DNA of 64,000 bases from contig JAFZQX010000031.1 of NCBI GenBank assembly GCA_017620205.1, positions 1 through 64,000 of the forward strand, read 5' to 3'. Shown here in pieces: positions 1 through 64,000 of this stretch. Numbering within the stretch: the stretch's first letter is position 1; each line of letters opens with the position of its first letter. The stretch comes from Clostridia bacterium (GTDB lineage Bacteria; Bacillota; Clostridia; UMGS1883; UMGS1540). The notes beneath the pieces were generated by a model that was given only the letters and a program-made list of their open reading frames with translations, was not told where the DNA came from and ran no database searches. The translations under genes were made by a program, and so were the position numbers.

Positions 1-297
1 AAATAGTATTTATCCACACATACAAAATGTAAGCTTAAATCTCTTTTTTTGCGATCTGCGCAATTTTATCGAGCCCTTGAGACGAAGAGAAAATGGTGCA
101 GAACGGACAACCGGAACCCGAAGGCGTACATAGGTACGTCGAGAGGTGACGTTTGTTCGCAGCAAAAAAGAGACCATTAAAAAGAAAAGTCTGCTTTGGC
201 AGACTTTTCTTCATTAAGTTCTTAAATAGTATTTATCCACACATACAAAATGTAAGCTTAAATCTCTTTTTTGCGATCTGCGCAATTTTATCGAGCC
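1..297 (-). repeat. Post-stop repeat element, copy A, tandemly duplicated head
   Basis: This gene-free stretch begins immediately after the TGA of the VanZ-like gene. Positions 1-75 and 224-297 are a direct repeat that differs by one T in a T-run. Between them lie a 13-bp hairpin (182-194 pairs with 199-211) and a conserved tail module at about 80-167. Read on the minus strand the order is head, hairpin, tail, then a second head cut by the window edge, so this looks like a tandem array of an element also seen at 52106-52320 and 61225-61438. The tail contains ACGTC/GACGT and CGGACAA/TTGTTCG inverted repeats. No protein is supported. It may act in 3'-UTR folding or termination, which is inference. 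Confidence 0.75.
182..211 (-). terminator. Hairpin terminator downstream of the polysaccharide operon
   Basis: A perfect 13-bp stem (182-194 with 199-211) with a 4-nt loop is followed on the minus strand by a T-rich run. It lies within repeat copy A, about 90 nt after the VanZ-like stop codon, where the leftward operon would end. Confidence 0.7.
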
Positions 298-1167
298 TCA
301 ATATTCTTTTTCAAGCATTACCATACTGCACCTTCCGTCCCCGTCAAGCCAAAGCTTTACAAAGACAGGCTCTGCGTTTTCAACTTCGGAAATCATTTCT
401 TCTATTCCCGTTACGCTGTATTTCATTTCGCCGTTTACATCTTCCGCTATTACAAACACGGCAGTGTCCGCAAAACGGTATGTTTTCGGCGGCTCTTCTA
501 TTTTGTTTCCGTCCTTATCCTCCGCTATCTCTTTGTCAACAAAAACATCGCCGTGACTCATCTTATAAATCTGCGTTTTCACACTGTAATCTTCAATGGA
601 ATTTCCCGCAATTTTTCCGTTTTGTACAAGCATGCTCTGCGGCAAAATCTCAGGTTTTGCAATTACAACAAACATATATGAAAGACCTGAAACCGCAATA
701 ACAACAACGAGCGTCAGCAAATACGAAAGCGTTGTTTTCTTTCTGCCGCCCAAAACAAAAAAGTATATAAGCGCGCCCAAAACAAAGCCCAGGGTGTTTA
801 TAAGAAGATCGTCTATATCGGCGTATCCGCTTTTCGTTATATACTGTGCCGTTTCGGACGCCGCAATTATAACGAGACCCACGATAACCGTCTTCCAGAA
901 ATTAAGCTTATTAAATACCGCGGGCAGAATAAGACCAAGCGGCAAAAAGAGACACGTGTTTCCCAAATAGTTTATTAAAACAGACCTAAGCGACCGCGTT
1001 CCGCTTCTGTATTCCGACAAAACCCTAAACGGTTTGAAAACAAGCACGTCCGTATCCGTTCTTATACCGTTTTTAACAAACAATAGTTTAAAAAGTGCCG
1101 CAAAGTATAAAACCGCTAAAACTGCAAGTATTATTCTGAAAACAATTCCGCTGCGTTTTTCCGTCAT
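298..1167 (-). CDS. VanZ-like family membrane protein
   Basis: A 289-residue membrane protein with about five hydrophobic segments (roughly residues 8-30, 64-85, 91-110, 117-137, 145-170). The block from the second to fourth segment has the VanZ family pattern, including ETAQYI and an IDDLLINTLG motif. About 120 polar residues follow the last segment and probably lie outside the membrane. VanZ itself is linked to teicoplanin resistance, but most family members have no known role and often sit at the ends of capsule or exopolysaccharide loci, as here. It is the last gene of the leftward operon, 14 nt after the glycosyltransferase. The C-terminal domain was not recognised. Confidence 0.8.
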   Translation of the reverse strand: MTEKRSGIVFRIILAVLAVLYFAALFKLLFVKNGIRTDTDVLVFKPFRVLSEYRSGTRSLRSVLINYLGNTCLFLPLGLILPAVFNKLNFWKTVIVGLVIIAASETAQYITKSGYADIDDLLINTLGFVLGALIYFFVLGGRKKTTLSYLLTLVVVIAVSGLSYMFVVIAKPEILPQSMLVQNGKIAGNSIEDYSVKTQIYKMSHGDVFVDKEIAEDKDGNKIEEPPKTYRFADTAVFVIAEDVNGEMKYSVTGIEEMISEVENAEPVFVKLWLDGDGRCSMVMLEKEY

Positions 1168-1181
1168 GTCGCATACTCCTT

Positions 1182-2243
1182 TCAGTCTAAAAACTCGTTT
1201 ATTTTATTGATGTATTTTTTATCGTCTTCTATTACCGACGCAAGAAAATCTTCGCAGTTTTTTTCAAAATCTTCTCTGTCAAAACTTTCGTAATAATTAT
1301 ATACCTTTTCCGCAATACCGGTGTCTTCTTCGTCAAGGCTTATACCAAGACCGTATTTTTCTATAAGCTCTCCCGAAAAAGTACGGCTGTTGCCAAACAT
1401 CGGTTTTTTGCAAATCATGCCGTCGTAAAACTTATTGGCAACGGCGGGATAGTTTACAAAGCTCACGGGATAGTTATAGCAAATCATATCAAACGAATTT
1501 ACTATATCCATTTTATCCTCTTCTTTATACTCACCGCAAACCTTGACGTTTTCATATTTTTCCGCGCAGCTTTTCAGGTCTTCCACGCAGTCGCCTCCGC
1601 CGTGAAGTTCAAAGATAAAACGTTTGTCGCTGCCGAAAATACCGACAAGTTTTTTTAAATATTCAAACTCGCGCAGATAGCCTATATAGCCGATTAAAAC
1701 TTTGCCGTCCTCACGTCTCTTTGCACATTTTAAAACACGGTTTTCATAATACTTGTCTTGAAAGTTATGCGCAACGATAAGCTCTTTTTTATCTGTCAGA
1801 TATTTTTTAAAGCCGGGCGACGATATGCACGTCGCATATGAATTAAGTATTATTTTATTTATAAAATGACTGTATGGTTTAATATATTCATACGATGTGT
1901 CGCGGTAATCAAAAAAGTATTTGTTTTTATATTTTTTAAGAACGTCGTATAAAATAATTGCCGTCTGCGTTGTCAGCACAATCAGCTTTTGGTACTTTTG
2001 CTCTTTTAACGTCTTTTTTACAAAACGGCGGAAATTCTTGTACGGTGTAACTTTTGAAAACAGGCTTGAATATCTCTTTACATCTTCAAAATATGTGCGG
2101 TAGTTTTCGCCGTCCTTTTCACAGGTTCCGTTGCGGCTCCACTGCACAATTTCGTATGGAACGCCCCGTTCGTTGAGCACGTTTATGTATTTTTTTGCAA
2201 AAGGGGAAAGCGCTATCTCTCCCACAATAATAATACCTACCAT
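1182..2243 (-). CDS. Glycosyltransferase (GT-B-like) of the exopolysaccharide cluster
   Basis: 353 residues with no signal peptide or membrane segment. The layout suggests a two-domain GT-B enzyme: an N-terminal VGIIIVGEIALSPF nucleotide-fold start, then a second domain with KVLIGYIGYLREFEYL and FELHGGGD, as in many glycosyltransferase 4-like proteins. Expected role is transfer of a sugar to the lipid-linked repeat unit on the cytoplasmic face. Donor and acceptor cannot be inferred. It starts 3 nt after the preceding GT4 gene ends, so the two are translationally linked. Family assignment is moderate because the usual E-x7-E motif is not clear. Confidence 0.75.
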   Translation of the reverse strand: MVGIIIVGEIALSPFAKKYINVLNERGVPYEIVQWSRNGTCEKDGENYRTYFEDVKRYSSLFSKVTPYKNFRRFVKKTLKEQKYQKLIVLTTQTAIILYDVLKKYKNKYFFDYRDTSYEYIKPYSHFINKIILNSYATCISSPGFKKYLTDKKELIVAHNFQDKYYENRVLKCAKRREDGKVLIGYIGYLREFEYLKKLVGIFGSDKRFIFELHGGGDCVEDLKSCAEKYENVKVCGEYKEEDKMDIVNSFDMICYNYPVSFVNYPAVANKFYDGMICKKPMFGNSRTFSGELIEKYGLGISLDEEDTGIAEKVYNYYESFDREDFEKNCEDFLASVIEDDKKYINKINEFLD

Positions 2244-2246
2244 AGT

Positions 2247-3410
2247 TTAAGCCTCGCTTATAAGTTTTTCAAATTGCAAAAGCGCCGTGTCGTTTGAAAT
2301 TTCCGCGCTGTTTGTTTTTTCTTTAAGCAAATCCGGATTTTGCAAAATCTCCACGAGTTTTTCTTCTATTGCGCTGTCGTTGTTTTCCACGGCGAAGCCT
2401 ATATTTCTGTCTTCAACAAGCTCTTTTGCGGAGGTGGTATCCGTTGTGAGAATCGGGAGATTAAAATACTCCGCCTCACCGAATACCATCGGTGCCGCCT
2501 CATCGTAAGAGGGGACAAGCAGTAAATCCGATCCCGCGAAAAACGGATACGGGTTTCCGAGAGCGCCTAAAAAATCAACGCAGTCTGAAAGCCCCAATTT
2601 ATCGCGCTCCGCCTTTGCCAAATCAAACAGCACGCCGTCGCCGGCAATGCGCCAATTAAATTTATACGCGCGCTCTTTAAGGTTTTTAAATATGGGAAGC
2701 ATACGCATAATTCCTTTTTCCGTGCTTATCCTCGCCGCGGTGAAAATATTTAAAACGCCGTCTGCATGCTGCGGCGAATACGCGTCCGCCAGGCTTTTCA
2801 TTTTCTCAAAATCATAGCAGTTTAATACAGTTACCGTTTTGTCTTTGTATTCGGGACACTCGCTTATAAACACATCTCTGACAGAGTCGGAAACGCAGGC
2901 GATTTTGTCAAAATTTTTATAATAGCTTTTGTTATATGCGTTATTGCCCGCATAGTGTTTAAAATCACAATGCACAAAGCTGATTTTTTCCCTGGCGGAA
3001 ACCGCGTTTACCGCGAACTCATTGCATCCGCCGTAAAAAAGCTTATATTCCGAGTTCTGCGAAAACGAAATTGCGGCGTCATACTCTCCTTTTATTTTCT
3101 GCATACGCGAAAGCACTCCGAACGGGAATTTTGTGCCGAAAGCTTTTGTTGCCGCCGCCCAGAACGAGCGATGCAAAAAAGTAAAAAACCCTTTTTGCTT
3201 TGCCTCCGCCTGGCTCATTCCCATTATCCTTGTGAAGCAGTTTCCGCGCAGTATTTTTACGTTTTGCGGAACATCGCCCATAAGCTCGCCTTCCGGATAA
3301 AAGAGGAAAAGCGTTATATCGTGCCTGTTTTTAATTTCGCTAAGCAAATTTAAAAGGGATTTTTGTATTCCCCCTATATGAAGATTGTTGCAAACAAACA
3401 GTAATTTCAT
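2247..3410 (-). CDS. Glycosyltransferase family 4
   Basis: 387 residues. The N-terminus (LLFVCNNLHIGGIQKSLLNL) is the typical GT4 acceptor-domain start with a glycine-rich loop. The C-terminal donor domain carries IFTAARISTEKGI, WRIAGDGVL, VDFLGALGNPYPFFAGSDLLLVPS and the catalytic-type EAAPMVFGEAEYFNLPI segment, matching the E-x7-E region of GT4 enzymes. It is probably a retaining transferase that extends the polysaccharide repeat unit in the cytoplasm. It lies between the flippase and a second transferase in one leftward operon. The sugar specificity is unknown. Confidence 0.88.
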   Translation of the reverse strand: MKLLFVCNNLHIGGIQKSLLNLLSEIKNRHDITLFLFYPEGELMGDVPQNVKILRGNCFTRIMGMSQAEAKQKGFFTFLHRSFWAAATKAFGTKFPFGVLSRMQKIKGEYDAAISFSQNSEYKLFYGGCNEFAVNAVSAREKISFVHCDFKHYAGNNAYNKSYYKNFDKIACVSDSVRDVFISECPEYKDKTVTVLNCYDFEKMKSLADAYSPQHADGVLNIFTAARISTEKGIMRMLPIFKNLKERAYKFNWRIAGDGVLFDLAKAERDKLGLSDCVDFLGALGNPYPFFAGSDLLLVPSYDEAAPMVFGEAEYFNLPILTTDTTSAKELVEDRNIGFAVENNDSAIEEKLVEILQNPDLLKEKTNSAEISNDTALLQFEKLISEA

Positions 3411-3424
3411 AATCCGTTCACCTT

Positions 3425-4951
3425 TTATGCCTTTTTAAGCTTACTCATCAGGATAGATTTTATCTTGTTCCTGAAATATATATACCCGTCGTTTTTCCAG
3501 AAAATAACGCTGTTTACTCCAAGCGCCAAAGTAAGAGCCATAAGACCGCTTATTATAAATCTCAAATACGGATTTATCGCGGGCAGCTGCCTTGTCAGGT
3601 TGCCTATCAAAAAGCACTCTGCGGCGGTAAACAAAAAGTAAAAATATGTTTCCGAAAGTATTTTAAAAGAATTTTTCTTAAGGAATTTTTTATAGAAAAA
3701 AACAATTTTTAAATTGTACTGGATAACATAGGTGCAAATGGTTCCGAGAAGTATTCCGGCAATACCTATCATCTTGCCGAGTATAAACGATACTATAAGG
3801 TTTATAGTAGAGCCCGTAATAGCTATATACTTGTCCGTTTTAAAAAGTCCGGATGCCGACATCATAGTCCATACGGGCAGCTTTATCGTTGCAAAATAGA
3901 AAACGCCTATGCATATATAAACTACGTACCTTTGCAGAAGCAAATCCTTGCCGAAGGCAAGCGTTATAAAAGGATCTATAAGACACGTTAAACAAACGCA
4001 GCAAAAAGCCGCCATGAAAAACATAATAAATACAAGTCTTTTTAAAACCCTTTCAACATAATCGGCCGATTCCGTTGCGAGAAGGTTTCCTATGCTGCCC
4101 GTCATGGCATAAGAAAACTGGTTCATAACAGACGACAGCGTATTAAGTATTATCGTATAGTTTGAATAAAGACCCGTAACTATTGTTCCTACAAGCGCGG
4201 ATATTAATATATTATCCGTTGAGTTTGTAATAGTCGCGCTCATCTTGCCGATGAATATATTTTTAATATCTTTAAATATCGCGAGCTTATTCTCACGCGG
4301 CAGCTTTAAGTGTCTGTGCAGTATGTACGGATACATTTTGTTTACTTTCCGCGCGATAAAGATATTGTTTACAAGCCCCGCAACGATAAGGAAAATAAGA
4401 TACCATGCGAAACTCTTTGTAGTTATTAAAATCGCAATTCCGCCTATAACCGTAACTATTTTAAATATAAGGTCAAAAATAGTAGTTATATACTGCTTCT
4501 GATCCGCCAAAAGAAGAGAACGCTTATACGCGAACAGATACGATGTGGATGTTTGAAGCAAAAACAGGAAGTATATCCACATTACATATCCGTTTGTGTA
4601 CGAAACATCACGCACGATATATTTTAAAAAGGGCATAAGGCATAAACCGAGCGCCATAATGGTGGCGGCTATGAGAATATATACCGTGCGGTAAAAATTC
4701 ATAAGGCGCGTTATGGTTTCCCTGTCGTCAGTTGCAAGCGGCTTATACATATGGAAAATAACCGCCATGCCAACGCCCATCTCAGCAAGCGAAAGCACTG
4801 CCACAACATTTGTTAAAAGGCCGTTTAAACCTACGCCTTCAACGCCTATTGTGTCAATCATAACGCGTCTTGAAAACAGACTCAGTATACAAAAAACAAA
4901 TTGTTGAAACAAACCCCAAATGGAGTTTTTAACCGTTGCTTCAGCTCTCAT
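3425..4951 (-). CDS. Wzx-like polysaccharide flippase (MATE/PST superfamily)
   Basis: 508 residues, mostly hydrophobic, with about 12-14 membrane helices. The N-terminal pattern (VKNSIWGLFQQFVFCILSLFSRRVMIDTIG followed by GLNGLLTNVVAVLSLAEMG, given here as two parts) is typical of polysaccharide biosynthesis/export proteins. The expected role is to flip undecaprenyl-diphosphate-linked repeat units to the outer face for Wzy polymerisation. It sits beside two Wzz-like genes and a Wzy-like gene, which completes a Wzx/Wzy-type set. The ribosome binding site upstream (minus strand GGAGCAGAGATTT) is modest. Confidence 0.88.
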   Translation of the reverse strand: MRAEATVKNSIWGLFQQFVFCILSLFSRRVMIDTIGVEGVGLNGLLTNVVAVLSLAEMGVGMAVIFHMYKPLATDDRETITRLMNFYRTVYILIAATIMALGLCLMPFLKYIVRDVSYTNGYVMWIYFLFLLQTSTSYLFAYKRSLLLADQKQYITTIFDLIFKIVTVIGGIAILITTKSFAWYLIFLIVAGLVNNIFIARKVNKMYPYILHRHLKLPRENKLAIFKDIKNIFIGKMSATITNSTDNILISALVGTIVTGLYSNYTIILNTLSSVMNQFSYAMTGSIGNLLATESADYVERVLKRLVFIMFFMAAFCCVCLTCLIDPFITLAFGKDLLLQRYVVYICIGVFYFATIKLPVWTMMSASGLFKTDKYIAITGSTINLIVSFILGKMIGIAGILLGTICTYVIQYNLKIVFFYKKFLKKNSFKILSETYFYFLFTAAECFLIGNLTRQLPAINPYLRFIISGLMALTLALGVNSVIFWKNDGYIYFRNKIKSILMSKLKKA

Positions 4952-4965
4952 AAATCTCTGCTCCG

Positions 4966-6381
4966 TTATTCTGTTGCTGCTTCCCCTATTGCTTCCTCTT
5001 CTTTTTTCTCTTTTTCTTTTTTCTCGCTGTATTTCGAATACTTTTTGATTATTTCGTATCCTATAGCGGCTACGGTAGATAACATAAGTCCGCCGATTAA
5101 AGCGATTACTTTATAAAGAGAACCGTATAAGTTTTCAAAACAGCCTACACCGCTTAATTTTTTTATGTGTTTTGAAGGTATATAGGAGTTGTAATCGTCT
5201 ATATTGCTGTTTGCCTTATTGTACAGCTCGGTAAGCTCAGTGAGGATATCCTCGATTTCCTTTTGAACCTCCGCTTCGCACTCTTCATAGTTTACTGCTG
5301 TTTCGGGCACGGCGGTAAACTTGTCAATAATCGTCTGACAGTATTCTGCGTCAAGTCTTCTGCTGTTTGCGGCGATACTGTCGTTGGCGTAATTTACAAT
5401 CAAACTGTCGTAAGTTGTTTCTTCTTCAACATCCTCCGAATGGTCATATTCAATATCTTCTATTATTTCAACCTTGGTGCCGTCCTCGTTATACGCATTC
5501 GGAACATTTTTGTTTGCTTCAACATAAGCGTCCATTCTGTCTTTTGTAAGCGTCGCCTTATAGTTTAAGTTGCTCATCTCACGCGTGTTGCTTTCAATGC
5601 GCTCCGTATACTTGTTTAAGAGAAGCCATTTGTTTTTTGTTACCTGGCCTTCGAAAATCTTTGTATACACGTGCGGTATCGAAAACTCGTTTATACGTTC
5701 AAATTCCTTTAATAAATCCTCAAAAGTAAGACCTGTTGAAGGAGAACGGTAACCCGCGCTGTCTTTTGAATATGTTGTCAGCGACGTAATGGTCTGCTTA
5801 ACGTTATCCTGTATCTGTTCAATCTGCTCTATATAATCAAAGTTCTTTTTGTTTAAGTCATAGTCAACTTCATTAAGTGTTGCGAGATAGAGATAGTTTT
5901 CCGAATAGTATTTGAAGTAATTTACGATTACTCTGGACAGTATGTTCCTTGTGTTCTCCTGGGAAGAATTGCCTTTATATGTAACCGTAAAGGATTTCGG
6001 AAAATACTGATATTCCTCTCCGAGCTTTTCCTTTGCCGCTTTAAGGTTATCAACCGTGGTAGGGGTAATGGGAGCGATTGAAATCTTTTCTCTTATAGAT
6101 TCAACTCTTCTGTTTTCGTATCCCAAATCTTTCAAAACGTTTAAGATAACCTGCGGGGCTTTAATCTCGTTTGAATCAAACTCCTGTCCGTCAAGCGTTT
6201 TGCCGTTGCTGATACAAGCGTCGTCGTATTGAATTATAACCTTTGCGCTGTATGTCTGTTTCGCATCGATATATAAAGACGCCAAAATAACGCAAAGTAC
6301 GGTAAAAGCAACAATAACCCACTTCCATTTGAATACGTATTTAATTAAATCCCATATTGAAATACTCATACTGTCGCTCAC
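4966..6381 (-). CDS. Wzz-like chain-length determinant protein (first copy)
   Basis: 471 residues with the Wzz topology: a short cytoplasmic N-terminus, a membrane helix at about 17-34, a long polar extracytoplasmic region with coiled-coil character, and a second helix near 425-445. After it comes a Lys/Glu-rich tail ending near EEEAIGEAATE. No Walker motifs or tyrosine cluster are present, so it is not a fused BY-kinase. It would control polymer length together with Wzy. Its start codon overlaps the stop of the next Wzz-like gene by 4 nt (ATGA), which implies translational coupling. Confidence 0.82.
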   Translation of the reverse strand: MSDSMSISIWDLIKYVFKWKWVIVAFTVLCVILASLYIDAKQTYSAKVIIQYDDACISNGKTLDGQEFDSNEIKAPQVILNVLKDLGYENRRVESIREKISIAPITPTTVDNLKAAKEKLGEEYQYFPKSFTVTYKGNSSQENTRNILSRVIVNYFKYYSENYLYLATLNEVDYDLNKKNFDYIEQIEQIQDNVKQTITSLTTYSKDSAGYRSPSTGLTFEDLLKEFERINEFSIPHVYTKIFEGQVTKNKWLLLNKYTERIESNTREMSNLNYKATLTKDRMDAYVEANKNVPNAYNEDGTKVEIIEDIEYDHSEDVEEETTYDSLIVNYANDSIAANSRRLDAEYCQTIIDKFTAVPETAVNYEECEAEVQKEIEDILTELTELYNKANSNIDDYNSYIPSKHIKKLSGVGCFENLYGSLYKVIALIGGLMLSTVAAIGYEIIKKYSKYSEKKEKEKKEEEAIGEAATE

Positions 6382-7730
6382 CTCTTTCCTTTAACAACCT
6401 TAAATGAAGAAAACGCTTTTTTCATCATTTTCAGCCGTTTTGAAACGCCCTTTTTCCAGAACTCTTTAAACACTATAACCGCCATCGCGATAATAAAGCC
6501 GAGAATCATAAATTTAATAATGAGCGTAACATTCAGCCTATTGTTTTCCGGCAAGCGGATTCTGAAATAATTCATGCTCTTATGCTGAAGATACTCGTCA
6601 TCTATTTTTATTACGCTTTTTGATAAATCTTCCAGCTCGGCGGATAGTTCATCTATCATACTGTCCGCCATGGCGTTTACATCTGCGCTTGACTGACCTG
6701 CCGCGGAATATTTGGCGAAAAGGCTTTGATAATATTCAATATCCTTAAGCGTTTTAGCCGCTTCAATACCGTCCGAATAAGACTGTCTTGTAAGCGTGTC
6801 AAGACCTGTCTTGGTGCGGCTCATGTAATAATTGCGTTTATTGTCGACAGAAGGAATATATGCCACGGCAGTTATTGCCGATTCATACTGTCCGAGCGCG
6901 TCTCTTGAAATATTGGATGCGTCCGAAAGCTTTCTGTACTCCAGAAAATTATCAAATACGAGGTAATCCGTACGTTTCACGGTTTCATAGTTGTTTTTTG
7001 ATATGGCGTTTTGTACAATGAACGCGTAAAAGTTTTCAAGGCTGGTGTCGCGGAAATTTTCTATCTGCTTTGCCGCCATACCGAGGTTTACCTTGTCTTC
7101 CGTATAGAAAGCGCGGTTTTCGTTTTGCTGGCTTTTTACATACGAAAGCATCGAGTCAACCTTATTTTTCAATATTGTATAAATCTCAAGGTAATCTCTG
7201 CCGGAAAAATCATAAGAGCCCGATTTAAAATCAAGCACGTCGTTTTTCTCCGAATATTTTTCGGTAAAATACTCAGTATATGCTTTTGCCAAATTTTCCA
7301 TAAATACTTCGGATTCGTTTTTGGAAAATTTGTTCTTCTGTGAATAGTAAACGTAAAACGTTGTCGGCATATAAATTGAATTCTTTTCGTTATGTACATC
7401 CGACACTATTTTATCCATAGCCTGTCCCGTTACCTTTGTCAAAACAGTTACTCTGGAGCGCAGAAATTCAGTATCAATATCATTGTTTTTAAGGTTTGCT
7501 TTCGCTTTTTCAAGAACCTCGGGCGCCTTGATATCGGATATTTCAAACATACTTCCGTCCGGATTCAATCCCCTTTCGGCTCCCGGATAGTTAAACTCTA
7601 TCGTCATGCATTTTAAGCGGTTGACGATGAGAACATTATACATTTCTCCCAAAAGGCCAAAAACAAGTGTTATTATAATAACGGTCAAAATATACCGTTT
7701 TTTCATCAAACGGTTTATATAATCAATCAT
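6378..7730 (-). CDS. Wzz-like chain-length determinant protein (second copy)
   Basis: 450 residues with the same two-helix architecture as its neighbour: helix 1 at about 12-33, a long helical extracytoplasmic domain, helix 2 near 400-420 and a basic cytoplasmic tail (KEFWKKGVSKRLKMMKKAF). Sequence identity to the adjacent Wzz-like protein appears low, but both share an early 'IKAPEVLEKAK' or 'IKAPQVILNVL' segment after the first helix, consistent with old duplication. Both ends overlap neighbours by 4 nt. Two adjacent Wzz proteins could form a hetero-oligomer or regulate two chain-length classes (inference). No BY-kinase partner is visible in the window. Confidence 0.8.
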   Translation of the reverse strand: MIDYINRLMKKRYILTVIIITLVFGLLGEMYNVLIVNRLKCMTIEFNYPGAERGLNPDGSMFEISDIKAPEVLEKAKANLKNNDIDTEFLRSRVTVLTKVTGQAMDKIVSDVHNEKNSIYMPTTFYVYYSQKNKFSKNESEVFMENLAKAYTEYFTEKYSEKNDVLDFKSGSYDFSGRDYLEIYTILKNKVDSMLSYVKSQQNENRAFYTEDKVNLGMAAKQIENFRDTSLENFYAFIVQNAISKNNYETVKRTDYLVFDNFLEYRKLSDASNISRDALGQYESAITAVAYIPSVDNKRNYYMSRTKTGLDTLTRQSYSDGIEAAKTLKDIEYYQSLFAKYSAAGQSSADVNAMADSMIDELSAELEDLSKSVIKIDDEYLQHKSMNYFRIRLPENNRLNVTLIIKFMILGFIIAMAVIVFKEFWKKGVSKRLKMMKKAFSSFKVVKGKR

Positions 7731-8965
7731 TTGGCAGCCCTCTTTTCTTCATTGTATTTTTCAAGGACGTCTTCGGGAAGATGCCCTTTTACCGAAATAG
7801 CACACATCATCATAATATTCAAATACGGCTTGAAAACATAAAATGTCAGCGACATTCCGAAAGCCATCAGCGCGATAAACGCGCATGTATATAATTTATC
7901 GGTTCGCATAGGCCTTATAAGGCAGGCAAACATGGCCAAAAGAAACAGCAAAAGCCCCAAAAGCCCCTGATCGCTGAATATCTGAATAAATGTATTGTGC
8001 GCAACGCCGTTTAAAAAAGTTTTCGGCGCTTCCGAGAGGATTTTGTACGATGACAAAACACCCGACCCGAAAATAATTCTTTCGGGCTTTGCAAAGGTAT
8101 ATTCCAAAAGATATTCCCAAATATCAAATCTGCCGCTGCCCTTGTCCTCCGCAACCTGTTCTATGCTGTAACGCTCCCGCACGGTTTCGGGCAGAAGCGG
8201 AAACACAACGGTAATAACAAGCACGGATAAAACCACGGTGGCAAGACAAATCGCAACCTTCGCCTTAACGCTCTTTATGCCGATTATGATATACGCGAAC
8301 GCTCCTATCAGAATTCCGAGAAGACCGCCTCTTGAACCCGTTTTTAAGATTGCGTACATCATCAGAAGCAGCATTACCGCATAAAGCGGCATAAGCTTCT
8401 CTTTTTTTGTTATTCTTTTTATGCATATAAGAAACGGCATTATAAAATATGAGCAAAACTGGTTTTGATCTTCCTCGCAGCCGAACACGCGGATAACTGC
8501 TCTTTCTTCGATTTCGCTTACAACCTCTTTGCTTGAAAACGCAACGTATATGCATATAGCGCCTACGCCCAGCCATATCCATTCAATAAGCCTTATTTCG
8601 CGCTCGTTATATACGCGCATACTGATAAGCATAAACGTCAGAAAGCCAAGTACCATATCGCGCGTTGTCGTCACAGACCTGTCAACGTAATATCCCGAAA
8701 GCTGTAATATAGTATATAAAACATATAAAAAATATGTAAAATGAACGTAGTTAAACGAGATTTTGCTTTTTCCCATCAACATCCGCGCCGAAAGGAATGC
8801 AACTGTAGGCATGGTCACAAGCTTTAACACGGAACCGAAAGGGGTTGTAACAACCGTCAACGGCAAGCAGATAAAGTACATGCAGGCAAACAGGCAGTCT
8901 ATGCTTATTTTCTCTTTTGTTTCTTCTGTTGTTGCCGCTAAAGCTTCCGCCACCGGTCTCTCCAC
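7727..8965 (-). CDS. O-antigen ligase/Wzy-like polymerase
   Basis: 412 residues with about 10-12 hydrophobic segments and a larger extracytoplasmic loop near residues 245-320. In that loop, SGRFDIWEYLLEY and GVAHNTFIQIFSDQGLLGLLLF match the Wzy_C (O-antigen ligase) pattern, including the conserved H-N-x-F/Y-I segment. The likely role is polymerisation of exported repeat units. The longest reading begins with GTG at 8965, but the Shine-Dalgarno then almost abuts the start; a GTG four codons later is a plausible alternative. It lies between the GT2 gene and the Wzz pair. Confidence 0.84.
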   Translation of the reverse strand: MERPVAEALAATTEETKEKISIDCLFACMYFICLPLTVVTTPFGSVLKLVTMPTVAFLSARMLMGKSKISFNYVHFTYFLYVLYTILQLSGYYVDRSVTTTRDMVLGFLTFMLISMRVYNEREIRLIEWIWLGVGAICIYVAFSSKEVVSEIEERAVIRVFGCEEDQNQFCSYFIMPFLICIKRITKKEKLMPLYAVMLLLMMYAILKTGSRGGLLGILIGAFAYIIIGIKSVKAKVAICLATVVLSVLVITVVFPLLPETVRERYSIEQVAEDKGSGRFDIWEYLLEYTFAKPERIIFGSGVLSSYKILSEAPKTFLNGVAHNTFIQIFSDQGLLGLLLFLLAMFACLIRPMRTDKLYTCAFIALMAFGMSLTFYVFKPYLNIMMMCAISVKGHLPEDVLEKYNEEKRAAK

Positions 8966-9014
8966 TCCTTTTCTAACACAGGAAACTGCGCGCGGTTGTG
9001 CGCAGTTTCCTTGT

Positions 9015-9833
9015 TTAAAACTTGCTCTTTATTATTCTCTTTATTTTATCAACCGTTAAAAGAACCGGCCGCATTCTCACGCGAAACCTTGTAAAAGGAG
9101 TATCCATTCCCCAGCTTTTCAGATACTTAACGGTTTCCGACGCAAATATGTTATTGCACTCATACTTTGTTTTAACCGACACTCCGCTGCCCGTAAGGCC
9201 GCTGCCTGTCTGATAATAATTATAAAGCACCTCGTCCGCAATATAAACACTTTGCGCGTCCGTAAAAACGCCGAGTGAAAAAACAGCGTCCTCCGCAACG
9301 CGCATATCCGTGCGAAATTCTCTTCCTTTTATAAGGGACGAACGGTATATGCCGCAACACATACTGTTTAAACGTATTCCGTTTATAAAGTGCGGATATA
9401 TTTTTTTCTTAAAGCAGTTTTTCTCAAAAAATCCGCAGTCTTTTAATTGATTTGACGCATCCCTCCGGCTTCCGTCGGGATATACAAGGCGGTATTTGAA
9501 TTTTATAATATCCGCACCCGTTTCCTCTATCTTTTTTGTAAGAAATTTAACGGTATTATCCGCATAATAATCGTCCGCGTCAAGAAACATGGTATAGTCG
9601 CCGTCTATCTCTTTAAGGCCCCTGTTTCTCGCCGCCGACGCGCCGCCGTTTTCTTCATTGATAAGGCAAATTCTGTCGCCGTATCCTTCGAGGAGCGCGC
9701 GCGTCCCGTCTGTTGAGCCGTCGTTTACAACTATTATCTGAAGCTCCGCCCCCTCCTGGGACAAAGCACTGTCTACGGCTCTGCATATGTAGTTTTCACA
9801 GTTGTACGCCGGTATTATTATCGATATCTTCAT
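9015..9833 (-). CDS. Glycosyltransferase family 2
   Basis: 272 residues. The N-terminal GT-A domain shows ISIIIPAYNCENYI, IIVVNDGSTDGT, NGGASAARNRGL and MFLDADDYY; the DAD triplet is the metal and nucleotide-binding DxD. The C-terminal part is basic (VDKIKRIIKSKF), suggesting peripheral membrane association. It probably adds a sugar to the polyprenyl-linked repeat unit in the cytoplasm. Its first 38 nt overlap the end of the sugar-transferase gene, and a GAGGT ribosome binding site lies inside that gene. Confidence 0.9.
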   Translation of the reverse strand: MKISIIIPAYNCENYICRAVDSALSQEGAELQIIVVNDGSTDGTRALLEGYGDRICLINEENGGASAARNRGLKEIDGDYTMFLDADDYYADNTVKFLTKKIEETGADIIKFKYRLVYPDGSRRDASNQLKDCGFFEKNCFKKKIYPHFINGIRLNSMCCGIYRSSLIKGREFRTDMRVAEDAVFSLGVFTDAQSVYIADEVLYNYYQTGSGLTGSGVSVKTKYECNNIFASETVKYLKSWGMDTPFTRFRVRMRPVLLTVDKIKRIIKSKF

Positions 9834-11259
9834 TCTCAGTACCTCTGAGTCCTAAGAGCTTTAATGTTTCCTGTCTGCGTTTCCTCTCTCTTTCGATTGA
9901 GCAAAGCTCTCTGTCTCTTTCCTCATCAATGCCTTCCGTTGCCGATTTTACAAACATTGTTTTAACCGTCAAAAGAATAAGCTTTATATCAAGCAAAAAC
10001 GAGTATCTTGAAATATATATAAGGTCCATAAGTATTTTATCCGAAACGCGCGTATTATACTTTCCGTAAACCTGGGCATAGCCCGTAAGCCCTGCCTTTA
10101 CATAATAGCGCATATCATAGTTTTTAACTTTTTGCGAAAATTCATCCGCAAATATGGGTCTCTCCGGTCTGGGACCTACAACGGACATGGAACCGAGTAA
10201 AATATTATAAAGCTGCGGCAGCTCGTCAAGACGCATTGCGCGAAGCACTTTTCCGACTTTGGTGATTCTCGGATCGTCTTCGGTCGCGAGCTGCGCTCCG
10301 AATTTTTCAGCGTCCTCTACCATCGTTCTGAATTTTAAAACGTTAAATCTCTTTTTGCCTATTGTATATCTTTCCTGCTTGTAAAATACGGGACCCTTTG
10401 AATCAAGCTTTATCGCTATCGCGCAGAGTACAAACACAGGCAAAGTAATAACTACAAGGATAAGAGAAACAACTATATCAAACGCTCTCTTTATAAGCTT
10501 TTGCCATTTGGTTATAACAAGCGGATGCTTTTGAATAACGGGCGTATCGTCAAGCTGAACTATATCTCCGCGCATTGTTGTAATGCCGGCAAGACCCGCC
10601 AGGAAGCTGACGTCTTTTCTAAGTATAAACGCTTTCGTTTCTATTTGGTTTTTTATGTCATAAGGTATTGCCGGAGAAACAAAAACCTGGTCAAAACCTT
10701 CAAGCTTTTCATTTAAGATAATATCTATTTCTTCTTTGCTGTTTGGATTTATAATATAATAAGTCGATTCTCTGCCATAGTTTGAGGCGTATTTCAGCTT
10801 TCTCGCAAGACGGCTTGTATTGTCCATGCTTTCTATAATAAGAATACGAAGCTGACGGCCTGATTTTTTAATTCTCGAAGCCGCAAATACTCTCCACGTA
10901 ACCATAACGGCTTCAAGTATTACAAACCTTACAACCCAAATTAAAACCGGTATATTTTCTTTTCTGAACACGAGTACAAGTATTATCGATACAACGGTCG
11001 ACGCGGCAACAGACAGGATCGTTGCGATTAATATGTTAAACACGCTGTCGATCTGCGCCGAATACAAATCGTACATCATAAAGAAGAAAAACAAAACCGC
11101 CAAAGGAGGTATAATGCTCTGCGGGCCGATAAACTCCTCGCTGACTCCCGAAAGGGCAAATTTGGTTATAACAAGAGCCGCAAGAAAGAAAACTATATCG
11201 CCAAAAAGCAGCATAACAAATATAAATTTTGATTTTAAGCTTGTTTTAATAGCAATCAC
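9796..11259 (-). CDS. Polyprenyl-phosphate sugar phosphotransferase (WbaP/PssY-type)
   Basis: 487 residues. The N-terminus has several membrane helices (about 10-120), followed by a CoA-binding-like/Rossmann region (LRILIIESMDN). The C-terminal bacterial sugar transferase domain starts near KRAFDIVVSLILV and contains KGPVFYKQERYT, FNVLKFRTM, LRAMRLDELPQLYNIL and MSVVGPRPERP, the signature of phosphoglycosyl transferases. This enzyme should start the repeat unit by moving a sugar-1-phosphate to undecaprenyl phosphate. It is the first assembly gene after the two cyclic-di-GMP-type genes. A C-terminal Glu/Arg-rich extension of about 40 residues follows the usual domain end. Confidence 0.92.
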   Translation of the reverse strand: MIAIKTSLKSKFIFVMLLFGDIVFFLAALVITKFALSGVSEEFIGPQSIIPPLAVLFFFFMMYDLYSAQIDSVFNILIATILSVAASTVVSIILVLVFRKENIPVLIWVVRFVILEAVMVTWRVFAASRIKKSGRQLRILIIESMDNTSRLARKLKYASNYGRESTYYIINPNSKEEIDIILNEKLEGFDQVFVSPAIPYDIKNQIETKAFILRKDVSFLAGLAGITTMRGDIVQLDDTPVIQKHPLVITKWQKLIKRAFDIVVSLILVVITLPVFVLCAIAIKLDSKGPVFYKQERYTIGKKRFNVLKFRTMVEDAEKFGAQLATEDDPRITKVGKVLRAMRLDELPQLYNILLGSMSVVGPRPERPIFADEFSQKVKNYDMRYYVKAGLTGYAQVYGKYNTRVSDKILMDLIYISRYSFLLDIKLILLTVKTMFVKSATEGIDEERDRELCSIERERKRRQETLKLLGLRGTENEDIDNNTGVQL

Positions 11260-11268
11260 CCACTATCG

Positions 11269-12591
11269 TTATTTTTCGTTTGTTTTCTGTCTTTCTTTTT
11301 CTAAATACATCATTTTATCCGCCTGTTTAAACATATCGTCGAGATCCGCTTCGCTTATGTTCTCCGTATAATCGTATCCGACGGATATTCCAACACCTTG
11401 TTTTTTCTGAACTTCCATAAATTTTTCAATATATTTGGCGGCGTTTTCCTCGGGTTCTCCGCCTACTAAAGCCACAAATTCATCTCCGCCGAGTCTGAAA
11501 CAGTTCTGTTTCGCCTCGTCACCGAAAGTGCTTAAAATACAATCCGCCGCGGCACACAAAGCCTCGTCGCCTGCGGCATGTCCTTGTGTATTATTTATCA
11601 TGCGCAGGTTGTTTACGTCAAACACAAAGAGCAGGGCTTCTCCGCCCTCGCTTTGAAGCTGTTCTCCGAAGTCGTGATAAGCGGTGCGGTTTCCGAGCCT
11701 TGTCAAAGCGTCTGTTTCCGCCATAAAACGAAGCTGCTTTACAAGTCTTGCGTTTTCCGAATAAAGCTCGTTATACGATTTTTCGAGACGGTCCATCTCT
11801 TTTAAGAAATGCGGCAGTCTTATCTTTGCGCCGTCTCTCATTTTTTTTGCCGCGCGGACAATGGGGTTTACAACATACTTAAAATGGAATAAATCCATAA
11901 AAAGGAGCAGTGCGGCAACAGACAAAATTGAAAACCAGAGAAGACCCGTAAACAGCTTTATTAACTTCGTAATCTTTACAAACTCGTTTTCGCTGTCTTC
12001 TATCATAGTATTTAAAAATTGGTTTGTTCCCGACGCTATGTATCCTTTAAGGCGCATATACCGTCCGCCGAAAAGCAGCTGCCTTGCGGCGGCCTTTTTT
12101 TCTTCTGCGGAAAGAGCTTTATCTTCGGGCGTAAGCTCTATTCTTCTTATGTAATCAGCCCACTTGTCTTTAGGAATACCGTAACCGAGCGCAGTAAGCT
12201 TCATAGCATAATACTCGGTTTCCATAAGCTCCATGGAATACTGCATTGAATCTCCTATTTTGCTCTTTGCGGAATCGGACGCCGAAATTTCTTTAACTTC
12301 CTGCATCGCTTTATTTCTGTGCTCAGATGTCTTTGCAGCGTCACGGTAGCTGTACATATATGTAATATCGCCCGTTTCGGCAAACATGCGCACGTCTTCC
12401 GTCAGGAGATCGCTCCCTTTGTTAAACTCATTTGCGATTTCCGTATATTTCATGTGCAGCTGTGAAAGCTCAATGCCTCTCATCGTATAATACCGCGTGC
12501 ACAAAACGCTTATTATCATAATAATGCAGAATACAACTCCAAACGTTGTAATCAGCTTCATTATTATTTTTAATCTATACTGTTTATGCAT
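11269..12591 (-). CDS. Membrane GGDEF-domain protein (probable diguanylate cyclase)
   Basis: 440 residues. Two membrane helices (about 10-31 and 211-235) enclose an extracytoplasmic sensor-like helical domain. A HAMP-like linker follows, then a GGDEF domain with the intact motif at 358-362. Five residues upstream there is no RxxD, so the product-inhibition I-site appears absent. The enzyme would make cyclic di-GMP from two GTP. It lies 6 nt after the HD-GYP gene and 9 nt before the sugar transferase, in the same operon, so its product probably acts on polysaccharide synthesis (inference). The periplasmic-type domain was not recognised. Confidence 0.9.
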   Translation of the reverse strand: MHKQYRLKIIMKLITTFGVVFCIIMIISVLCTRYYTMRGIELSQLHMKYTEIANEFNKGSDLLTEDVRMFAETGDITYMYSYRDAAKTSEHRNKAMQEVKEISASDSAKSKIGDSMQYSMELMETEYYAMKLTALGYGIPKDKWADYIRRIELTPEDKALSAEEKKAAARQLLFGGRYMRLKGYIASGTNQFLNTMIEDSENEFVKITKLIKLFTGLLWFSILSVAALLLFMDLFHFKYVVNPIVRAAKKMRDGAKIRLPHFLKEMDRLEKSYNELYSENARLVKQLRFMAETDALTRLGNRTAYHDFGEQLQSEGGEALLFVFDVNNLRMINNTQGHAAGDEALCAAADCILSTFGDEAKQNCFRLGGDEFVALVGGEPEENAAKYIEKFMEVQKKQGVGISVGYDYTENISEADLDDMFKQADKMMYLEKERQKTNEK

Positions 12592-12597
12592 ATCGGG

Positions 12598-13656
12598 CTA
12601 CCTCAACAAAGCTTCAAGGTTTTCTCTCTGTCTTTTGAAACACTCTAACATCCGGTCGGAAAACTTTCCGCATTTGCCTTCAACTATCATCTCAAACGCG
12701 ACAGCGGGCGGGAACGGCTTTTTGTAAACGCGCTGCGTAACAAGCGCGTCATATACGTCCGCCAGCGAAACTATCTGTGCCGAAATCGGAATTTCGTCCC
12801 CTTTAAGCCCCCTCGGATAACCGTTTCCGTCATATCTCTCGTGGTGGTAAAGCGCTATATCCGTGCAGATATCGGCATACTCGTCTCCCCATATCTCTCT
12901 CGCGTTCTCTAAAAGATCACATCCCACTGTGGTATGCTTTTTCATTTCCTCATATTCCTCGGGAGTAAGCCGCGCGGGTTTTAATAAAATAGTATCGGGG
13001 ATACGGATCTTGCCTATATCGTGCAGCGCGCTGGCGGATACTATTTCGTTAACCAGCCTGTCGGTAAGCCCATACCGGGGACAATTTTCTTTAATGTCTT
13101 CAGCAAGAACTCTCGTGAAATTCTTAACCCTTCGGACATGCGCGCCGCTTTCAAGATTTCTCGCCTCAACAACATCGCCGAGCAATTCTATTATTCTTTC
13201 GTTTGTCTCGTATAATTTTTCGTTATGTTTTTTGAGCTGCTCCGTCTGCTCTTTTATAAGCCTGTGCGACTCTTTCATGTCCTTATAAAGGTATATAATG
13301 GTTTTAAGCCTTGACAGGATAATCTCTTTGTCAAGAGGGTGGTCGATAAAGTCGGTAATACCCGTTTTATAACATTCGACTATTACACGCTTATCCTCCC
13401 TGTCACACTCAACGAAAACGGGGAAAAACGTGCTCATCATTTCTCCGGCGAAGAATTCAACCATCGTTCCGCCCTTAAACTTTTCAAACGGAATTCCGAG
13501 TATAACTGCGGAAATATTATTAAGATTTTCATCAACGAAGGCCGCAGTCTGATTGCCGCATTCCGCTTCCGCAATTTCATAATCATCTTTTAAAAGCTCT
13601 CTTAAATCATCTCTTGCGGACTTATTGTCGTTTACGATTAATACAAGATCTTTCAC
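12598..13656 (-). CDS. HD-GYP protein with degenerate receiver domain
   Basis: 352 residues: an N-terminal receiver-like domain (1-115), a coiled-coil linker (about 116-160) and an HD-GYP domain. Catalytic motifs are intact, with HD at 212-213, the HHERYDGNGYP block at 251-261 and a following LADVYDAL. HD-GYP enzymes hydrolyse cyclic di-GMP to pGpG or GMP. The receiver lacks the usual phospho-acceptor: where families have LDIMMP, this protein has ILGIPFE with Gly54, and the acidic pair near residue 9 is Asn-Asp. It is probably a pseudo-receiver, controlled by binding or dimerisation rather than phosphorylation. It is the first gene behind the operon promoter. Confidence 0.9.
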   Translation of the reverse strand: MKDLVLIVNDNKSARDDLRELLKDDYEIAEAECGNQTAAFVDENLNNISAVILGIPFEKFKGGTMVEFFAGEMMSTFFPVFVECDREDKRVIVECYKTGITDFIDHPLDKEIILSRLKTIIYLYKDMKESHRLIKEQTEQLKKHNEKLYETNERIIELLGDVVEARNLESGAHVRRVKNFTRVLAEDIKENCPRYGLTDRLVNEIVSASALHDIGKIRIPDTILLKPARLTPEEYEEMKKHTTVGCDLLENAREIWGDEYADICTDIALYHHERYDGNGYPRGLKGDEIPISAQIVSLADVYDALVTQRVYKKPFPPAVAFEMIVEGKCGKFSDRMLECFKRQRENLEALLR

Positions 13657-13710
13657 AGTTATTATCTCCTCGCAACTTAAATCGAAAAAATATACAATAA
13701 CTCGTAGTTT

Positions 13711-13739
13711 ATTTTATCACCTTTTAGTCTTTTTGTCAA
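13711..13739 (-). promoter_or_regulatory. Sigma-A-type promoter of the exopolysaccharide operon
   Basis: On the minus strand, TTGACA (13739-13734) and TAAAAT (13716-13711) are separated by 17 bp. They lie about 55 bp upstream of the HD-GYP start. No other equally good promoter was seen inside the ten genes downstream, which are closely spaced, so this may drive the whole locus. Confidence 0.8.
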
Positions 13740-13870
13740 GAAAACAGGCATAATACTTTACAAAAAAACATATCACTGTCCGTTTTATTGCCCACCAAAC
13801 GCGATAAAATTAAAAATAACAAAGGAACGTCTGCGTCTTTTATAGAAATATTTATAAAGAGGTGCTGAAA

Positions 13871-14374
13871 ATGAACAAAAATGCAAAGCATGCAGTTATC
13901 GCCGTATTTATCATTTTGCTCTTTTCGGGGGCGACCACTTCCTGCAGCGTAAATAACGCACCGGACAGCGGAAGCTGCTTTGTCCCTTATAAAAGCAGCA
14001 ATATGAACACGCCTCAAAAAACCGCTGCGCCACAAAAGACAAGCGCTCCGCAGAATACAGCGCTGCCCGGGAGCACGCCCTACAATACTGAAGGCAGCGA
14101 AAAAAAGAAGCAGGGCATCCACGGCACAGCACCTTCAAATTTCTCAAAAACCTCCGCACCGCAAAAAACAGATGCGCCGCAGAAAACGGACGCGCCCGTT
14201 AGTACGCCGTATATGTCCGGAGGCAAAACCGCGAAAACGCCGTCCCCCGCGACGGAAGACCCGTATGATGTAAACGATTTTTCAAACGCCGAGGACTTTT
14301 ACGACGAGCATTACGATGACTTTTTCGATTATGAGGATGCCGAGTCCTATTACGATGAATACCACGAGGAGTAA
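13871..14374 (+). CDS. Thr/Pro-repeat lipoprotein-like secreted protein
   Basis: 167 residues from ATG 13871, chosen because AGAGGTG precedes it at good spacing; a GTG at 13862 overlaps that site. A basic N-terminus and hydrophobic stretch lead to TTSC with Cys25, a weak lipobox. The mature part carries APQKT/TDAPQKT-type repeats in two blocks, each ending in a STPY segment (GSTPYNT and VSTPYMS), which looks like an internal duplication. The C-terminal 40 residues are almost all Asp, Glu, Tyr and Phe. No family was recognised. It is 6 nt upstream of the WYL regulator and likely co-transcribed. A cell-surface spacer or metal-binding tail is conceivable but not shown. Confidence 0.7.
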   Translation: MNKNAKHAVIAVFIILLFSGATTSCSVNNAPDSGSCFVPYKSSNMNTPQKTAAPQKTSAPQNTALPGSTPYNTEGSEKKKQGIHGTAPSNFSKTSAPQKTDAPQKTDAPVSTPYMSGGKTAKTPSPATEDPYDVNDFSNAEDFYDEHYDDFFDYEDAESYYDEYHEE

Positions 14375-14380
14375 TATAAA

Positions 14381-15364
14381 ATGAAATCTTCAAACCAGAA
14401 GCTGAAACTTTTATATCTTGCAAAAATTCTTATGGAGCAAACCGATGAGGAGCACACCCTAACCATGCCGGAAATCATTGAAGAGCTTGGGAAGTTTGGC
14501 GTTCCGGCGGAGAGAAAGAGCGTTTACGACAACCTGGAGTCGCTCTCTTTGTTTGGTTTTGATATTTGCACCACAAAAACAAAAACAACAAATTACTATA
14601 TAGGCAGCCGCGATTTTGAGCTGCCGGAGCTGAAGCTTTTGGTAGACTCCGTTCAGTCCTCAAAATTCATAACGCACAAAAAGAGCCTTGAGCTTATATC
14701 GAAAATAGAAAAGCTCACGAGCCGCGAAAACGCAAAAAAACTGCAAAGACAGGTGTTTATAACAAACCGCGTTAAAACATTAAACGAGCAGATATATTAT
14801 AACGTTGACAAAATTCATGAGGCAATTGCCGGAAACAGACAAATTACGTTTAAGTATTTTAACTATAACGTAAACAAACAAAAAATTTACCGCAAAAACG
14901 GCGAGCTCTATACGGAATCGCCCGTAGCGCTTTCGTGGGACGATGAAAACTATTATCTCATTACCTACAAGAAAAAATATGACAGCTTCACGCATTACCG
15001 CGTTGACAAAATGGAGCAGATTGAGATAACCGAAGCGGAGCGCACACTCTCCGATAAGCCGTTTGATTTATCCGAATATTCAAAAACGATGTTTCAGATG
15101 TACGGCGGCAAGGAAGAGGATGTTTCAATTGAATTTTCAAACGATCTTGTCGGCGTTGCAATAGACCGCTTCGGCAAAGACGTGCCCATTATAGAATCAG
15201 ACGAAAACCATTTTGTGTGCAAAGCGAAGGTTGCCGTCAGCCCGCACTTTTTGTCGTGGATAATGGGCTTTGGAAAAAAGGCGAAAATCATATCGCCAAA
15301 ATCTGTTGTTGACGAAATGCGTACTCTCGCGAAGGATATTTACGAAGTTTATGAAAAACAATAA
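14381..15364 (+). CDS. WYL-domain transcriptional regulator (HTH + WYL)
   Basis: 327 residues. The N-terminal 75 residues form a winged helix (LLYLAKILMEQ, TMPEIIEELGKFGV, ERKSVYDNLESL). The central WYL domain contains ISFK-type strands (QITFKYFNY, ESPVALSWDDENYYLITYKK, FTHYRVDKM), where the YYLI block aligns with the W-Y-L motif. A C-terminal WCX-like extension follows (KAKVAVSPHFLSWIMGFG). Such proteins bind DNA and sense nucleotides or ssDNA-like ligands; many regulate DNA-damage, CRISPR or metabolic genes. Its ribosome binding site (GAGGAG) lies in the stop region of the lipoprotein gene. The target is unknown. Confidence 0.88.
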   Translation: MKSSNQKLKLLYLAKILMEQTDEEHTLTMPEIIEELGKFGVPAERKSVYDNLESLSLFGFDICTTKTKTTNYYIGSRDFELPELKLLVDSVQSSKFITHKKSLELISKIEKLTSRENAKKLQRQVFITNRVKTLNEQIYYNVDKIHEAIAGNRQITFKYFNYNVNKQKIYRKNGELYTESPVALSWDDENYYLITYKKKYDSFTHYRVDKMEQIEITEAERTLSDKPFDLSEYSKTMFQMYGGKEEDVSIEFSNDLVGVAIDRFGKDVPIIESDENHFVCKAKVAVSPHFLSWIMGFGKKAKIISPKSVVDEMRTLAKDIYEVYEKQ

Positions 15365-15379
15365 TTGTACCAAAAAACA

Positions 15380-15420
15380 GACAGTGAATCGCAAAAAAGC
15401 AATTCACTGTCCGTTTTTTT
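15380..15420 (+). terminator. Rho-independent terminator after WYL gene
   Basis: A 10-bp stem (15380-15389 with 15402-15411), then CG and seven T. It directly follows the WYL regulator. Confidence 0.85.
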
Positions 15421-15477
15421 ACCCTCTTGTTGTGTTATTATAAAGACATCAAAAGAAAAACGGAAGGAGAAATTAAA

Positions 15478-15666
15478 ATGACTGAAATTTTAAACAGCAT
15501 AATTTCTTTTAAAAAATCGTTGGAAGCTTTAATATCGGAAGCTGAGGTACTGCTTGACGAAATTCCCGAAACGGACAGCGCTTATGAATATTTTGAAGAC
15601 TGCACGTCAAGTCTTGATGACGCTTTAGATTGCCTCGAAGACGCGCTTGACGGTTTGGAACAGTAA
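15478..15666 (+). CDS. Small acidic helical protein, unknown
   Basis: 62 residues starting at ATG 15478, chosen because GGAAGGAG lies 8 nt upstream. The protein is rich in Glu, Asp, Leu and Ser and looks wholly helical, with a heptad-like C-terminal half (SLDDALDCLEDALDGLEQ). Two Cys are present (CTSS and DCLED). There is no signal peptide or membrane segment. It is 15 nt upstream of a tiny membrane-protein gene with its own AAAGGAGG site, suggesting a two-gene unit. No family was recognised. Confidence 0.65.
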   Translation: MTEILNSIISFKKSLEALISEAEVLLDEIPETDSAYEYFEDCTSSLDDALDCLEDALDGLEQ

Positions 15667-15681
15667 AAGGAGGATTATAAA

Positions 15682-15813
15682 ATGTATACTTTAGCAATTT
15701 TAGCTTTATTCGGAGCATGGATTATATGGGAATTTAAATCTGTTATGAAATTGGCGTTGGAGGAAGCGCCCGAGCCGTTTGAGCCCGGAGAAGAACTCAG
15801 AAACTGCGCATAA
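15682..15813 (+). CDS. Small single-helix membrane protein, 43 residues
   Basis: ATG 15682 follows an excellent AAAGGAGGATT ribosome binding site. The product has one hydrophobic helix at its N-terminus (TLAILALFGAWIIW) followed by an acidic Pro/Glu tail (EEAPEPFEPGEEL). The strong ribosome binding site and position right behind the 62-residue gene support translation. Function is unknown; small membrane proteins of this type often modulate a larger complex. A bidirectional terminator follows at 15869-15899. Confidence 0.55.
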   Translation: MYTLAILALFGAWIIWEFKSVMKLALEEAPEPFEPGEELRNCA

Positions 15814-15868
15814 AAAAACTTGAAGATTTGTTGTTTGTCATGTTTTTATCCCTTCTGCCTTCGGGCAC

Positions 15869-15899
15869 AAAAAAAAGACTGCGAAGCAGTCTTTTTTTG
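15869..15899. terminator. Bidirectional hairpin terminator
   Basis: An A-run, GACTGC (15877-15882), GAA loop, GCAGTC (15886-15891) and a seven-T run. It separates the rightward small genes from the leftward metallo-hydrolase gene. Confidence 0.85.
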
Positions 15900-15900
15900 T

Positions 15901-16647
15901 TTATCCCAATTTCTCACATCTCTCTTTGCAGTATATTAAAAACTTTGTCCATTCACCGCTGTCAATAAATGGGTTTTCGCCCGTGTTTTTAAGAATTTCC
16001 GCTTTACCCTCCGTATTATTGTTCCATGTGTGGTTTCCCAAAAAAACGTCAACTTTTTCGTTTGAGAGCTTTGAAACGCTGTTTAAGTAATCGCGGCGGC
16101 AGCCTTCGTAATACGTTTTAAACTCGGGCACAAGCGAATTTGCGCCCGCACCGCCAAACATTCCCGCGCGGTATGTTTTGCCGCTTTCCTCCGTGTCAAA
16201 AAAGAAAGATATTGTGCCTTTTGTATGACCGGGAGTGTGCATAAATTTAATGCTTGTGTTGCCGAGCGCCAAAGTATCTCCGTCTTTTATAAGTATATCG
16301 GGATTAAAGATTTCAAGGTCTTTTACATACTCCGCGTCAAATTCGCCTATAAGCGTTTCGGCGCCCGTAATTGCGGCAAGTGCCTCTGTTCCGCCCGTAT
16401 GATCCTTGTGCCAATGAGTGTTTATTATATACATTATGTCCTTTGGCTTAAACCCGAGCTCCCATATGGATTCTATAACGAGATACAATTTAGCATGTGA
16501 ACCGGGATCAATTAATATAAGTCCGCCGCCCGTGTCTATGAGATGCGTGCTCTCCTGATACGTGCCAACGAAATATACATTGCCTGTTATCTTAAAGGGC
16601 GCAATTCTCCCCTCGTAATCTTTTTCAAGCTTTTTTTTCGGATACAT
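15901..16647 (-). CDS. Metallo-beta-lactamase-fold hydrolase
   Basis: 248 residues from ATG 16647, chosen for the AAAGGGG site upstream; a longer reading from 16713 would need a start without one. The metal-binding motif THWHKDH and a downstream TPGHTKGT give the two-zinc site of the MBL fold; IDTGGGLILIDPG is the preceding strand. Substrate is unknown; relatives include glyoxalase II-type and lactonase-type enzymes. A paralogue, truncated, lies at 22801-23382 and shares the N-terminal IAPxKxxGxxYFxG pattern. The gene stands alone, with a terminator behind it. Confidence 0.85.
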   Translation of the reverse strand: MYPKKKLEKDYEGRIAPFKITGNVYFVGTYQESTHLIDTGGGLILIDPGSHAKLYLVIESIWELGFKPKDIMYIINTHWHKDHTGGTEALAAITGAETLIGEFDAEYVKDLEIFNPDILIKDGDTLALGNTSIKFMHTPGHTKGTISFFFDTEESGKTYRAGMFGGAGANSLVPEFKTYYEGCRRDYLNSVSKLSNEKVDVFLGNHTWNNNTEGKAEILKNTGENPFIDSGEWTKFLIYCKERCEKLG

Positions 16648-16778
16648 AAAAAAACCCCTTTCCGCGTAAAAGTATATCACAAAAAAAGGGGTTTGTCTAT
16701 CATTTCTCAACAATTCTGATCCGAACCTGCTTAAAACGTTGATATTCCGTTACTTTTCACCTTATCGGTCTTGAAGGA

Positions 16779-17363
16779 TCAAATATCCTTTTTAAAAAGT
16801 CCGTCCTTGTTGCAAAAGACTATTATTTTCCCTCTTCCGCGTTTTAAAAACCTCGCTTCTGCCGTTTGTTCGGGATAGAGCTTTTGAATTTCGCATCTGC
16901 CGCCCGTGACATATGCTATAAACGAAATATAATGCTCCTTTGTCATCTCGTGCCCTACCGTCACATAGTATTCGTTTTCGATATATTCGCAGTTTATTTT
17001 GTGGTCTTCGTTTTCGTCCTCGCTATCAAGCTGCGGCAGGCTTATTCCGCAGCAGGAAATGAGGCTTTCGCCCATAGAATGAATAATGTTTCCGCAGATG
17101 GGGCAGACGGAAAATTTTGATTTCAGCATATTCGCGCTCTTATTTTGGTTAATAATATATTCTCCACTCATAAGCTCTATTACCGAGACTTTTAACGCCG
17201 AAGAAAGCGGCTCTATAAGGCTTATATCGGGCAGACCCTTGCCCGTTTCCCATTTGCTTACCGTCTTGTCGCTTACGCCTATTATATTTCCGAGCTCCGC
17301 CTGCGTTTGATTCTGTTTTTCGCGAAGCTCTTTTATAATTTTGCCTGTAATGTAGTTGTTCAT
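16779..17363 (-). CDS. HTH regulator fused to a desulfoferrodoxin-like module
   Basis: 194 residues from ATG 17363, chosen for the AGAGGTGAG site. Residues 1-65 are an XRE/Cro-type helix-turn-helix (QAELGNIIGVSDKTVSKWETG). Residues 87-105 carry CPIC...CC, matching the four-Cys desulforedoxin iron site. The rest resembles superoxide reductase: VGHEMTKEHYISFIAYV and FCNKDGLF align with VxHPMxxEHYIxWI and YCNLHGLW. Candidate iron ligands are His121, His138, His144 and Cys174, but the last usual His is Asp177. It may sense superoxide or iron/redox state (inference). It stands alone between two opposed genes. Confidence 0.8.
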   Translation of the reverse strand: MNNYITGKIIKELREKQNQTQAELGNIIGVSDKTVSKWETGKGLPDISLIEPLSSALKVSVIELMSGEYIINQNKSANMLKSKFSVCPICGNIIHSMGESLISCCGISLPQLDSEDENEDHKINCEYIENEYYVTVGHEMTKEHYISFIAYVTGGRCEIQKLYPEQTAEARFLKRGRGKIIVFCNKDGLFKKDI

Positions 17364-17449
17364 TTTTCTCACCTCTGCTTAAATTATATCTGAAAAAAGA
17401 AAAAAAGCAACCTACTTAGCGTAGAGATTGATTATAACAACGAAAACAC

Positions 17450-17478
17450 TTGACCTCATGTTGTTTTATTATTATAAT
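17450..17478 (+). promoter_or_regulatory. Sigma-A-type promoter
   Basis: TTGACC (17450-17455), 17 bp, TATAAT (17473-17478), about 57 bp before the ATG of the membrane protein at 17535. Confidence 0.75.
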
Positions 17479-17534
17479 ATAATTAGAATATATAAAAAAT
17501 TAAACAGACATGGAAAAGGAGGCAATTTATAAAT

Positions 17535-18074
17535 ATGACAAACATAACAACCTTATCGCAGGGATTGGTGTTCAACGTTTTTATAACGTTGCTTTCTGCC
17601 ATTCTTCCGTTCGGGCTTGGCGTTCTGTTTACTTTTCTTTGCAGCAAAGACCGTACCTCTTCGCGCATTTTCGGAGCTTTGTCTGTTGTTTTTGAAAGTC
17701 TTTGCCCGATTGTTTTACTTTTGATTATGTTTTTTTGTGTATTCAAAAACACAAGAAGTGTAACTCCCGCCGTCATCATCGCGATGACTTTGTCTTTTAT
17801 CTGCTATATGCCCGCAAGATATGTTAGCGCGTGGGGAGTTGGGAAAAACATTGCCGTAAACTCACTTGGCCTCATTTCATCGTTGTTTAAATGGAGTTTT
17901 TGTGTTTCCTGGGTTGCATGCAAAGATATGCTTGGTGTCGCCAACATAATACGGAATAAAACCTATGACAGCAGCATCCTTTGGTATGTATTAATCGTTT
18001 CTTTTGTCATCTTATTGATTTTGGAAACGGGAAAGTACCTGGCGCGCACTTTCATTCCCAACGCAAAGAACTGA
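17535..18074 (+). CDS. Integral membrane protein, unknown
   Basis: 179 residues with about five hydrophobic segments (near 10-35, 45-70, 75-92, 105-125 and 145-168) and a short basic C-terminus. A GGAGG site precedes the ATG, and a strong promoter and a terminator make it a monocistronic unit. No family motif was recognised. The N-terminal segment (TLLSAILPFGLGVLFTF) has a generic transporter look only. Confidence 0.65.
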   Translation: MTNITTLSQGLVFNVFITLLSAILPFGLGVLFTFLCSKDRTSSRIFGALSVVFESLCPIVLLLIMFFCVFKNTRSVTPAVIIAMTLSFICYMPARYVSAWGVGKNIAVNSLGLISSLFKWSFCVSWVACKDMLGVANIIRNKTYDSSILWYVLIVSFVILLILETGKYLARTFIPNAKN

Positions 18075-18090
18075 CAATGAACCAAACAAA

Positions 18091-18131
18091 AAAACCGCAT
18101 CTCAGGCTAAGCCTTTGATGTGGTTTTTTAT
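18091..18131. terminator. Bidirectional terminator
   Basis: AAAACCGCATC (18091-18101) pairs with GATGTGGTTTT (18117-18127), flanked by A and T runs. It lies between two convergent genes. Confidence 0.7.
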
Positions 18132-18134
18132 TGC

Positions 18135-18683
18135 CTAAATTTTTGCTTCATCCAGTATTTTCCGGACATCCGCGCCCTCTATATCAAGCCCTTCGGCTTT
18201 TATAAACTCAAACTCCTTGATGCCGAAAAGGTTATGAGAAAGCGCTTTTACATAGTCAAATCCCAAATTGTTTTCGCCTATATATCCGCCTGCCGTTGTG
18301 ACGTAATAAAGCTTTTCCGCGCGGCACAGGCCTATCGGAAACCCTTCTTTTGTATAATCAAAAGTTATGCCGAGAACGGATATGTTTTCAAAATATACTT
18401 TAAGAATTGAAGGAAAAGAGAGATCCCAATAAGGCGCCGCTACAACTATTGTATCCGCGTTTGCAAATTCTTTTGCAAGGCAAAACATTTCATCGTCATA
18501 ACCGCCTTTTGCGATAAGCTCATCACGCTTTTGCAGGGTTTCGCGCGCGAGTGGTTTTATGTTTTCGCCATAGAGGTCAATCTCTTTTATGCTGCCGCCG
18601 AGTTTTTTTAAAACCCTGTCCGCCAAAGATTTAGTGCGCGAATTTTCTCTTGCGCACGCGTTTATAAACAAAACACTTTTCAT
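18135..18683 (-). CDS. Flavodoxin-fold NAD(P)H oxidoreductase
   Basis: 182 residues. The start SVLFINACARENSRTKSLAD is the flavodoxin-like FMN-phosphate loop of the azoreductase/NQO/WrbA-like family; VVAAPYWDLSFPSILKVYFENI and LYYVTTAGGYIGENN are the next conserved FMN-contact strands. It probably reduces quinones, azo compounds or disulfides with NAD(P)H. It is the last gene of a leftward group of four behind a promoter near 21.4 kb (metalloprotease, methyltransferase, stalk-domain protein, this gene). The grouping gives no clear pathway. Confidence 0.88.
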   Translation of the reverse strand: MKSVLFINACARENSRTKSLADRVLKKLGGSIKEIDLYGENIKPLARETLQKRDELIAKGGYDDEMFCLAKEFANADTIVVAAPYWDLSFPSILKVYFENISVLGITFDYTKEGFPIGLCRAEKLYYVTTAGGYIGENNLGFDYVKALSHNLFGIKEFEFIKAEGLDIEGADVRKILDEAKI

Positions 18684-18689
18684 ATAGCA

Positions 18690-20003
18690 CTATCCTTCAT
18701 AAAAGAATTTATATGCGCCGCGATAGTAAAGGGGCTCGCCCTTTGCCGCTTCTATCGTTATTCCGTCCACTATATCAAAATATACTTTGCCGTAGCTTTC
18801 GGCAAACGCACTGTGCCTGCCGGACTCAAGGTATTCTCTTGTTCCGAGACCGTAGTCCGTGTCAAGCGAGATACGGAGCGCGTTGCTGCCTCTGCGGCAT
18901 GTTATCGCTTTGCAGTTCTTTTCCGCCGCTTCCGAGCTTTCCGTTCCGGGCTTTGATTCTTTATATATTGAATAATCGTACTCTACCGTATTATCCCAAA
19001 CATTTTTTATCTCCGCGGAAAATCCGTAAATACGGTAAATATCTATGTCTTCAAGCGGCATGAGCGTAACTTCGGAGACAAACTCGTATCCGTCAAATGT
19101 GAGCGTATGGCTTTCTTCCATTATCGCGCGTCCCCAGCCTGACGGCTCTTTTGTGTTTGAGCCCTGCACCGCGTTTTTCCAATTAATCACAAGCTTTGAG
19201 CAATATCCGTATCCTTTATCAACCGCGATGCCGTCTGCTTCAATCCAGAAGAAAACACGGTTTGCGGTTTGAGCGCCGCTGCCGTTATTGTTATAACCGT
19301 GATTGCCGCCGGTAAACGAGAACCTGTTGTCCGAAAAAGCGTTCTCCTTTGCATTTACAATAAAAGGCGAATGCCAGTCCGAATTCCTTTTATAAATCGC
19401 AACGGCGTCTTCAAGATTCCGGCTTATATCCGAACCCCCGTTGCGAATAAGATAAACGGCGGAAAAATCAGGGACCTTGTTTGTGCCGCATGGCTCAATT
19501 CTGACCATTATATCATGCGTGGGCGAGTATTTGCCGTAAATATCCACTCTTCCGTTTTCTATTCTGTAAAATACCGTTTTATGCCTGTTTATATCAACGC
19601 GCCTTAAAAGGCCGTTATAATTTACGTCAAAGCCGAGATATTCGGAGATAATACGAAGCGGCACCATTGTTCTGTCCTGCTCTATAAACGGCGGGACGTC
19701 GCTGTGAAGCGTAGCGCCGTTATATTCCATATATGTTGAATCTATAAAAAGGCTTAAAGTATTTTCTCCCTGCGTTATTTTAACCTGTCTCGCTCCGCCT
19801 TCTATCCATTCCGTTTCAGCGCCCAGCATGTGCGCAATGAGCGCTATCGGCACAAACGTTCTGTCGTTTTTTATAACGGGCGCAACCTCCGTTTCTACGT
19901 AACCGCCTTCAAAATATATCGAAATACTGTCTGCATATGCGGTCACCTGCAGCGCTGTTATCAAAAACAATACAGCTAAAATCAATACTCCTGTTCTCTT
20001 CAT
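18690..20003 (-). CDS. Secreted protein with copper-amine-oxidase N-terminal-like (stalk) domain
   Basis: 437 residues from ATG 20003, chosen for AGAGG upstream. A Sec signal peptide spans about 1-24. Residues 25-125 hold two repeats of the pattern APVIKNDRTFVPIALIAHMLG and PPFIEQDRTMVPLRIISEYLG, the hallmark of the copper amine oxidase N-terminal/stalk domain (PF07833), a common surface module in Clostridia that does not itself bind copper. The remaining ~300 residues look like a beta-rich domain with several Asn/Gly loops (GGNHGYNNNGSG) and were not recognised. Likely a cell-surface protein. Confidence 0.8.
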   Translation of the reverse strand: MKRTGVLILAVLFLITALQVTAYADSISIYFEGGYVETEVAPVIKNDRTFVPIALIAHMLGAETEWIEGGARQVKITQGENTLSLFIDSTYMEYNGATLHSDVPPFIEQDRTMVPLRIISEYLGFDVNYNGLLRRVDINRHKTVFYRIENGRVDIYGKYSPTHDIMVRIEPCGTNKVPDFSAVYLIRNGGSDISRNLEDAVAIYKRNSDWHSPFIVNAKENAFSDNRFSFTGGNHGYNNNGSGAQTANRVFFWIEADGIAVDKGYGYCSKLVINWKNAVQGSNTKEPSGWGRAIMEESHTLTFDGYEFVSEVTLMPLEDIDIYRIYGFSAEIKNVWDNTVEYDYSIYKESKPGTESSEAAEKNCKAITCRRGSNALRISLDTDYGLGTREYLESGRHSAFAESYGKVYFDIVDGITIEAAKGEPLYYRGAYKFFYEG

Positions 20004-20007
20004 TCTT

Positions 20008-20793
20008 CTACCTCTTTTTAAGTTCCGCCAAAGCGGCATAATGCAAAATATCAAATTCTTCGGGCGCGGTTTCCGAAAGCATTTTTATATGCTCCCTCTC
20101 CCAAAGCTCCACGTCCGTTTCCGAAAGGGAAGCGCCTATGCCTCTGCACGCTTTCATTCTTCCGTTCCAGCTCTCGCGCGTAAAACGCACGGGAAGCTTA
20201 TATTCTTCGTGATACACTTTTTCAAAGTGCCCGTTATAGCAAGCGGGAATGTCTATTTGGCGCATTGTTTCACCCGCGCCGGTCCATTTTGGGTTATATT
20301 TTAAAACGAGCTTTTCGCTCTCTCCGGCAATTTTATCTTCAAATGAAAGCCATGCCATGTATAAAACCAAAAGCCGCCCGCCGGGCTTTAAAACCTTTAA
20401 AATTTCCGGCAAAAGCTTTTCATGGTCAAAATACCAAAAGCATTGGCACGCAGTTATTGTGTCAAAAGAGTTTTCCGCAAAAGCAATATCTTCCGCCGCC
20501 GCACAGATATACTCTATATCCATACCGTTTGATAAAGCCTTTGCCTGTTCTATCTGCTTTTCCGAGCTGTCTACCCCGGTCCATTTCGCACCGCTTAAAT
20601 ACATATTCCTCGGCAAAACGCCCGTTCCCGTGCCGAGATCCAAAACGGCCTGACCGTCTTTGCAAAGACCGCGCGCGAGTATTCTGTCATAGAACTGCTG
20701 CGGATAAATATCGCGGTATTTTCCGTAATCCGAAGCCGCCAAATCCCAATCAAACGCTTTTCCGCCGTCTATGTTTTTATCCGTTATCTTCAT
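20008..20793 (-). CDS. SAM-dependent class I methyltransferase
   Basis: 261 residues. VLDLGTGTGVLPRNM is motif I, GVDSSEKQI motif II, AAEDIAFAENSFDTITACQCFWYFDH motif IV and LPEILKVLKPGGRLLVLY the post-IV strand of methyltransferase type 11. The substrate is not evident. Its start overlaps the preceding metalloprotease gene by 17 nt, and it ends 5 nt before the stalk-domain gene. Confidence 0.9.
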   Translation of the reverse strand: MKITDKNIDGGKAFDWDLAASDYGKYRDIYPQQFYDRILARGLCKDGQAVLDLGTGTGVLPRNMYLSGAKWTGVDSSEKQIEQAKALSNGMDIEYICAAAEDIAFAENSFDTITACQCFWYFDHEKLLPEILKVLKPGGRLLVLYMAWLSFEDKIAGESEKLVLKYNPKWTGAGETMRQIDIPACYNGHFEKVYHEEYKLPVRFTRESWNGRMKACRGIGASLSETDVELWEREHIKMLSETAPEEFDILHYAALAELKKR

Positions 20794-21334
20794 TGTTTTT
20801 CACCATTCTCGCCATTAGAGCGCCGCCGTTTTCTTTCAGCCATTTATTGCATTCATAATAGTTTGGATAAGCCTTTAAAACCTCGTCATAAAACGCTTTG
20901 GAATGGTTTAAATGCTTTATGTGGCAAAGCTCATGCACAACTATGGCGTCAAGCACTTCTGGCGGTGCGAGCATTAAAAGACAGTTAAAATTAAGGTTTC
21001 CCTTCGCGCTGCAGCTGCCCCATTTTGTGCGCTGATTGCGTATCGTGATTCTTCCGTATTTTACGCCTGTCTTTTCCGCGTAAAATTTTACCCTCTCCGG
21101 GATAACGAGAAGCGCGTGCTTTGCAAGCTCCTCTATTTCTTTTTGCGAAAGCTTTTCAGCGTTTTCATACTCTTTTTGCTTTTTGAGATTATTCTCAATC
21201 CATCTTTTGTGCTGCTTTAAAAACGCTTCTATTTCAGCTTCTGTTGTTTTTTGAGGCGCGCGGACAATAAGCTCGCCCCGCTTAATTTCAGCAGACAGCG
21301 TTTTCCTGCCGCTTCTTATGATTCTATATTCCAC
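20777..21334 (-). CDS. YgjP/SprT-like zinc metallopeptidase (DUF45 family)
   Basis: 185 residues read from a GTG at 21334, with CGGAG 7 nt upstream and a promoter behind it. The family signature is present: RNQRTKWGSCSAKGNLNFN, LLMLAPPEVLDAIVVHELCHIKHLNHSKAFY. The HExxH zinc motif (HELCH) plus a later His form the active site. YgjP-type proteins are cytosolic metalloproteases of uncertain role. It is first in a four-gene leftward operon. Confidence 0.9.
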   Translation of the reverse strand: MEYRIIRSGRKTLSAEIKRGELIVRAPQKTTEAEIEAFLKQHKRWIENNLKKQKEYENAEKLSQKEIEELAKHALLVIPERVKFYAEKTGVKYGRITIRNQRTKWGSCSAKGNLNFNCLLMLAPPEVLDAIVVHELCHIKHLNHSKAFYDEVLKAYPNYYECNKWLKENGGALMARMVKNNEDNG

Positions 21335-21365
21335 TTATGTACTCCGTTTATATCGCATAAAATTT

Positions 21366-21394
21366 ATTATAACATTTTTTTAAGATAACTTCAA
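21366..21394 (-). promoter_or_regulatory. Sigma-A-type promoter for the metallopeptidase operon
   Basis: On the minus strand TTGAAG (21394-21389), 17 bp, TATAAT (21371-21366), about 32 bp before the GTG start. Confidence 0.7.
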
Positions 21395-21402
21395 CTAAAA
21401 TT

Positions 21403-22623
21403 TTAGGATTCAACCGGCGTGTAGCCTGTCATCTCTATAATTTTCTGTCCCTGACTGCCTTTTATCCATTCAAGCAGCTTTTTTACGTTTTCACCGGCGT
21501 CGCTTCTTGTAACGGCATAGAAATATGATGCAAGCGGATACGTGCCGTTTTCAATGCTTTTAAGCTCGGGATAAACGCCGTTTACGCTCAGCAGCTTGAT
21601 TTGATTGTTTTTTACCATCTCTGTTGAATAGAATCTGAACGAATAGCCTATTGCGTTTTTATAGTTTTTGTAATCGGCTGTTTGTTTTATAATTCCGCCC
21701 ATTCCGTCAATAACATCTTCTTCGGGCGGCGTCATAAGCTCCCGGCCCTCCATCAGCTTTTGGAGCGTTGACTGGCTTCCGCTGCCCTCATCCCTTTGAA
21801 ACGCCCTTATTTCTCCAAAGCCTTTTACGCCGAGCTCTTCCCACTTTGTTATCTTGCCGGAATAAATATTCTGAATATCAGAAACGGTTATATCGCTTAT
21901 GGGGTTTTTGGCATTTACAAAAAACACAAATGCCTCTTTGCCGATGGGCGTAAACTGAAGCTCAACTCCGCTGTCTTCTGCAAACTTTTTCTGTTCGTCG
22001 GACGGCAGCGCGGCAAAAATTATATCCGCGTCGCCCGTTACTATATTTTCATACGCGCCCGTTGTTGTGGTGCATTTTAAATAGTCATTGTAATTTAACT
22101 GCATAACGTTTCCCTGCTTTACGGCGATATTATCTATCATCTCTTTCGGATAAACAGCTTTGGCAAACGCCGAATATATGGGATAAAGAGCCGTTGCGCC
22201 GTCCATTACGGGCAGGTTTTCCTCAAAGCGCAGTTCGCTCTCCTCATCAAGCGTTACGGCTTTTGAGTCCGGCGCATAAGGCGCGTAAGATAAGAGCAAA
22301 TCGCCGCCGTCGCCTACCGTCGGAATACTGTCAATATATTTCTGATAACCCGCCATCGCCGCGCAGGCGATAAGAGAAAGACACAGCAAAGATAATACGG
22401 GGATATAAAAGCCGCGCTTTTTTATAAAGCCCCACAGCGCGCCTATAATTATAAGCTCCGTTAAAAGACCTATGAGAAACACAAATATTGCATACCTTCC
22501 GCCGTGTACATTGCCGAAAGACAGTGTAAGAGAAATCAAAACGGCAGCAATAAATATCCCCGCTGCCGCCACTATGGCCGCGAGCAGTTTGCCGATATTT
22601 TTTAAAACAACTTTCCGTTTCAT
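21403..22623 (-). CDS. PstS-like substrate-binding protein with three N-terminal membrane helices
   Basis: 406 residues from ATG 22623 (GGGGAGGAAAG upstream). Three hydrophobic helices lie at about 12-34, 43-63 and 71-90. The rest is a periplasmic-binding-type domain of the phosphate family: DGATALYPIYSAFAKAVYP, GDADIIFAALPSDEQ, KNPISDITVSDIQNIYSGKITKWEELG, and the phosphate-loop-like RDEGSGSQSTLQKLM. Typical PstS proteins are secreted with one signal peptide, so the polytopic anchor is unusual. No pstCAB genes lie nearby. It may be a sensor or a scavenging protein (inference). Confidence 0.85.
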   Translation of the reverse strand: MKRKVVLKNIGKLLAAIVAAAGIFIAAVLISLTLSFGNVHGGRYAIFVFLIGLLTELIIIGALWGFIKKRGFYIPVLSLLCLSLIACAAMAGYQKYIDSIPTVGDGGDLLLSYAPYAPDSKAVTLDEESELRFEENLPVMDGATALYPIYSAFAKAVYPKEMIDNIAVKQGNVMQLNYNDYLKCTTTTGAYENIVTGDADIIFAALPSDEQKKFAEDSGVELQFTPIGKEAFVFFVNAKNPISDITVSDIQNIYSGKITKWEELGVKGFGEIRAFQRDEGSGSQSTLQKLMEGRELMTPPEEDVIDGMGGIIKQTADYKNYKNAIGYSFRFYSTEMVKNNQIKLLSVNGVYPELKSIENGTYPLASYFYAVTRSDAGENVKKLLEWIKGSQGQKIIEMTGYTPVES

Positions 22624-22657
22624 AAAAGCTTTCCTCCCCCAAAAACGCTTTTTGTTT

Positions 22658-22686
22658 ATTATACTATATTTTACGGGATAATTCAA
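22658..22686 (-). promoter_or_regulatory. Sigma-A-type promoter for PstS-like gene
   Basis: Minus strand TTGAAT (22686-22681), 17 bp, TATAAT (22663-22658), 35 bp before the ATG. Confidence 0.75.
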
Positions 22687-22758
22687 ATACCCAATCATAG
22701 GAAAGGAAAATTTCGCACTGCCAAAAACAGATACCGCAAAAGCGCCGCAGGCGCAAAA

Positions 22759-22839
22759 CCGAAAAAGGTTGGTAGCGACAGGTTGCCGTAGTGAGAGCGT
22801 TTACAAACGAACAGGCAAACTGAGCGTGACCTTTTTCGG
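22759..22839. repeat. Inverted repeat element next to the truncated hydrolase gene
   Basis: CCGAAAAAGGT (22759-22769) is a perfect inverted match to ACCTTTTTCGG (22829-22839), bracketing about 59 bp. It overlaps the readthrough tail of the truncated hydrolase gene and supports the view that this stretch is not native coding sequence. Confidence 0.6.
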
Positions 22840-23382
22840 AAAAGGAGGAACAGTGAAGCGGTGACTGATTTTTTGCAAAAAAACCGGAACAAGCGTAACT
22901 TGTTCCGACGCGGCGGAGAAAAGGGATAAAGCTTTGCTCCGCAAATCTTTCCTGCTCGGCGACCGAAAGCCAAGGCTTATCGTATCCGTATCCGAAAGTA
23001 GAACATCGGGCGTGAAGCTGTACTTATACCTGTAACCGGGGTCGTCCGATAAAGCGGTATCCTCTTCGCCCGTAACCATTTTAAAATCGTCCTTGCCGAT
23101 ATACGTTTCTGCACCGCAGAGCACCGTCAGCTCTTTAACGCCGCCCGCGTGGTCATAGTGACCGTGGGTTATAACTATTTTCTTTATATCCTTTAAGCCA
23201 AAGCCCAGCTCCTTTATATTGTCCAGAACAATCCACAAGGTATCGGGAAATCCGGGGTCGATAAGTATACGTCCGTCACCCGTGTCAATAATATGTGTTG
23301 ACGCTGAGTGAACGCCGGCAAAATATATGGGGCCGAAAACCTTACCCGGAGCGATATATCCTTTATACTGCTTTTTATCCAT
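22801..23382 (-). pseudogene. Metallo-beta-lactamase-fold hydrolase truncated by a repeat
   Basis: The reading frame gives 193 residues, but only about the first 138 are native. They align well with the intact paralogue at 15901-16647: IDTGDGRILIDPG, the zinc motif THGHYDH, GAETYIGKDDF and LLSDTDTISLG. After DTISLG (about 22970) the frame runs into a half copy of the tRNA-Ser-ended repeat, and the remaining 55 residues are repeat-encoded. The second metal motif (TPGHT) and the C-terminus are missing, and no remnant occurs further downstream. It starts 1 nt into the aldolase stop (TAATG), so it was the third gene of that operon. Probably inactive. Confidence 0.75.
22912..22970 (-). repeat. tRNA-Ser-ended repeat, copy 3 (left half only)
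   Basis: The segment matches the left ~55 bp of the repeats at 26017 and 29470, with a few changes: GCGGAGAAAAGGGATAAAGC, then CTCCGC, then CTGCTCGGCGACCGAAAGC. Its right half is missing and the sequence joins the coding frame of the hydrolase. A hairpin (CGGAACAAG/CTTGTTCCG) precedes it, as hairpins precede the other copies. Confidence 0.7.
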
Positions 23383-24035
23383 TATTTTATCCTTCCGGTT
23401 ACCGCCTTCGCGAGAGCGGTAATTTTAGCGTAATCCTTATCTTTTATTGCCTGCTTGTCAAGGATTGACGAAGCCATTCCAACGCCCGCAACGCCTGTTG
23501 CAAGAACTTCTTCGATATTCTCCGCCGAAACGCCGCCGAAGCAAACGAGCGGAAGGTGATTTAAGGGCACGCTTATCTCCTTTATAACCTTTAAATTTAC
23601 AACAGACGCCGGGAACAGCTTTATAAGATCCGATCCGAGCTTATACGCTTTTGTCATTTCCGAAGGCGTTGCGCAGCCGGGCATTGATATAAGGCCTTCC
23701 GCCTTTGTTGCTTTTATAACGTCCTCTTCCATTGTGGGCGATACAATTATTTCCGCGCCGGCTTCCTTTGCAATTTCAAACTGCTCTGTTGTGATAACCG
23801 TTCCTGCACCGACATGCATTTTGTCGCCGAGCGCTTCGCGGACGGTTTTTATTTTTTTTGCGGTATCCGCGAATGTTTCAGGCGCCGCCTGATTAAAAGG
23901 CACCTCCATAAAACGGATTCCGCCGTCATAGAGAGCCGTTGCGGCGTTTACCATCTCTTCTTCCGCAATACCGCGGCAAACAACAATTATTTTCTTTTCA
24001 AAAAATTCCTTAATAAAACTGTTCATGACTCTCAT
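23382..24035 (-). CDS. eda: KDPG/KHG-type aldolase
   Basis: 217 residues. IIVVCRGIAEEEMV, MEVPFNQAAPET, VGAGTVITTEQFEIAKEAGAEIIVSP, SMPGCATPSEMTKAYKLGSDLIKLFPAS and LVCFGGVSAENI form the full 2-keto-3-deoxy-6-phosphogluconate/4-hydroxy-2-oxoglutarate aldolase pattern; the Lys of LIKLFPA is the Schiff-base residue. It cleaves 2-keto-3-deoxy acids to pyruvate plus an aldehyde. The start overlaps the dehydrogenase stop by 4 nt (ATGA); an ATG three codons later has better ribosome-binding-site spacing. With the dehydrogenase it suggests sugar-acid or hydroxyacid breakdown. Confidence 0.92.
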   Translation of the reverse strand: MRVMNSFIKEFFEKKIIVVCRGIAEEEMVNAATALYDGGIRFMEVPFNQAAPETFADTAKKIKTVREALGDKMHVGAGTVITTEQFEIAKEAGAEIIVSPTMEEDVIKATKAEGLISMPGCATPSEMTKAYKLGSDLIKLFPASVVNLKVIKEISVPLNHLPLVCFGGVSAENIEEVLATGVAGVGMASSILDKQAIKDKDYAKITALAKAVTGRIK

Positions 24036-24967
24036 TCTCCTTTTTTTAATAAATCTATTATAATTCTTGTTGACATATCCGCCGTGTTTTTTTCCGCCTC
24101 GCGGCTTCTGGAGGCAATATGCGGCGTTAAATAAAAGTTCGGAACCTTCGGCAGCTTTTCGTCCTCTTTGGGCGGCTCGTTTGTCAATACGTCAAAATAC
24201 GCCGCCCTTATTATGTTTTCCGTCAAAGCCGTATATAAATCTTCCTCGTTTACAATTCCGCCTCTTGCAGTGTTTATCAAAACAGTGCTTTCCTTCATTG
24301 TTTTAAGCTGCGGAAGCGAGATCAGATTCTTTGTGCCTTCGTTAAGCGGCAAGTGCAGAGAAACAAAATCCGAACGCTTTAATATATCTTTAAAGCTTAC
24401 AATTTCAACGTTAAAAGCTTTCGCGGCAGCCTCGTCAACCGCAAAGGGATCATATGCCAAAACCTTCATGCCGAGCCCGAAAGCCATCTGTGCAACCTTT
24501 CTGCCTATAGCGCCGAAACCGACTATTCCGACCGTTTTGTTTTCTACCTCATATCCCGTAAGCTTTGCCCATTTATTATCTCTTGTGCAGGCTATGCTTT
24601 CATATAAGTTTTTGGAATCAGCAAGAATAAAGCTTATCGCCGTTTCCGCAACACTTCTGGAATTTGAGCCTGCCGTCCTGTCAACCGCTATGCCCTTTTC
24701 GCGGCAGTATTCTATATCAATATTGTCTGTTCCTACGCCGAATTTAACAACTGCGCGAAGCTTCGGATGCGCGTCAATATAGTCCCTGTCAACGCTCTCC
24801 ACGCCTACTATAACTCCGTCCGCGTCAGCTGTTTTTTCGTAAAACTCTTCCTTGGTATAAGCTTTGCCCGTATCATTATACTCCAGATCAAAGCCCGCGT
24901 CCTTTATTATTTTTACATTATCAAGACCGCATTTTGCAAACCCTCTCGGCGTAACAACAATTTTCAT
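24032..24967 (-). CDS. D-2-hydroxyacid dehydrogenase (phosphoglycerate dehydrogenase-like)
   Basis: 311 residues from ATG 24967 (GAGGTGG upstream). VGIVGFGAIGRKVAQMA is the NAD-binding loop. NTARGGIVNEEDL supplies the substrate Arg, NEPPKED the Glu and LTPHIASRSREAEKN the catalytic His of the D-isomer 2-hydroxyacid dehydrogenase family. It lacks the ACT domain of full SerA. The substrate is probably a sugar-acid derivative, given the adjacent KDPG-type aldolase. It is the first gene of the operon, divergent from the AraC regulator. Confidence 0.88.
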   Translation of the reverse strand: MKIVVTPRGFAKCGLDNVKIIKDAGFDLEYNDTGKAYTKEEFYEKTADADGVIVGVESVDRDYIDAHPKLRAVVKFGVGTDNIDIEYCREKGIAVDRTAGSNSRSVAETAISFILADSKNLYESIACTRDNKWAKLTGYEVENKTVGIVGFGAIGRKVAQMAFGLGMKVLAYDPFAVDEAAAKAFNVEIVSFKDILKRSDFVSLHLPLNEGTKNLISLPQLKTMKESTVLINTARGGIVNEEDLYTALTENIIRAAYFDVLTNEPPKEDEKLPKVPNFYLTPHIASRSREAEKNTADMSTRIIIDLLKKGE

Positions 24968-24996
24968 ATCAATCCACCTCATTTTTAAAAATAATC

Positions 24997-25038
24997 TTGA
25001 TACGCTTTCATTTTAGTGCTATAATATTTATGTGTAAA
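24997..25038. promoter_or_regulatory. Overlapping divergent promoters
   Basis: Plus strand: TTGATA (24997-25002), 17 bp, TATAAT (25020-25025), for the AraC gene. Minus strand: TTTACA (25038-25033), 17 bp, TAAAAT (25015-25010), for the dehydrogenase operon. The two cores overlap, so binding at one would block the other. Confidence 0.75.
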
Positions 25039-25081
25039 TAGGTTTTATTGCCAAAAACTTTAGATAAATTGCGGTGGTTAT

Positions 25082-25894
25082 ATGATTTACAACGCATATC
25101 AGGATACGGATACAGGTATAGGCGGTGTTTCCGTCTTGAGCTGCGGCCATATCTTTGCAAAAACGGGCAGAAAAATAGACCGCCCCGCGGGGAGGCCGGA
25201 TTATCTTCTGTTCTATGTCGCAAAGGGCTGCGAGCAGTTTCATCTGGACAGCGATGTAACGGCGCCTGCCGGCTCGTTTGTGTTTTTCAGACCGCATGAG
25301 CCGCAGCAGCATGTTTATACGGACAGTAAGCCTGGTGAGTTTTACTATATTCATTTCAACGCGCCCGAAGGTTTTGATTTGTTCGGCTTTAAAAGCTCTT
25401 TCGTGTATAACTGCGCCCCTTCAACTACTTTATGCGCCATATTTGAAGAAATAATAAGCGAGCTTCAGAAAAAACAACCCGCGTATGAAATGTATTGCGC
25501 GTCAATGCTCTTCACCCTTTTTTCCATGCTCACAAGAAACACAAAAAAAGAATTGTCCGAATACAGCGTATATTTTGACAAAATTTCGTTTGTTATTCAG
25601 CAGATGAACAAGGAGTATCAGATAAACTATTCGCTTGAAGATTACGCGAAAATGTGCAATTTAAGCAAATATCATTTTTTGAGAATTTTTGAGGATATAA
25701 CGGGCGTTTCACCGATTGAATACAGAAACACAATAAGGTTTGACCATATAAAAGAGCAGCTTAAAGACTCTTCCGCCCCGATAAGCGAAATTGCCGAAAA
25801 AGCCGGTTTTACTTCACATTCATATTTTTGTTCCGCGTTCAAGAAAAAGTTCGGCATGTCCCCGGGCGAGTATAAGAAAAGCGAGCAGATATAA
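25082..25894 (+). CDS. AraC-family transcriptional regulator
   Basis: 270 residues. The N-terminal half is a cupin-like sensor (FFRPHEPQQHVYTD, FYYIHFNAPEGFDLFG). The C-terminal ~100 residues hold two helix-turn-helix units (YSLEDYAKMCNLSKYHFLRIFEDITGVSP and ISEIAEKAGFTSHSYFCSAFKKKFGMSPGEYK; separate segments, the family signature). It probably responds to a sugar or sugar acid and controls the divergent dehydrogenase/aldolase operon. The effector is unknown. Confidence 0.92.
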   Translation: MIYNAYQDTDTGIGGVSVLSCGHIFAKTGRKIDRPAGRPDYLLFYVAKGCEQFHLDSDVTAPAGSFVFFRPHEPQQHVYTDSKPGEFYYIHFNAPEGFDLFGFKSSFVYNCAPSTTLCAIFEEIISELQKKQPAYEMYCASMLFTLFSMLTRNTKKELSEYSVYFDKISFVIQQMNKEYQINYSLEDYAKMCNLSKYHFLRIFEDITGVSPIEYRNTIRFDHIKEQLKDSSAPISEIAEKAGFTSHSYFCSAFKKKFGMSPGEYKKSEQI

Positions 25895-25906
25895 TATAGC
25901 GCAGCC

Positions 25907-26014
25907 GCCCCCGCCGGGCGATTTTATCACGCAGTGATTTCATCTGCGAAGCAGATTTTTTCCGTCTCAAAAGACGGATTTAGTTGAAAAAAGCACGCCA
26001 AAGCGTGCTTTTTT
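25907..26014. repeat. Chain of five hairpins ending in a terminator
   Basis: Stems in order: GCCC/GGGC (25907-25919), ATCAC/GTGAT (25926-25938), ATCTGC/GCAGAT (25942-25956), CCGTCT/AGACGG (25962-25977) and GCACGC/GCGTGC (25993-26008) with flanking A6 and T6 runs. The last can terminate transcription in both directions. The chain follows the AraC stop. Confidence 0.8.
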
Positions 26015-26016
26015 CT

Positions 26017-26172
26017 TGGCGGAGAGAAAGGGATAAAGCTGCTCCGCATCTTTACTGCTCGGCGACCGAAAGCTTCGCTTTCAGTACCCGCCTTCGCACC
26101 TGCTTCGCTAAAAATATGCCGCAGGCATATTTTTTTAACGCTCGCAGCCCTCTCAGGCTTCGAATCCCTTTC
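26017..26172 (-). repeat. tRNA-Ser-ended repeat, copy 1
   Basis: 156 bp, identical to 29470-29626 except for one missing G. The left edge equals the 3'-terminal 18 nt of tRNA-Ser (29675-29692, minus strand), and the right edge TTCGAATCCCTTTC matches the opposite strand of the tRNA T-arm. Inside are hairpins GAAAGC/GCTTTC and AATATGCC/GGCATATT. It lies just beyond a terminator hairpin, as a tRNA 3' end would. No protein is supported. Confidence 0.85.
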
Positions 26173-26293
26173 AAGAAAATCAAAAAAGTACATTTTGGGG
26201 GTCACCTCAAACCGTCCCCTTGACACCCATATTTCGTAATAGCACGAATGTTGCTAATTATCCTTTAGACTAATTTGGTTTGACTGCATTGAA

Positions 26294-27502
26294 TTACTCT
26301 TTCCAAGGTTCTTTTGCCGCTGATGTAAAGCTTCTTTTCCAACGGTATTTGTCTAACATTCCCTGCTCGTGAAACGAGAATTTATTAACGTTTCCTACAC
26401 TCCAACCACGATTTAAAAGATCCGTTGCAAATGGTATAAACAGTTTTTTTCTTTGATCAGACAGTTCAAAAATCTCAGACCATACACTGTCAGCAAGATC
26501 CTTTTCATGGCTGTTCCAGTAATGCCACTCCGCCTCATCAGATAATTTAACTATGTACGAAAAAGGATACTCAAAATGAGTTTCATAATATGACACTTCT
26601 TTATCAAGAACAGGCTCCTTTAACGAAAAGAGTGGTTTGGTAATAAAACTCTCATCTAACATTTCCGGTCTGGGATGTGTCTTTATAATTTCGGCTTCAT
26701 ATTCAAACATTTTCGTAGATACATCATCCGACAAACCACATATTTTCATTCTCCTAAGATACTCTTCTTTATACTTTTGCAGCCCTTTATCAAGCCACAA
26801 CGCCACTAATTGAGATGTAAGAATCTGAGCATATGCCGATCCATTTCTTTCGGATTGCATACTTTTAACATCAGTTGCATTTCCTCCGCTTTGGGGATTT
26901 GAAACCACGAGTTTTGACTTTTTTTGAAAAATCTTAGAAAAGAAACCTTGTTTTTTTTCTTTTTGAAATGCGTCGGTTCTATTTGTATTTGTAGACGGTT
27001 TCGTTTCTTCGTTTGGTTTGATGCCCGTCACAACCTTAACTTCAATGTCATCATAGAAACTATTCAGTTGTGAAATAAGGGTTTTAAACTGCGTTAAATC
27101 TTTTTCCTTCTCCTGAACCATTACCAAATATGTGATTTGAACTGTCTTCATAATGCCCGAAATGTAAAGTCCCTCTAATCCGCCTTGAATACAAAGACAA
27201 ATCGAGTTTTCAAATCGCGGGTCATAACTTACCGCCGTAATGTATTTCATCTTCCCGTTTCCTTCCGGCAACGGATTAGAAGAAACAACAAATTGTTTAC
27301 CGACAGATTTGGCAAGCTTTGCTTTTTCAATTAACCTGATGTTTGGATCAGGATCATGAAGTTTCGATGTTCCTGCAGGATCAACCTTTGAAATAATTCC
27401 ATTATTATGCATCTCATTAATTGCATTTTCCTCAATACAGAACAATTGCATTTTTTTGTTTTCATCCAAGCGATCATACAGCGATTTTACAAATGGTTCC
27501 AT
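26294..27502 (-). CDS. Unknown 402-residue protein, partner of HTH/CYTH gene
   Basis: 402 residues with no signal peptide or membrane segment; AGGAGG precedes the ATG. Residues 1-165 look alpha/beta (FVVSSNPLPEGNGKMKYITAV, MKTVQITYLVMVQEKEKDL). A Lys/Thr/Ser/Asn-rich linker covers about 165-210 (KKQGFFSKIFQKKSK), and a helical C-terminal domain follows (about 225-402; ILTSQLVALWLDKGLQKYKEEYL, with WHYWNSHEKDLADSVWSEIF further on). I do not recognise the family. It starts 10 nt after the HTH/P-loop/CYTH gene and is certainly co-transcribed. Both genes are AT-richer than the flanking genes to the eye. Confidence 0.75.
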   Translation of the reverse strand: MEPFVKSLYDRLDENKKMQLFCIEENAINEMHNNGIISKVDPAGTSKLHDPDPNIRLIEKAKLAKSVGKQFVVSSNPLPEGNGKMKYITAVSYDPRFENSICLCIQGGLEGLYISGIMKTVQITYLVMVQEKEKDLTQFKTLISQLNSFYDDIEVKVVTGIKPNEETKPSTNTNRTDAFQKEKKQGFFSKIFQKKSKLVVSNPQSGGNATDVKSMQSERNGSAYAQILTSQLVALWLDKGLQKYKEEYLRRMKICGLSDDVSTKMFEYEAEIIKTHPRPEMLDESFITKPLFSLKEPVLDKEVSYYETHFEYPFSYIVKLSDEAEWHYWNSHEKDLADSVWSEIFELSDQRKKLFIPFATDLLNRGWSVGNVNKFSFHEQGMLDKYRWKRSFTSAAKEPWKE

Positions 27503-27512
27503 AATATGCCTC

Positions 27513-28817
27513 CTAAATCATTGCAAGCACTGAATTCTTATACGCATCATCATCTGTGACTTCTTTAATAACCTTAATGAATTTCGGTATTTTTATTGCT
27601 TCGTTTTCATCGCTTAATTCTATTTCCATAATTGCCTTGTCCTGCCAAAACGGATAAATATCAATTTCAAAGTATTGATTTTCATAAGTTAAACAATACC
27701 TTGTTTTTCTTATTTGTCGTTTGGTGGTATCGGCATTCATAAGCTCGGCAAGATATTCGTCTTTGCTAAGCCTCTTTTCGATCTCGACTCTCTTAATATT
27801 GCTTATTTTCCTTTTCGTTGTTTTGAAATATATATAATTTCCGTTTTCACCACGCTGCCTTACTCGTACTTCATCATCATTATCAGATTTCAGATAAGTT
27901 TGTATGATTTCGGTCTTTCTACAAAGTGGATTAGATTCAAGTGTTTTAATATTTGGGTACTCGATTAGAAATTTTCTTTCTACTTCATACGGTTCGGGTT
28001 CTCCAAGAAAAGAAGATATTTCTTTTATCAGTCTTTTCATTTTGTCTTCAAAATCGCTTGAATTATCTATTATTCTTAAATGAGGATGACCTGTCCAGGC
28101 AGATATTAGTTTGTCATCAATCTCCGCCGCTTCTTCTACGGTTTCCGTTCTTGCTTGATTATTGCTTAATGTATAGAATTCCTCTGCTCCTTTTGCGGCA
28201 GTAACAAGATGAAATACTGCATCGTATGTATCCCTTAGCTCTATTTCATTGAGGTTTAAGGCATCCAAAACCTGTAAAAATTCCGTTTCGGTCATATACG
28301 CCTTGTTATCCATTACACCTCTGTCGCAAACAATCAGTACCTTTTCGGAATTAAAAATGTTTTTTGCCGCACGAACAAATACTTTTTCTTTTTCAATCTG
28401 CAATCTCAACAAGCAACTTTGAAAATCTTCATTGCTTTTTAATGTCCAGGGCGCAACCCCACCGGTGATAAGTTCTGTAGCTGTTTCGGGAACAAACAAT
28501 ACTGAATATCCCAGTTCCGTGAAGGCATTTTGGATCCAGCTCATTGCCGTGCTTTTTCCGGCACAAGGTCCGCCCGTTATGACTATTTTTGTGATTTGCA
28601 TTGTTTTGTTTTCACTCCTCAATAATAATTTATCAACGGGGATATTGAATATGACTGATAGTTTTTTTAGTGTATCTGTAACAGGCTTTGCTTTGCCTGT
28701 TTCCCATTTAGATACCGCCTTATTGGTGACACCGAGTTTTGATGCAAGCTCCGTTTGGGACATTCCTGATCTTGTTCTTAACTCACAAATTTTGTTTCCA
28801 AAATCAAAATCGTTCAT
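27513..28817 (-). CDS. Fusion: HTH + P-loop kinase-like ATPase + CYTH domain
   Basis: 434 residues from ATG 28817, chosen because AGGAG lies 8 nt upstream. Residues 3-62 are an XRE-type HTH (MSQTELASKLGVTNKAVSKWET). Residues 75-270 form a P-loop NTPase with Walker A GGPCAGKST (82-90) and a CDRGVMD block (164-170), as in AAA_28/kinase-like ATPases. Residues 277-434 are a CYTH/triphosphate-tunnel domain with the signature EVERK (278-282), VRVRQRG, KRVEIEKRL and EIDIYPF. CYTH enzymes act on triphosphates or adenylate; the partner substrate here is unknown. It heads a two-gene cassette bracketed by repeats. Confidence 0.85.
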   Translation of the reverse strand: MNDFDFGNKICELRTRSGMSQTELASKLGVTNKAVSKWETGKAKPVTDTLKKLSVIFNIPVDKLLLRSENKTMQITKIVITGGPCAGKSTAMSWIQNAFTELGYSVLFVPETATELITGGVAPWTLKSNEDFQSCLLRLQIEKEKVFVRAAKNIFNSEKVLIVCDRGVMDNKAYMTETEFLQVLDALNLNEIELRDTYDAVFHLVTAAKGAEEFYTLSNNQARTETVEEAAEIDDKLISAWTGHPHLRIIDNSSDFEDKMKRLIKEISSFLGEPEPYEVERKFLIEYPNIKTLESNPLCRKTEIIQTYLKSDNDDEVRVRQRGENGNYIYFKTTKRKISNIKRVEIEKRLSKDEYLAELMNADTTKRQIRKTRYCLTYENQYFEIDIYPFWQDKAIMEIELSDENEAIKIPKFIKVIKEVTDDDAYKNSVLAMI

Positions 28818-29265
28818 ACACATCACTCCTTTCCAAAATTATTATATACAGATTTTCATTCAACTTCAAGATTACACTATCGAATATAGGTAGATATTCG
28901 CAATCCGGCAGTTTTTTGAAAACCCGCAAAATTTACTCCAACTTTAATAAGTTAGGGGACAAAAAGAGCTGTACACGTTTTATCAACCTGCATCACGCGC
29001 CAGTATTACTTTGAAAAAATCTGATTTTATTATAGCACAAAAACATAAATAATTCAAGATTTTTGGTAGTAAAATGTTCACCTTGCACAATTTTATAAGT
29101 TTCGTCAATTCTACCATTCGACTGTATTCGGTATCATACAGAATAACCAAAACCGTTCTTTGGTCATTTATCAATGATGCCTATATTTCAGCAAAAAAAA
29201 ATAAAAAGCCAAAGCTCCTCATTTCATCATTTTAATGCTTAAAAAGTATAAACAGGCCTACGGTA

Positions 29266-29335
29266 GGGGCTTGAACTATTTTGAAAAATCCAGTGTTGGT
29301 GCGGCTTTAAAGGGTTCAAGTCCCTTCCTTTGCTC
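29266..29335. repeat. T-arm-like inverted repeat
   Basis: CTTGAAC (29270-29276) is inverted relative to GTTCAAG (29314-29320), and the latter sits in GGGTTCAAGTCCC, a tRNA T-arm sequence, followed by CCTTTGCTCC. No full cloverleaf can be drawn, so it is a tRNA-derived fragment at most. Its layout resembles the ~156-bp tRNA-ended repeats. Confidence 0.45.
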
Positions 29336-29469
29336 CGATTTTTGCCTATCTCGCAAAAAAATAAGACCTCCGAAAAAATCTCCGAAAGCCCTAAAAAGCG
29401 TGTCGTCATGCGGTTTGCGCACAAAAAAAAGAATAACTTTTGCTTGGTATACAAAAGTTATTCCATAGG

Positions 29470-29626
29470 TGGCGGAGAGAAAGGGATAAAGCTGCTCCGC
29501 ATCTTTACTGCTCGGCGACCGAAAGCTTGCGCTTTCAGTACCCGCCTTCGCACCTGCTTCGCTAAAAATATGCCGCAGGCATATTTTTTTAACGCTCGCA
29601 GCCCTCTCAGGCTTCGAATCCCTTTC
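29470..29626 (-). repeat. tRNA-Ser-ended repeat, copy 2
   Basis: 157 bp, one base longer than copy 1 and otherwise identical, in direct orientation 3.45 kb away. It ends 48 bp before the true tRNA-Ser gene. A reading frame across it exists but is repeat-encoded and has no ribosome binding site. Confidence 0.85.
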
Positions 29627-29640
29627 TTTTTTCAACAAAT

Positions 29641-29672
29641 AAAAATGCTACCGCAAAAGCGGTAGCATTTTT
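29641..29672 (-). terminator. Terminator of tRNA-Ser
   Basis: AAAAATGCTACCGC and GCGGTAGCATTTTT form a 14-bp stem with an AAAA loop and T-run, directly 3' of the tRNA. Confidence 0.85.
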
Positions 29673-29674
29673 AT

Positions 29675-29766
29675 TGGCGGAGAGAAAGGGATTCGAACCC
29701 TTGAGACGCTATTAACGCCTACACGATTTCCAATCGTGCGCCTTAGACCAACTCAGCCATCTCTCC
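29675..29766 (-). tRNA. tRNA-Ser (GGA)
   Basis: 92 nt including an encoded CCA. The acceptor GGAGAGA pairs with TCTCTCC, the D-arm is present, the anticodon loop TTGGAAA gives anticodon GGA (codon UCC), a long variable arm (TAGGCGTTAATAGCGTCT) marks a class II tRNA, and the T-arm is GGGTTCGAATCCC. A promoter and terminator flank it. Confidence 0.95.
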
Positions 29767-29778
29767 ACAACGCTATAT

Positions 29779-29807
29779 ATTATAATATAGTTTCATGGCA
29801 AAGTCAA
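29779..29807 (-). promoter_or_regulatory. tRNA-Ser promoter overlapping leuA stop
   Basis: Minus strand TTGACT (29807-29802), 17 bp, TATAAT (29784-29779), 12 bp before the tRNA. The -35 box includes the TGA stop codon of leuA (29806-29804). Confidence 0.8.
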
Positions 29808-31471
29808 TCTTTTTTTTCAAATTTAAGAATATATCTGTTTGCGGCGCTTATGAGCGCTTTGATAGACGCCGTGCTGATGTTTGTATCGCTTCCGGCGCCC
29901 CAGGTGGTCCTGTTTTCCATATCTTTTATTCCGACATACGCGAGTGCCTCAGACGATGACCCATGCTGCAGTGCATGCTCATGGTATCCCGAAATTTCTA
30001 TGTTTAAGCCCATACCCGTGCGGATAACGTCCGCCATGGCGTCAAGAGGACCGTTACCTGTGCCTATATACTTTTTGTCCTCGCCTTCGCAGTCCATTGT
30101 AACAACGATTTCCGTCTGACCTTTTTTTGAAAGCACATCATAGTCAATAAGCCTTACGGGTTTTACAATATCGACAAACTCGTCAATAAACGTGTCGTAT
30201 ATAAGCTGAGGCGTAAGCTCCTTATGCTCTCTGTCCGACACATCGGTCAGAATAAAACTGAGCTCCTGCGAAACGCTCTTTGGCAGGAAAACGCCGAATT
30301 TGCGCTGCATAACAAACGCTATGCCGCTTTTGCCGGACTGGCTGTTTATTCTTATCGGGTCAAAATGTCTGCCTATATCGGCGGGGTTTATAGTGATATA
30401 CGGGTTTTCCCATTTGTTTTGCGGATGCGAAGCGCTGTAGTCCATGCATTTTTTTATAGCGTCCTGATGCGAACCCGAGAAAGCGGTAAAAACAAGCTCT
30501 CCCGCGTATGGGTGGCGCGGGTGAATATCCATATGCGTTATCGTTTCGTACATATCCGCAAGCGACTCCATCGAGCTGAAATTAAGCCCCGGATCGATCC
30601 CCTGCATATACATGTTCATGGCGATAACCATTAAATCCGCATTACCCGTGCGCTCTCCGTTTCCGAAAAGCGTGCCTTCAACCCTGTCAGCGCCTGCCAG
30701 AAGTCCCATCTCCGTTGCCGCAACGGCGCAGCCTCTGTCGTTATGCGTATGAAGGCTTACCAAAACGTTTTCCCTGTATTTTAAGTGATTGCACATATAT
30801 TCTATATGGTCTGCGTATACATTCGGCGTTGCCATTTCAAGTGTTTCGGGCAGGTTTATTATAACCTTACCCACTTCCGCGGGCTTTAAAACGTCCAAAA
30901 CGGCGTTGCATATCTCTGCGGAATATTCTGCCTCCGTGCCCATAAAGCTTTCGGGCGAATATTCAAACCAAACCTTGCCCGTATGCTTTTTTGAAAGCGC
31001 CAAAGCCTGCTCGGCGCCCTTTGTCGCGATTTCTTTTATCTCCTCTTTGGAAAGACCGAAAACAAGTCTTCTCTGAAGCTCGCTCGTTGAATTGTATAGG
31101 TGAACTATAACGTTTTTCGCACCGTCTATGGCTTCAAAGGTCTTTTCCAATATGTGCGGACGCATCTGTGCTAAAACGCTTATTTTGGTGTCATCGGGAA
31201 TGAGCTTTTGCTCTATAAGCGTGCGCACAAACGTATAGTCCGAATCAGACGCCGCAGGAAACGCAACTTCAATTTCTTTTACACCTATCTCCGTCAGCAT
31301 ATTGAAAAACATAAGCTTTTCCTCCGGAGACAGCGGAGTTTCAAGCGCCTGGTTTCCGTCGCGAAGATCCACGCTGCACCATATAGGCGCTTTCGTTATT
31401 TCGTTCCCGGGCCACGTGCGCCTATCAAGCGGCACGGGAAAATACATCTTTTTGTATTTTGAAGCGTCCAT
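29804..31471 (-). CDS. leuA: 2-isopropylmalate synthase
   Basis: 555 residues, the long form. It condenses acetyl-CoA with 2-oxoisovalerate, the first committed step of leucine synthesis. Visible motifs are SVDLRDGNQAL, IEVAFPAASDSDY, SLHTHNDRGCAVAATEMG (metal-binding HxH) and GNGERTGNAD. The C-terminal regulatory domain (about 425-555) contains TGNGPLDAMADVI and YHEHALQHGSSSEALAYVGI, the leucine-feedback fold. It lies 15 nt after recA, an unusual pairing, and no leucine attenuator or other leu genes are visible. Confidence 0.95.
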   Translation of the reverse strand: MDASKYKKMYFPVPLDRRTWPGNEITKAPIWCSVDLRDGNQALETPLSPEEKLMFFNMLTEIGVKEIEVAFPAASDSDYTFVRTLIEQKLIPDDTKISVLAQMRPHILEKTFEAIDGAKNVIVHLYNSTSELQRRLVFGLSKEEIKEIATKGAEQALALSKKHTGKVWFEYSPESFMGTEAEYSAEICNAVLDVLKPAEVGKVIINLPETLEMATPNVYADHIEYMCNHLKYRENVLVSLHTHNDRGCAVAATEMGLLAGADRVEGTLFGNGERTGNADLMVIAMNMYMQGIDPGLNFSSMESLADMYETITHMDIHPRHPYAGELVFTAFSGSHQDAIKKCMDYSASHPQNKWENPYITINPADIGRHFDPIRINSQSGKSGIAFVMQRKFGVFLPKSVSQELSFILTDVSDREHKELTPQLIYDTFIDEFVDIVKPVRLIDYDVLSKKGQTEIVVTMDCEGEDKKYIGTGNGPLDAMADVIRTGMGLNIEISGYHEHALQHGSSSEALAYVGIKDMENRTTWGAGSDTNISTASIKALISAANRYILKFEKKD

Positions 31472-31486
31472 TTAAAACACCAACTT

Positions 31487-32509
31487 TTAGTCCTCTTGCG
31501 GTTTTGCCGCCGCTTCAAGCTGCGGCAGGCCGTATTTTTCTCTTACCTGGTTTTCTATTTTAAGCATTATTTCGGGATTCTCTTCAAGATAGATTTTAGC
31601 GTTTTCTCTGCCCTGGCCTATTCTTTCCTCGCCGATGGAGAACCAAGCGCCGCTTTTTGCGATAAATCCGTTTTCAACGCCTAAATCAAGAACGTTTCCG
31701 GAACGGGAAATACCCTTGCCGAACATCATATCGCACTCCGCCGTTTTGAAAGGAGGCGCAACCTTATTCTTAACTACTTTGATTTTCGTTCTGTTGCCGA
31801 CTATATCGGTGCCGTTTTTGATCGGCTCGCCGCGTCTGACGTCAAGTCTGACCGACGCATAGAATTTTAAAGCGCGTCCGCCGGGCGTGGTTTCGGGGTT
31901 TCCGAACATTACGCCTACCTTTTCACGGAGCTGGTTTATAAATATAGCCGTTGTGTTTGATTTATTCACAACGCCCGCCAGCTTACGGAGCGCCTGTGAC
32001 ATAAGTCTTGCCTGAAGGCCTACGTGCGAATCGCCCATCTCGCCTTCAATTTCGGCTTTCGGAACGAGCGCCGCAACGGAGTCTACAACTATAACATCGA
32101 GAGCGCCGCTTCGAACGAGCGCTTCTGCAATTTCAAGAGCCTGCTCGCCTGTATCTGGCTGTGAAACGATAAGGCTTTCAACGTCAACGCCCAAAACCTT
32201 TGCATAAGTCGGGTCCAAAGCGTGTTCCGCGTCTATAAACGCTACCTCGCCGCCGTTTTTCTGCGCTTCTGCTATTATGTGCAAAGCAACTGTTGTTTTA
32301 CCCGATGATTCGGGGCCGTATATTTCAACAATTCTGCCTCTGGGAACGCCGCCTATGCCGAGCGCTATATCAATTCCGAGACAGCCTGTTGAGATTGCGT
32401 CTATATTCAAATGGGCATTTTCGCCGAGCTTCATAACGGCTCCTTTGCCAAACTGTTTCTCTATTTGTCCTAGAGCTAAATCAAGGGCTTTTCTTTTTTC
32501 ATCTGTCAT
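31487..32509 (-). CDS. recA: Recombinase RecA
   Basis: 340 residues from ATG 32509, chosen for AAAGGA upstream. RecA forms filaments on single-stranded DNA, drives strand exchange and triggers LexA cleavage. Walker [10 protein letters not shown], the [19 protein letters not shown] region, [20 protein letters not shown] and GRALKFYAS are near-invariant RecA motifs. No intein or insertion is present. A promoter overlaps the end of the capA-like gene; I saw no LexA-type operator near it. Confidence 0.98.
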
Positions 32510-32545
32510 AAAAATCAGTCCTTTCAAACCAAAATATATAATATA

Positions 32546-32574
32546 ATTTTATATTAAAACGCTTAAAAAGTCAA
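32546..32574 (-). promoter_or_regulatory. recA promoter
   Basis: Minus strand TTGACT (32574-32569), 17 bp, TAAAAT (32551-32546), directly after the capA-like stop. Confidence 0.7.
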
Positions 32575-33867
32575 TTACCACTTGCAGTGTAAAAGTCCGT
32601 CATCGCCGGCCGTAATCTCCGTGCCGTAAGGCTCTGACATTTCGGCTAAATATCTTAAAACTTCCGGGTCTTTAGATATTCTCGGCAAGCCTATATCGGA
32701 TTTCGCGCCGTCCATCTTCATTTCTATAGGCAGAAGCGTTAATTTTTTAAGCTTTCCGCCCTCCGTTTCCCACAAAGGAATAACAGATATAAACATGCGC
32801 CTGTCCTCCATAAGGCCTACGGTAAAGCCTTTTGAGCGTTTCTTCAAAAGCTCATGCACTGTTGATTCAGCCGCCAAAAGAGTTTGCTTTTCAAAAAAGT
32901 CCTGCGGCGCCGATTCAACACTGTAAAGCTGCAAAACGAAGTCGCCCAGCGAATAGAATATGGGGCATTCTTTATAAATCTCTATCGGGCGCAGCAGGTG
33001 CGGACCGTGACCTACTATGGCGTTTGCGCCGTTGTCTATGCAGAAATGCGCAAATTCCTGCAAAAACTCCGAGGGGCTTTCCTTTTTATCGCCGCTGAGT
33101 TGATGCGAATGCACGGAAATAATTATATAATCCGCCTGAAACTGCGCTTCGTAAATGGCTTTCTTAACGCGCTCGAGATCCTTGGGGTTTACTTTTGTTA
33201 CAACCTTTGCGGTATCGCCCGCTTTAAATCTCAAAGCACCGAACTCCGCTTCATCTTCGGGAAGCGCGTCCCTGTATCCTTCGGCGCGCACAATTTCAGT
33301 TTCCGCATTTATTTTAGTATCACGGGCAATTCTCTTTATAATTTCCAAATCACCTTTGGGCAGCTCAATATGCGTATTTACGCGTATTCCGTTTATGCCG
33401 GCTCTGCCGGGGTAGCGGGGTGACTGCACGCCCGCCATCATAGACGGTTCGAAAGAGGAATTAACCGCAATTAAAGCAACTCTGCCGTTTGCGGTTTCAA
33501 GATAGGCGGGAGAAGCGGCTTCGTCTAAATTTCTGCCGACGCCCGCGTGAACAAATCCGCTTTTTTCAACGGCTTCAAGCGTTTTGTAAAGACCTTCGTA
33601 AGAAAAATCAAGCGCGTGGTTATTGTTAAAGCTTGTCATGTTAAAACCGAACGGCTTTATATCTTCCAAAACCTCGGGATTCGTTCTTATATACGTGCCG
33701 CCGGAAAACTCCGAACCGCATGCTTCGCCGGCACGGTTCAGCGTAGTTTCAAGATTAAAAAAGCGCGCGTCGCCCTGTTTTATAAAAGGGGCAAGCTCTT
33801 CGTAGCCTTTATATTCTTTATAAATTCTCTGCTGGATAATCATATCTCCGACAGCCGTAAATTTCAT
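32575..33867 (-). CDS. CapA-family metallophosphoesterase-like protein
   Basis: 430 residues from ATG 33867 (GGGAGG upstream). The pattern KFTAVGDMIIQQRI, ARFFNLETTL, FNMTSFNNNHALDFSYEGL, IIISVHSHQLSG and AIVGHGPHLLRPIEIY is the CapA/poly-gamma-glutamate synthesis family, a calcineurin-like metal site. There is no signal peptide or membrane anchor, unlike canonical CapA, so it may be a cytosolic relative. No capBC lies nearby; direct involvement in poly-gamma-glutamate is not supported. Confidence 0.85.
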   Translation of the reverse strand: MKFTAVGDMIIQQRIYKEYKGYEELAPFIKQGDARFFNLETTLNRAGEACGSEFSGGTYIRTNPEVLEDIKPFGFNMTSFNNNHALDFSYEGLYKTLEAVEKSGFVHAGVGRNLDEAASPAYLETANGRVALIAVNSSFEPSMMAGVQSPRYPGRAGINGIRVNTHIELPKGDLEIIKRIARDTKINAETEIVRAEGYRDALPEDEAEFGALRFKAGDTAKVVTKVNPKDLERVKKAIYEAQFQADYIIISVHSHQLSGDKKESPSEFLQEFAHFCIDNGANAIVGHGPHLLRPIEIYKECPIFYSLGDFVLQLYSVESAPQDFFEKQTLLAAESTVHELLKKRSKGFTVGLMEDRRMFISVIPLWETEGGKLKKLTLLPIEMKMDGAKSDIGLPRISKDPEVLRYLAEMSEPYGTEITAGDDGLLHCKW

Positions 33868-34103
33868 CTTAAAGCCTCCCAAAAGCCTTCTAATACAATA
33901 TAATAACTATATCATGTATTATAGATTTTTGCAAGTAAATAAGCAAAAAAGGTTGGTCTCCGTTATGTTTATATTATACTCTTTTTGCTGTCCCGAAAAA
34001 CGGACTTTGCCTTCCGGCGCCGTCGTCAGTAAAAAGAAAAAAGCCTTTCCCAAAGGAAAGACACCAATTCACATAAAGCTTGTCCCCTGTAGGGGGGGAG
34101 AAG

Positions 34104-34298
34104 CTATTCCAAAAAGTCGTCGATTATATCGTATATATGTACCGGGCTTGCATTTTCTATGTTTAGTTTTTCTATAAGCTCACAAACCCTTTCCTTGTCC
34201 GGTGAAATATCTCTTATCTCAACGCTTCCGTATCTTAAACCGTATGTTTTAACAGTTTTGTCTTCCGTACTGATAATGCTTTCGCACAATTCAAACAT
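34104..34298 (-). CDS. Small conserved protein (DUF6514-like)
   Basis: 64 residues. A short beta strand segment (VKTYGLRYGSVEIRDISPDK) is followed by a helix (RVCELIEKLN) and the ending SPVHIYDIIDDFLE. The pattern 'YG...ISxDK...VxxLxxxxN...SxxHxxDxxxDFL' fits a small clostridial family that I believe is DUF6514; the name is from memory. GAGGTGC lies upstream. Function is unknown. Confidence 0.7.
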   Translation of the reverse strand: MFELCESIISTEDKTVKTYGLRYGSVEIRDISPDKERVCELIEKLNIENASPVHIYDIIDDFLE

Positions 34299-34439
34299 TT
34301 CAGCACCTCTATTGATTTAATTTATACATATTATACCATATATGGCATTTATTATCAATATTGAATACAACATTTAGCGGTTTTCAAATGTAGAATGATA
34401 AGCAAAGAATGGCGAAATATTAGTTATTATAACGAAAAA

Positions 34440-34522
34440 AGGCGCAGACAAAGTCTGCAACCTTTTTCTGCGCCTCATCCGTCCCCTCGGGACTCCTTCC
34501 CTTTTTTATGGGAAGGCTTTTT
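34440..34522. repeat. C-rich/G-rich hairpin repeat, copy 1
   Basis: A nested hairpin GGCGCAG/CTGCGCC (34441-34447 with 34468-34474), inner GCAGAC/GTCTGC, then CTCATCCGTC, a CTCGGG turn, and CCTTCCC/GGGAAGG (34495-34501 with 34510-34516) followed by six T. Similar blocks occur at 35068-35115 and, inverted, at 57661-57710. Confidence 0.65.
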
Positions 34523-34551
34523 TCTACGCTTTACTCAGCGTATTTTATTAT

Positions 34552-34962
34552 TTAGTCACACGTATTTATAAGACACTCCGCAAAGCAAACAACGCCTGCT
34601 ATAATAAGGAAAAAGAAAAACGCCGCCGCAGCGAGCAAAACGGCTGTTGCTGTCGATCCTACCGCCGTACCTATCACTAAAGCCGCGAGTGAGAATAGGA
34701 AAGAGCCTACCCCTCCCGTCAATATCTGCGCCGCGTTTTTGCAGAGGCAGCAGGAAAAAGCGCCCTCTCTGCGCCTTACAGCCATACCGGCTATAACGCC
34801 AATCACAGCTAAAGCGCCGAGCGCAAACGCAGTATAAAGCGCTAATTCGGCAAAAGTAAAATAGCCTAAAAAGCTTAAAGCGCCTACGGCAATCGACAAA
34901 AGTACGCTTGCGAAAATGCCCGCTGTTTTACATGTGCTGCAGCCACCGTTTGAACATCTCAT
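34552..34962 (-). CDS. Small Cys-containing membrane protein, unknown
   Basis: 136 residues with AGGAGG upstream. Four hydrophobic segments (about 12-32, 37-58, 82-102, 104-126) form two hairpin pairs, with Cys-rich ends: CSNGGCSTCKTAG at the N-terminus, CCLCKNA in the central loop and CFAECLINTCD at the C-terminus. The Cys pairs could bind a metal or form disulfides. No family was recognised. It stands alone. Confidence 0.6.
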   Translation of the reverse strand: MRCSNGGCSTCKTAGIFASVLLSIAVGALSFLGYFTFAELALYTAFALGALAVIGVIAGMAVRRREGAFSCCLCKNAAQILTGGVGSFLFSLAALVIGTAVGSTATAVLLAAAAFFFFLIIAGVVCFAECLINTCD

Positions 34963-35067
34963 ACTATCCCTCCTAATGATTTATTAGGTTTAAGCAGTTG
35001 CTTATTCCCAATATCATTTTATGACAGATTGTGACAGGATGTGACAAAGAGAGTTTCTGTCCTACAG

Positions 35068-35115
35068 CTCATACGTCCCTTCGGAACACTTTTCCTTTTT
35101 AAGCGGGAGGCTTAT
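35068..35115. repeat. C-rich/G-rich hairpin repeat, copy 2
   Basis: CTCATACGTCCCTTCGG, then CTTTTCCTTTTT and GGGAGGCTTATTTT. It matches copy 1 at 34473-34522 in order and spacing but is degenerate. Confidence 0.5.
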
Positions 35116-35210
35116 TTTACATCAAGCATTTGATACAATCTTACGCTTTGATGACTGTCAGTAATATCCTTGCCTTTTGCGGTCTGAGCATATTTAGACT
35201 GCCGCAAAAG

Positions 35211-35243
35211 CAAAAAAGGGCCGGCACCAAAGTGCCGGTCCTT
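35211..35243 (-). terminator. Terminator of the S-layer gene
   Basis: GGGCCGGCAC and GTGCCGGTCC form a 10-bp stem with a CAAA loop; on the minus strand it is followed by six T. It is about 40 nt after the stop codon. Confidence 0.85.
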
Positions 35244-35281
35244 TAATTATTCAGTTAACAAAGTTGTCTGAGAAGTCCGAA

Positions 35282-38164
35282 TTATTCTTCGCCTTCGCCT
35301 TCGCCTTCTCCGCCTTCTTCTTCGCCTTCTTCTTCCTCTTCATCTTCTGCAGGAGCTACTTTCTTTTCAGGGTTGTCTTTCTGGTAAGCTACGCAGCCTA
35401 CTGCTGTGCCGTCATAGTAACGGATGTATACATAAGAACCGAGTTTGCCTTCTTTTGTATTAGCTGTTACATCACCGTATGTTGCAGCTGCTACAGCAGT
35501 TTTGCTTCTGTTGAGGTTAACTGTGTAGAATTTAACGTCTTTGCCTGTAAGCGGGTAATCTTCGTTGTTGTCAAGAGCAAGGCGGCTGCCTGTGTTCTTC
35601 TTAACAACCTGACCGAATGCTTCTTCTACATCGTCGCCGCCACGGAGCTTGGGAGCTGTGCCTTTTTCGATGTAAACGTCAGCCTGAGCTGTTGTGAAGA
35701 GAACTTCGATTTCATCAATCTTGCCGGAAGCATCGAGTGAGAAGATGATAACGTCACCGGCTTCGAGGTTTTCAAATTTGTCGTCAAGATCTTCATTGCC
35801 TTCAGCCTGAACAGCTTCGCCGTCCTGGTAGCCGTAGAACTTGAGGATATCCTGACCTTCGTCGTTTGTGCTTGTTGTAACTCTGTCAATAACGAGGATC
35901 GGTGTATCTTCAGAAACAGCAGCTTTAGCATCGTAAGCAACGATTACGCTCGGATAACCTGCGTTATCTTCGTCGAATGCTTCGATTGTGTATTCGTTGT
36001 CATCTTTGAATGTTGCTTTAGCTGTTGATACTGTGTAACCTTCTTCGTCGTCAGCTTTCTTTGTGTTGATGCTGAATACTACGATATCGTCTTTGAGGTA
36101 TACTCTACCGATCTTGTTCTTGGAAGCGTTGTAGTAATCTTTTGTATCGTAGTCCATTGAGAAGTTGTTCTTATCCTGTTTGTCAGCTGCGATATAGAGC
36201 TTGTTAACTGTACCGTCAGCTTTTGTCTTAACCTGGATAAGCTGCTGTTTAGCTGCGTCAACTTCGTTCTTGTCGTTGAGTTCGAAGAGTTTATTCATTG
36301 CAGCAATCTTGTCAGCGCCTTCGAGTTTAGCGGGTTTGATGCCGCTTGTTGACTCTCTGCCTTCATAGATTGTGATTGTTGTAGCGAGGTCTTTTGTTTC
36401 CCAGTTGCCTTCCTGTGTGAGGTATTTGATCTGAACAGTACCGTCAGAAACTGTACCTGTCTTTGTACCTGCTTTGTAGAGGTATGCATAGTTGCCGCCG
36501 GCTGTTGCGCTTGCGTCTTCGTATACGATACGGCCGTCTACGTTGATGTAGAATGTACCTTCGTTACCAACTTTTGTAATGTCGTCTCTTACTTCGTTTG
36601 CGTCATAGTCAACGCCTGCTCTGTATTCTTTGCCGCCGATTGTGAAGTAAACTTCGTCACCGTCAGCTCTCTTTTCAGCTACGCTGCCTTCAACTGTCTT
36701 GCTGGAGATGAATACTTTAACGAGGTCTTTGCCGTCTGTGTCTTCGCCTTCAGCGAATGTGAGAACGTCACCTTCTGTGATGTCTTCATATGTTGCGGGC
36801 TTGCCGTCTTTTTCGAATGAGTAAACTGTGTTTTCGTCGTCGAGATCGATATCAACTGTGTTGCCGTCGATGTCTGTGATTGTTTCTGTGTCAGCGTCGA
36901 TTTCGTCAACTACATAGTCAGCTGTGTACTCTGTTACGAATACGTAGTCATAACCGTTTTCAGATTCTTTGGAATCGAGAGAATCAACGAACGTTACAGT
37001 ACCGGGATGGATTGCGTTGCCTTCGAGCTGTGTAAGGAATTCATGTGCTTCAAGTGTTTCGTCGTCTTCTTCGCCACCGTTGTAGTAGAATTCAACAACG
37101 TCGCTGAGGTTGATTTTCTTAGCTGATTTGTCTGTAGCCTTTTCGAGGTAGTAAACAACGTTTTTAGCGAGGTCTGTTTTTTCGTCGAGCTGGCTATAGT
37201 CAATTGTGATTGTTTCGTTTCTGTTTGTCTTTGCAGCGATAGCGAAGATCTTGTCTTTGCCTGTGTTTTCATCTTCACCAACGTATACTGTTACATAGTA
37301 ACCGAGTAAGTCAGCAGCGTTTGTATCGCCAACATCGATTTTAGAAAGGTTTGATTTAGCCTGAGCTTTAACCTTATCCCATTCTTTGTCCTGAAGGTCA
37401 GCGCTGAGCATGCTAACGGGATCGATTGTTACTCTTGTTTTTTCTGTGTCATCGCCGGAAGCCTTCGGGAATACAGCTGCTACAGTACCTTCGTATTTTT
37501 CAAATTCGAGAGCGTCTGTAAGAACTGATTTGTCGCTTTCTTCGAATTCTTCATTGCCTTCGGAGAAAACTGTCTGTTCCATTGTGGGAACTTCAAGAGC
37601 GTTGTAAAGGAGACGAGCTACTGTGCTTCTGGGAGCAGGTTCGCCTGCAGAGCCTGTAGCACCCTTTGTGATGCCCTTACGTGAAGCAACTACGAGGTAA
37701 CCTGTCGGGTAACCGCCCTGTGCGTTAGCAAGGGGTGTGTAACCGAGAGCTGCAACGATCATTTTTACGATCTGCTCGTAAGTAACCTGATCTTCAGGTC
37801 TGAATGTACCGTCGCCCATACCTACGATGATGCCTGTCTGTGTAGCGATGTTGATGTAACCGGAAGCCCAGTGATCAGCTGCTACATCTGTGAATTCTGT
37901 TGCGCCTTTAGCACCTTCAGCTGCGCTCTCAAGGCCTCTGAAACGTACAACGAGTGTTGCAGCTTCTGCTCTTGTGAGTATTTTGTCAGGATTGAAGTTG
38001 CCGTTTTCGTCACCGATCATGAGACCGAGTGAGGAAAGAATGTTTACTGCTTCTGCATAGGATGCTGTTTCGGGAACATCCGGGAAAGTATTAGCGGATG
38101 CTGCGAAAGTGAACATCATAGCAAAAACTACTACGAATGCCAAAACTTTTTTGAGATTTTTCAT
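35282..38164 (-). CDS. SLH-domain S-layer-type protein
   Basis: 960 residues from ATG 38164 (AAGGAGG upstream). The signal peptide spans about 1-24. Three N-terminal SLH domains follow (about 26-72, 85-135, 145-195): FPDVPETASYAEAV, FTDVAADHWASGYINIA, and a weaker third. SLH domains bind pyruvylated cell-wall polymer. The long middle is beta-rich, acidic and Thr/Asp/Lys-rich, as in S-layer subunits. It ends in a run of Glu and Gly (EEEEEGEEEGGEGEGEGEE) encoded by a GAA/GGC-type microsatellite. Codon use looks biased and uniform, as in highly expressed genes. It probably forms or decorates the surface layer. Confidence 0.88.
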   Translation of the reverse strand: MKNLKKVLAFVVVFAMMFTFAASANTFPDVPETASYAEAVNILSSLGLMIGDENGNFNPDKILTRAEAATLVVRFRGLESAAEGAKGATEFTDVAADHWASGYINIATQTGIIVGMGDGTFRPEDQVTYEQIVKMIVAALGYTPLANAQGGYPTGYLVVASRKGITKGATGSAGEPAPRSTVARLLYNALEVPTMEQTVFSEGNEEFEESDKSVLTDALEFEKYEGTVAAVFPKASGDDTEKTRVTIDPVSMLSADLQDKEWDKVKAQAKSNLSKIDVGDTNAADLLGYYVTVYVGEDENTGKDKIFAIAAKTNRNETITIDYSQLDEKTDLAKNVVYYLEKATDKSAKKINLSDVVEFYYNGGEEDDETLEAHEFLTQLEGNAIHPGTVTFVDSLDSKESENGYDYVFVTEYTADYVVDEIDADTETITDIDGNTVDIDLDDENTVYSFEKDGKPATYEDITEGDVLTFAEGEDTDGKDLVKVFISSKTVEGSVAEKRADGDEVYFTIGGKEYRAGVDYDANEVRDDITKVGNEGTFYINVDGRIVYEDASATAGGNYAYLYKAGTKTGTVSDGTVQIKYLTQEGNWETKDLATTITIYEGRESTSGIKPAKLEGADKIAAMNKLFELNDKNEVDAAKQQLIQVKTKADGTVNKLYIAADKQDKNNFSMDYDTKDYYNASKNKIGRVYLKDDIVVFSINTKKADDEEGYTVSTAKATFKDDNEYTIEAFDEDNAGYPSVIVAYDAKAAVSEDTPILVIDRVTTSTNDEGQDILKFYGYQDGEAVQAEGNEDLDDKFENLEAGDVIIFSLDASGKIDEIEVLFTTAQADVYIEKGTAPKLRGGDDVEEAFGQVVKKNTGSRLALDNNEDYPLTGKDVKFYTVNLNRSKTAVAAATYGDVTANTKEGKLGSYVYIRYYDGTAVGCVAYQKDNPEKKVAPAEDEEEEEGEEEGGEGEGEGEE

Positions 38165-38467
38165 AAGTCTCAAATCCTCCTTAAAATAAAATATTTTTTT
38201 CGAAAGAGATGTGGTTCTTTGCACCTGCCGCATCTCTTTCATATACGACCGTGCTTTTAGGGTCAGCTAAGTTGCCTCCCCTTTATGCCATGATTATAGC
38301 ACCGCTTTTTTACGCCGTCAATAACGTGTTTGCAGTTGTAACACAACTGTAAAATTTGATTCACAGTTGTGCCACAATAATCAAAGCACAAGAAAAGACC
38401 TAACTTTAACCCTTATGCCAGTTTACATCAAAAAAGGGGATTTGTCAAGCCTTTTCGTTATTGTTTT
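38165..38467 (-). promoter_or_regulatory. Long leader, promoters and operator-like dyads of the S-layer gene
   Basis: Gene-free. The main promoter is TTGACG (38321-38316), 17 bp, TATAAT (38298-38293), minus strand; a second is TTGACA (38448-38443), 17 bp, TAAACT (38425-38420). Between them lie three ACAACTGT-type boxes: CAGTTGT/ACAACTG as a dyad (38333-38349) and ACAGTTGTG (38363-38371). The transcript begins near 38286, leaving about 120 nt of leader with a perfect 10-bp hairpin (38202-38211 with 38231-38240). It matches no riboswitch class I can name. Confidence 0.75.
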
Positions 38468-39550
38468 TTAATTCTGTTTTGTCAACCGATTTACAATATC
38501 CTTCATTTCGGACATTTTGCTTTCCATGTCCGAAACGAGTTTAAACTGCGTTCTTGCCCTGTCAAGATTCTGGGCCGGGTAGTGTGTTTTAAAATAAACG
38601 TCTCCGTTTAAGTAGTCTCCCAAGAAGCGCATTCCCAGCTCATACGCGATTATTTGGCCGGATACCGGCATAAGCGATATTTCTTTTTCCGTAATAACTC
38701 CGCCCAGTTCTTCAAGGAAGCCTTTTGCAAAAGCTTCAAAATAATCAAGTCTGCAAAAAACCTTTGTGAGGTCTTTTTCGTCTTCCGCCGCGCTCGACGC
38801 GCCGTATCTTATTCCGTCGCCGAAATCATACAGAAGGGAGCCGGGCATTACCGTATCCAGATCTACAACGCATATAGCCTCGTCCGTCTTTTTGTCAAAA
38901 AGGACGTTGTTGAGCTTTGTATCGTTATGCGTAACGCGCAGAGGTATCTCGCCCCTGTCTATCGCGCCCGTAATAATATTCTTTATATTTTCGCGGGAGA
39001 GCGCAAATTCTATCTCGGGCAAAACGCCCCCTGCGCGCCCCATTATATCTTTATCCACCGCTTCGCTAAAATCCGCAAATCTTTTTACCGTATTGTGAAA
39101 ATCCGGAATGATCTCGGAAAGCATATCTGCGGGAAATTCCGCAAGCCTTTTCTGGAAAACGCCGAACGCTTTCGCCGCGTTATAAAACTGCTCCGGCCTC
39201 TCCGCCGCCTGATACGTTACCGTGTCTTCAACGAAATAATACATTCTGTAAAATCCGCCGTCTTCCGTGCGCGCAAGGTTTTCACCGTCCGCTGTTTTAA
39301 CGAGCATAAGCGTTTCGCGGCGCGGGTCGCCGCCTTCTTTTTTTATTTCCTCCGCCATAAACGACGCAACGCGCTCAATATTTCTCATAAGCTCGTACGG
39401 ATTATTGAAAACCGCCGTGTTTATTTTCTGCAGAATATATTTGCCGGAAGACGCTTCTATAAGATAAGTATCGTTTATGTGTCCGTCGCCGTAAGCCCTC
39501 GCCGCATTGTCTATATTAAACCTTTTTAATATATCCTTTACATTACTCAT
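38468..39550 (-). CDS. nahK: N-acetylhexosamine 1-kinase-like phosphotransferase
   Basis: 360 residues from ATG 39550; GAGGG lies upstream inside the previous gene, which overlaps by 8 nt. Motifs AYGDGHINDTYLI, YILQKINTAVFNN, LMRNIERV, IPLRVTHNDTKLNNVLFD (Brenner-type HxD loop), VVDLDTVMPGSLLYDFGDGIRYGASSA and YFKTHYPAQNLDRARTQ follow bifidobacterial NahK closely from memory. NahK phosphorylates GlcNAc or GalNAc at C1 in the lacto-N-biose pathway. With the adjacent nucleotidyltransferase it would give an activated hexosamine. No lacto-N-biose phosphorylase or epimerase is in the window. Confidence 0.85.
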   Translation of the reverse strand: MSNVKDILKRFNIDNAARAYGDGHINDTYLIEASSGKYILQKINTAVFNNPYELMRNIERVASFMAEEIKKEGGDPRRETLMLVKTADGENLARTEDGGFYRMYYFVEDTVTYQAAERPEQFYNAAKAFGVFQKRLAEFPADMLSEIIPDFHNTVKRFADFSEAVDKDIMGRAGGVLPEIEFALSRENIKNIITGAIDRGEIPLRVTHNDTKLNNVLFDKKTDEAICVVDLDTVMPGSLLYDFGDGIRYGASSAAEDEKDLTKVFCRLDYFEAFAKGFLEELGGVITEKEISLMPVSGQIIAYELGMRFLGDYLNGDVYFKTHYPAQNLDRARTQFKLVSDMESKMSEMKDIVNRLTKQN

Positions 39551-40349
39551 ATTTACCCTCTGCAGTAAACTTTCGTATCGCCCGGACAACCTCTGCTTTG
39601 TCTTCCTTATATGTAACGCCGTACCATCTGTCCCGGGTTTTTAAAACACGAACGCGTGCGCAGCCCTCTTTTATCATATCGCTTATAACCGCCTGAATAT
39701 AAAACTCATCGTTTTCAAGATCCGCCGTTTTCTTAAAAACCTCAAGCCGCTTTGAAAGCTCGTCAAAAATCGAGGGGTTAAGCCCCCAGAAGTTCATCGA
39801 AACTATAGTTCCTTTAGGAAAGTCATTGTCTTTGGCTATATTTTTAAATTCCGTTACGCTTTCGAGAAAGCCGTCTTTTATTTTGCATACGCCCCTTGAA
39901 ACCGTTCCGTTTTCCGAAACTGTTTTCGAAAGCTCATAGCTTACCATCGCGTAATCTTTTTCGGATATAAGATGCTCGTGTATCTTTTTATACGCGTCGG
40001 CTCCGTAATAGTCATCCGCGTTTATAACCGCAAACGGGTTTTTTACAACGTCGCGGCACGCGAGCACTGCGTCACCCGTGCCAAGCGGTTTGTTTCTGAA
40101 ATCCGGCATCGTCTGATATACATACTTAACCGGAGCTTTCGCTTCAATTCTTTTGCCGACAGTATTTTTAAAATCTTCTTCTATTTCTTTTTTTATTATA
40201 AACACTATCTCATCAAAACCGGCTCTTATCGCGTCTGCCACCGAATAATCTACAATGGCTTCGCCGTGCGGGCCGATGGGCTCTATTTGTTTAAGGCCGC
40301 CAAAGCGGCTTCCCATGCCCGCCGCCATTATAACAAGAGATGTTTTCAT
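39543..40349 (-). CDS. Sugar-phosphate nucleotidyltransferase
   Basis: 268 residues from ATG 40349. MAAGMGSRFGGLKQ is the GxGxRx6K-type nucleotide loop; INADDYYGADAY holds the metal Asp; SMNFWGLNPSIFDEL is a later strand. The family joins sugar-1-phosphate with NTP. Being coupled to the kinase gene, it most likely makes UDP-GlcNAc or UDP-GalNAc-type products, but the base and sugar are inferred. It is divergent from the AraC regulator. Confidence 0.88.
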   Translation of the reverse strand: MKTSLVIMAAGMGSRFGGLKQIEPIGPHGEAIVDYSVADAIRAGFDEIVFIIKKEIEEDFKNTVGKRIEAKAPVKYVYQTMPDFRNKPLGTGDAVLACRDVVKNPFAVINADDYYGADAYKKIHEHLISEKDYAMVSYELSKTVSENGTVSRGVCKIKDGFLESVTEFKNIAKDNDFPKGTIVSMNFWGLNPSIFDELSKRLEVFKKTADLENDEFYIQAVISDMIKEGCARVRVLKTRDRWYGVTYKEDKAEVVRAIRKFTAEGKYE

Positions 40350-40400
40350 TTCATCACCGCGTTTCATTATGATACCTTAATTATATATCCATCTTAATTT

Positions 40401-40416
40401 AATTGATTTATCAATT
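40401..40416. promoter_or_regulatory. Operator-like dyad between divergent genes
   Basis: AATTGAT and ATCAATT (7 bp each, 2-bp gap) lie between the nucleotidyltransferase and AraC genes, upstream of the rightward promoter. Candidate regulator binding site. Confidence 0.4.
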
Positions 40417-40451
40417 TAGTCAATTTATTTGCATTTTCGGGCAGAAAATGT

Positions 40452-40480
40452 TTGACACAGACAGTTTGACAATATATAAT
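40452..40480 (+). promoter_or_regulatory. Consensus promoter of AraC gene
   Basis: TTGACA (40452-40457), 17 bp, TATAAT (40475-40480): a full consensus match. A second TTGACA (40466-40471) lies in between. Confidence 0.8.
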
Positions 40481-40511
40481 ATATAATGTAAGAATTTTTC
40501 GGGAGGCTGAC

Positions 40512-41429
40512 ATGAGCGAAGAACAATATGTGGGGACAACGCTTAAAAGCGAATTTTATATTAACAAGCTTTATACCGTACACTATTTTGAATACGCAAA
40601 CGACTTTGCTTTTCAGGGAGAAAGCCATGATTTCTGGGAGCTTATATATTCCGACAAAGGCGGCATCAACATTTCCGCCGGCAGCGAAACCTTGCTCCTT
40701 CCGGACGGCGGCTGTTATTTTCACAAGCCGGGCGAGTGGCACAGCCTTAGGGCAAACGGGGAAACGGCTCCTGATCTTATTGTCATCTCGTTTGACTGCG
40801 ATTCGCCTTCAATGAACACTCTCGCGGGCAAAATAATAACTCTGACCAATGACGAAAAGCGTCTTTTGGGCGGCATTATAAAGGAAGCCATGACGGCATT
40901 CTGCGGGCCGTTCGGAAATCCTTATACGAAAAAACTTACGCGCAGGCGCGGCGGCGACAATACCGCCGAGCAGATGGTAGGGCTTCTTTTGCAGCAGCTT
41001 CTTATAAGCTTTGAAAGAAACATTCTGTACTCCGAAAAATATAAATCTCCTTCAAAAGTCCGCTTTGACGGAGATATTATTAATAATGTTTTGTCTTTCC
41101 TTGAAGAGAACACGGAGCAAAAGCTCCGCTTTAAAGACATTACCGACTACGCCAATATAAGCGCAACCGCGCTTAAAACGCTTTTCCGCAAAAGAGTGGG
41201 CTGTGGTGTTATGGAGTATTTTACAAACCTCAAAATAAAGCGCGCCAAAAGGCTTATGCGCGAAAACAATCTGAATTTTACAGAGATAAGCCGCCTTTTG
41301 GGATATGATTCGCTCCACTATTTCAGCCGTCAGTTTAAGCAAAAAACAGGCATGTCTCCGACGGAATATTTAAACTCGGCAAGGATGATTATAGAAGAAA
41401 AAGAAAAAGAAAAACATCACAAAATTTAA
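40512..41429 (+). CDS. AraC-family transcriptional regulator
   Basis: 305 residues. Cupin-type N-terminus (DFWELIYSDKGGINISAGSE, YFHKPGEWHSLRAN) and a C-terminal double HTH (LRFKDITDYANISATALKTLFRK and LNFTEISRLLGYDSLHYFSRQFKQKTGMSPTEYL as separate parts). A GGGAGG site precedes the ATG. It probably controls the divergent hexosamine genes. A Lys/Glu-rich tail ends the protein. Confidence 0.92.
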   Translation: MSEEQYVGTTLKSEFYINKLYTVHYFEYANDFAFQGESHDFWELIYSDKGGINISAGSETLLLPDGGCYFHKPGEWHSLRANGETAPDLIVISFDCDSPSMNTLAGKIITLTNDEKRLLGGIIKEAMTAFCGPFGNPYTKKLTRRRGGDNTAEQMVGLLLQQLLISFERNILYSEKYKSPSKVRFDGDIINNVLSFLEENTEQKLRFKDITDYANISATALKTLFRKRVGCGVMEYFTNLKIKRAKRLMRENNLNFTEISRLLGYDSLHYFSRQFKQKTGMSPTEYLNSARMIIEEKEKEKHHKI

Positions 41430-41555
41430 ACCGGCTGTGGTCCGTGAAATCCGGACAACTTCGTTTTGTAAAGTATAATAAAAGCCGTTTTCGCGCGCAA
41501 ATACTTTTGTATAACAAATCGCCTCCTCGGTTAAAATACCGTTGGAGGTATTTTT

Positions 41556-42902
41556 ATGAAAACTTCAACCCTTTTTGACAAATACGGCAGACGGCTTAAA
41601 AAGTCTTTCACCGCCGTAATATCCGCTTTTCTGTTTACGGCACTGCTCTCTTTCGCAGTTTTCCAAAGCGCACGCGCAAAGGAGATGACACACTCTCTCC
41701 AAAGCGGCTATTCGCGCGCTTTTTTAGATCTTACATCAAACGTTGAAAATATAAAATATGACCTTGCAAAATGCATGGTAACGGGTGACGCGAGAGAGAT
41801 TTCGCGGCTGGCGGGCGAAATATTCAGGGAAAGCGCCGCGGGCGGCGCCTCGCTTTCGCAGCTGCCGCAGGGCGATGTATCTCTTGCGGGCACTTCCAAA
41901 TTTTTAAATCAAGTAGGCGATTTTACAAACAATTTATCCTTAAAATATATGTCGGGCGGGGAAATAGACGACGCGGAATACGAAACGCTGCTGTCTTTGC
42001 GCCGCTATGCGGAGGATTTAAGTGCAACGCTTGCAGAAATGCAAACAAAGCTTTTCAGCGGTGAATTATGCTTTATAAGCGACAGCGATTCCTCTGCGGC
42101 GGCACTTTCGGGCGGCTTTGAGGAGATGGAGCAGGGTTTTACGGATTATCCTTCTCTGATATATGACGGGCCGTTTTCAGACCATATTGAAAACAAATCG
42201 CCCGCATATTTAGAGGGCGCGTCCGAAATAACGCAGTCGGAAGCCCAAAAAAGGATAAATAATATGACGGGGCTGTCTCTCTCATTTTCGGGCGAGGGCG
42301 GCGGCAGCCTGCCGGCTTATGCTTTTTCGGGCGTTTGCAAAAGCGGCGCGCCCGTATACGCGGAGATCACAAAGCGCGGCGGTATGCTTTCGTGGTATCT
42401 TTGTGACCGCGCCCCGGAAACCGCCGTCCTCTCCGCAGACGAGGCAAGAAACAAGGCGCGTGAATATATATCGCTTTTGGGGATTCCCGCCATGCGCGAT
42501 ACGTATTACGAAATACAAAACGGTATAGCCATAGTAAACTTTGCCGCCGAAGAGGACGGCGTAATTCTCTATCCCGACCTTATAAAAGTGCGCGTTGCGC
42601 TTGACACGGGCGAAGTTATAGGCTGTGAGCTGCACGGTTATATTATGAACCATACGGCGCGGCAGGTACCGCCGTTTTCCCACGCTGAAAGCGAGGTTTT
42701 GGAAAAAATCAGTCCGAAGACGTCCGTTTCCTCCGTAAACAAGTGCCTTATTCCCACAAAAAGCGGCGGCGAGATTTTCTGTTATGAAGTGCGCTGCTCC
42801 TTTGAGGGTCAGGAATTTCTTATATATTTAAACAGCGAAACGCTCCGCCAGGAGGACGTTTTAATCCTTCTTGTCAGTGAAAACGGAACATTAACAATTT
42901 AA
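41556..42902 (+). CDS. ypeB: Germination protein YpeB-like
   Basis: 448 residues with TTGGAGG upstream. An N-terminal membrane helix (about 18-38) is followed by a helical region (AFLDLTSNVENIKYDLAKCMVTGD) that matches YpeB, then two PepSY-like domains (about 215-300 and 295-440; AQKRINNMTG and ADEARNKAREYISLLG). In Bacillus, YpeB is needed to hold the spore-cortex lytic enzyme SleB. Here no sleB is adjacent, though they are usually paired. Expression should be in the forespore; no clear sigma-G site was seen. A terminator follows. Confidence 0.88.
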   Translation: MKTSTLFDKYGRRLKKSFTAVISAFLFTALLSFAVFQSARAKEMTHSLQSGYSRAFLDLTSNVENIKYDLAKCMVTGDAREISRLAGEIFRESAAGGASLSQLPQGDVSLAGTSKFLNQVGDFTNNLSLKYMSGGEIDDAEYETLLSLRRYAEDLSATLAEMQTKLFSGELCFISDSDSSAAALSGGFEEMEQGFTDYPSLIYDGPFSDHIENKSPAYLEGASEITQSEAQKRINNMTGLSLSFSGEGGGSLPAYAFSGVCKSGAPVYAEITKRGGMLSWYLCDRAPETAVLSADEARNKAREYISLLGIPAMRDTYYEIQNGIAIVNFAAEEDGVILYPDLIKVRVALDTGEVIGCELHGYIMNHTARQVPPFSHAESEVLEKISPKTSVSSVNKCLIPTKSGGEIFCYEVRCSFEGQEFLIYLNSETLRQEDVLILLVSENGTLTI

Positions 42903-42934
42903 AAGGCTGTGACAAACGTCACAGCCTTTATTTT
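42902..42934. terminator. Terminator between ypeB and convergent gene
   Basis: AAAGGCTGTGAC (42902-42913) pairs with GTCACAGCCTTT (42918-42929), loop AAAC, then ATTTTT. Confidence 0.85.
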
Positions 42935-42938
42935 TGCA

Positions 42939-43478
42939 TTATTTGTTCTTATGTTCCTTATAATACTCTTTAATATATTTAAACGTTTCGTCCTCGCCCT
43001 TTTCCGCCAGCATCGTAAGCCAGCTTTCAAGAAGGTCCGAGGTGTTTTTATTTATAAACCTTGATTTTTTTGCTTTCACAAAATACTCAAGAGGATGTTC
43101 TTCCTTATAGTTTTCGCCCTGGTAAACCTTGCTTGCGGCAACTCTGTCGCAAAACATTTCGATAACGTAGTTTAATGGCATTTCAATGGGCTCGAGTATT
43201 TTTGTTTTGGGGTTATAGTCCGTCCAATACTCAAAGTGGTGACGGTTTCTGCCCTTATGACGGAGCCAAGCCTTTGAATAGCCGTAAAGCTCTCTCTCCT
43301 TCTCGTTAGGGCTTTTTGAGCCTAAATAGTATTTCGCGCCCACCAAAAATTCACGCGGGTGATACTTTGAAAGATCGTGAAAAAGCCCCTGAAAGCCTAT
43401 GCCCGCTTTGAAACAGTGGCATATTACCAAATGGCGGTGTTTTGTAATTGTTTTAAAATGACCGATTGCCTTTATCAT
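42939..43478 (-). CDS. DUF5662-like protein
   Basis: 179 residues from ATG 43478 (AAAGGGAAG upstream). HRHLVICHCFKAG, FQGLFHDLSKYHPREF, AWLRHKGRNRHHFEYWTDY and MPLNYVIEMFCDRVAAS are rich in His/Asp pairs and resemble an HD-like metal site. I place it in DUF5662 from memory. Function is unknown. It stands alone behind a TTGCAT-17-TATAAT promoter at 43506-43534. Confidence 0.72.
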   Translation of the reverse strand: MIKAIGHFKTITKHRHLVICHCFKAGIGFQGLFHDLSKYHPREFLVGAKYYLGSKSPNEKERELYGYSKAWLRHKGRNRHHFEYWTDYNPKTKILEPIEMPLNYVIEMFCDRVAASKVYQGENYKEEHPLEYFVKAKKSRFINKNTSDLLESWLTMLAEKGEDETFKYIKEYYKEHKNK

Positions 43479-43505
43479 AAAAACTTCCCTTTCCAAACTT
43501 TTAAT

Positions 43506-43534
43506 ATTATACCTTAAAATCTTAAAAAATGCAA
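43506..43534 (-). promoter_or_regulatory. Promoter of DUF5662-like gene
   Basis: Minus strand TTGCAT (43534-43529), 17 bp, TATAAT (43511-43506). Confidence 0.6.
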
Positions 43535-43597
43535 GTAGTTCTATTTTCCGCGCCGCCCTTATATAAATATACCAAAGATAAGAAGGGAAGATGTTTT

Positions 43598-44719
43598 ATG
43601 AAAAAAGCAGTAATTTTGATTTTTGTATTTATTCTTGTTTGCCGTCCGGTTTACGCGGATCCCGATATAAGCTGCAAATCGGCAGTACTTATGGAACAGA
43701 GCACGGGGCGCGTGCTGTATTCTTTAAATCCGCACGAAAAGCTGCCGCCCGCGTCCGTAACAAAGATTATGACAATGCTTTTGGCTATGGAAGAGATAGA
43801 TTCCGGTAATTTAAAGCTTACGGATACCGTCACGGCAAGTCAGCACGCAAAGGAGATGGGCGGCTCTACCATATATCTTGATACAGGCGAAGTGATGACT
43901 GTTGACGATATTATGAAGGGCATAGCGGTAGCCTCGGGAAACGACGCGTGCGTAGCCATAGCTGAGCACATAGCGGGCAGCGAAGAGGATTTCGTTGCGC
44001 GGATGAACGCGCGCGCAGAGGAGCTCGGAATGCACGATACGCACTTTGTAAACTGCAACGGGCTTGACGCGGAAGGCCATGTAACCTCCGCATACGACAT
44101 AGCGCTCATGAGCCGCGAGCTTTTAAAGCACGAAGGTATTTTTAAATATACAACTATATGGATGGACTCTCTTCGCGGCGGCGCGTTTACGCTTTCAAAC
44201 ACCAATAAGCTGATACGTTTTTACAGCGGGGCAAACGGCCTTAAAACAGGCTCAACAAGCGGCGCGGGCTGCTGTATATCGGGCACGGCAAAGCGCGATA
44301 ATATGCAGCTTATAGCGTCTGTTATGGGAAGCGAATCCAGCGACAAACGCTTCTCATCGGCGCGCGCTCTGCTTGATTTCGGCTTTGCAAATTACGCGCT
44401 CTCAGACCTTTCATCTCTTGCAGATTTAAGCGGCTCCGTGCCCGTCTTGCGCGGTACGGAAAAAGAAGCGCAGCCGGAGCTGTCCGCGCCGTTTGTCGCT
44501 TTAACGGAAAAAAGCAAAAAAAACAAAATCACCGCCGAAACTTATCTTTACGGCAGTGTATCTGCTCCCGTAAAAAAAGGAGACACACTGGGCACTGTAA
44601 AATATAGTTTAGACGGTGAACCTTTGGGGTCTTGCAATATTGTCGCAAAATATGACATCCCCCAAAAAAGCTTTATTATGTTTTATCTTGAAACGCTTTC
44701 GCGCTGGGTTAAAGGCTAA
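43598..44719 (+). CDS. D-alanyl-D-alanine carboxypeptidase (DacF/PBP5 type)
   Basis: 373 residues from ATG 43598, chosen for AAGGGAAG upstream and the signal peptide that then begins (KKAVILIFVFILVCRPVYA). Active-site motifs are SVTK (53-56), SGN (113-115) and KTG in GLKTGSTSGAG. A beta-rich C-terminal domain and an amphipathic end (MFYLETLSRWVKG) follow, as in membrane-anchored PBP5-like enzymes. It trims the terminal D-Ala of peptidoglycan stems. The spore form DacF is a possibility given ypeB and pdaA in the window. Its stop overlaps the feoB stop on the other strand. Confidence 0.93.
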   Translation: MKKAVILIFVFILVCRPVYADPDISCKSAVLMEQSTGRVLYSLNPHEKLPPASVTKIMTMLLAMEEIDSGNLKLTDTVTASQHAKEMGGSTIYLDTGEVMTVDDIMKGIAVASGNDACVAIAEHIAGSEEDFVARMNARAEELGMHDTHFVNCNGLDAEGHVTSAYDIALMSRELLKHEGIFKYTTIWMDSLRGGAFTLSNTNKLIRFYSGANGLKTGSTSGAGCCISGTAKRDNMQLIASVMGSESSDKRFSSARALLDFGFANYALSDLSSLADLSGSVPVLRGTEKEAQPELSAPFVALTEKSKKNKITAETYLYGSVSAPVKKGDTLGTVKYSLDGEPLGSCNIVAKYDIPQKSFIMFYLETLSRWVKG

Positions 44720-46743
44720 AGCAATGATGCGATTGTATAAAACAATGTCGAAACAAGCCACGCGGTTGAAAGATGCAGCAAAGCGCTTGCCCATGCCCAT
44801 TTTCTGCCTGCTTCGCGCCTTATTGTCGCGATAGTTGCAACGCAGGGGATATAGAGTAGGCAGAAGAGCATGAGCGACATGGCGTTTACGGCCCCAAAGC
44901 CTATGCCTTGAAAGCTTGCAAATATAGCGGCTCTGCCCGCCGCGGACGCGGCGTTTGCTACGCCGAACAAAACGCCTGTGCTCGATACCACAACTTCTTT
45001 TGCGGCAACGCCCGCAATAAGCGCAACCGCTATCTGCCAGAAACCGAGGCCCGCGGGCTTTAATATGGGTACAAGGTTTTTGCCCAAAACGCCGGCAAAG
45101 CTGTCGCCCATGTTATCCGTAAGTCCGCCGAAACCGAAGTTCAGCAAGAACCAAAGAATAATCGAAGCTATAAATATAGTCGTTCCCGCTTTTGTTAAAT
45201 AGTCTTTTACCTTTTCCCAAACATATATGAAAACGGTATGTATGTTCGGCATTTTGTATTCAGGCAGCTCTATAAGCAGGCTGTGCTCTGCGCGCTTTTT
45301 ATCGATCTTGCTCATAATAAGCGCTATTAAAATCGCAGCTATAACGCCAATTATATACATGGAATAAGCAACGAGCATCGCATATTTTTCGAAAAACATT
45401 TCGGAAAACATTATATATATAGGCAAGCGCGCGCTGCATGACATAAACGGAGTTACAAGGATTGTTTTTATCCTGTCGCGCCTGTCCTCCAGTGCGCGTG
45501 ACGCCATAACCGCGGGCACGCTGCAGCCAAATCCCAGTATCATCGGGATAAACGCTCTGCCCGACAGGCCTATTTTGCCCATAACGTTATCCATAACATA
45601 CGCTATTCTTGACATATAACCGCTGTCCTCCAAAAAGGCGAGCGCCAGAAAGAGGATAAAAATATTCGGCAAAAATGTAAGTATGCCGCCGACGCCTGCC
45701 AGTATGCCGTCAACTATAAGCGAAACCAGCATGGGCCCCGCGCCCATTTTTTCAAGCGCGGGCGGCAGAGCGCCGCTTAATATATCAAGACCCTTTTCAA
45801 AATAGCCTTTTATAAAATCGCCTACGGTAAACGTTAAGAAAAAGACCGCCGCCATAATAACAAGGAATATGGGTATGCCCCAAACGGGGTGCGTAAGCGC
45901 TTTATCGGCTTTATCCGTTTTGCGCGCTTTTTCGTCCTTGTTTACAAGTGTTTCGGAAATAATTTCTTCGATAAACTCGTATTTCTGATTTATAATTTCG
46001 TCTTCATAGTTTTTATCGTCAAACTTTATGTCAACCGGGTAGTTTTCCAAAATATCCTTATCGCCCTCAAGCGTTTTGATGGCATACCATCGGTAATTTC
46101 CAAGGTTTTTGTATTTCTCCTGTAAAAGCGTTGAGAGCGCGTCTATCTTGTCCTCTATATCGTCGCTGTACACCATGGCAAGCTCATCGTGATGCTTGTG
46201 TACATGGCTGCCTTCGCTGTGATGGTGCACGGGCTTGTCCGATTTTTCCGTTACATGGTGCGCAACCGCGTGCATAAGCGTTGAAAGACCCGTTCTCTTT
46301 CTCGCGGAAACGGGAATAACAGGCACGCCGAGCATTTCGGGAAGACGGTGCAGGTCTATTTCCATGCCGCGCTCCTCTATTATATCCATCATGTTGAGCG
46401 CTATTACAACGGGCTTTCCGAGCTCAATTAAACCGAGCGCCAGAAAGAGATTTCGCTCAAGCGCGGACGCATCCACAACGTCTACTATTATATCAACATC
46501 GTCGCTTAAAATATAGTTTCTCGAAACGGTTTCTTCCATTGTATACGAAGTTAAAGAATAAATGCCCGGCAAATCGCAAAGCTTATACTTCGCGTCATGG
46601 TATTTCATTATGCCTTCTTTTTTCTCAACCGTAACGCCGGGCCAGTTCGCAACCTTGAGTTTAGCTCCCGTATAGGCGTTAAAAAGCGTTGTCTTGCCGC
46701 AGTTCGGGTTGCCGATAAAAGCGACGTTTACAGTTTCCTGCAC
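44716..46743 (-). CDS. feoB: Ferrous iron transport protein B
   Basis: 675 residues. N-terminal G domain: GNPNCGKT (11-18), DLPG (57-60), NMMD (117-120). A His-rich linker at about 161-185 (HHHSEGSHVHKHH) is unusual in density and may bind Fe(II) or Zn(II). The GDI-like region and a membrane domain with two gate motifs follow (LGFGCSVPAVMASRALEDRRDR and SCSARLPIYIMF as separate parts). FeoB imports Fe(II) under anoxic conditions. Its start overlaps feoA by 16 nt. Confidence 0.96.
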   Translation of the reverse strand: MQETVNVAFIGNPNCGKTTLFNAYTGAKLKVANWPGVTVEKKEGIMKYHDAKYKLCDLPGIYSLTSYTMEETVSRNYILSDDVDIIVDVVDASALERNLFLALGLIELGKPVVIALNMMDIIEERGMEIDLHRLPEMLGVPVIPVSARKRTGLSTLMHAVAHHVTEKSDKPVHHHSEGSHVHKHHDELAMVYSDDIEDKIDALSTLLQEKYKNLGNYRWYAIKTLEGDKDILENYPVDIKFDDKNYEDEIINQKYEFIEEIISETLVNKDEKARKTDKADKALTHPVWGIPIFLVIMAAVFFLTFTVGDFIKGYFEKGLDILSGALPPALEKMGAGPMLVSLIVDGILAGVGGILTFLPNIFILFLALAFLEDSGYMSRIAYVMDNVMGKIGLSGRAFIPMILGFGCSVPAVMASRALEDRRDRIKTILVTPFMSCSARLPIYIMFSEMFFEKYAMLVAYSMYIIGVIAAILIALIMSKIDKKRAEHSLLIELPEYKMPNIHTVFIYVWEKVKDYLTKAGTTIFIASIILWFLLNFGFGGLTDNMGDSFAGVLGKNLVPILKPAGLGFWQIAVALIAGVAAKEVVVSSTGVLFGVANAASAAGRAAIFASFQGIGFGAVNAMSLMLFCLLYIPCVATIATIRREAGRKWAWASALLHLSTAWLVSTLFYTIASLL

Positions 46744-46967
46744 TCTGTTTCACCTCCGACTTCAATGGCGCTTGACACCGCGCTGCCGAGGGCAAAGCGT
46801 GTGCCTCTGATTTTTACAACCATACTGCCGCATCTCTTTTTGCCGAGTATGGATATAAAAGAGCCGTCTGTAAGCCCCAACATGCGCAGTCTTCTCTCAA
46901 GGCTCTCTTCCGCGTTTATTGCCTTTACCGTATAAGTTTGTCCTTTTTTTCCTTCAACAAGTCTCAT
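46728..46967 (-). CDS. feoA: Ferrous iron transport protein A
   Basis: 79 residues, an SH3-like FeoA: VKAINAEESLERRLRMLGLTDG and RGTRFALGSAVSSAIEV (separate). It assists FeoB. The gene overlaps feoB and follows a small Tyr/Pro-rich gene by about 40 nt. No Fur-type box was identified. Confidence 0.92.
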   Translation of the reverse strand: MRLVEGKKGQTYTVKAINAEESLERRLRMLGLTDGSFISILGKKRCGSMVVKIRGTRFALGSAVSSAIEVGGETECRKL

Positions 46968-47008
46968 TTTCTTTCCTCATTTTTATGTAGCGGGGAAGCC
47001 CCCCGCAA

Positions 47009-47182
47009 TTATTCTTCATTGTCGTCTTCCGGATATGGAAGAGAAAATTGCTTTTTCATATCCGCCTGCATTTCACTTGCCGCGCCTGCGCTTTGCATCT
47101 GTTCCCACGCCGGAAGCGGCACGGGATACGGCACTATATAAACCGCCGGTAATATATAAAATTCCGGATAGTTGTTCTGCAT
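47009..47182 (-). CDS. Small Tyr/Pro-rich protein, 57 residues
   Basis: ATG 47182 follows a GAGGGGG site. The N-terminal half is Tyr/Pro/Val-rich (FYILPAVYIVPYPVPLPAW) and the C-terminal half is Gln/Met/Ala-rich with an acidic end. The style is like small spore-coat proteins, but no family was recognised. A GC-rich hairpin (GCGGGG/CCCCGC) separates it from feoA. Confidence 0.5.
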   Translation of the reverse strand: MQNNYPEFYILPAVYIVPYPVPLPAWEQMQSAGAASEMQADMKKQFSLPYPEDDNEE

Positions 47183-47264
47183 TTATATCCCCCTCATAAA
47201 TATATTCGTCCGTAATATATTTTATGAAAACGGGAGAAATTTGTGACATTTAGTCTCTGTATGC

Positions 47265-50255
47265 TTAAGAGTTTATGACGTATGTTATCATTCTCTTAAT
47301 TACCGCTGCCGCCTCTGCCCTTGTAGCACTGTCCGCAGGTTTGAAAAAGCCCGAAGGAGTGCCGTTTATAAGACCGTTTTCGCTTGCGAAGTTTACGGCG
47401 TCTATCGCCCATGCGCTAATTCTTTCGCTGTCATAAAACTGCGCCTGCGCTCCGCCCGAGGGGATTATACCTGCAAGGTTTAAAGCGCGAACTGTCATAA
47501 CCGTCATTTCTTCGCGCGTTATCGGCATCGTTGGCAAAAACATACTGTCGCTGTAGCCTCTTGCTATATCATATTTTGTTACCGTTTCAACAACGCCCGC
47601 GTACCAGTCTTTCGGATGAACATCTTTAAACGAATTTGAATAGTAAAGGGGCGCAAGCGAAAACGCGCGTATAAGGAAAGCCGAAAACTCAGCACGCGTT
47701 ATAGGCTCGTCGGGGTCAAAGAGCATGTCGCCCCTGCCGTTTACTATGCCCGCCGCGCTCATAAGGTCAATATCGGATTTTGCCCAATGGTTTTGTGTGT
47801 CAAAAAAGTCTATTTTGCTCCGGAAGCTGTCCGAATAAATATTTATAACGCCCATTGTGCCCTTCTTTTTCGTAACAAGCGTTTCTTTGGGCACGGAAAC
47901 AGGCTTTGTTTCTTCCGCGGGCGCCGTCCTCTCTGTTTCAATCATTTCGCCTTCGCCGTCTAAGGGCTTCGGGGTTATAAGTACCGGTGCGCTTGATACC
48001 GCCGCACCGTACACGGGACCGCTTAAGGACGCGGGCGCCACTTCATATTTAAGGTATGAGCCTACCATGTCCTTCGTGACGGATAACGTGGGCGATGTTT
48101 CGCCTTCCAGGGGCATAAAAACACCGTCCGCCGTAGACGATATAAGCCACCTGTAAGCGCTCAGCTCAGCCGTCGGAAAATTCGCGGAAAATTCATGCTT
48201 GCCGCGAAGTATCATGTCGGGATAAGGATAGCCCGTAACATATACGTCGCTGCAGGAAACCTCGGCGTCTTTTATTTTTAAACTGTCAAGAAGAATCACC
48301 TGAGACGGATCGCCGCCCGTTGTAAAGCCGAGCATTATTCTGCCCAAAATATTCTGCTGCGTAACGAAAACTTTTTCAAAGCTTTCGTTCCCTGTAAGAT
48401 TTACCTGGAAAAGCGGCAAATTATCCGTAAAACCGTCTTGGTTTGAGTTGTAGATTATAACCGACATAGTGACGGGATTATTCTCATAAGCTTCTTTTGC
48501 CCAGCCTGAGAAAACATATGGCTTCCCCGCTTCGAAAAGGAGCGCCGAATCCGAAAGCAGCGCGGATACGCTTCCGTTTAATATCAGTTTTCCCATTTGC
48601 GAACCGTCCTGCGGCATATTTCCTTCAAAAGACGTTACGATATTAAGCTGCGAAGGCGCCGCCGTTTTAAAAAACTGTGTGGGGTTCTGCCCTTCAAAGC
48701 TTCCGTCATATATGGTTTCTCTTGAAACATAAACGGAAGCGGAGCCGGAAACATGCGGGTTTTCCGCCATTTCCGCATGAATTACATATTCGCCTTCAAC
48801 AGCCGATGACGTAACCGACAGCATTCTGCCGTCTATAAAAACGCCGCGCCCTTCGGGCTCTACCGACGTCAGAATTCCGTCTGCACCGGCAACTATTTCT
48901 CCCGCCTGGTTTCTGACCGCGTAATTTATCGGTATGTCGAGCGCGTCATGGCTTGGTATCGCCGCATGCGCGGGAGCGTTTATCAAAACATCGGTGGGTT
49001 TAAGCTCTTCCGCGTAAAACTGCATATATGAAACGTATATAGGTCTTTCGTCCGTGTTCTCAAAATTTATATTTACCTGATAAACGCCGTCCGACGGCAC
49101 TTTAACGGCTGAAACAACTTCTGTTTGCTCGCCTGCGGCGCCGCTAACCGTAATATTTATATTTCCGTCCCATGAAATCTCTCCGTTTGCGGCCTCCGTC
49201 TGCTTTGATGTATATCCCTTGTCAGACGAGATAAGCGCGCGGAAAACATAAAGTCTGTCAGCTCTGAGCACATATGTTTTATCAATTACTATACGTGCGC
49301 CGTATTTATTTTCGTCCAGATACTCCGTGTTTATTGCGGCGCACGGCGAATTATCGTTTTCGGTAAGGTAAATAGTGCCCGTTTCCGCACTGTATCCGGA
49401 AAGCGTCGGGAAATCGGTAAAATCGCCGTTTTCGATATAGCTTGTTCCCGTTTTAAGCTTCGCCGTGTATTCTTTAATGCCCATAAAGCCCTTAGGCGGC
49501 GAGGCTTTAAGAACAAAGCTTTTATCTGTTTCCGCGTATGACGAAACCGTCAGTGTGTTTGTGTCCGCGGAAAAAGAAACGCCTGTGGGCATTTCTCCCG
49601 AAACTTCCAAATTTCCCGTTACTATCGTAACCGCCTTGCCGTTATCGTCAATAGCGACGGGATTGTATTTATACTCCATAACGCCCGTATCCGGCACAAA
49701 CACGCTTCTCGGCCCTTCTATCTGCATCGAAACGGGGTTGCCTTCAATTTTGCAAAGCTTTATTTCATCTACATAAACAGCAGTGTCGGCATCGGACGTA
49801 AAGGTAGCAAAGCTTATGCCAAACTCCCTCGTTTCGCCGGCCATAAAAGTGCCCGAAACCGCCTGCCATTCATAACCTATTGACGTTATGTTAAAAATTA
49901 TTCTCTTGTCTATGCTTATATAGTCTACAGCCATCTGCGGCACGGCGTCAACTTGCCTGTCTGCTTTAATATACATTGAAAACTCGTATAAATCGCCCTC
50001 TGTAAGCGCAACGGACGCATCATAATCGTAAAAATTAAGATAACCGCCGTCCGCTTCCACGTTGTCGCTTTTCTGAAGCTCTGCACAAAACATGCCGGAA
50101 TACGGCTCAAGCGCTTCTATCGAAACAGGGGAAAAAGAAGATTCCGCGTCGTCAAAATTGCAATCAAGCAAAACTTCACCTTCCGCGGCAGAAACGCCAA
50201 AAAAGCAAAAAGACAGCCCTATGCACAACAATAAAGATATAATTTTGCGCACCAT
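47265..50255 (-). CDS. Secreted SLH protein with carbohydrate-binding-like domains
   Basis: 996 residues from ATG 50255, preferred over a GTG at 50264 because AGGTG lies 6 nt upstream. Signal peptide about 1-24. The N-terminal part looks like a galactose-binding-type jelly roll (LLDCNFDDAESSF, YEFSMYIKADRQVD), and the same theme recurs twice (YVFRALISSDKGY, YVFSGWAKEAYEN). An Ig-like region (YPYPDMILRGKHEFSANFP) follows. Three C-terminal SLH domains (about 815-990): FDTQNHWAKSDID, FKDVHPKDWYAGVVE, ISAWAIDAVNFASENG. Probably a cell-wall-anchored glycan-binding protein. It has its own promoter. Confidence 0.85.
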   Translation of the reverse strand: MVRKIISLLLCIGLSFCFFGVSAAEGEVLLDCNFDDAESSFSPVSIEALEPYSGMFCAELQKSDNVEADGGYLNFYDYDASVALTEGDLYEFSMYIKADRQVDAVPQMAVDYISIDKRIIFNITSIGYEWQAVSGTFMAGETREFGISFATFTSDADTAVYVDEIKLCKIEGNPVSMQIEGPRSVFVPDTGVMEYKYNPVAIDDNGKAVTIVTGNLEVSGEMPTGVSFSADTNTLTVSSYAETDKSFVLKASPPKGFMGIKEYTAKLKTGTSYIENGDFTDFPTLSGYSAETGTIYLTENDNSPCAAINTEYLDENKYGARIVIDKTYVLRADRLYVFRALISSDKGYTSKQTEAANGEISWDGNINITVSGAAGEQTEVVSAVKVPSDGVYQVNINFENTDERPIYVSYMQFYAEELKPTDVLINAPAHAAIPSHDALDIPINYAVRNQAGEIVAGADGILTSVEPEGRGVFIDGRMLSVTSSAVEGEYVIHAEMAENPHVSGSASVYVSRETIYDGSFEGQNPTQFFKTAAPSQLNIVTSFEGNMPQDGSQMGKLILNGSVSALLSDSALLFEAGKPYVFSGWAKEAYENNPVTMSVIIYNSNQDGFTDNLPLFQVNLTGNESFEKVFVTQQNILGRIMLGFTTGGDPSQVILLDSLKIKDAEVSCSDVYVTGYPYPDMILRGKHEFSANFPTAELSAYRWLISSTADGVFMPLEGETSPTLSVTKDMVGSYLKYEVAPASLSGPVYGAAVSSAPVLITPKPLDGEGEMIETERTAPAEETKPVSVPKETLVTKKKGTMGVINIYSDSFRSKIDFFDTQNHWAKSDIDLMSAAGIVNGRGDMLFDPDEPITRAEFSAFLIRAFSLAPLYYSNSFKDVHPKDWYAGVVETVTKYDIARGYSDSMFLPTMPITREEMTVMTVRALNLAGIIPSGGAQAQFYDSERISAWAIDAVNFASENGLINGTPSGFFKPADSATRAEAAAVIKRMITYVINS

Positions 50256-50291
50256 GACTGTCACCTGCCTTATTAAAACACATATATATCT

Positions 50292-50320
50292 AGTATATCA
50301 CAAATATTAAATTTCGTAAA
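50292..50320 (-). promoter_or_regulatory. Promoter of second SLH gene
   Basis: Minus strand TTTACG (50320-50315), 17 bp, TATACT (50297-50292), about 37 bp before the ATG. Confidence 0.6.
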
Positions 50321-50385
50321 GACTTGTTTAGAAAATAAAGAGTGTAAAATGTTGCATCTTATTTCTACATTCTACACTCTGCATT

Positions 50386-51630
50386 CTACATTTGCATTAT
50401 TTTTTCTGCCGCGCGAAGTACAGCAAGTTTTCCGCTTTCATAGGTTAAGCCGCCCTGCATATATACGGCAAACGGCTCACGCATGGGAGCGTCCGCGCTG
50501 ATTTCAATTGACGCGCCTTGGTTAAACGCGCCCGCAGCCATTATAACCTCGTCGTTATACCCGGGCATCGCCCAGGGAACGGGTGCTACGAAAGAATCAA
50601 CGGGCGAAGCGCTCTGTATGCCTTCGCAAAAGGCTATAACCTTTTCTCTGCTGCCGAGCTTTACGGCTTCTATTATGTCAGACCTTGCGCCGTCGGGCTC
50701 AGGCGAAACTTCATAGCCCAGCTCACGCATTACGGCCGCGCAGAAAACCGCCGTTTTAAGCGCCTGCGCCACCGCGTGCGGCGCCATGTAAAAGCCCTGA
50801 AACATAGCCTTTGCCATGCCATAGTTACAGCCGCACTCCGTACCTATTCCGGGTGCCAAAAGCGCGTCCGCCGCAAGAGAGACAAGCTCGCGCTTGCCCG
50901 CGATATATCCGCCCGTAGGCGCCAAACCGCCGCCGGGGTTTTTAATAAGCGAGCCCGCCATAAGATCCGCGCCGAGCGCCGTAGGCTCGGTTTCTTCTAC
51001 AAATTCGCCGTAGCAGTTATCAACTAAAACCAAAACGTCACTTCGTATGCTCTTTATAAACTTAATAAGTTCTCCTATATCCGAAACCGTCATGGACGGT
51101 CTGAAATCATACCCTTTTGAGCGCTGAATTAAAGCGGCTTTTATGCTTTTATTCTCCAAAGCGCGCTTTATGCCCTCTTTATCGGGCGTGCCGTCTTTTA
51201 AAGGCACTTCGTCATATCCTACGCCGAAAGCGGAAAGCGAGCTTTTGCCGCCGCGTATTACGCCGCGCAAAGTGTCATACGGCGCGCCTGTCGCGGCAAG
51301 GAGCGTATCGCCCGGTCTTAAAACCGCGAAAAGCATGGTAGAGAGCGCATGCGTGCCCGAAACGAAATTCGCTCTCACCAGCGCAGCCTCCGCGCCGAAT
51401 GATTCGGCGTATACTTTGTCTATTGCTTCGCGGCTTTCATCGTCATAGCCGTAACCGCTTGTCTCTGCAAAGTGCGCCGCACTGACGCGGGCAGCCGTAA
51501 ATGCATTCTGCACTTTCAGCTGGTTTGCAAACGCAACTTTGTCAATTTTCTTAAAAACTTCAAAAACACTGCTCTCGGCTTTTTCGCCTATGAGCAGTGT
51601 TTTCTCGGAAATTCCGTTTATTTTATCCAT
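50386..51630 (-). CDS. PLP-dependent methionine gamma-lyase-like protein (YnbB/aluminium-resistance family)
   Basis: 414 residues. FGAEAALVRANFVSGTHALSTMLF, GDTLLAATGAPYDTLRGVIRG, VLVDNCYGEFVEETEPTALGADLMAGSLIKNPGGGLAPTGGYIAG (parts of one fold) mark the cysteine/methionine lyase-like family; the Lys of LIKNPGG is the PLP anchor. It is annotated in relatives as aluminium resistance or methionine gamma-lyase, neither well proven. Its ATG follows the ACT gene's stop region closely. Confidence 0.88.
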   Translation of the reverse strand: MDKINGISEKTLLIGEKAESSVFEVFKKIDKVAFANQLKVQNAFTAARVSAAHFAETSGYGYDDESREAIDKVYAESFGAEAALVRANFVSGTHALSTMLFAVLRPGDTLLAATGAPYDTLRGVIRGGKSSLSAFGVGYDEVPLKDGTPDKEGIKRALENKSIKAALIQRSKGYDFRPSMTVSDIGELIKFIKSIRSDVLVLVDNCYGEFVEETEPTALGADLMAGSLIKNPGGGLAPTGGYIAGKRELVSLAADALLAPGIGTECGCNYGMAKAMFQGFYMAPHAVAQALKTAVFCAAVMRELGYEVSPEPDGARSDIIEAVKLGSREKVIAFCEGIQSASPVDSFVAPVPWAMPGYNDEVIMAAGAFNQGASIEISADAPMREPFAVYMQGGLTYESGKLAVLRAAEKIMQM

Positions 51631-52061
51631 TAAAGGTTATATATAACCTCTCCGGGGATTACGGGAACGCCGCCTTTTTCGAGAGCTTTTGCCGCGTCTT
51701 CATTATTTTCAACTCTCAAAATTACAAGCGCGTCGTTACGCCTTTTTTCCGTAAAGGCGTACATATATTCAATGCCTATATCGCTTTCTGCCAAAATCTG
51801 CATAGCCTTATTAAGTCCGCCCGGAGCGTCCTCAATGGAAACGGCTATAACTTCTGTTGTTTTAACCGCAAAGCCCGCTTCGCGGATTGCCGCTTTTGCT
51901 TCGTCGGGTTTGTTTACTATCATTCTTAAAATTCCGAAATCAGTAGTGTCGGCAATACAAAGCGCCTGTATGTCTATATTCTTTTCGGCAAGAATTTTTG
52001 TAACCTTCGCGAGTCTGCCCGATGTGTTTTCAACAAAAACCGAAATCTGTTTTACAACCAT
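51630..52061 (-). CDS. Tandem ACT-domain protein
   Basis: 143 residues from ATG 52061 (GAGGAG upstream). Two ACT domains: QISVFVENTSGRLAKVTKILAEKNI and VIAVSIEDAPGGLNKAMQILAESDI as starting strands (cited in part). ACT domains bind amino acids. Paired with phenylacetate-CoA ligase and IorAB in many anaerobes, so it may sense aromatic or branched amino acids. It overlaps the lyase gene by 1 nt. Confidence 0.9.
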   Translation of the reverse strand: MVVKQISVFVENTSGRLAKVTKILAEKNIDIQALCIADTTDFGILRMIVNKPDEAKAAIREAGFAVKTTEVIAVSIEDAPGGLNKAMQILAESDIGIEYMYAFTEKRRNDALVILRVENNEDAAKALEKGGVPVIPGEVIYNL

Positions 52062-52105
52062 ATATAAACTCCTCTCTGATAATGTTCTCACTTACTTTTT
52101 TAGTT

Positions 52106-52320
52106 GGGGATAGAAAAAATTTTCAGAACTGACAAACGGAACCCGCAGGGGTTGCCCAAAGCTGTACAGAGGTACGTTTGTTCGCGGCAAAAGGCTTCTT
52201 TTCAAAGAAAAAGTGAATATAATGAGCTTTTTCTTTGAAAAAACACAAAAGCAAAAGATTTAAGCTATCTTTAAATCTATATAATTACTGCCTTTTGCGG
52301 TCCGGGCTTTTTTACATCCC
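52106..52320 (-). repeat. Post-stop repeat element, copy B
   Basis: It starts directly after the paaK stop. The head (minus strand) reads GGGATGTAAAAAAGC then GGACCGCAAAAGGCA. A 15-bp perfect hairpin (52199-52213 with 52227-52241) sits in the middle, and the tail (52106-52195) contains GACAAACGGAACCCG and GTACGTTTGTTCGCGGC. Order and orientation match copies A and C. Confidence 0.7.
52199..52241. terminator. 15-bp perfect hairpin in copy B
   Basis: TTTTCAAAGAAAAAG pairs with CTTTTTCTTTGAAAA, 13-nt loop. It could terminate weakly, since the T-run is within the stem. Confidence 0.45.
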
Positions 52321-53628
52321 TTAATAAAGTTTACGTTTGTCAATTACTCTTGCCGCCTTGCCTTCACTTCTCTGCAGAGTCTTCGGCTCAACAAGATGTA
52401 TTTTAGCCGCAAGACCCAAAGTGCTCTGTATTTTGCCCGAAACCTTTTTCGTTAAAGCTTCAAGTCCGCGAACGTTATCGGCAAAGTTTTCGGGAGATAC
52501 TTCTATCTGGATTTCCATTGTATCGTGCGTGTCTTCTCTGTCAACTATGAGAAGATAATTAGGCTCAACCTCTTCAACTTCAAGCAGCGCGCTTTCAATC
52601 TGCGACGGGAATACGTTTACGCCGCGTATAATAAGCATATCGTCCGTTCTGCCGCTTGGCTTTGCCATTTTAACAGCCGTTCTGCCGCATGAGCAGGGCT
52701 TGTATGAAATGCGCGATACGTCTCTTGTGCGGTAACGGATAAGCGGAAGCGCTTCTTTTGTAAGCGTTGTAAATACGAGCTCGCCGTTTACGTCCGCGCC
52801 AATGTTTTCGCCCGTATCGGGATTTATGATTTCGGGAACGAAATGGTCTTCCCAAACGTGCAGACCGTTTTTCTCCCGGCAGTCCATTGAAACGCCCGGG
52901 CCCATAATTTCGCTGAGGCCGTAAATATCGTGCGCTTCGATACCCAAAAGCTCTTCTATTCTGTCACGCATAGGCTCTGTCCATGGCTCTGCGCCGAACA
53001 CGCCGAGCTTTAATTTAAGCTGTGATTTGTCTATGCCCATATCTCTCATCGTTTCGCCGAGATATGTAGCATATGACGGTGTACAGCAAAGAACCGTTGC
53101 GCCGAAATCAACCATGAGCTGAATCTGTCTTGCGGTGTTGCCGACAGAGGTCGGAACAACCGTTGCGCCCATATACTCAGCGCCGTAATGCGCGCCGAGA
53201 CCGCCCGTGAAAAGGCCGTAGCCGTATGAAACCTGAACTATTGAAGAGCTGTCCGCGCCGTTCATTGTAAAGCCGCGGGCAACGCATTCGCTCCAAATTT
53301 CAAGGTCTTTTGCCGTATAGCCGACAACCGTCTGTTTGCCCGTTGTGCCCGAAGACGCGTGAATCCTCACAACCTCGTCCATAGGCGTTGCAAAAAGACC
53401 GAAGGGATAATTGTCTCTTAAATCCTGCTTTGTCGTAAACGGGAGTTTGCCTAAATCGTCAATGGATTTGATATCCCCGGGCAAAACGCCCTCTTTATCC
53501 ATCTTTGCTCTGTAAAAGGGTACGTTTTCATATACTCTTTTTACTTGCGACACGAGTCTTTCCGACTGAAGCGCGTGCATCTCATCGCGCGACATGAATT
53601 CTATTTTTTCATTCCAGCATTTATTCAT
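52321..53628 (-). CDS. paaK: Phenylacetate-CoA ligase-type enzyme
   Basis: 435 residues. The AMP-binding motif [48 protein letters not shown] and [20 protein letters not shown] fit the PaaK family. It makes aryl-acetyl-CoA from the acid, ATP and CoA. Adjacency to iorBA suggests arylpyruvates are turned to acyl-CoA or acid and re-activated. The real substrate may be another aryl or branched acid. Confidence 0.9.
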
Positions 53629-53642
53629 TTTCGGCCCCCTTC

Positions 53643-54221
53643 TTATTTATTTGAACCGAGATTAAATCCAAGCTCAAACGCTTTAAGATTTATTTCAAGG
53701 AATTTTTCGGGTACTGTTTTGTTAATAGCGTCTATAAAGGCTTCCTTTGAAATGTCGCTGTGCGCCGCCAAAACGCCTATTAAAACTACGTTTACGGCCT
53801 TTTCGCTGCCCGCTTCGCGCGCGGCGGAAAGCGCGTCAACTGCCGTCATTTCAATGCCTTTTTTCTCTATTTTTTCCAAGATGTTTTCGGGGTATTTCGC
53901 CGCGCCCGTTATAACAGGCATCGGGTCTGTCTCCTGCGCGTTTACAACGAGTTTGCCGCCCTCTTTAAGATAATTCAAAGAACGGTAAGCTTCAAGCTCC
54001 TCAAACGCCAGAAGGATATCGGCTCCGCAGTCTTCTACTATGGGAGAAAACACCTTTTCGCCGTATTTTACATATGTTATAACGCTTCCGCCTCTCTGGC
54101 TCATACCATGAACTTCGGAAACCTTAACGTCATAGCCGAGATCGGTTGCGGCGCGACCGAGTATTCTGCTTGCCAAAAGCGTTCCCTGACCGCCTACGCC
54201 AACTATTACAATATTGCTCAT
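53643..54221 (-). CDS. iorB: Indolepyruvate ferredoxin oxidoreductase, beta subunit
   Basis: 192 residues. [20 protein letters not shown] is the gamma-type domain start, with [18 protein letters not shown] and [13 protein letters not shown] next. It forms a complex with IorA for oxidative decarboxylation of aryl-2-oxoacids, reducing ferredoxin. It begins 2 nt after iorA. Confidence 0.93.
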
Positions 54222-54223
54222 CT

Positions 54224-55960
54224 TTAGCCCTCCTTCTTAACCGACAAAGCGCCGAATTTGCAGATATTAAGGCAAAGTCCGCAGCCGTTACAAAGCGTTG
54301 TGTCAACCTTTAAAGAGTCGCCGTTAAAGCTGAGTGCCGGACAGCCTATCTTCATACACATTTTGCACTTCTTGCACTTATCGTTATCAACTTCCGCTTT
54401 GCCTTCGTATTTAACGCCTTTCAAGAGCGCGCAGGGGCGCTGTGCGATAATTACGGACGGCTCGCGATGGGAGAGTTCCTCTTTTATCGTTTTTTCAAGC
54501 TTTTCAACGTCAAACGGGTCAACAATCGAAACTCTGTCAATTCCGCACGCCTTGCACAAAAGCTCTAAATCAACCTGGCGCGTTATGTCGCCCTTTAAGG
54601 TTTTGCCCGTTGTGGGGTTTTGCTGATGACCGGTCATGCCCGTTATGGAGTTGTCAAGAATGATAACGGTCGATGTGCCCTTGTTATAAGCAACGTTTAT
54701 AAGTCCCGTTATACCCGAGTGCATAAACGTTGAGTCGCCGAGGATTGCAACGGTTTTTTCTGCGTTTTCAGCCTGTGCCTTTTCCATACCGTGCGACATT
54801 GTTATACTGCCGCCCATGCAAAGACAGGTATCAATGCTCTGAAGTGGGGGCAGAGCGCCGAGTGTATAACATCCTATATCGCCCGTAACGCGAACACCGA
54901 GCTTTGACAAAACGTAGTGCACGCCTCTGTGCGGACAGCCTGCGCAGAGCACAGGGGGACGCGCGGGAGTTGCTTCGTCAGCCGTAATAGGCGTTTTTGC
55001 GGGTTTTCCGAATATCTTTTCAGCTATCATATCGGCGCTGTATTCGCCGAGGAGCGTTAGTTTGTCTTTTCCGTGGATTTCTATACCGAGAGATTTTACG
55101 TGTGTTTCAATAACGGGGTCAAGCTGTTCTACTGCGTAAAGCTCGTCAACGTTTTCTGCGAATTCGCGGATAAGCTTTTCGGGAAGCGGGAAGAGCATGC
55201 CGAGCTTTAATATACTCGCGTCGGGGTTTGCTTCCTTTACGTAATTATAGCAGCCGCCGGCAGTTATAATACCTATCTTTTTGTCGCCGTATTCTATTCT
55301 GTTTATGCCGCTTGTTTCTGCAAATTCAAGAAGCTTCTCTGTTCTTTCTTCAACAGCTGTATGACGCGCCTTTGCCATAGCGGGCATCATAACGTATTTC
55401 TGCGCGTTCTTCTTGTATTCGGGAATTTTATGTTCCTCTCTGTCATTTTCTTCAACAAGGCTCTGCGAATGCGCAACTCTTGTTGTAAGACGCAGCAGTA
55501 CGGGAGTATCGAATTTTTCGCTTATATCAAACGCAAGCTTTGTAAATTCTTTACATTCCGCGCTGTCCGAAGGCTCAAGCATAGCCGTTTTTGACGCTCT
55601 CGCGTAGTGACGGCTGTCCTGCTCGTTCTGCGAAGAAAACATTCCGGGATCGTCCGCAACGCATATTACCATGCCTCCCGAGACGCCTGTATAAGCCGCC
55701 GTAAAGAGTGGGTCTGCCGCAACGTTTAAACCAACGTGCTTCATGCACGCCATTGATCTTGCGCCTGCTACGCTCGCGCCCGCGGCTGTTTCAACCGCCG
55801 TTTTTTCGTTAGGCGCCCATTCTGCGTATATTTCATTATATTTTGCGGCAAATTCGGTTATTTCCGTGCTGGGCGTGCCGGGGTAAGACGATACAACGGT
55901 AACGCCCGCCTCGTATGCGCCGCGCGCTATGGCCTCATTGCCAAGCATAAGCTTTTTCAT
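54224..55960 (-). CDS. iorA: Indolepyruvate ferredoxin oxidoreductase, alpha subunit
   Basis: 578 residues. GNEAIARGAYEAGVTVVSSYPGTPSTEI starts the pyrimidine-binding domain (cited in part). VTGDIGCYTLGALPP and ILGDSTFMHSGITGLINVAYNKG carry the thiamine-diphosphate motif. The C-terminus has two 4Fe-4S clusters: CKKCKMCMKIGCP and CNGCGLCLNICK. It converts indole-, phenyl- or hydroxyphenylpyruvate to acyl-CoA with ferredoxin. It is downstream of the acyl-CoA synthetase. Confidence 0.95.
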   Translation of the reverse strand: MKKLMLGNEAIARGAYEAGVTVVSSYPGTPSTEITEFAAKYNEIYAEWAPNEKTAVETAAGASVAGARSMACMKHVGLNVAADPLFTAAYTGVSGGMVICVADDPGMFSSQNEQDSRHYARASKTAMLEPSDSAECKEFTKLAFDISEKFDTPVLLRLTTRVAHSQSLVEENDREEHKIPEYKKNAQKYVMMPAMAKARHTAVEERTEKLLEFAETSGINRIEYGDKKIGIITAGGCYNYVKEANPDASILKLGMLFPLPEKLIREFAENVDELYAVEQLDPVIETHVKSLGIEIHGKDKLTLLGEYSADMIAEKIFGKPAKTPITADEATPARPPVLCAGCPHRGVHYVLSKLGVRVTGDIGCYTLGALPPLQSIDTCLCMGGSITMSHGMEKAQAENAEKTVAILGDSTFMHSGITGLINVAYNKGTSTVIILDNSITGMTGHQQNPTTGKTLKGDITRQVDLELLCKACGIDRVSIVDPFDVEKLEKTIKEELSHREPSVIIAQRPCALLKGVKYEGKAEVDNDKCKKCKMCMKIGCPALSFNGDSLKVDTTLCNGCGLCLNICKFGALSVKKEG

Positions 55961-55993
55961 TTTATATTCAGTCCTTTCGGTATTTTTACTTTC

Positions 55994-57628
55994 TTAATGG
56001 GTAGTTTGAGCCGCAACTAAACTCTCGCCACAGTATATCTCTCTGAGTTTCGGCTTTTCAATTTTGCCGGTGGGGTTACGCGGAATATCGGCAAATATAA
56101 TTTTGCGCGGACGTTTGTATTTCGGCAAGTCCATGCAAAATTCGTTTACCTGCTCCTCCGTCAGTGTAAAGCCTTGTTTAACCTCAATTATAGCCGCCGC
56201 TATCTCACCGAGTCTTTCATCGGGAAGACCTATAACGGCAACGTCTTTTATAGCGCCGTTGCTGCGGAGGAAATCCTCTATCTGAACGGGGTAAAGGTTT
56301 TCGCCGCCCGATATAATAACGTCCTTTTTGCGGTCAACAAGGTAAATAAAGCCGTCCTCGTCCTCTTTTGCCATATCGCCCGTATAGAGCCATTCGCCGT
56401 GGAGAACTTCGTCTGTTGATTTCGGGTCGTTATAGTAGCATGTCATAACGCCGGGGCCGGAAACCGCAAGCTCGCCTACTTCGCCGGGCTTTACGTCGTT
56501 TCCGTTTTCGTCAATGATTTTTGTCTTCCAGCCAAAGCCTGCTTTGCCGATAGCGCCAACCTTATGGATGTTTTCAACACCCAAGTGAACACAACCGGGT
56601 CCTATGGATTCCGAAAGACCGTAGTTTGTATCATACTGATGGTTCGGGAATACTTCCTTCCAGCGCTTTATAAGGCTCGGCGGTACGGGCTGCGCGCCTA
56701 TATGCATAAGGCGCCACTGCTTAAGCTCGTATTTTGAAAGGTCTATATCGCCGCGCTCTATGGCGTCCAGAATATCCTGCGCCCAGGGCACCAAAAGCCA
56801 AACAATAGTACATTTTTCTTCCGATACGGCTCTTATTATCCATTCGGGTTTAACGCCCTTTAAAAGTACAGCCTTGCCTGCCGAAAGAAGGCTTCCGAAC
56901 CAGTGCATTTTAGCGCCCGTATGATAAAGCGGGGGAATGCAAAGGAAAGTATCGTCCTTCTGCTGGCCGTGGTGGTTCTGCTCCGTGTAGCAGGAGTGAA
57001 CAAGCGATGTGTGGTTATGCAGTATCGCCTTCGGGAAGCCTGTTGTACCCGATGAAAAGTATATGGCCGCGTCGTCCTCGTCCGTAATTTCTACCTTCGG
57101 CTTCTGCGACGAGCAGAATGTAGTAAGTCTGTCATAGCTCTCCGCAAACGTCGGGCAGTTTTTGCCGACATAGAAAACCTGCGAAACTTTGGGAATTCTG
57201 CCTGAAATTTCTTCAACTCTTCCGATAAATTCAGGTCCGAAAACGAGCGTTTCGGAATCGGAGAGTTCAAGGCAGTATTTAATTTCGGACGCCGTGTATC
57301 TGTAATTTAGCGGCACCGCGATAGCGCCCGCCTTTAAAGCGCCGAAATAGATGGGCAGCCACTCAAGGCAGTTCATAAGAAGAATTGCAACCTTGTCACC
57401 CTTCTGAATGCCGCGGCTTAGAAGCAGATTTGCAAAGCGGTTTGCCTTCATGTCAAATTCCGCCCAGGTTATCTCCTGTCTGCCGCTTTCTTCAGGGTTC
57501 GGCTGAATAAGCGCATATTCTTTCCATGTTATTTTTGCCGCTTCCATCATATGCGGCGCGATTTCTACGAGCGCTGTGTCATTCGGATAATTTTGCGCGT
57601 TGCGCTCTAAAAATTCTGTAATGGGCAT
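55994..57628 (-). CDS. Acyl-CoA synthetase (AMP-forming)
   Basis: 544 residues. AIYFSSGTTGFPKAI is the P-loop, NYGLSESIGPG the A5 motif, GEWLYTGDMAKEDEDGFIYLVDRKKDVIISGGENLYP the A7/A8 region and NPTGKIEKPKLREIY the catalytic-Lys motif. It activates a carboxylic acid to CoA thioester. It is placed upstream of iorA and near a symporter, which may supply the acid. Chain length is not predicted. Confidence 0.92.
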   Translation of the reverse strand: MPITEFLERNAQNYPNDTALVEIAPHMMEAAKITWKEYALIQPNPEESGRQEITWAEFDMKANRFANLLLSRGIQKGDKVAILLMNCLEWLPIYFGALKAGAIAVPLNYRYTASEIKYCLELSDSETLVFGPEFIGRVEEISGRIPKVSQVFYVGKNCPTFAESYDRLTTFCSSQKPKVEITDEDDAAIYFSSGTTGFPKAILHNHTSLVHSCYTEQNHHGQQKDDTFLCIPPLYHTGAKMHWFGSLLSAGKAVLLKGVKPEWIIRAVSEEKCTIVWLLVPWAQDILDAIERGDIDLSKYELKQWRLMHIGAQPVPPSLIKRWKEVFPNHQYDTNYGLSESIGPGCVHLGVENIHKVGAIGKAGFGWKTKIIDENGNDVKPGEVGELAVSGPGVMTCYYNDPKSTDEVLHGEWLYTGDMAKEDEDGFIYLVDRKKDVIISGGENLYPVQIEDFLRSNGAIKDVAVIGLPDERLGEIAAAIIEVKQGFTLTEEQVNEFCMDLPKYKRPRKIIFADIPRNPTGKIEKPKLREIYCGESLVAAQTTH

Positions 57629-57660
57629 TTTCTTCCCCTCCCAATAAATTGATATATCTT

Positions 57661-57832
57661 AAAGGCTTCCCCAAAAAAGGGGAATCTGTTACGAAGCGAC
57701 TGATGAGGTGTATAAAATCCGTTAAATCCGCGGGCGTGTACCGCGGATTTAACTCTTTTAATCGCAGGCGCGGTGAGCGCCGCGCGAGCGTATGCGATTG
57801 TTAAAACTAAAGCGAAAGCGTGCTTTCGCTTT
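57661..57832. repeat. Hairpin repeat copy 3 and further hairpins
   Basis: 57661-57710 is an inverted copy of the hairpin repeat seen at 34.5 and 35.1 kb (TTCCCC/GGGGAA stem, then CGACTGATGAGG). Next are GTTAAATCCGCG/CGCGGATTTAAC (57721-57732 with 57742-57753), a GC-rich stem GCGCGG/CCGCGC, and AAAGCGAAAGC/GCTTTCGCTTT (57809-57819 with 57822-57832). They fill the gap between the symporter stop and the acyl-CoA synthetase start. No gene. Confidence 0.75.
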
Positions 57833-57851
57833 AACAGCGCGGAGCGCGGTC

Positions 57852-59426
57852 TTAGTCGTCGCTTAAAGCTTCTTTTGCGGATACAAGTACTTTTTCGTCG
57901 TAGCCGCGGAATGCTTCTTCAACAAGCTCAGTGTCGCACTTTTTGGTGAAAAGGCTTACTACAGGCACAAGGACAAGACCGAGCACCATAGCCAAAACGC
58001 CTGAGCGAAGCGAATTTGCAAACATATATTCTATAAACGCGCCGGATCCCGCAACGGACACGACTTTAAGCGATATAAGCATCTGGAATATCATAAGCGC
58101 AACGCCTACTATAAAGCATACCCAAACCGAAGCTTTTGTAGCTTTCTTCCAGTAAAGTCCGTATAAAAACGGAGCGAGGAATGCGCCTGCTAAAGCGCCC
58201 CAGGATACGCCCATCATCTGAGCTATAAACGAGAAGTTGTATTTATCTTTTATAACGGCGATTATGGCCGAAACAATGATAAAGAATACAATGAAAAGTC
58301 TGAGCGTTGTGATTTTTTTCTTTTCGGTAAATTCTTTTTTGGAGGCGGGCGCGATAACGTCAAGCGTTAAAGTTGAGCTTGATGTAAGTACCAAAGATGA
58401 AAGCGTTGACATTGAAGCCGCGAGCACCAAAACGATAACGATAGCTATAATTATCTCCGGCAAGGTCGAGAGCATTGTAGGCACTATCGTGTCGAAAAGC
58501 GGAGCGCCCGTTGCGGGGTTCATTGTTACTTTGTCTGCGTAAAGTCTGCCGAAGCCGCCGAGGAAATAGCATCCGCCCGCAACTATAACAGCAAACGCGG
58601 TTGAAATAATAGTTCCCTTTTTGATATCGCCTTCGCTTTTAATCGAATAGAATTTTCCGACCATCTGCGGAAGTCCCCATGTACCGAGAGACGTTAAAAG
58701 CACAACGAACATAAGAGAAAGCGGATCGGGACCGAAAAACGATGTAAACGCGCCGTGAAGTTCTCCAACGGAGCCTTCCGAAAGCTTTGTAACAGCCGAT
58801 ACAAGACCGCCGTGCGACAAAAGCATAGAAGCTATCACTGCCACTATTCCGACAAGCATTATAAGACCCTGTATAAAGTCGTTTATAGCCGTTGCCATAT
58901 AGCCGCCGAGCGTAACATAAAGACCCGTCAGAATCGCCATTATTAAAATACAAACCCAATAGGGCATGTTAAAAGCCATGTTGAAAAGAGATGAAAGACC
59001 GTTATACAGAGAAGCCGTATAAGGGATCATAAATACAAAAACGATTATCGAAGCAGCAATTTTTAAAGAGTTGCTGCCGTAGCGCTTTGCGAAAAAGTCG
59101 GGCATAGTTTTGCTGTCTATATGCTGCGTCATGATTCTTGTACGTCTGCCGAGGAGCACCCATGCAAGCAAAGAGCCTATGAATGCGTTTCCGAGACCTA
59201 TCCAAGTTGACGCAAGACCGAAAGACCAGCCAAACTGTCCTGCATAGCCTACGAAGATAACCGCCGAAAAATATGAAGTTCCGAAAGCAAACGCGGTAAG
59301 CCACGGACCGACGCTGCGGCTGCCGAGAACGAACCCGTTTACATCCTGTGAGTGCTTGCGGCTGTAAAGGCCAACGCCTATCATCACCGCAAAAAATACT
59401 ACGAGTAAAGAAATTTTGAGTACCAT
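57852..59426 (-). CDS. Sodium:solute symporter
   Basis: 524 residues with about 13 membrane helices. YFSAVIFVGYAGQFGWSFGLASTW, MPDFFAKRYGSNSLKIAAS and LSSLVLTSSSTLTLDVIAP are SSS-family landmarks (PutP/PanF-like). It uses Na+ to import a small organic solute. The neighbouring acyl-CoA synthetase and iorBA suggest an organic acid; this is inference. The cytoplasmic end (VEEAFRGYDEKVLVSAKEAL) is polar. Confidence 0.9.
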   Translation of the reverse strand: MVLKISLLVVFFAVMIGVGLYSRKHSQDVNGFVLGSRSVGPWLTAFAFGTSYFSAVIFVGYAGQFGWSFGLASTWIGLGNAFIGSLLAWVLLGRRTRIMTQHIDSKTMPDFFAKRYGSNSLKIAASIIVFVFMIPYTASLYNGLSSLFNMAFNMPYWVCILIMAILTGLYVTLGGYMATAINDFIQGLIMLVGIVAVIASMLLSHGGLVSAVTKLSEGSVGELHGAFTSFFGPDPLSLMFVVLLTSLGTWGLPQMVGKFYSIKSEGDIKKGTIISTAFAVIVAGGCYFLGGFGRLYADKVTMNPATGAPLFDTIVPTMLSTLPEIIIAIVIVLVLAASMSTLSSLVLTSSSTLTLDVIAPASKKEFTEKKKITTLRLFIVFFIIVSAIIAVIKDKYNFSFIAQMMGVSWGALAGAFLAPFLYGLYWKKATKASVWVCFIVGVALMIFQMLISLKVVSVAGSGAFIEYMFANSLRSGVLAMVLGLVLVPVVSLFTKKCDTELVEEAFRGYDEKVLVSAKEALSDD

Positions 59427-59470
59427 AATTCTACCATCCTTCCATTCTACTAAAAAATACTACGGTAGCA

Positions 59471-59499
59471 ATTCTATCATAAAAATCAAAGCTTGTAAA
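59471..59499 (-). promoter_or_regulatory. Symporter promoter
   Basis: Minus strand TTTACA (59499-59494), 17 bp, TAGAAT (59476-59471), about 45 bp before the ATG. Confidence 0.65.
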
Positions 59500-59551
59500 G
59501 ACTTTTTTCGTTTTTATAAAATAATATATGTAATTAATATTCCGAAATAGC

Positions 59552-59580
59552 TTGACAAACAGCAAAAAAAACTGTAGAAT
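59552..59580 (+). promoter_or_regulatory. rny promoter
   Basis: TTGACA (59552-59557), 17 bp, TAGAAT (59575-59580), leaving about a 85-nt leader. Confidence 0.8.
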
Positions 59581-59670
59581 GTTTATAATGTATGCTTGGG
59601 TTCAGTATACATATTTGCCTGAAATAATGAAATTTGATAACTAAAAATTACAAAGGAGGTGTTTGCCGGC

Positions 59671-61224
59671 ATGGCTTATATCATATTATCGGCAGTGGCT
59701 TTGGCACTGATTATAATAGCTTCTTTGGTTTTCTTTAAAGTCGGGGTTTCTTACCGCAAAAAGACCGCGGAAGCCGCGATAGGCGGAGCAGAGCAGGAAG
59801 CTAAACGAATAGTAGAAGACGCAAAAAAAACTGCCGAAAGCAAAAAACGAGAATCTTTGGTTGAAGCTAAAGAAGAAATTCAGAAAAACCGTTTGGAATA
59901 TGAAAAAGAAGTTAAAGAGCGCAGAAACGATTTAAACCGTCAGGAAAGACGTCTTCAGCAAAAAGAAGAAAATCTTGACAAAAAGACGGAAGCGCTCGAG
60001 GCAAAAGACGAAAAACTCAATAAGAAACTCAAAGAACTTGACTCTCAAAAAGAAGAAGTAAAAAAACTCAAAGAAAAAGAAATTGAACTTTTGGAAAAAA
60101 TCTCCGGGCTGACCGCAGAGGAAGCCAAGGATTATTTACTTAAGAACATTGAAAGCGAAGTCCGCCACGAAGCGGCTATAATGATTAAAGACATCGAAGG
60201 ACAGGCAAAAGAAGAAGCAGACACACGCGCAAAGAATATTTTGGGACTGGCAATCCAAAAATGCGCGGCAGACCACGTTGCGGAAACAACTGTTTCCGTT
60301 GTACCGTTGCCGAGCGATGAAATGAAAGGCAGAATAATCGGCCGCGAGGGCAGAAATATAAGAGCTCTTGAAACGCTTACGGGTATCGACCTTATTATTG
60401 ACGATACTCCCGAAGCCGTTATACTTTCGGGCTTTGATCCCGTCCGCCGCGAAATAGCGAGAATCGCTCTTGAAAAACTTATTGTTGACGGACGTATTCA
60501 CCCGGCAAGAATTGAAGAAATGGTAGAGCGTGCAAGAAAAGAGGTTGAGGCGATAATTAAACAGGAAGGCGAGCGCGCAACGTTTGAAACGGGCGTTCAC
60601 GGTCTGCATCCGGAAATTATCAAGCTCCTCGGTAAGCTCCGCTACAGAACAAGCTACGGACAAAACGTACTTAAACATTCTATTGAGGTTTCAAACCTCT
60701 CGGGTCTTATCGCCGGCGAGCTCGGCGCAGACGTAACGCTTGCTAAGCGCGCAGGTCTTCTGCACGACCTCGGCAAAGCCGTTGACCACGAAATTGAAGG
60801 CTCGCACGTAACAATAGGCGTAGACCTTGCCAAAAAATATCACGAATCTAAAGACGTTGTTCACGCTATCCATGCGCATCACGGCGATATTGAAGCTACA
60901 ACTCTTATCGCTTCCATCGTTCAGGCGGCCGACGCGGTATCCGCAGCAAGGCCCGGCGCGAGACGTGAAAACCTTGAAAACTATATCAAGCGTCTTGAAA
61001 AACTTGAAGAAATCGCAAACTCTTTCAGCGGCGTTGAAAAATCCTTTGCCATTCAGGCAGGCAGAGAAGTCCGCATTATGGTTAAACCCGAAGATGTTAA
61101 CGATGATTCAACAATACTTATCGCAAGAGATATTGTTAAGCGTATTGAAAGCGAACTTGAATATCCCGGTCAGATTAAAGTAAATGTAATCCGCGAAACA
61201 AGAGCCGTAGAATACGCAAAATAA
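59671..61224 (+). CDS. rny: Ribonuclease Y
   Basis: 517 residues from ATG 59671; a GTG at 59659 overlaps the AAAGGAGG site and is less likely. One N-terminal membrane helix (about 3-22), a long coiled coil (about 30-150), a KH domain ([23 protein letters not shown]) and an HD domain ([15 protein letters not shown]). RNase Y starts mRNA decay at the membrane. The copy C repeat follows its stop directly. Confidence 0.97.
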
Positions 61225-61438
61225 TACGGGATGTAAAAAAAGCGCCGACCGCAAAAAGGCAAGTTTTATTGCTTTATTTAAAGCATTTGACTTTTGTATA
61301 ACTTATTGTTGAAAAACCTCAACCGGTTTTTCTGAAAATTACGCCTTTTTGCTACGAACAAACGTCGCCTCTCGACGTACCCCAGTACGCCTTCGGGTTC
61401 CGTTTGTCCGTTCTGCATCTTTTTTTCCTATCCCTACG
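61225..61438 (+). repeat. Post-stop repeat element, copy C
   Basis: It starts directly after the rny stop. Head: GGGATGTAAAAAAAGCGCC, then GACCGCAAAAAGGCAAG. Middle hairpin: GAAAAACC/GGTTTTTC (61311-61318 with 61325-61332). Tail (about 61345-61438): ACGTCG/CGACGT, GTAC/GTAC and GAACAAACG/CGTTTGTCCG inverted repeats, then TTCGGGTTCCG. Sense orientation relative to rny. Confidence 0.75.
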
Positions 61439-61456
61439 AAAAGAGCAAAACAAATA

Positions 61457-61485
61457 AAAGAGCTGTAATTCTTTACAGCTCTTTT
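61457..61485 (+). terminator. Hairpin terminator before GNAT gene
   Basis: AGAGCTGTAA pairs with TTACAGCTCT, flanked by A and T runs; it probably ends the rny transcript. Confidence 0.75.
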
Positions 61486-61512
61486 AAAAACCAAAAATAA
61501 GGATTTAAAGCT

Positions 61513-61980
61513 ATGATAATTCGCAAAGCGGAAACAGTTGACGCGGCAGTGATAGTATCGCTTTTACATCAGGTACTTGAAGTTCATGCCGCACTCAGAC
61601 CCGACCTTTTTATAACGGGCACAACAAAATATAACGAAGCCGAAGTTGCCGCCCTGCTTTCTGACAGCAGTTACCGCGTTTTTGTGGCAGACGAAAACGG
61701 CAAAATACTCGGTTATGCTGTTTGTATTATAAAAGACGAGTCTGAAACAAACGCAACGTATCCGCACAAAACTTTTTATATTGACGATATATGCGTAGAT
61801 GAAGGCAGCCGCGGCAAAAGCGTTGGGCAAAAGCTTTTTCTCCGCGCAAAAGAGGAGGCTATGGCGCTCTCATGCTATAATATAACACTAAACGTTTGGG
61901 CGGGCAACGACGGCGCACGCGCTTTTTATGAAAAAATGGGGCTTTCGCCCAAAAAGACGGAAATGGAACTGATTCTTTAA
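61513..61980 (+). CDS. GNAT-family N-acetyltransferase
   Basis: 155 residues. IRKAETVDAAVIVSLLHQVL starts the fold; YIDDICVDEGSRGKSVGQKLF holds the acetyl-CoA loop (Arg/Gln-x-x-G-x-G/A type), and NVWAGNDGARAFYEKMGL is the last strand-helix. The acceptor is unknown. A ribosome binding site (AAGGATT) is weak. It is 21 nt before ymdB. Confidence 0.88.
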   Translation: MIIRKAETVDAAVIVSLLHQVLEVHAALRPDLFITGTTKYNEAEVAALLSDSSYRVFVADENGKILGYAVCIIKDESETNATYPHKTFYIDDICVDEGSRGKSVGQKLFLRAKEEAMALSCYNITLNVWAGNDGARAFYEKMGLSPKKTEMELIL

Positions 61981-62001
61981 GTTTTACGGAAAGGCAAAAA
62001 C

Positions 62002-62796
62002 ATGAAAATTCTCTTTATAGGCGACATTGTATCGTCCGCGGGACGCGACGCCGTCGCTCGGTATGTTTATGAAATTAAGGAAAAAGAAAATATTGATTTG
62101 TGCATAGCAAACTGCGAAAACTCCGCGGGCGGCTTCGGCGTAACGAGAACTATCCTTGAAGAGCTTTCGCGAAGCGGCGTTGACGCTTTCACAACCGGAA
62201 ACCACGTTTATTCCAAAAAAGACGTGGTGGAGCTTTTAACCGATAACGAATTTGACATTATAAGGCCGTATAATCTGTCTCCGCAAGACCCCGGCAGGGG
62301 ATATATGATCTTAACTGCCCGCGGCGGCGAAAAGGTCGCTGTTATAAATCTGCTCGGTCAGCTGTTTATTGATATGCCTATGTCAAACCCCTTTGAAGCG
62401 GTAAACGACGCGCTCGCGGAGGTAAAAGATAAGGCAAAATATATTTTGCTTGACTTTCACGCCGACGCTACAAGCGAAAAACGCGCGATGGGATATATGC
62501 TGGACGGCAAGGTTTCCGCCGTTTTAGGCACGCATACGCACGTTCAGACGGCGGACGCGCAGGTGCTCCCAAACGGTACGGCGTATATTACGGACGTTGG
62601 CATGTGCGGCGCGTTTCACTCGGTACTCGGTGCGAAAATAGACGTCGCCACATCTCGCTTTATAACGTCCGTCGGCAAAAAATACGAAGCGGCGGAGGGC
62701 GAAGCGCAGTTTTGCGCCGTAATTTTAACGCTGTCCGAAAACGGCAGGGCAGAGAAAATAAAGCGTATTTTTAAAACGGATAAATTATCTTTCTAA
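62002..62796 (+). CDS. ymdB: YmdB-like metallophosphoesterase
   Basis: 264 residues. LFIGDIVSSAGRDAV, NCENSAGGFGVT, TGNHVYSKKDVV, LDFHADATSEKRAMGYMLDGKVSAVLGTHTHVQTAD (cited in part) give the full YmdB signature. YmdB hydrolyses 2',3'-cyclic nucleotides and cyclic phosphates and influences biofilm and spore development in Bacillus, where it lies in the rny operon, as here. Confidence 0.95.
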   Translation: MKILFIGDIVSSAGRDAVARYVYEIKEKENIDLCIANCENSAGGFGVTRTILEELSRSGVDAFTTGNHVYSKKDVVELLTDNEFDIIRPYNLSPQDPGRGYMILTARGGEKVAVINLLGQLFIDMPMSNPFEAVNDALAEVKDKAKYILLDFHADATSEKRAMGYMLDGKVSAVLGTHTHVQTADAQVLPNGTAYITDVGMCGAFHSVLGAKIDVATSRFITSVGKKYEAAEGEAQFCAVILTLSENGRAEKIKRIFKTDKLSF

Positions 62797-63578
62797 TTTG
62801 TACCTTTTTCAAATTTAAATTCATCAAGACTTTTGAATTCATAGCCGCTGTCCTTGGCGTATTTTATCATATCACCGAGGGCGGCGGCGTTGTCTTTTGA
62901 TACGGCGTGCAATAGTATTACCGCGCCGTCATGCAAATTATTCTTAAATTCCGAAAGCGCAAACGCGGCGCCCTTTTGATTGTCTACCTCCCAATCCCTG
63001 TACGCAAAGCTCCAGAAAACGTTTGTGTATCCCATGTTTTTTGTAATAAACAGCGTTCGCTCGCTGTACTCGCCCATCGGCGGACGGATATATTTCATGT
63101 GCGAATTGTATCTTTTTGCATACATGCCGTCAAGCTCTTCTATCTCTTTTTTTATCTCCTTTTCGCTTTTAGAAGGCAAAGAGGGGTGGTTTACCGTGTG
63201 GTTTCCGACTATATGCCCTTCTTTTACCATTCTGTCAACAATATCCGCATGCTCCTTCATATACGGCCCCGTTATAAAAAACGCGGCACGAACGCCGTTT
63301 TCTTTTAAAACGTCCAAAATCGGCTCGGTATAGCCGTTTTCATACCCCTCGTCAAAAGTCAAATATATTGATTTATCGCCTCCCGCGCCCTCGTATATAC
63401 AGCCGTATTTTTCCATATCCTCTCTCTGCTTCTCGGTAAATTCGGGTCTGCCGCCCGGCATTTTGCGAAAGCCCCAGCCCTGCATATCGTTTGAGAGCGC
63501 GCCTGTTTCAAGACTTACGCGTTGCGCGCCGCAGCCGCATAAAAGACAAAGGAGCAAAACCGTAATTATTTTTTTCAA
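62793..63578 (-). CDS. pdaA: PdaA-type polysaccharide deacetylase lipoprotein
   Basis: 261 residues from a TTG at 63578, chosen because GAGGTGA is 5-7 nt upstream; a GTG at 63587 overlaps that site. A lipobox (LLCLLCGCGAQ) suggests a lipoprotein. YLTFDEGYENGYTEPIL has the PdaA-type TFDEG in place of TFDDG, and HTVNHPSL is the His metal motif. PdaA removes acetyl groups to form spore-cortex delta-lactam. Ends overlap ymdB by 4 nt, convergent. Confidence 0.9.
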   Translation of the reverse strand: MKKIITVLLLCLLCGCGAQRVSLETGALSNDMQGWGFRKMPGGRPEFTEKQREDMEKYGCIYEGAGGDKSIYLTFDEGYENGYTEPILDVLKENGVRAAFFITGPYMKEHADIVDRMVKEGHIVGNHTVNHPSLPSKSEKEIKKEIEELDGMYAKRYNSHMKYIRPPMGEYSERTLFITKNMGYTNVFWSFAYRDWEVDNQKGAAFALSEFKNNLHDGAVILLHAVSKDNAAALGDMIKYAKDSGYEFKSLDEFKFEKGTN

Positions 63579-63633
63579 ACAAATCACCTCGCTAAATTCT
63601 ATGAAAAATTTGGCGTTTAATGCGCCTTTTGTC

Positions 63634-63662
63634 TTGACAACCGCTTAAAAAAGCAGTAAAAT
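63634..63662 (+). promoter_or_regulatory. typA promoter
   Basis: TTGACA (63634-63639), 17 bp, TAAAAT (63657-63662), about 31 bp before ATG. Confidence 0.85.
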
Positions 63663-63693
63663 TAGATGTTATTTAATAGGAAAGAGGCTTTTT

Positions 63694-64000
63694 ATGGATA
63701 AGAAGAATATCAGAAACATAGCGATAGTGGCGCACGTTGACCATGGAAAAACAACTCTTGTTGACGCAATGCTTAGGCAAAGCGGCGTTTTCCGCGAAAA
63801 CGAGCAGGTGGAAGAGAGGGTAATGGACTCGGGCGATATTGAGCGCGAGCGCGGCATTACCATACTTGCCAAAAACACTTCGCTTATGTACGGCGATACA
63901 AAGATAAATATAATAGATACGCCCGGCCACGCCGATTTCGGCGGCGAGGTTGAGCGCGGTCTTAAAATGGCGGACGGCATTTTGCTTTTAGTAGACGCAT
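63694..64000 (+). CDS. typA: TypA/BipA ribosome-associated GTPase (5' part)
   Basis: First 102 residues; cut by the window edge. AGAGG precedes ATG 63694. G1 is [15 protein letters not shown], the switch I region carries ERERGITI, and G3 is [15 protein letters not shown]. The [19 protein letters not shown] pattern is that of TypA/BipA rather than LepA or EF-G. TypA is an EF-G-like GTPase used in stress and low-temperature ribosome assembly. Confidence 0.95.

Follow-up and report, generated by a model that had tools for sequence, protein, structure and literature searches.

We describe a cassette of two genes, found in a Clostridia bacterium of gut type, that we read, at roughly even odds (a probability of about 0.5), as horizontally acquired and self-regulated, its first gene encoding a one-component regulator that would sense or process a phosphorylated small molecule. 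The reading draws on the domain make-up of the first protein, its intact active-site motifs, a promoter motif common to its relatives, recurring linkage to the second gene, and foreign base composition, all of them visible in the sequence. In the window (the whole stretch of DNA that was analyzed, 64,000 nucleotides), the cassette consists of two minus-strand open reading frames, 28817-27513 and then 27502-26294, separated by 10 nt:

27513..28817, minus strand: gene 1, a 434-residue HTH, AAA_28, and CYTH fusion protein
26294..27502, minus strand: gene 2, a 402-residue orphan partner with 0 matches in Pfam, NCBIfam, PADLOC, PHROGs, and PDB

Gene 1 encodes a three-domain fusion protein

The longest open reading frame for gene 1 opens at a GTG at 28826. 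We placed the real start at the ATG at 28817 because all six HTH-fused relatives conserve the sequence MND(F/Y)xFG and because an AGGAG box lies 8 nt upstream. A preliminary description of this DNA had proposed that a helix-turn-helix (HTH), a P-loop, and a CYTH domain are joined in this protein, and a Pfam search bore this out, with all three domains above their gathering cut-offs:

28626..28784, minus strand: HTH_3 (Cro/CI-type) DNA-binding domain, residues 12-64 (Pfam PF01381, E = 2.4e-13)
28041..28589, minus strand: AAA_28 P-loop domain, residues 77-259 (Pfam PF13521, E = 1.9e-26)
27519..27986, minus strand: CYTH / triphosphate tunnel domain, residues 278-433 (Pfam PF01928, E = 3.4e-6)

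The four motifs named there (GGPCAGKST, EVERK, VRVRQRG, and EIDIYPF) were also all found in gene 1. Since relatives with the same domain order, 64-73% identical to gene 1, occur in other genomes, the fusion is not an artefact of assembly or reading frame.

The AAA_28 match scored 93.7 bits against a Pfam cut-off of 27, with the Walker A motif GGPCAGKST at residues 82-90 and DRGxxDxxAY (within a CDRGxxDxxAY stretch) after Walker B. The nearest NCBIfam model for this domain was dTMP kinase (TIGR00041), matched weakly and below cut-off. The CYTH domain lies on the C-terminal side of the P-loop domain and is colinear with its relatives; it scored 27.4 bits against a cut-off of 23.2 and retains its motifs intact: ExExK (EVERK, residues 278-282), xRxR, and the acidic EID and ExE motifs. 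By phmmer, it aligned along its entire length with NE1496 (NeuTTM; PDB 2fbl and 3typ) at 6e-8. Tyr28 and Lys52 of NeuTTM have been proposed as catalytic (PMC3440374), and Y308 and K335 of gene 1 are their equivalents in this alignment; NeuTTM differs in being a free-standing single domain, whereas the CYTH domain of gene 1 is fused. Published motif criteria reserve HF for class IV cyclases and WxRxR for thiamine triphosphatases (PMC8233210). Neither motif is present in the CYTH domain of gene 1, where LGEPEPY precedes EVERK and EVRVR takes the place of WxRxR; for this reason a triphosphatase-type triphosphate tunnel metalloenzyme (TTM) is our best guess from the sequence.

A P-loop NTPase domain followed by CYTH in one chain is the architecture of Drosophila TTD14, a cytosolic trafficking protein that binds GTP via its P-loop and also binds phosphoinositide phospholipids, and in which the proline of Walker A is essential (PMC4624897). 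The AAA_28-CYTH core of gene 1 is therefore of a known kind and is not new. The likeness, drawn from the published description of TTD14, extends to the distance from Walker A to CYTH (∼206 residues in TTD14, ∼195 in gene 1) and to the conserved Walker A proline (P75 in TTD14, P84 in gene 1); however, no HTH is reported for TTD14. Plant TTM1 and TTM2 also join a kinase-type domain to CYTH, but they lack the ExExK and ExE motifs (PMC8233210) that gene 1 keeps, and they too have no HTH. A literature search found no paper on the HTH-AAA_28-CYTH combination. The source for earlier kinase-CYTH fusions is said to be Iyer and Aravind 2002.

A conserved promoter motif points to local autoregulation

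Upstream of gene 1 we identified a promoter and a conserved motif:

28877..28894, minus strand: putative operator TCTACCTATATTCGATAG with the core TCTACY-N4-TTC, which is conserved in the upstream DNA of each of the six HTH-fused genes
28841..28869, minus strand: sigma-70-like promoter TTGAAG-17-TATAAT, the same box in the same place in six HTH-fused relatives

Each of the six HTH-bearing genes has a TTGAAx-(16-18)-TATAAT-like promoter, and the core sits 24-25 nt upstream of its first base; identity of the core across the six promoters was 0.93-1.0 versus 0.27-0.40 in flanking DNA. The motif occurred in 0 of 14 control promoters, drawn from relatives without the HTH and from lone partner genes. 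None of 20,000 shuffled sets reached even three of the six promoters, and an unbiased gapped-word search reached five of the six, against at most four in 200 shuffles.

Allowing up to two mismatches genome-wide, the site was unique in G004 and G274, and G000 held one other match only, with two mismatches, where a reversed-pattern control yielded as many. A regulon search across these three whole genomes detected no convincing second operator. Because the operator is single or nearly so in all three, with extras no more numerous than in the reversed-pattern control, we regard the HTH protein as a local regulator, and TCTACY-N4-TTC points to a dedicated local autoregulatory operator. Its position upstream of the -35 box fits repression or activation alike and does not decide between them.

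The cassette is foreign in composition and flanked by repeats

GC content was 0.359 at 26173-29469 versus 0.44-0.45 outside, and GC3 was 0.32-0.33 in the cassette versus 0.45-0.53 in its flanks. Two copies of a dispersed repeat bound this segment:

26017..26172, no strand assigned: left copy of the dispersed repeat, flanking the cassette
29470..29626, no strand assigned: right copy of the repeat, adjoining a tRNA-Ser gene (29675-29766)

The two flanking copies (156-157 nt) are identical bar one 1-nt indel, and no other copy in the genome exceeds 81% identity over a comparable length. The cassette of G004 lies at another chromosomal site, adjoining a YchF-like GTPase gene. G002 keeps the recA-leuA region without the cassette, an empty-site comparison at leuA in which the relatives differ in gene order beyond leuA. 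From its sequence, the cassette is foreign-looking and was probably acquired.

The repeat itself is matched, fully or in part, at ∼18 places in the genome, 16 of them besides the two flanking copies. It starts in sequence that matches the end of the tRNA-Ser gene (29665-29692) and closes with an inverted match to the same part of the tRNA, and is possibly a tRNA-derived or tRNA-targeting element. Elsewhere in the window, an open reading frame with a metallo-beta-lactamase fold (22801-23382), whose domain match ends at profile position 120 of 196, contains in its 3' part an incomplete repeat copy (22912-22970, 90%), as though the gene had been truncated by it.

The partner protein carries a conserved helical domain

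The preliminary description had correctly located a 402-residue neighbor 10 nt from gene 1 that it could not place. In our hands the partner likewise gave no significant sequence match in the five libraries searched (Pfam, NCBIfam, PADLOC, PHROGs, and PDB), housekeeping families included. Its features are as follows:

26333..26839, minus strand: C-terminal all-helical domain, ∼residues 222-390 (alignments; AlphaFold pLDDT 83, pTM 0.81)
26504..26539, minus strand: signature DEAEWHYWNSHE, residues 322-333, near-invariant in six of six sequences
26912..26947, minus strand: basic/aromatic linker QGFFSKIFQKKS, approximately residues 186-197, matching the N terminus of a free-standing relative in L007 (alignment)
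26948..27502, minus strand: N-terminal region, residues 1-185, with no relatives found and no confident model

The C-terminal domain was aligned across six sequences (the window protein and those of L006/L046, L007, L008, L009, and L010), and homology among partners is restricted to these C-terminal ∼170 residues. The N terminus of the window partner had no homologue in 186 genomes, and neither BLAST nor hhalign showed it to be related to the N-terminal region of the L010 partner. In the window and in L007 the C-terminal domain is preceded by a basic-aromatic segment (FFSKIF..KK); G004 and L010 have similar stretches, and in the Coriobacteriia relatives hydrophobic N-terminal stretches replace the segment. 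Taken together, these segments suggest, at the level of sequence, that the partner associates with the membrane.

Of the structural searches that had been proposed for this protein, AlphaFold, run on the full length and on the C-terminal domain, modeled the latter confidently; Foldseek comparison against PDB and viral libraries gave no significant neighbor. Scattered TenA/ferritin-like Foldseek matches had E > 1, and we set this identity aside. Neither sequence nor fold searches predicted an activity, and searches of plasmid and phage collections and of viral contigs found no copy of the partner. The C-terminal domain represents a family that has no model in the libraries searched.

The partner recurs next to the HTH-fused gene

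The preliminary description had suggested that the neighborhood be checked for conserved pairing. Such pairing was found: the same C-terminal domain directly follows three of the four intact HTH-AAA_28-CYTH genes with readable downstream sequence (window, G004, and L010), after a 10-nt gap in the window, with a start/stop overlap in G004, and after a 27-nt gap in L010. G274 is the exception, its intact HTH-fused gene being followed by an ECF transporter S-component gene and no partner. Nor does the partner follow the HTH-AAA_28 gene of G016, from which most of CYTH is deleted. Conversely, the partner domain occurs without a neighboring HTH-fused gene in L007 (a Ruminococcus MAG) and in L008 and L009 (two Coriobacteriia MAGs). 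AAA_28-CYTH was present in six of the six genomes found to hold the partner domain; a whole-genome search of the four genomes reached via that domain found it in 4/4, at 59-72% identity. This co-occurrence is suggestive only, because the comparison rate (gene 1 matches at E ≤ 1e-60 in 11 of 391 genomes) is that of the window's class and not one for Coriobacteriia.

Could the pairing be accidental, with gene 1 an ordinary AAA_28-CYTH protein to which an autoregulatory HTH has been added, and the partner an unrelated passenger? AAA_28-CYTH is mostly found alone, and so in places is the partner domain. However, in three genomes a member of one and the same domain family comes immediately after the HTH-fused gene, with a start-stop overlap in G004, and the 6/6 co-occurrence also argues against chance; we consider this the least likely of the explanations weighed here. 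Scarcely more probable is a type II toxin-antitoxin system, with the HTH protein as antitoxin and the 402-residue protein as toxin. The order of regulator then partner, the autoregulatory site, and the acquired cassette would all suit such a system, but it would be unusual for an antitoxin to have 434 residues and two enzyme-like domains, the partner domain lacks a neighboring HTH gene in L007, L008, and L009, and the HTH-fused gene of G274 lacks a partner. The toxin-antitoxin-like module envisaged in the preliminary description found no backing in Pfam, NCBIfam, or PADLOC, where no toxin family matched the partner.

The gene downstream in G274 bears on another alternative. Lying at 6136-6678 of L037, 9 nt after the HTH-AAA_28-CYTH gene, it encodes an ECF transporter S component of the riboflavin/folate type, a possible hint at the ligand. 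NadR combines an HTH with an NMN adenylyltransferase and a ribosylnicotinamide kinase, the last an AAA_28-type kinase. Its kinase fusion has been described (PMC9503650), and the union of an HTH with a P-loop kinase-type domain in one chain makes NadR a plausible working model for gene 1. By analogy, the P-loop kinase would act on a vitamin or nucleoside, CYTH would remove a triphosphate by-product, and the HTH would repress a small operon for uptake or salvage in response to substrate level, with the partner as an accessory. The kinase-like character of AAA_28, with its weak similarity to dTMP kinase, and the folate/riboflavin-type component in G274 favor such metabolic control. On the other hand, a Pfam scan of gene 1 found CYTH and no NMN adenylyltransferase domain, so that gene 1 is not a NadR member; the transporter is present at only one of six loci; the ECF model scores fall under the NCBIfam cut-offs; and no salvage genes were seen adjoining the cassette. 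We consider a NadR-like salvage regulator unlikely, although it leads the rival explanations.

HTH-fused genes are rare among AAA_28-CYTH relatives

We found six HTH-fused genes: the HTH-AAA_28-CYTH class in the window, G004, G274, L010, and L027 (the last cut by a contig end), and the G016 gene, which keeps both ends of CYTH. AAA_28-CYTH without the HTH was found in G272, G314, G064, G183, and G091, AAA_28 alone in G017, G019, and G020, and CYTH alone in G002, G003, and G005. Neither domain therefore needs the HTH, and since G016 has lost most of CYTH and kept HTH-AAA_28 and the promoter motif, CYTH can be dispensed with in at least one gene. A tree of 14 rows did not settle the branching order of the HTH-fused members. 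In a phylum sample of 398 genomes, the only match at E ≤ 1e-60 was the window's own genome, and AAA_28-CYTH was rare in plasmid and phage collections. In three genomes of one genus (L044, L045, and L050), free-standing AAA_28 genes have in their vicinity a small conserved gene and one for a BipA/TypA-like translation GTPase.

Wide occurrence of homologues without the partner had been named as an outcome that would speak against a paired system, and here the picture is mixed: AAA_28-CYTH is widespread without HTH and without partner (in other Clostridia, in Coriobacteriia, and on phage contigs, including two jumbo-sized ones), and the partner domain is also found without an adjacent regulator, as in L007-L009.

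Several of these neighborhoods evoke a conflict or defense module acting on nucleotide or NAD/ADP-ribose signals and carried by islets and phages. The AAA_28-CYTH proteins of viral contigs L083 (394 kb) and L084 (467 kb) share 64-65% identity with the window protein; in L084 the genes that come next specify an ADP-ribosylglycohydrolase and a sigma-70-like factor. L027, also from a viral contig, adjoins a serine recombinase. In G016 (L039, 4992-9577), the HTH-AAA_28 gene lies beside genes for a macro-domain protein, an HD protein, and a fusion of PARG with ADP-ribosylglycohydrolase. The foreign composition and repeat flanks of the window cassette would also fit. Against such a role, PADLOC returned for gene 1 only matches driven by the HTH, apart from one marginal match to mad8 (E = 0.007), and none for gene 2; neither the window locus nor most relatives showed defense genes nearby; the neighbors are not conserved; and adjacency to ADP-ribose genes at two loci may be chance. 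We treat the ADP-ribose neighborhoods of G016 and L084 as a lead and not as evidence, and judge a conflict role improbable, placing it behind NadR-like metabolic control and ahead of the toxin-antitoxin and accidental-pairing explanations. The defense module suggested in the preliminary description is similarly disfavored by the lack of a defense island.

A model for the cassette and its implications

The preliminary idea of a regulator acting with a partner is thus retained in part: the regulator-like fusion, the recurring linkage (3/4 loci), and the dedicated operator support it, while its toxin-antitoxin and defense readings are not upheld. In the self-regulated cassette that we favor, the Cro/CI-type HTH of gene 1 would bind one dedicated operator upstream of its own -35 box. 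A phosphorylated small molecule or nucleotide would be bound, and probably also turned over, by the nucleotide-kinase-like AAA_28 and inorganic-triphosphatase-type CYTH domains, whose ligand state would set DNA binding by the HTH. Gene 2, from the same transcript, would supply an output or helper protein whose conserved helical C-terminal domain is probably kept near the membrane. The partnerless gene of G274, the loss of most of CYTH in G016, and the occurrence of AAA_28 and CYTH as separate genes count against this model, as do the failure of the searches to predict an activity for the partner or to match its fold.

More tentatively, gene 1 may belong to a new class of bacterial one-component regulators. 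Such a regulator would use a TTD14-like kinase/triphosphatase core to detect a phosphorylated messenger and would govern a mobile operon, the product of which would belong to an undescribed family of membrane-associated helical effectors defined by DEAEWHYWNSHE; we hold this broader proposal to be possible and less probable than the cassette model itself. The role of AAA_28-CYTH proteins is poorly understood, although they are present in bacteria, phages, and animals. The promoter-wired version described here offers a direct handle on this question: a small molecule that alters binding to the 18-bp site would likely be the ligand of the whole family.
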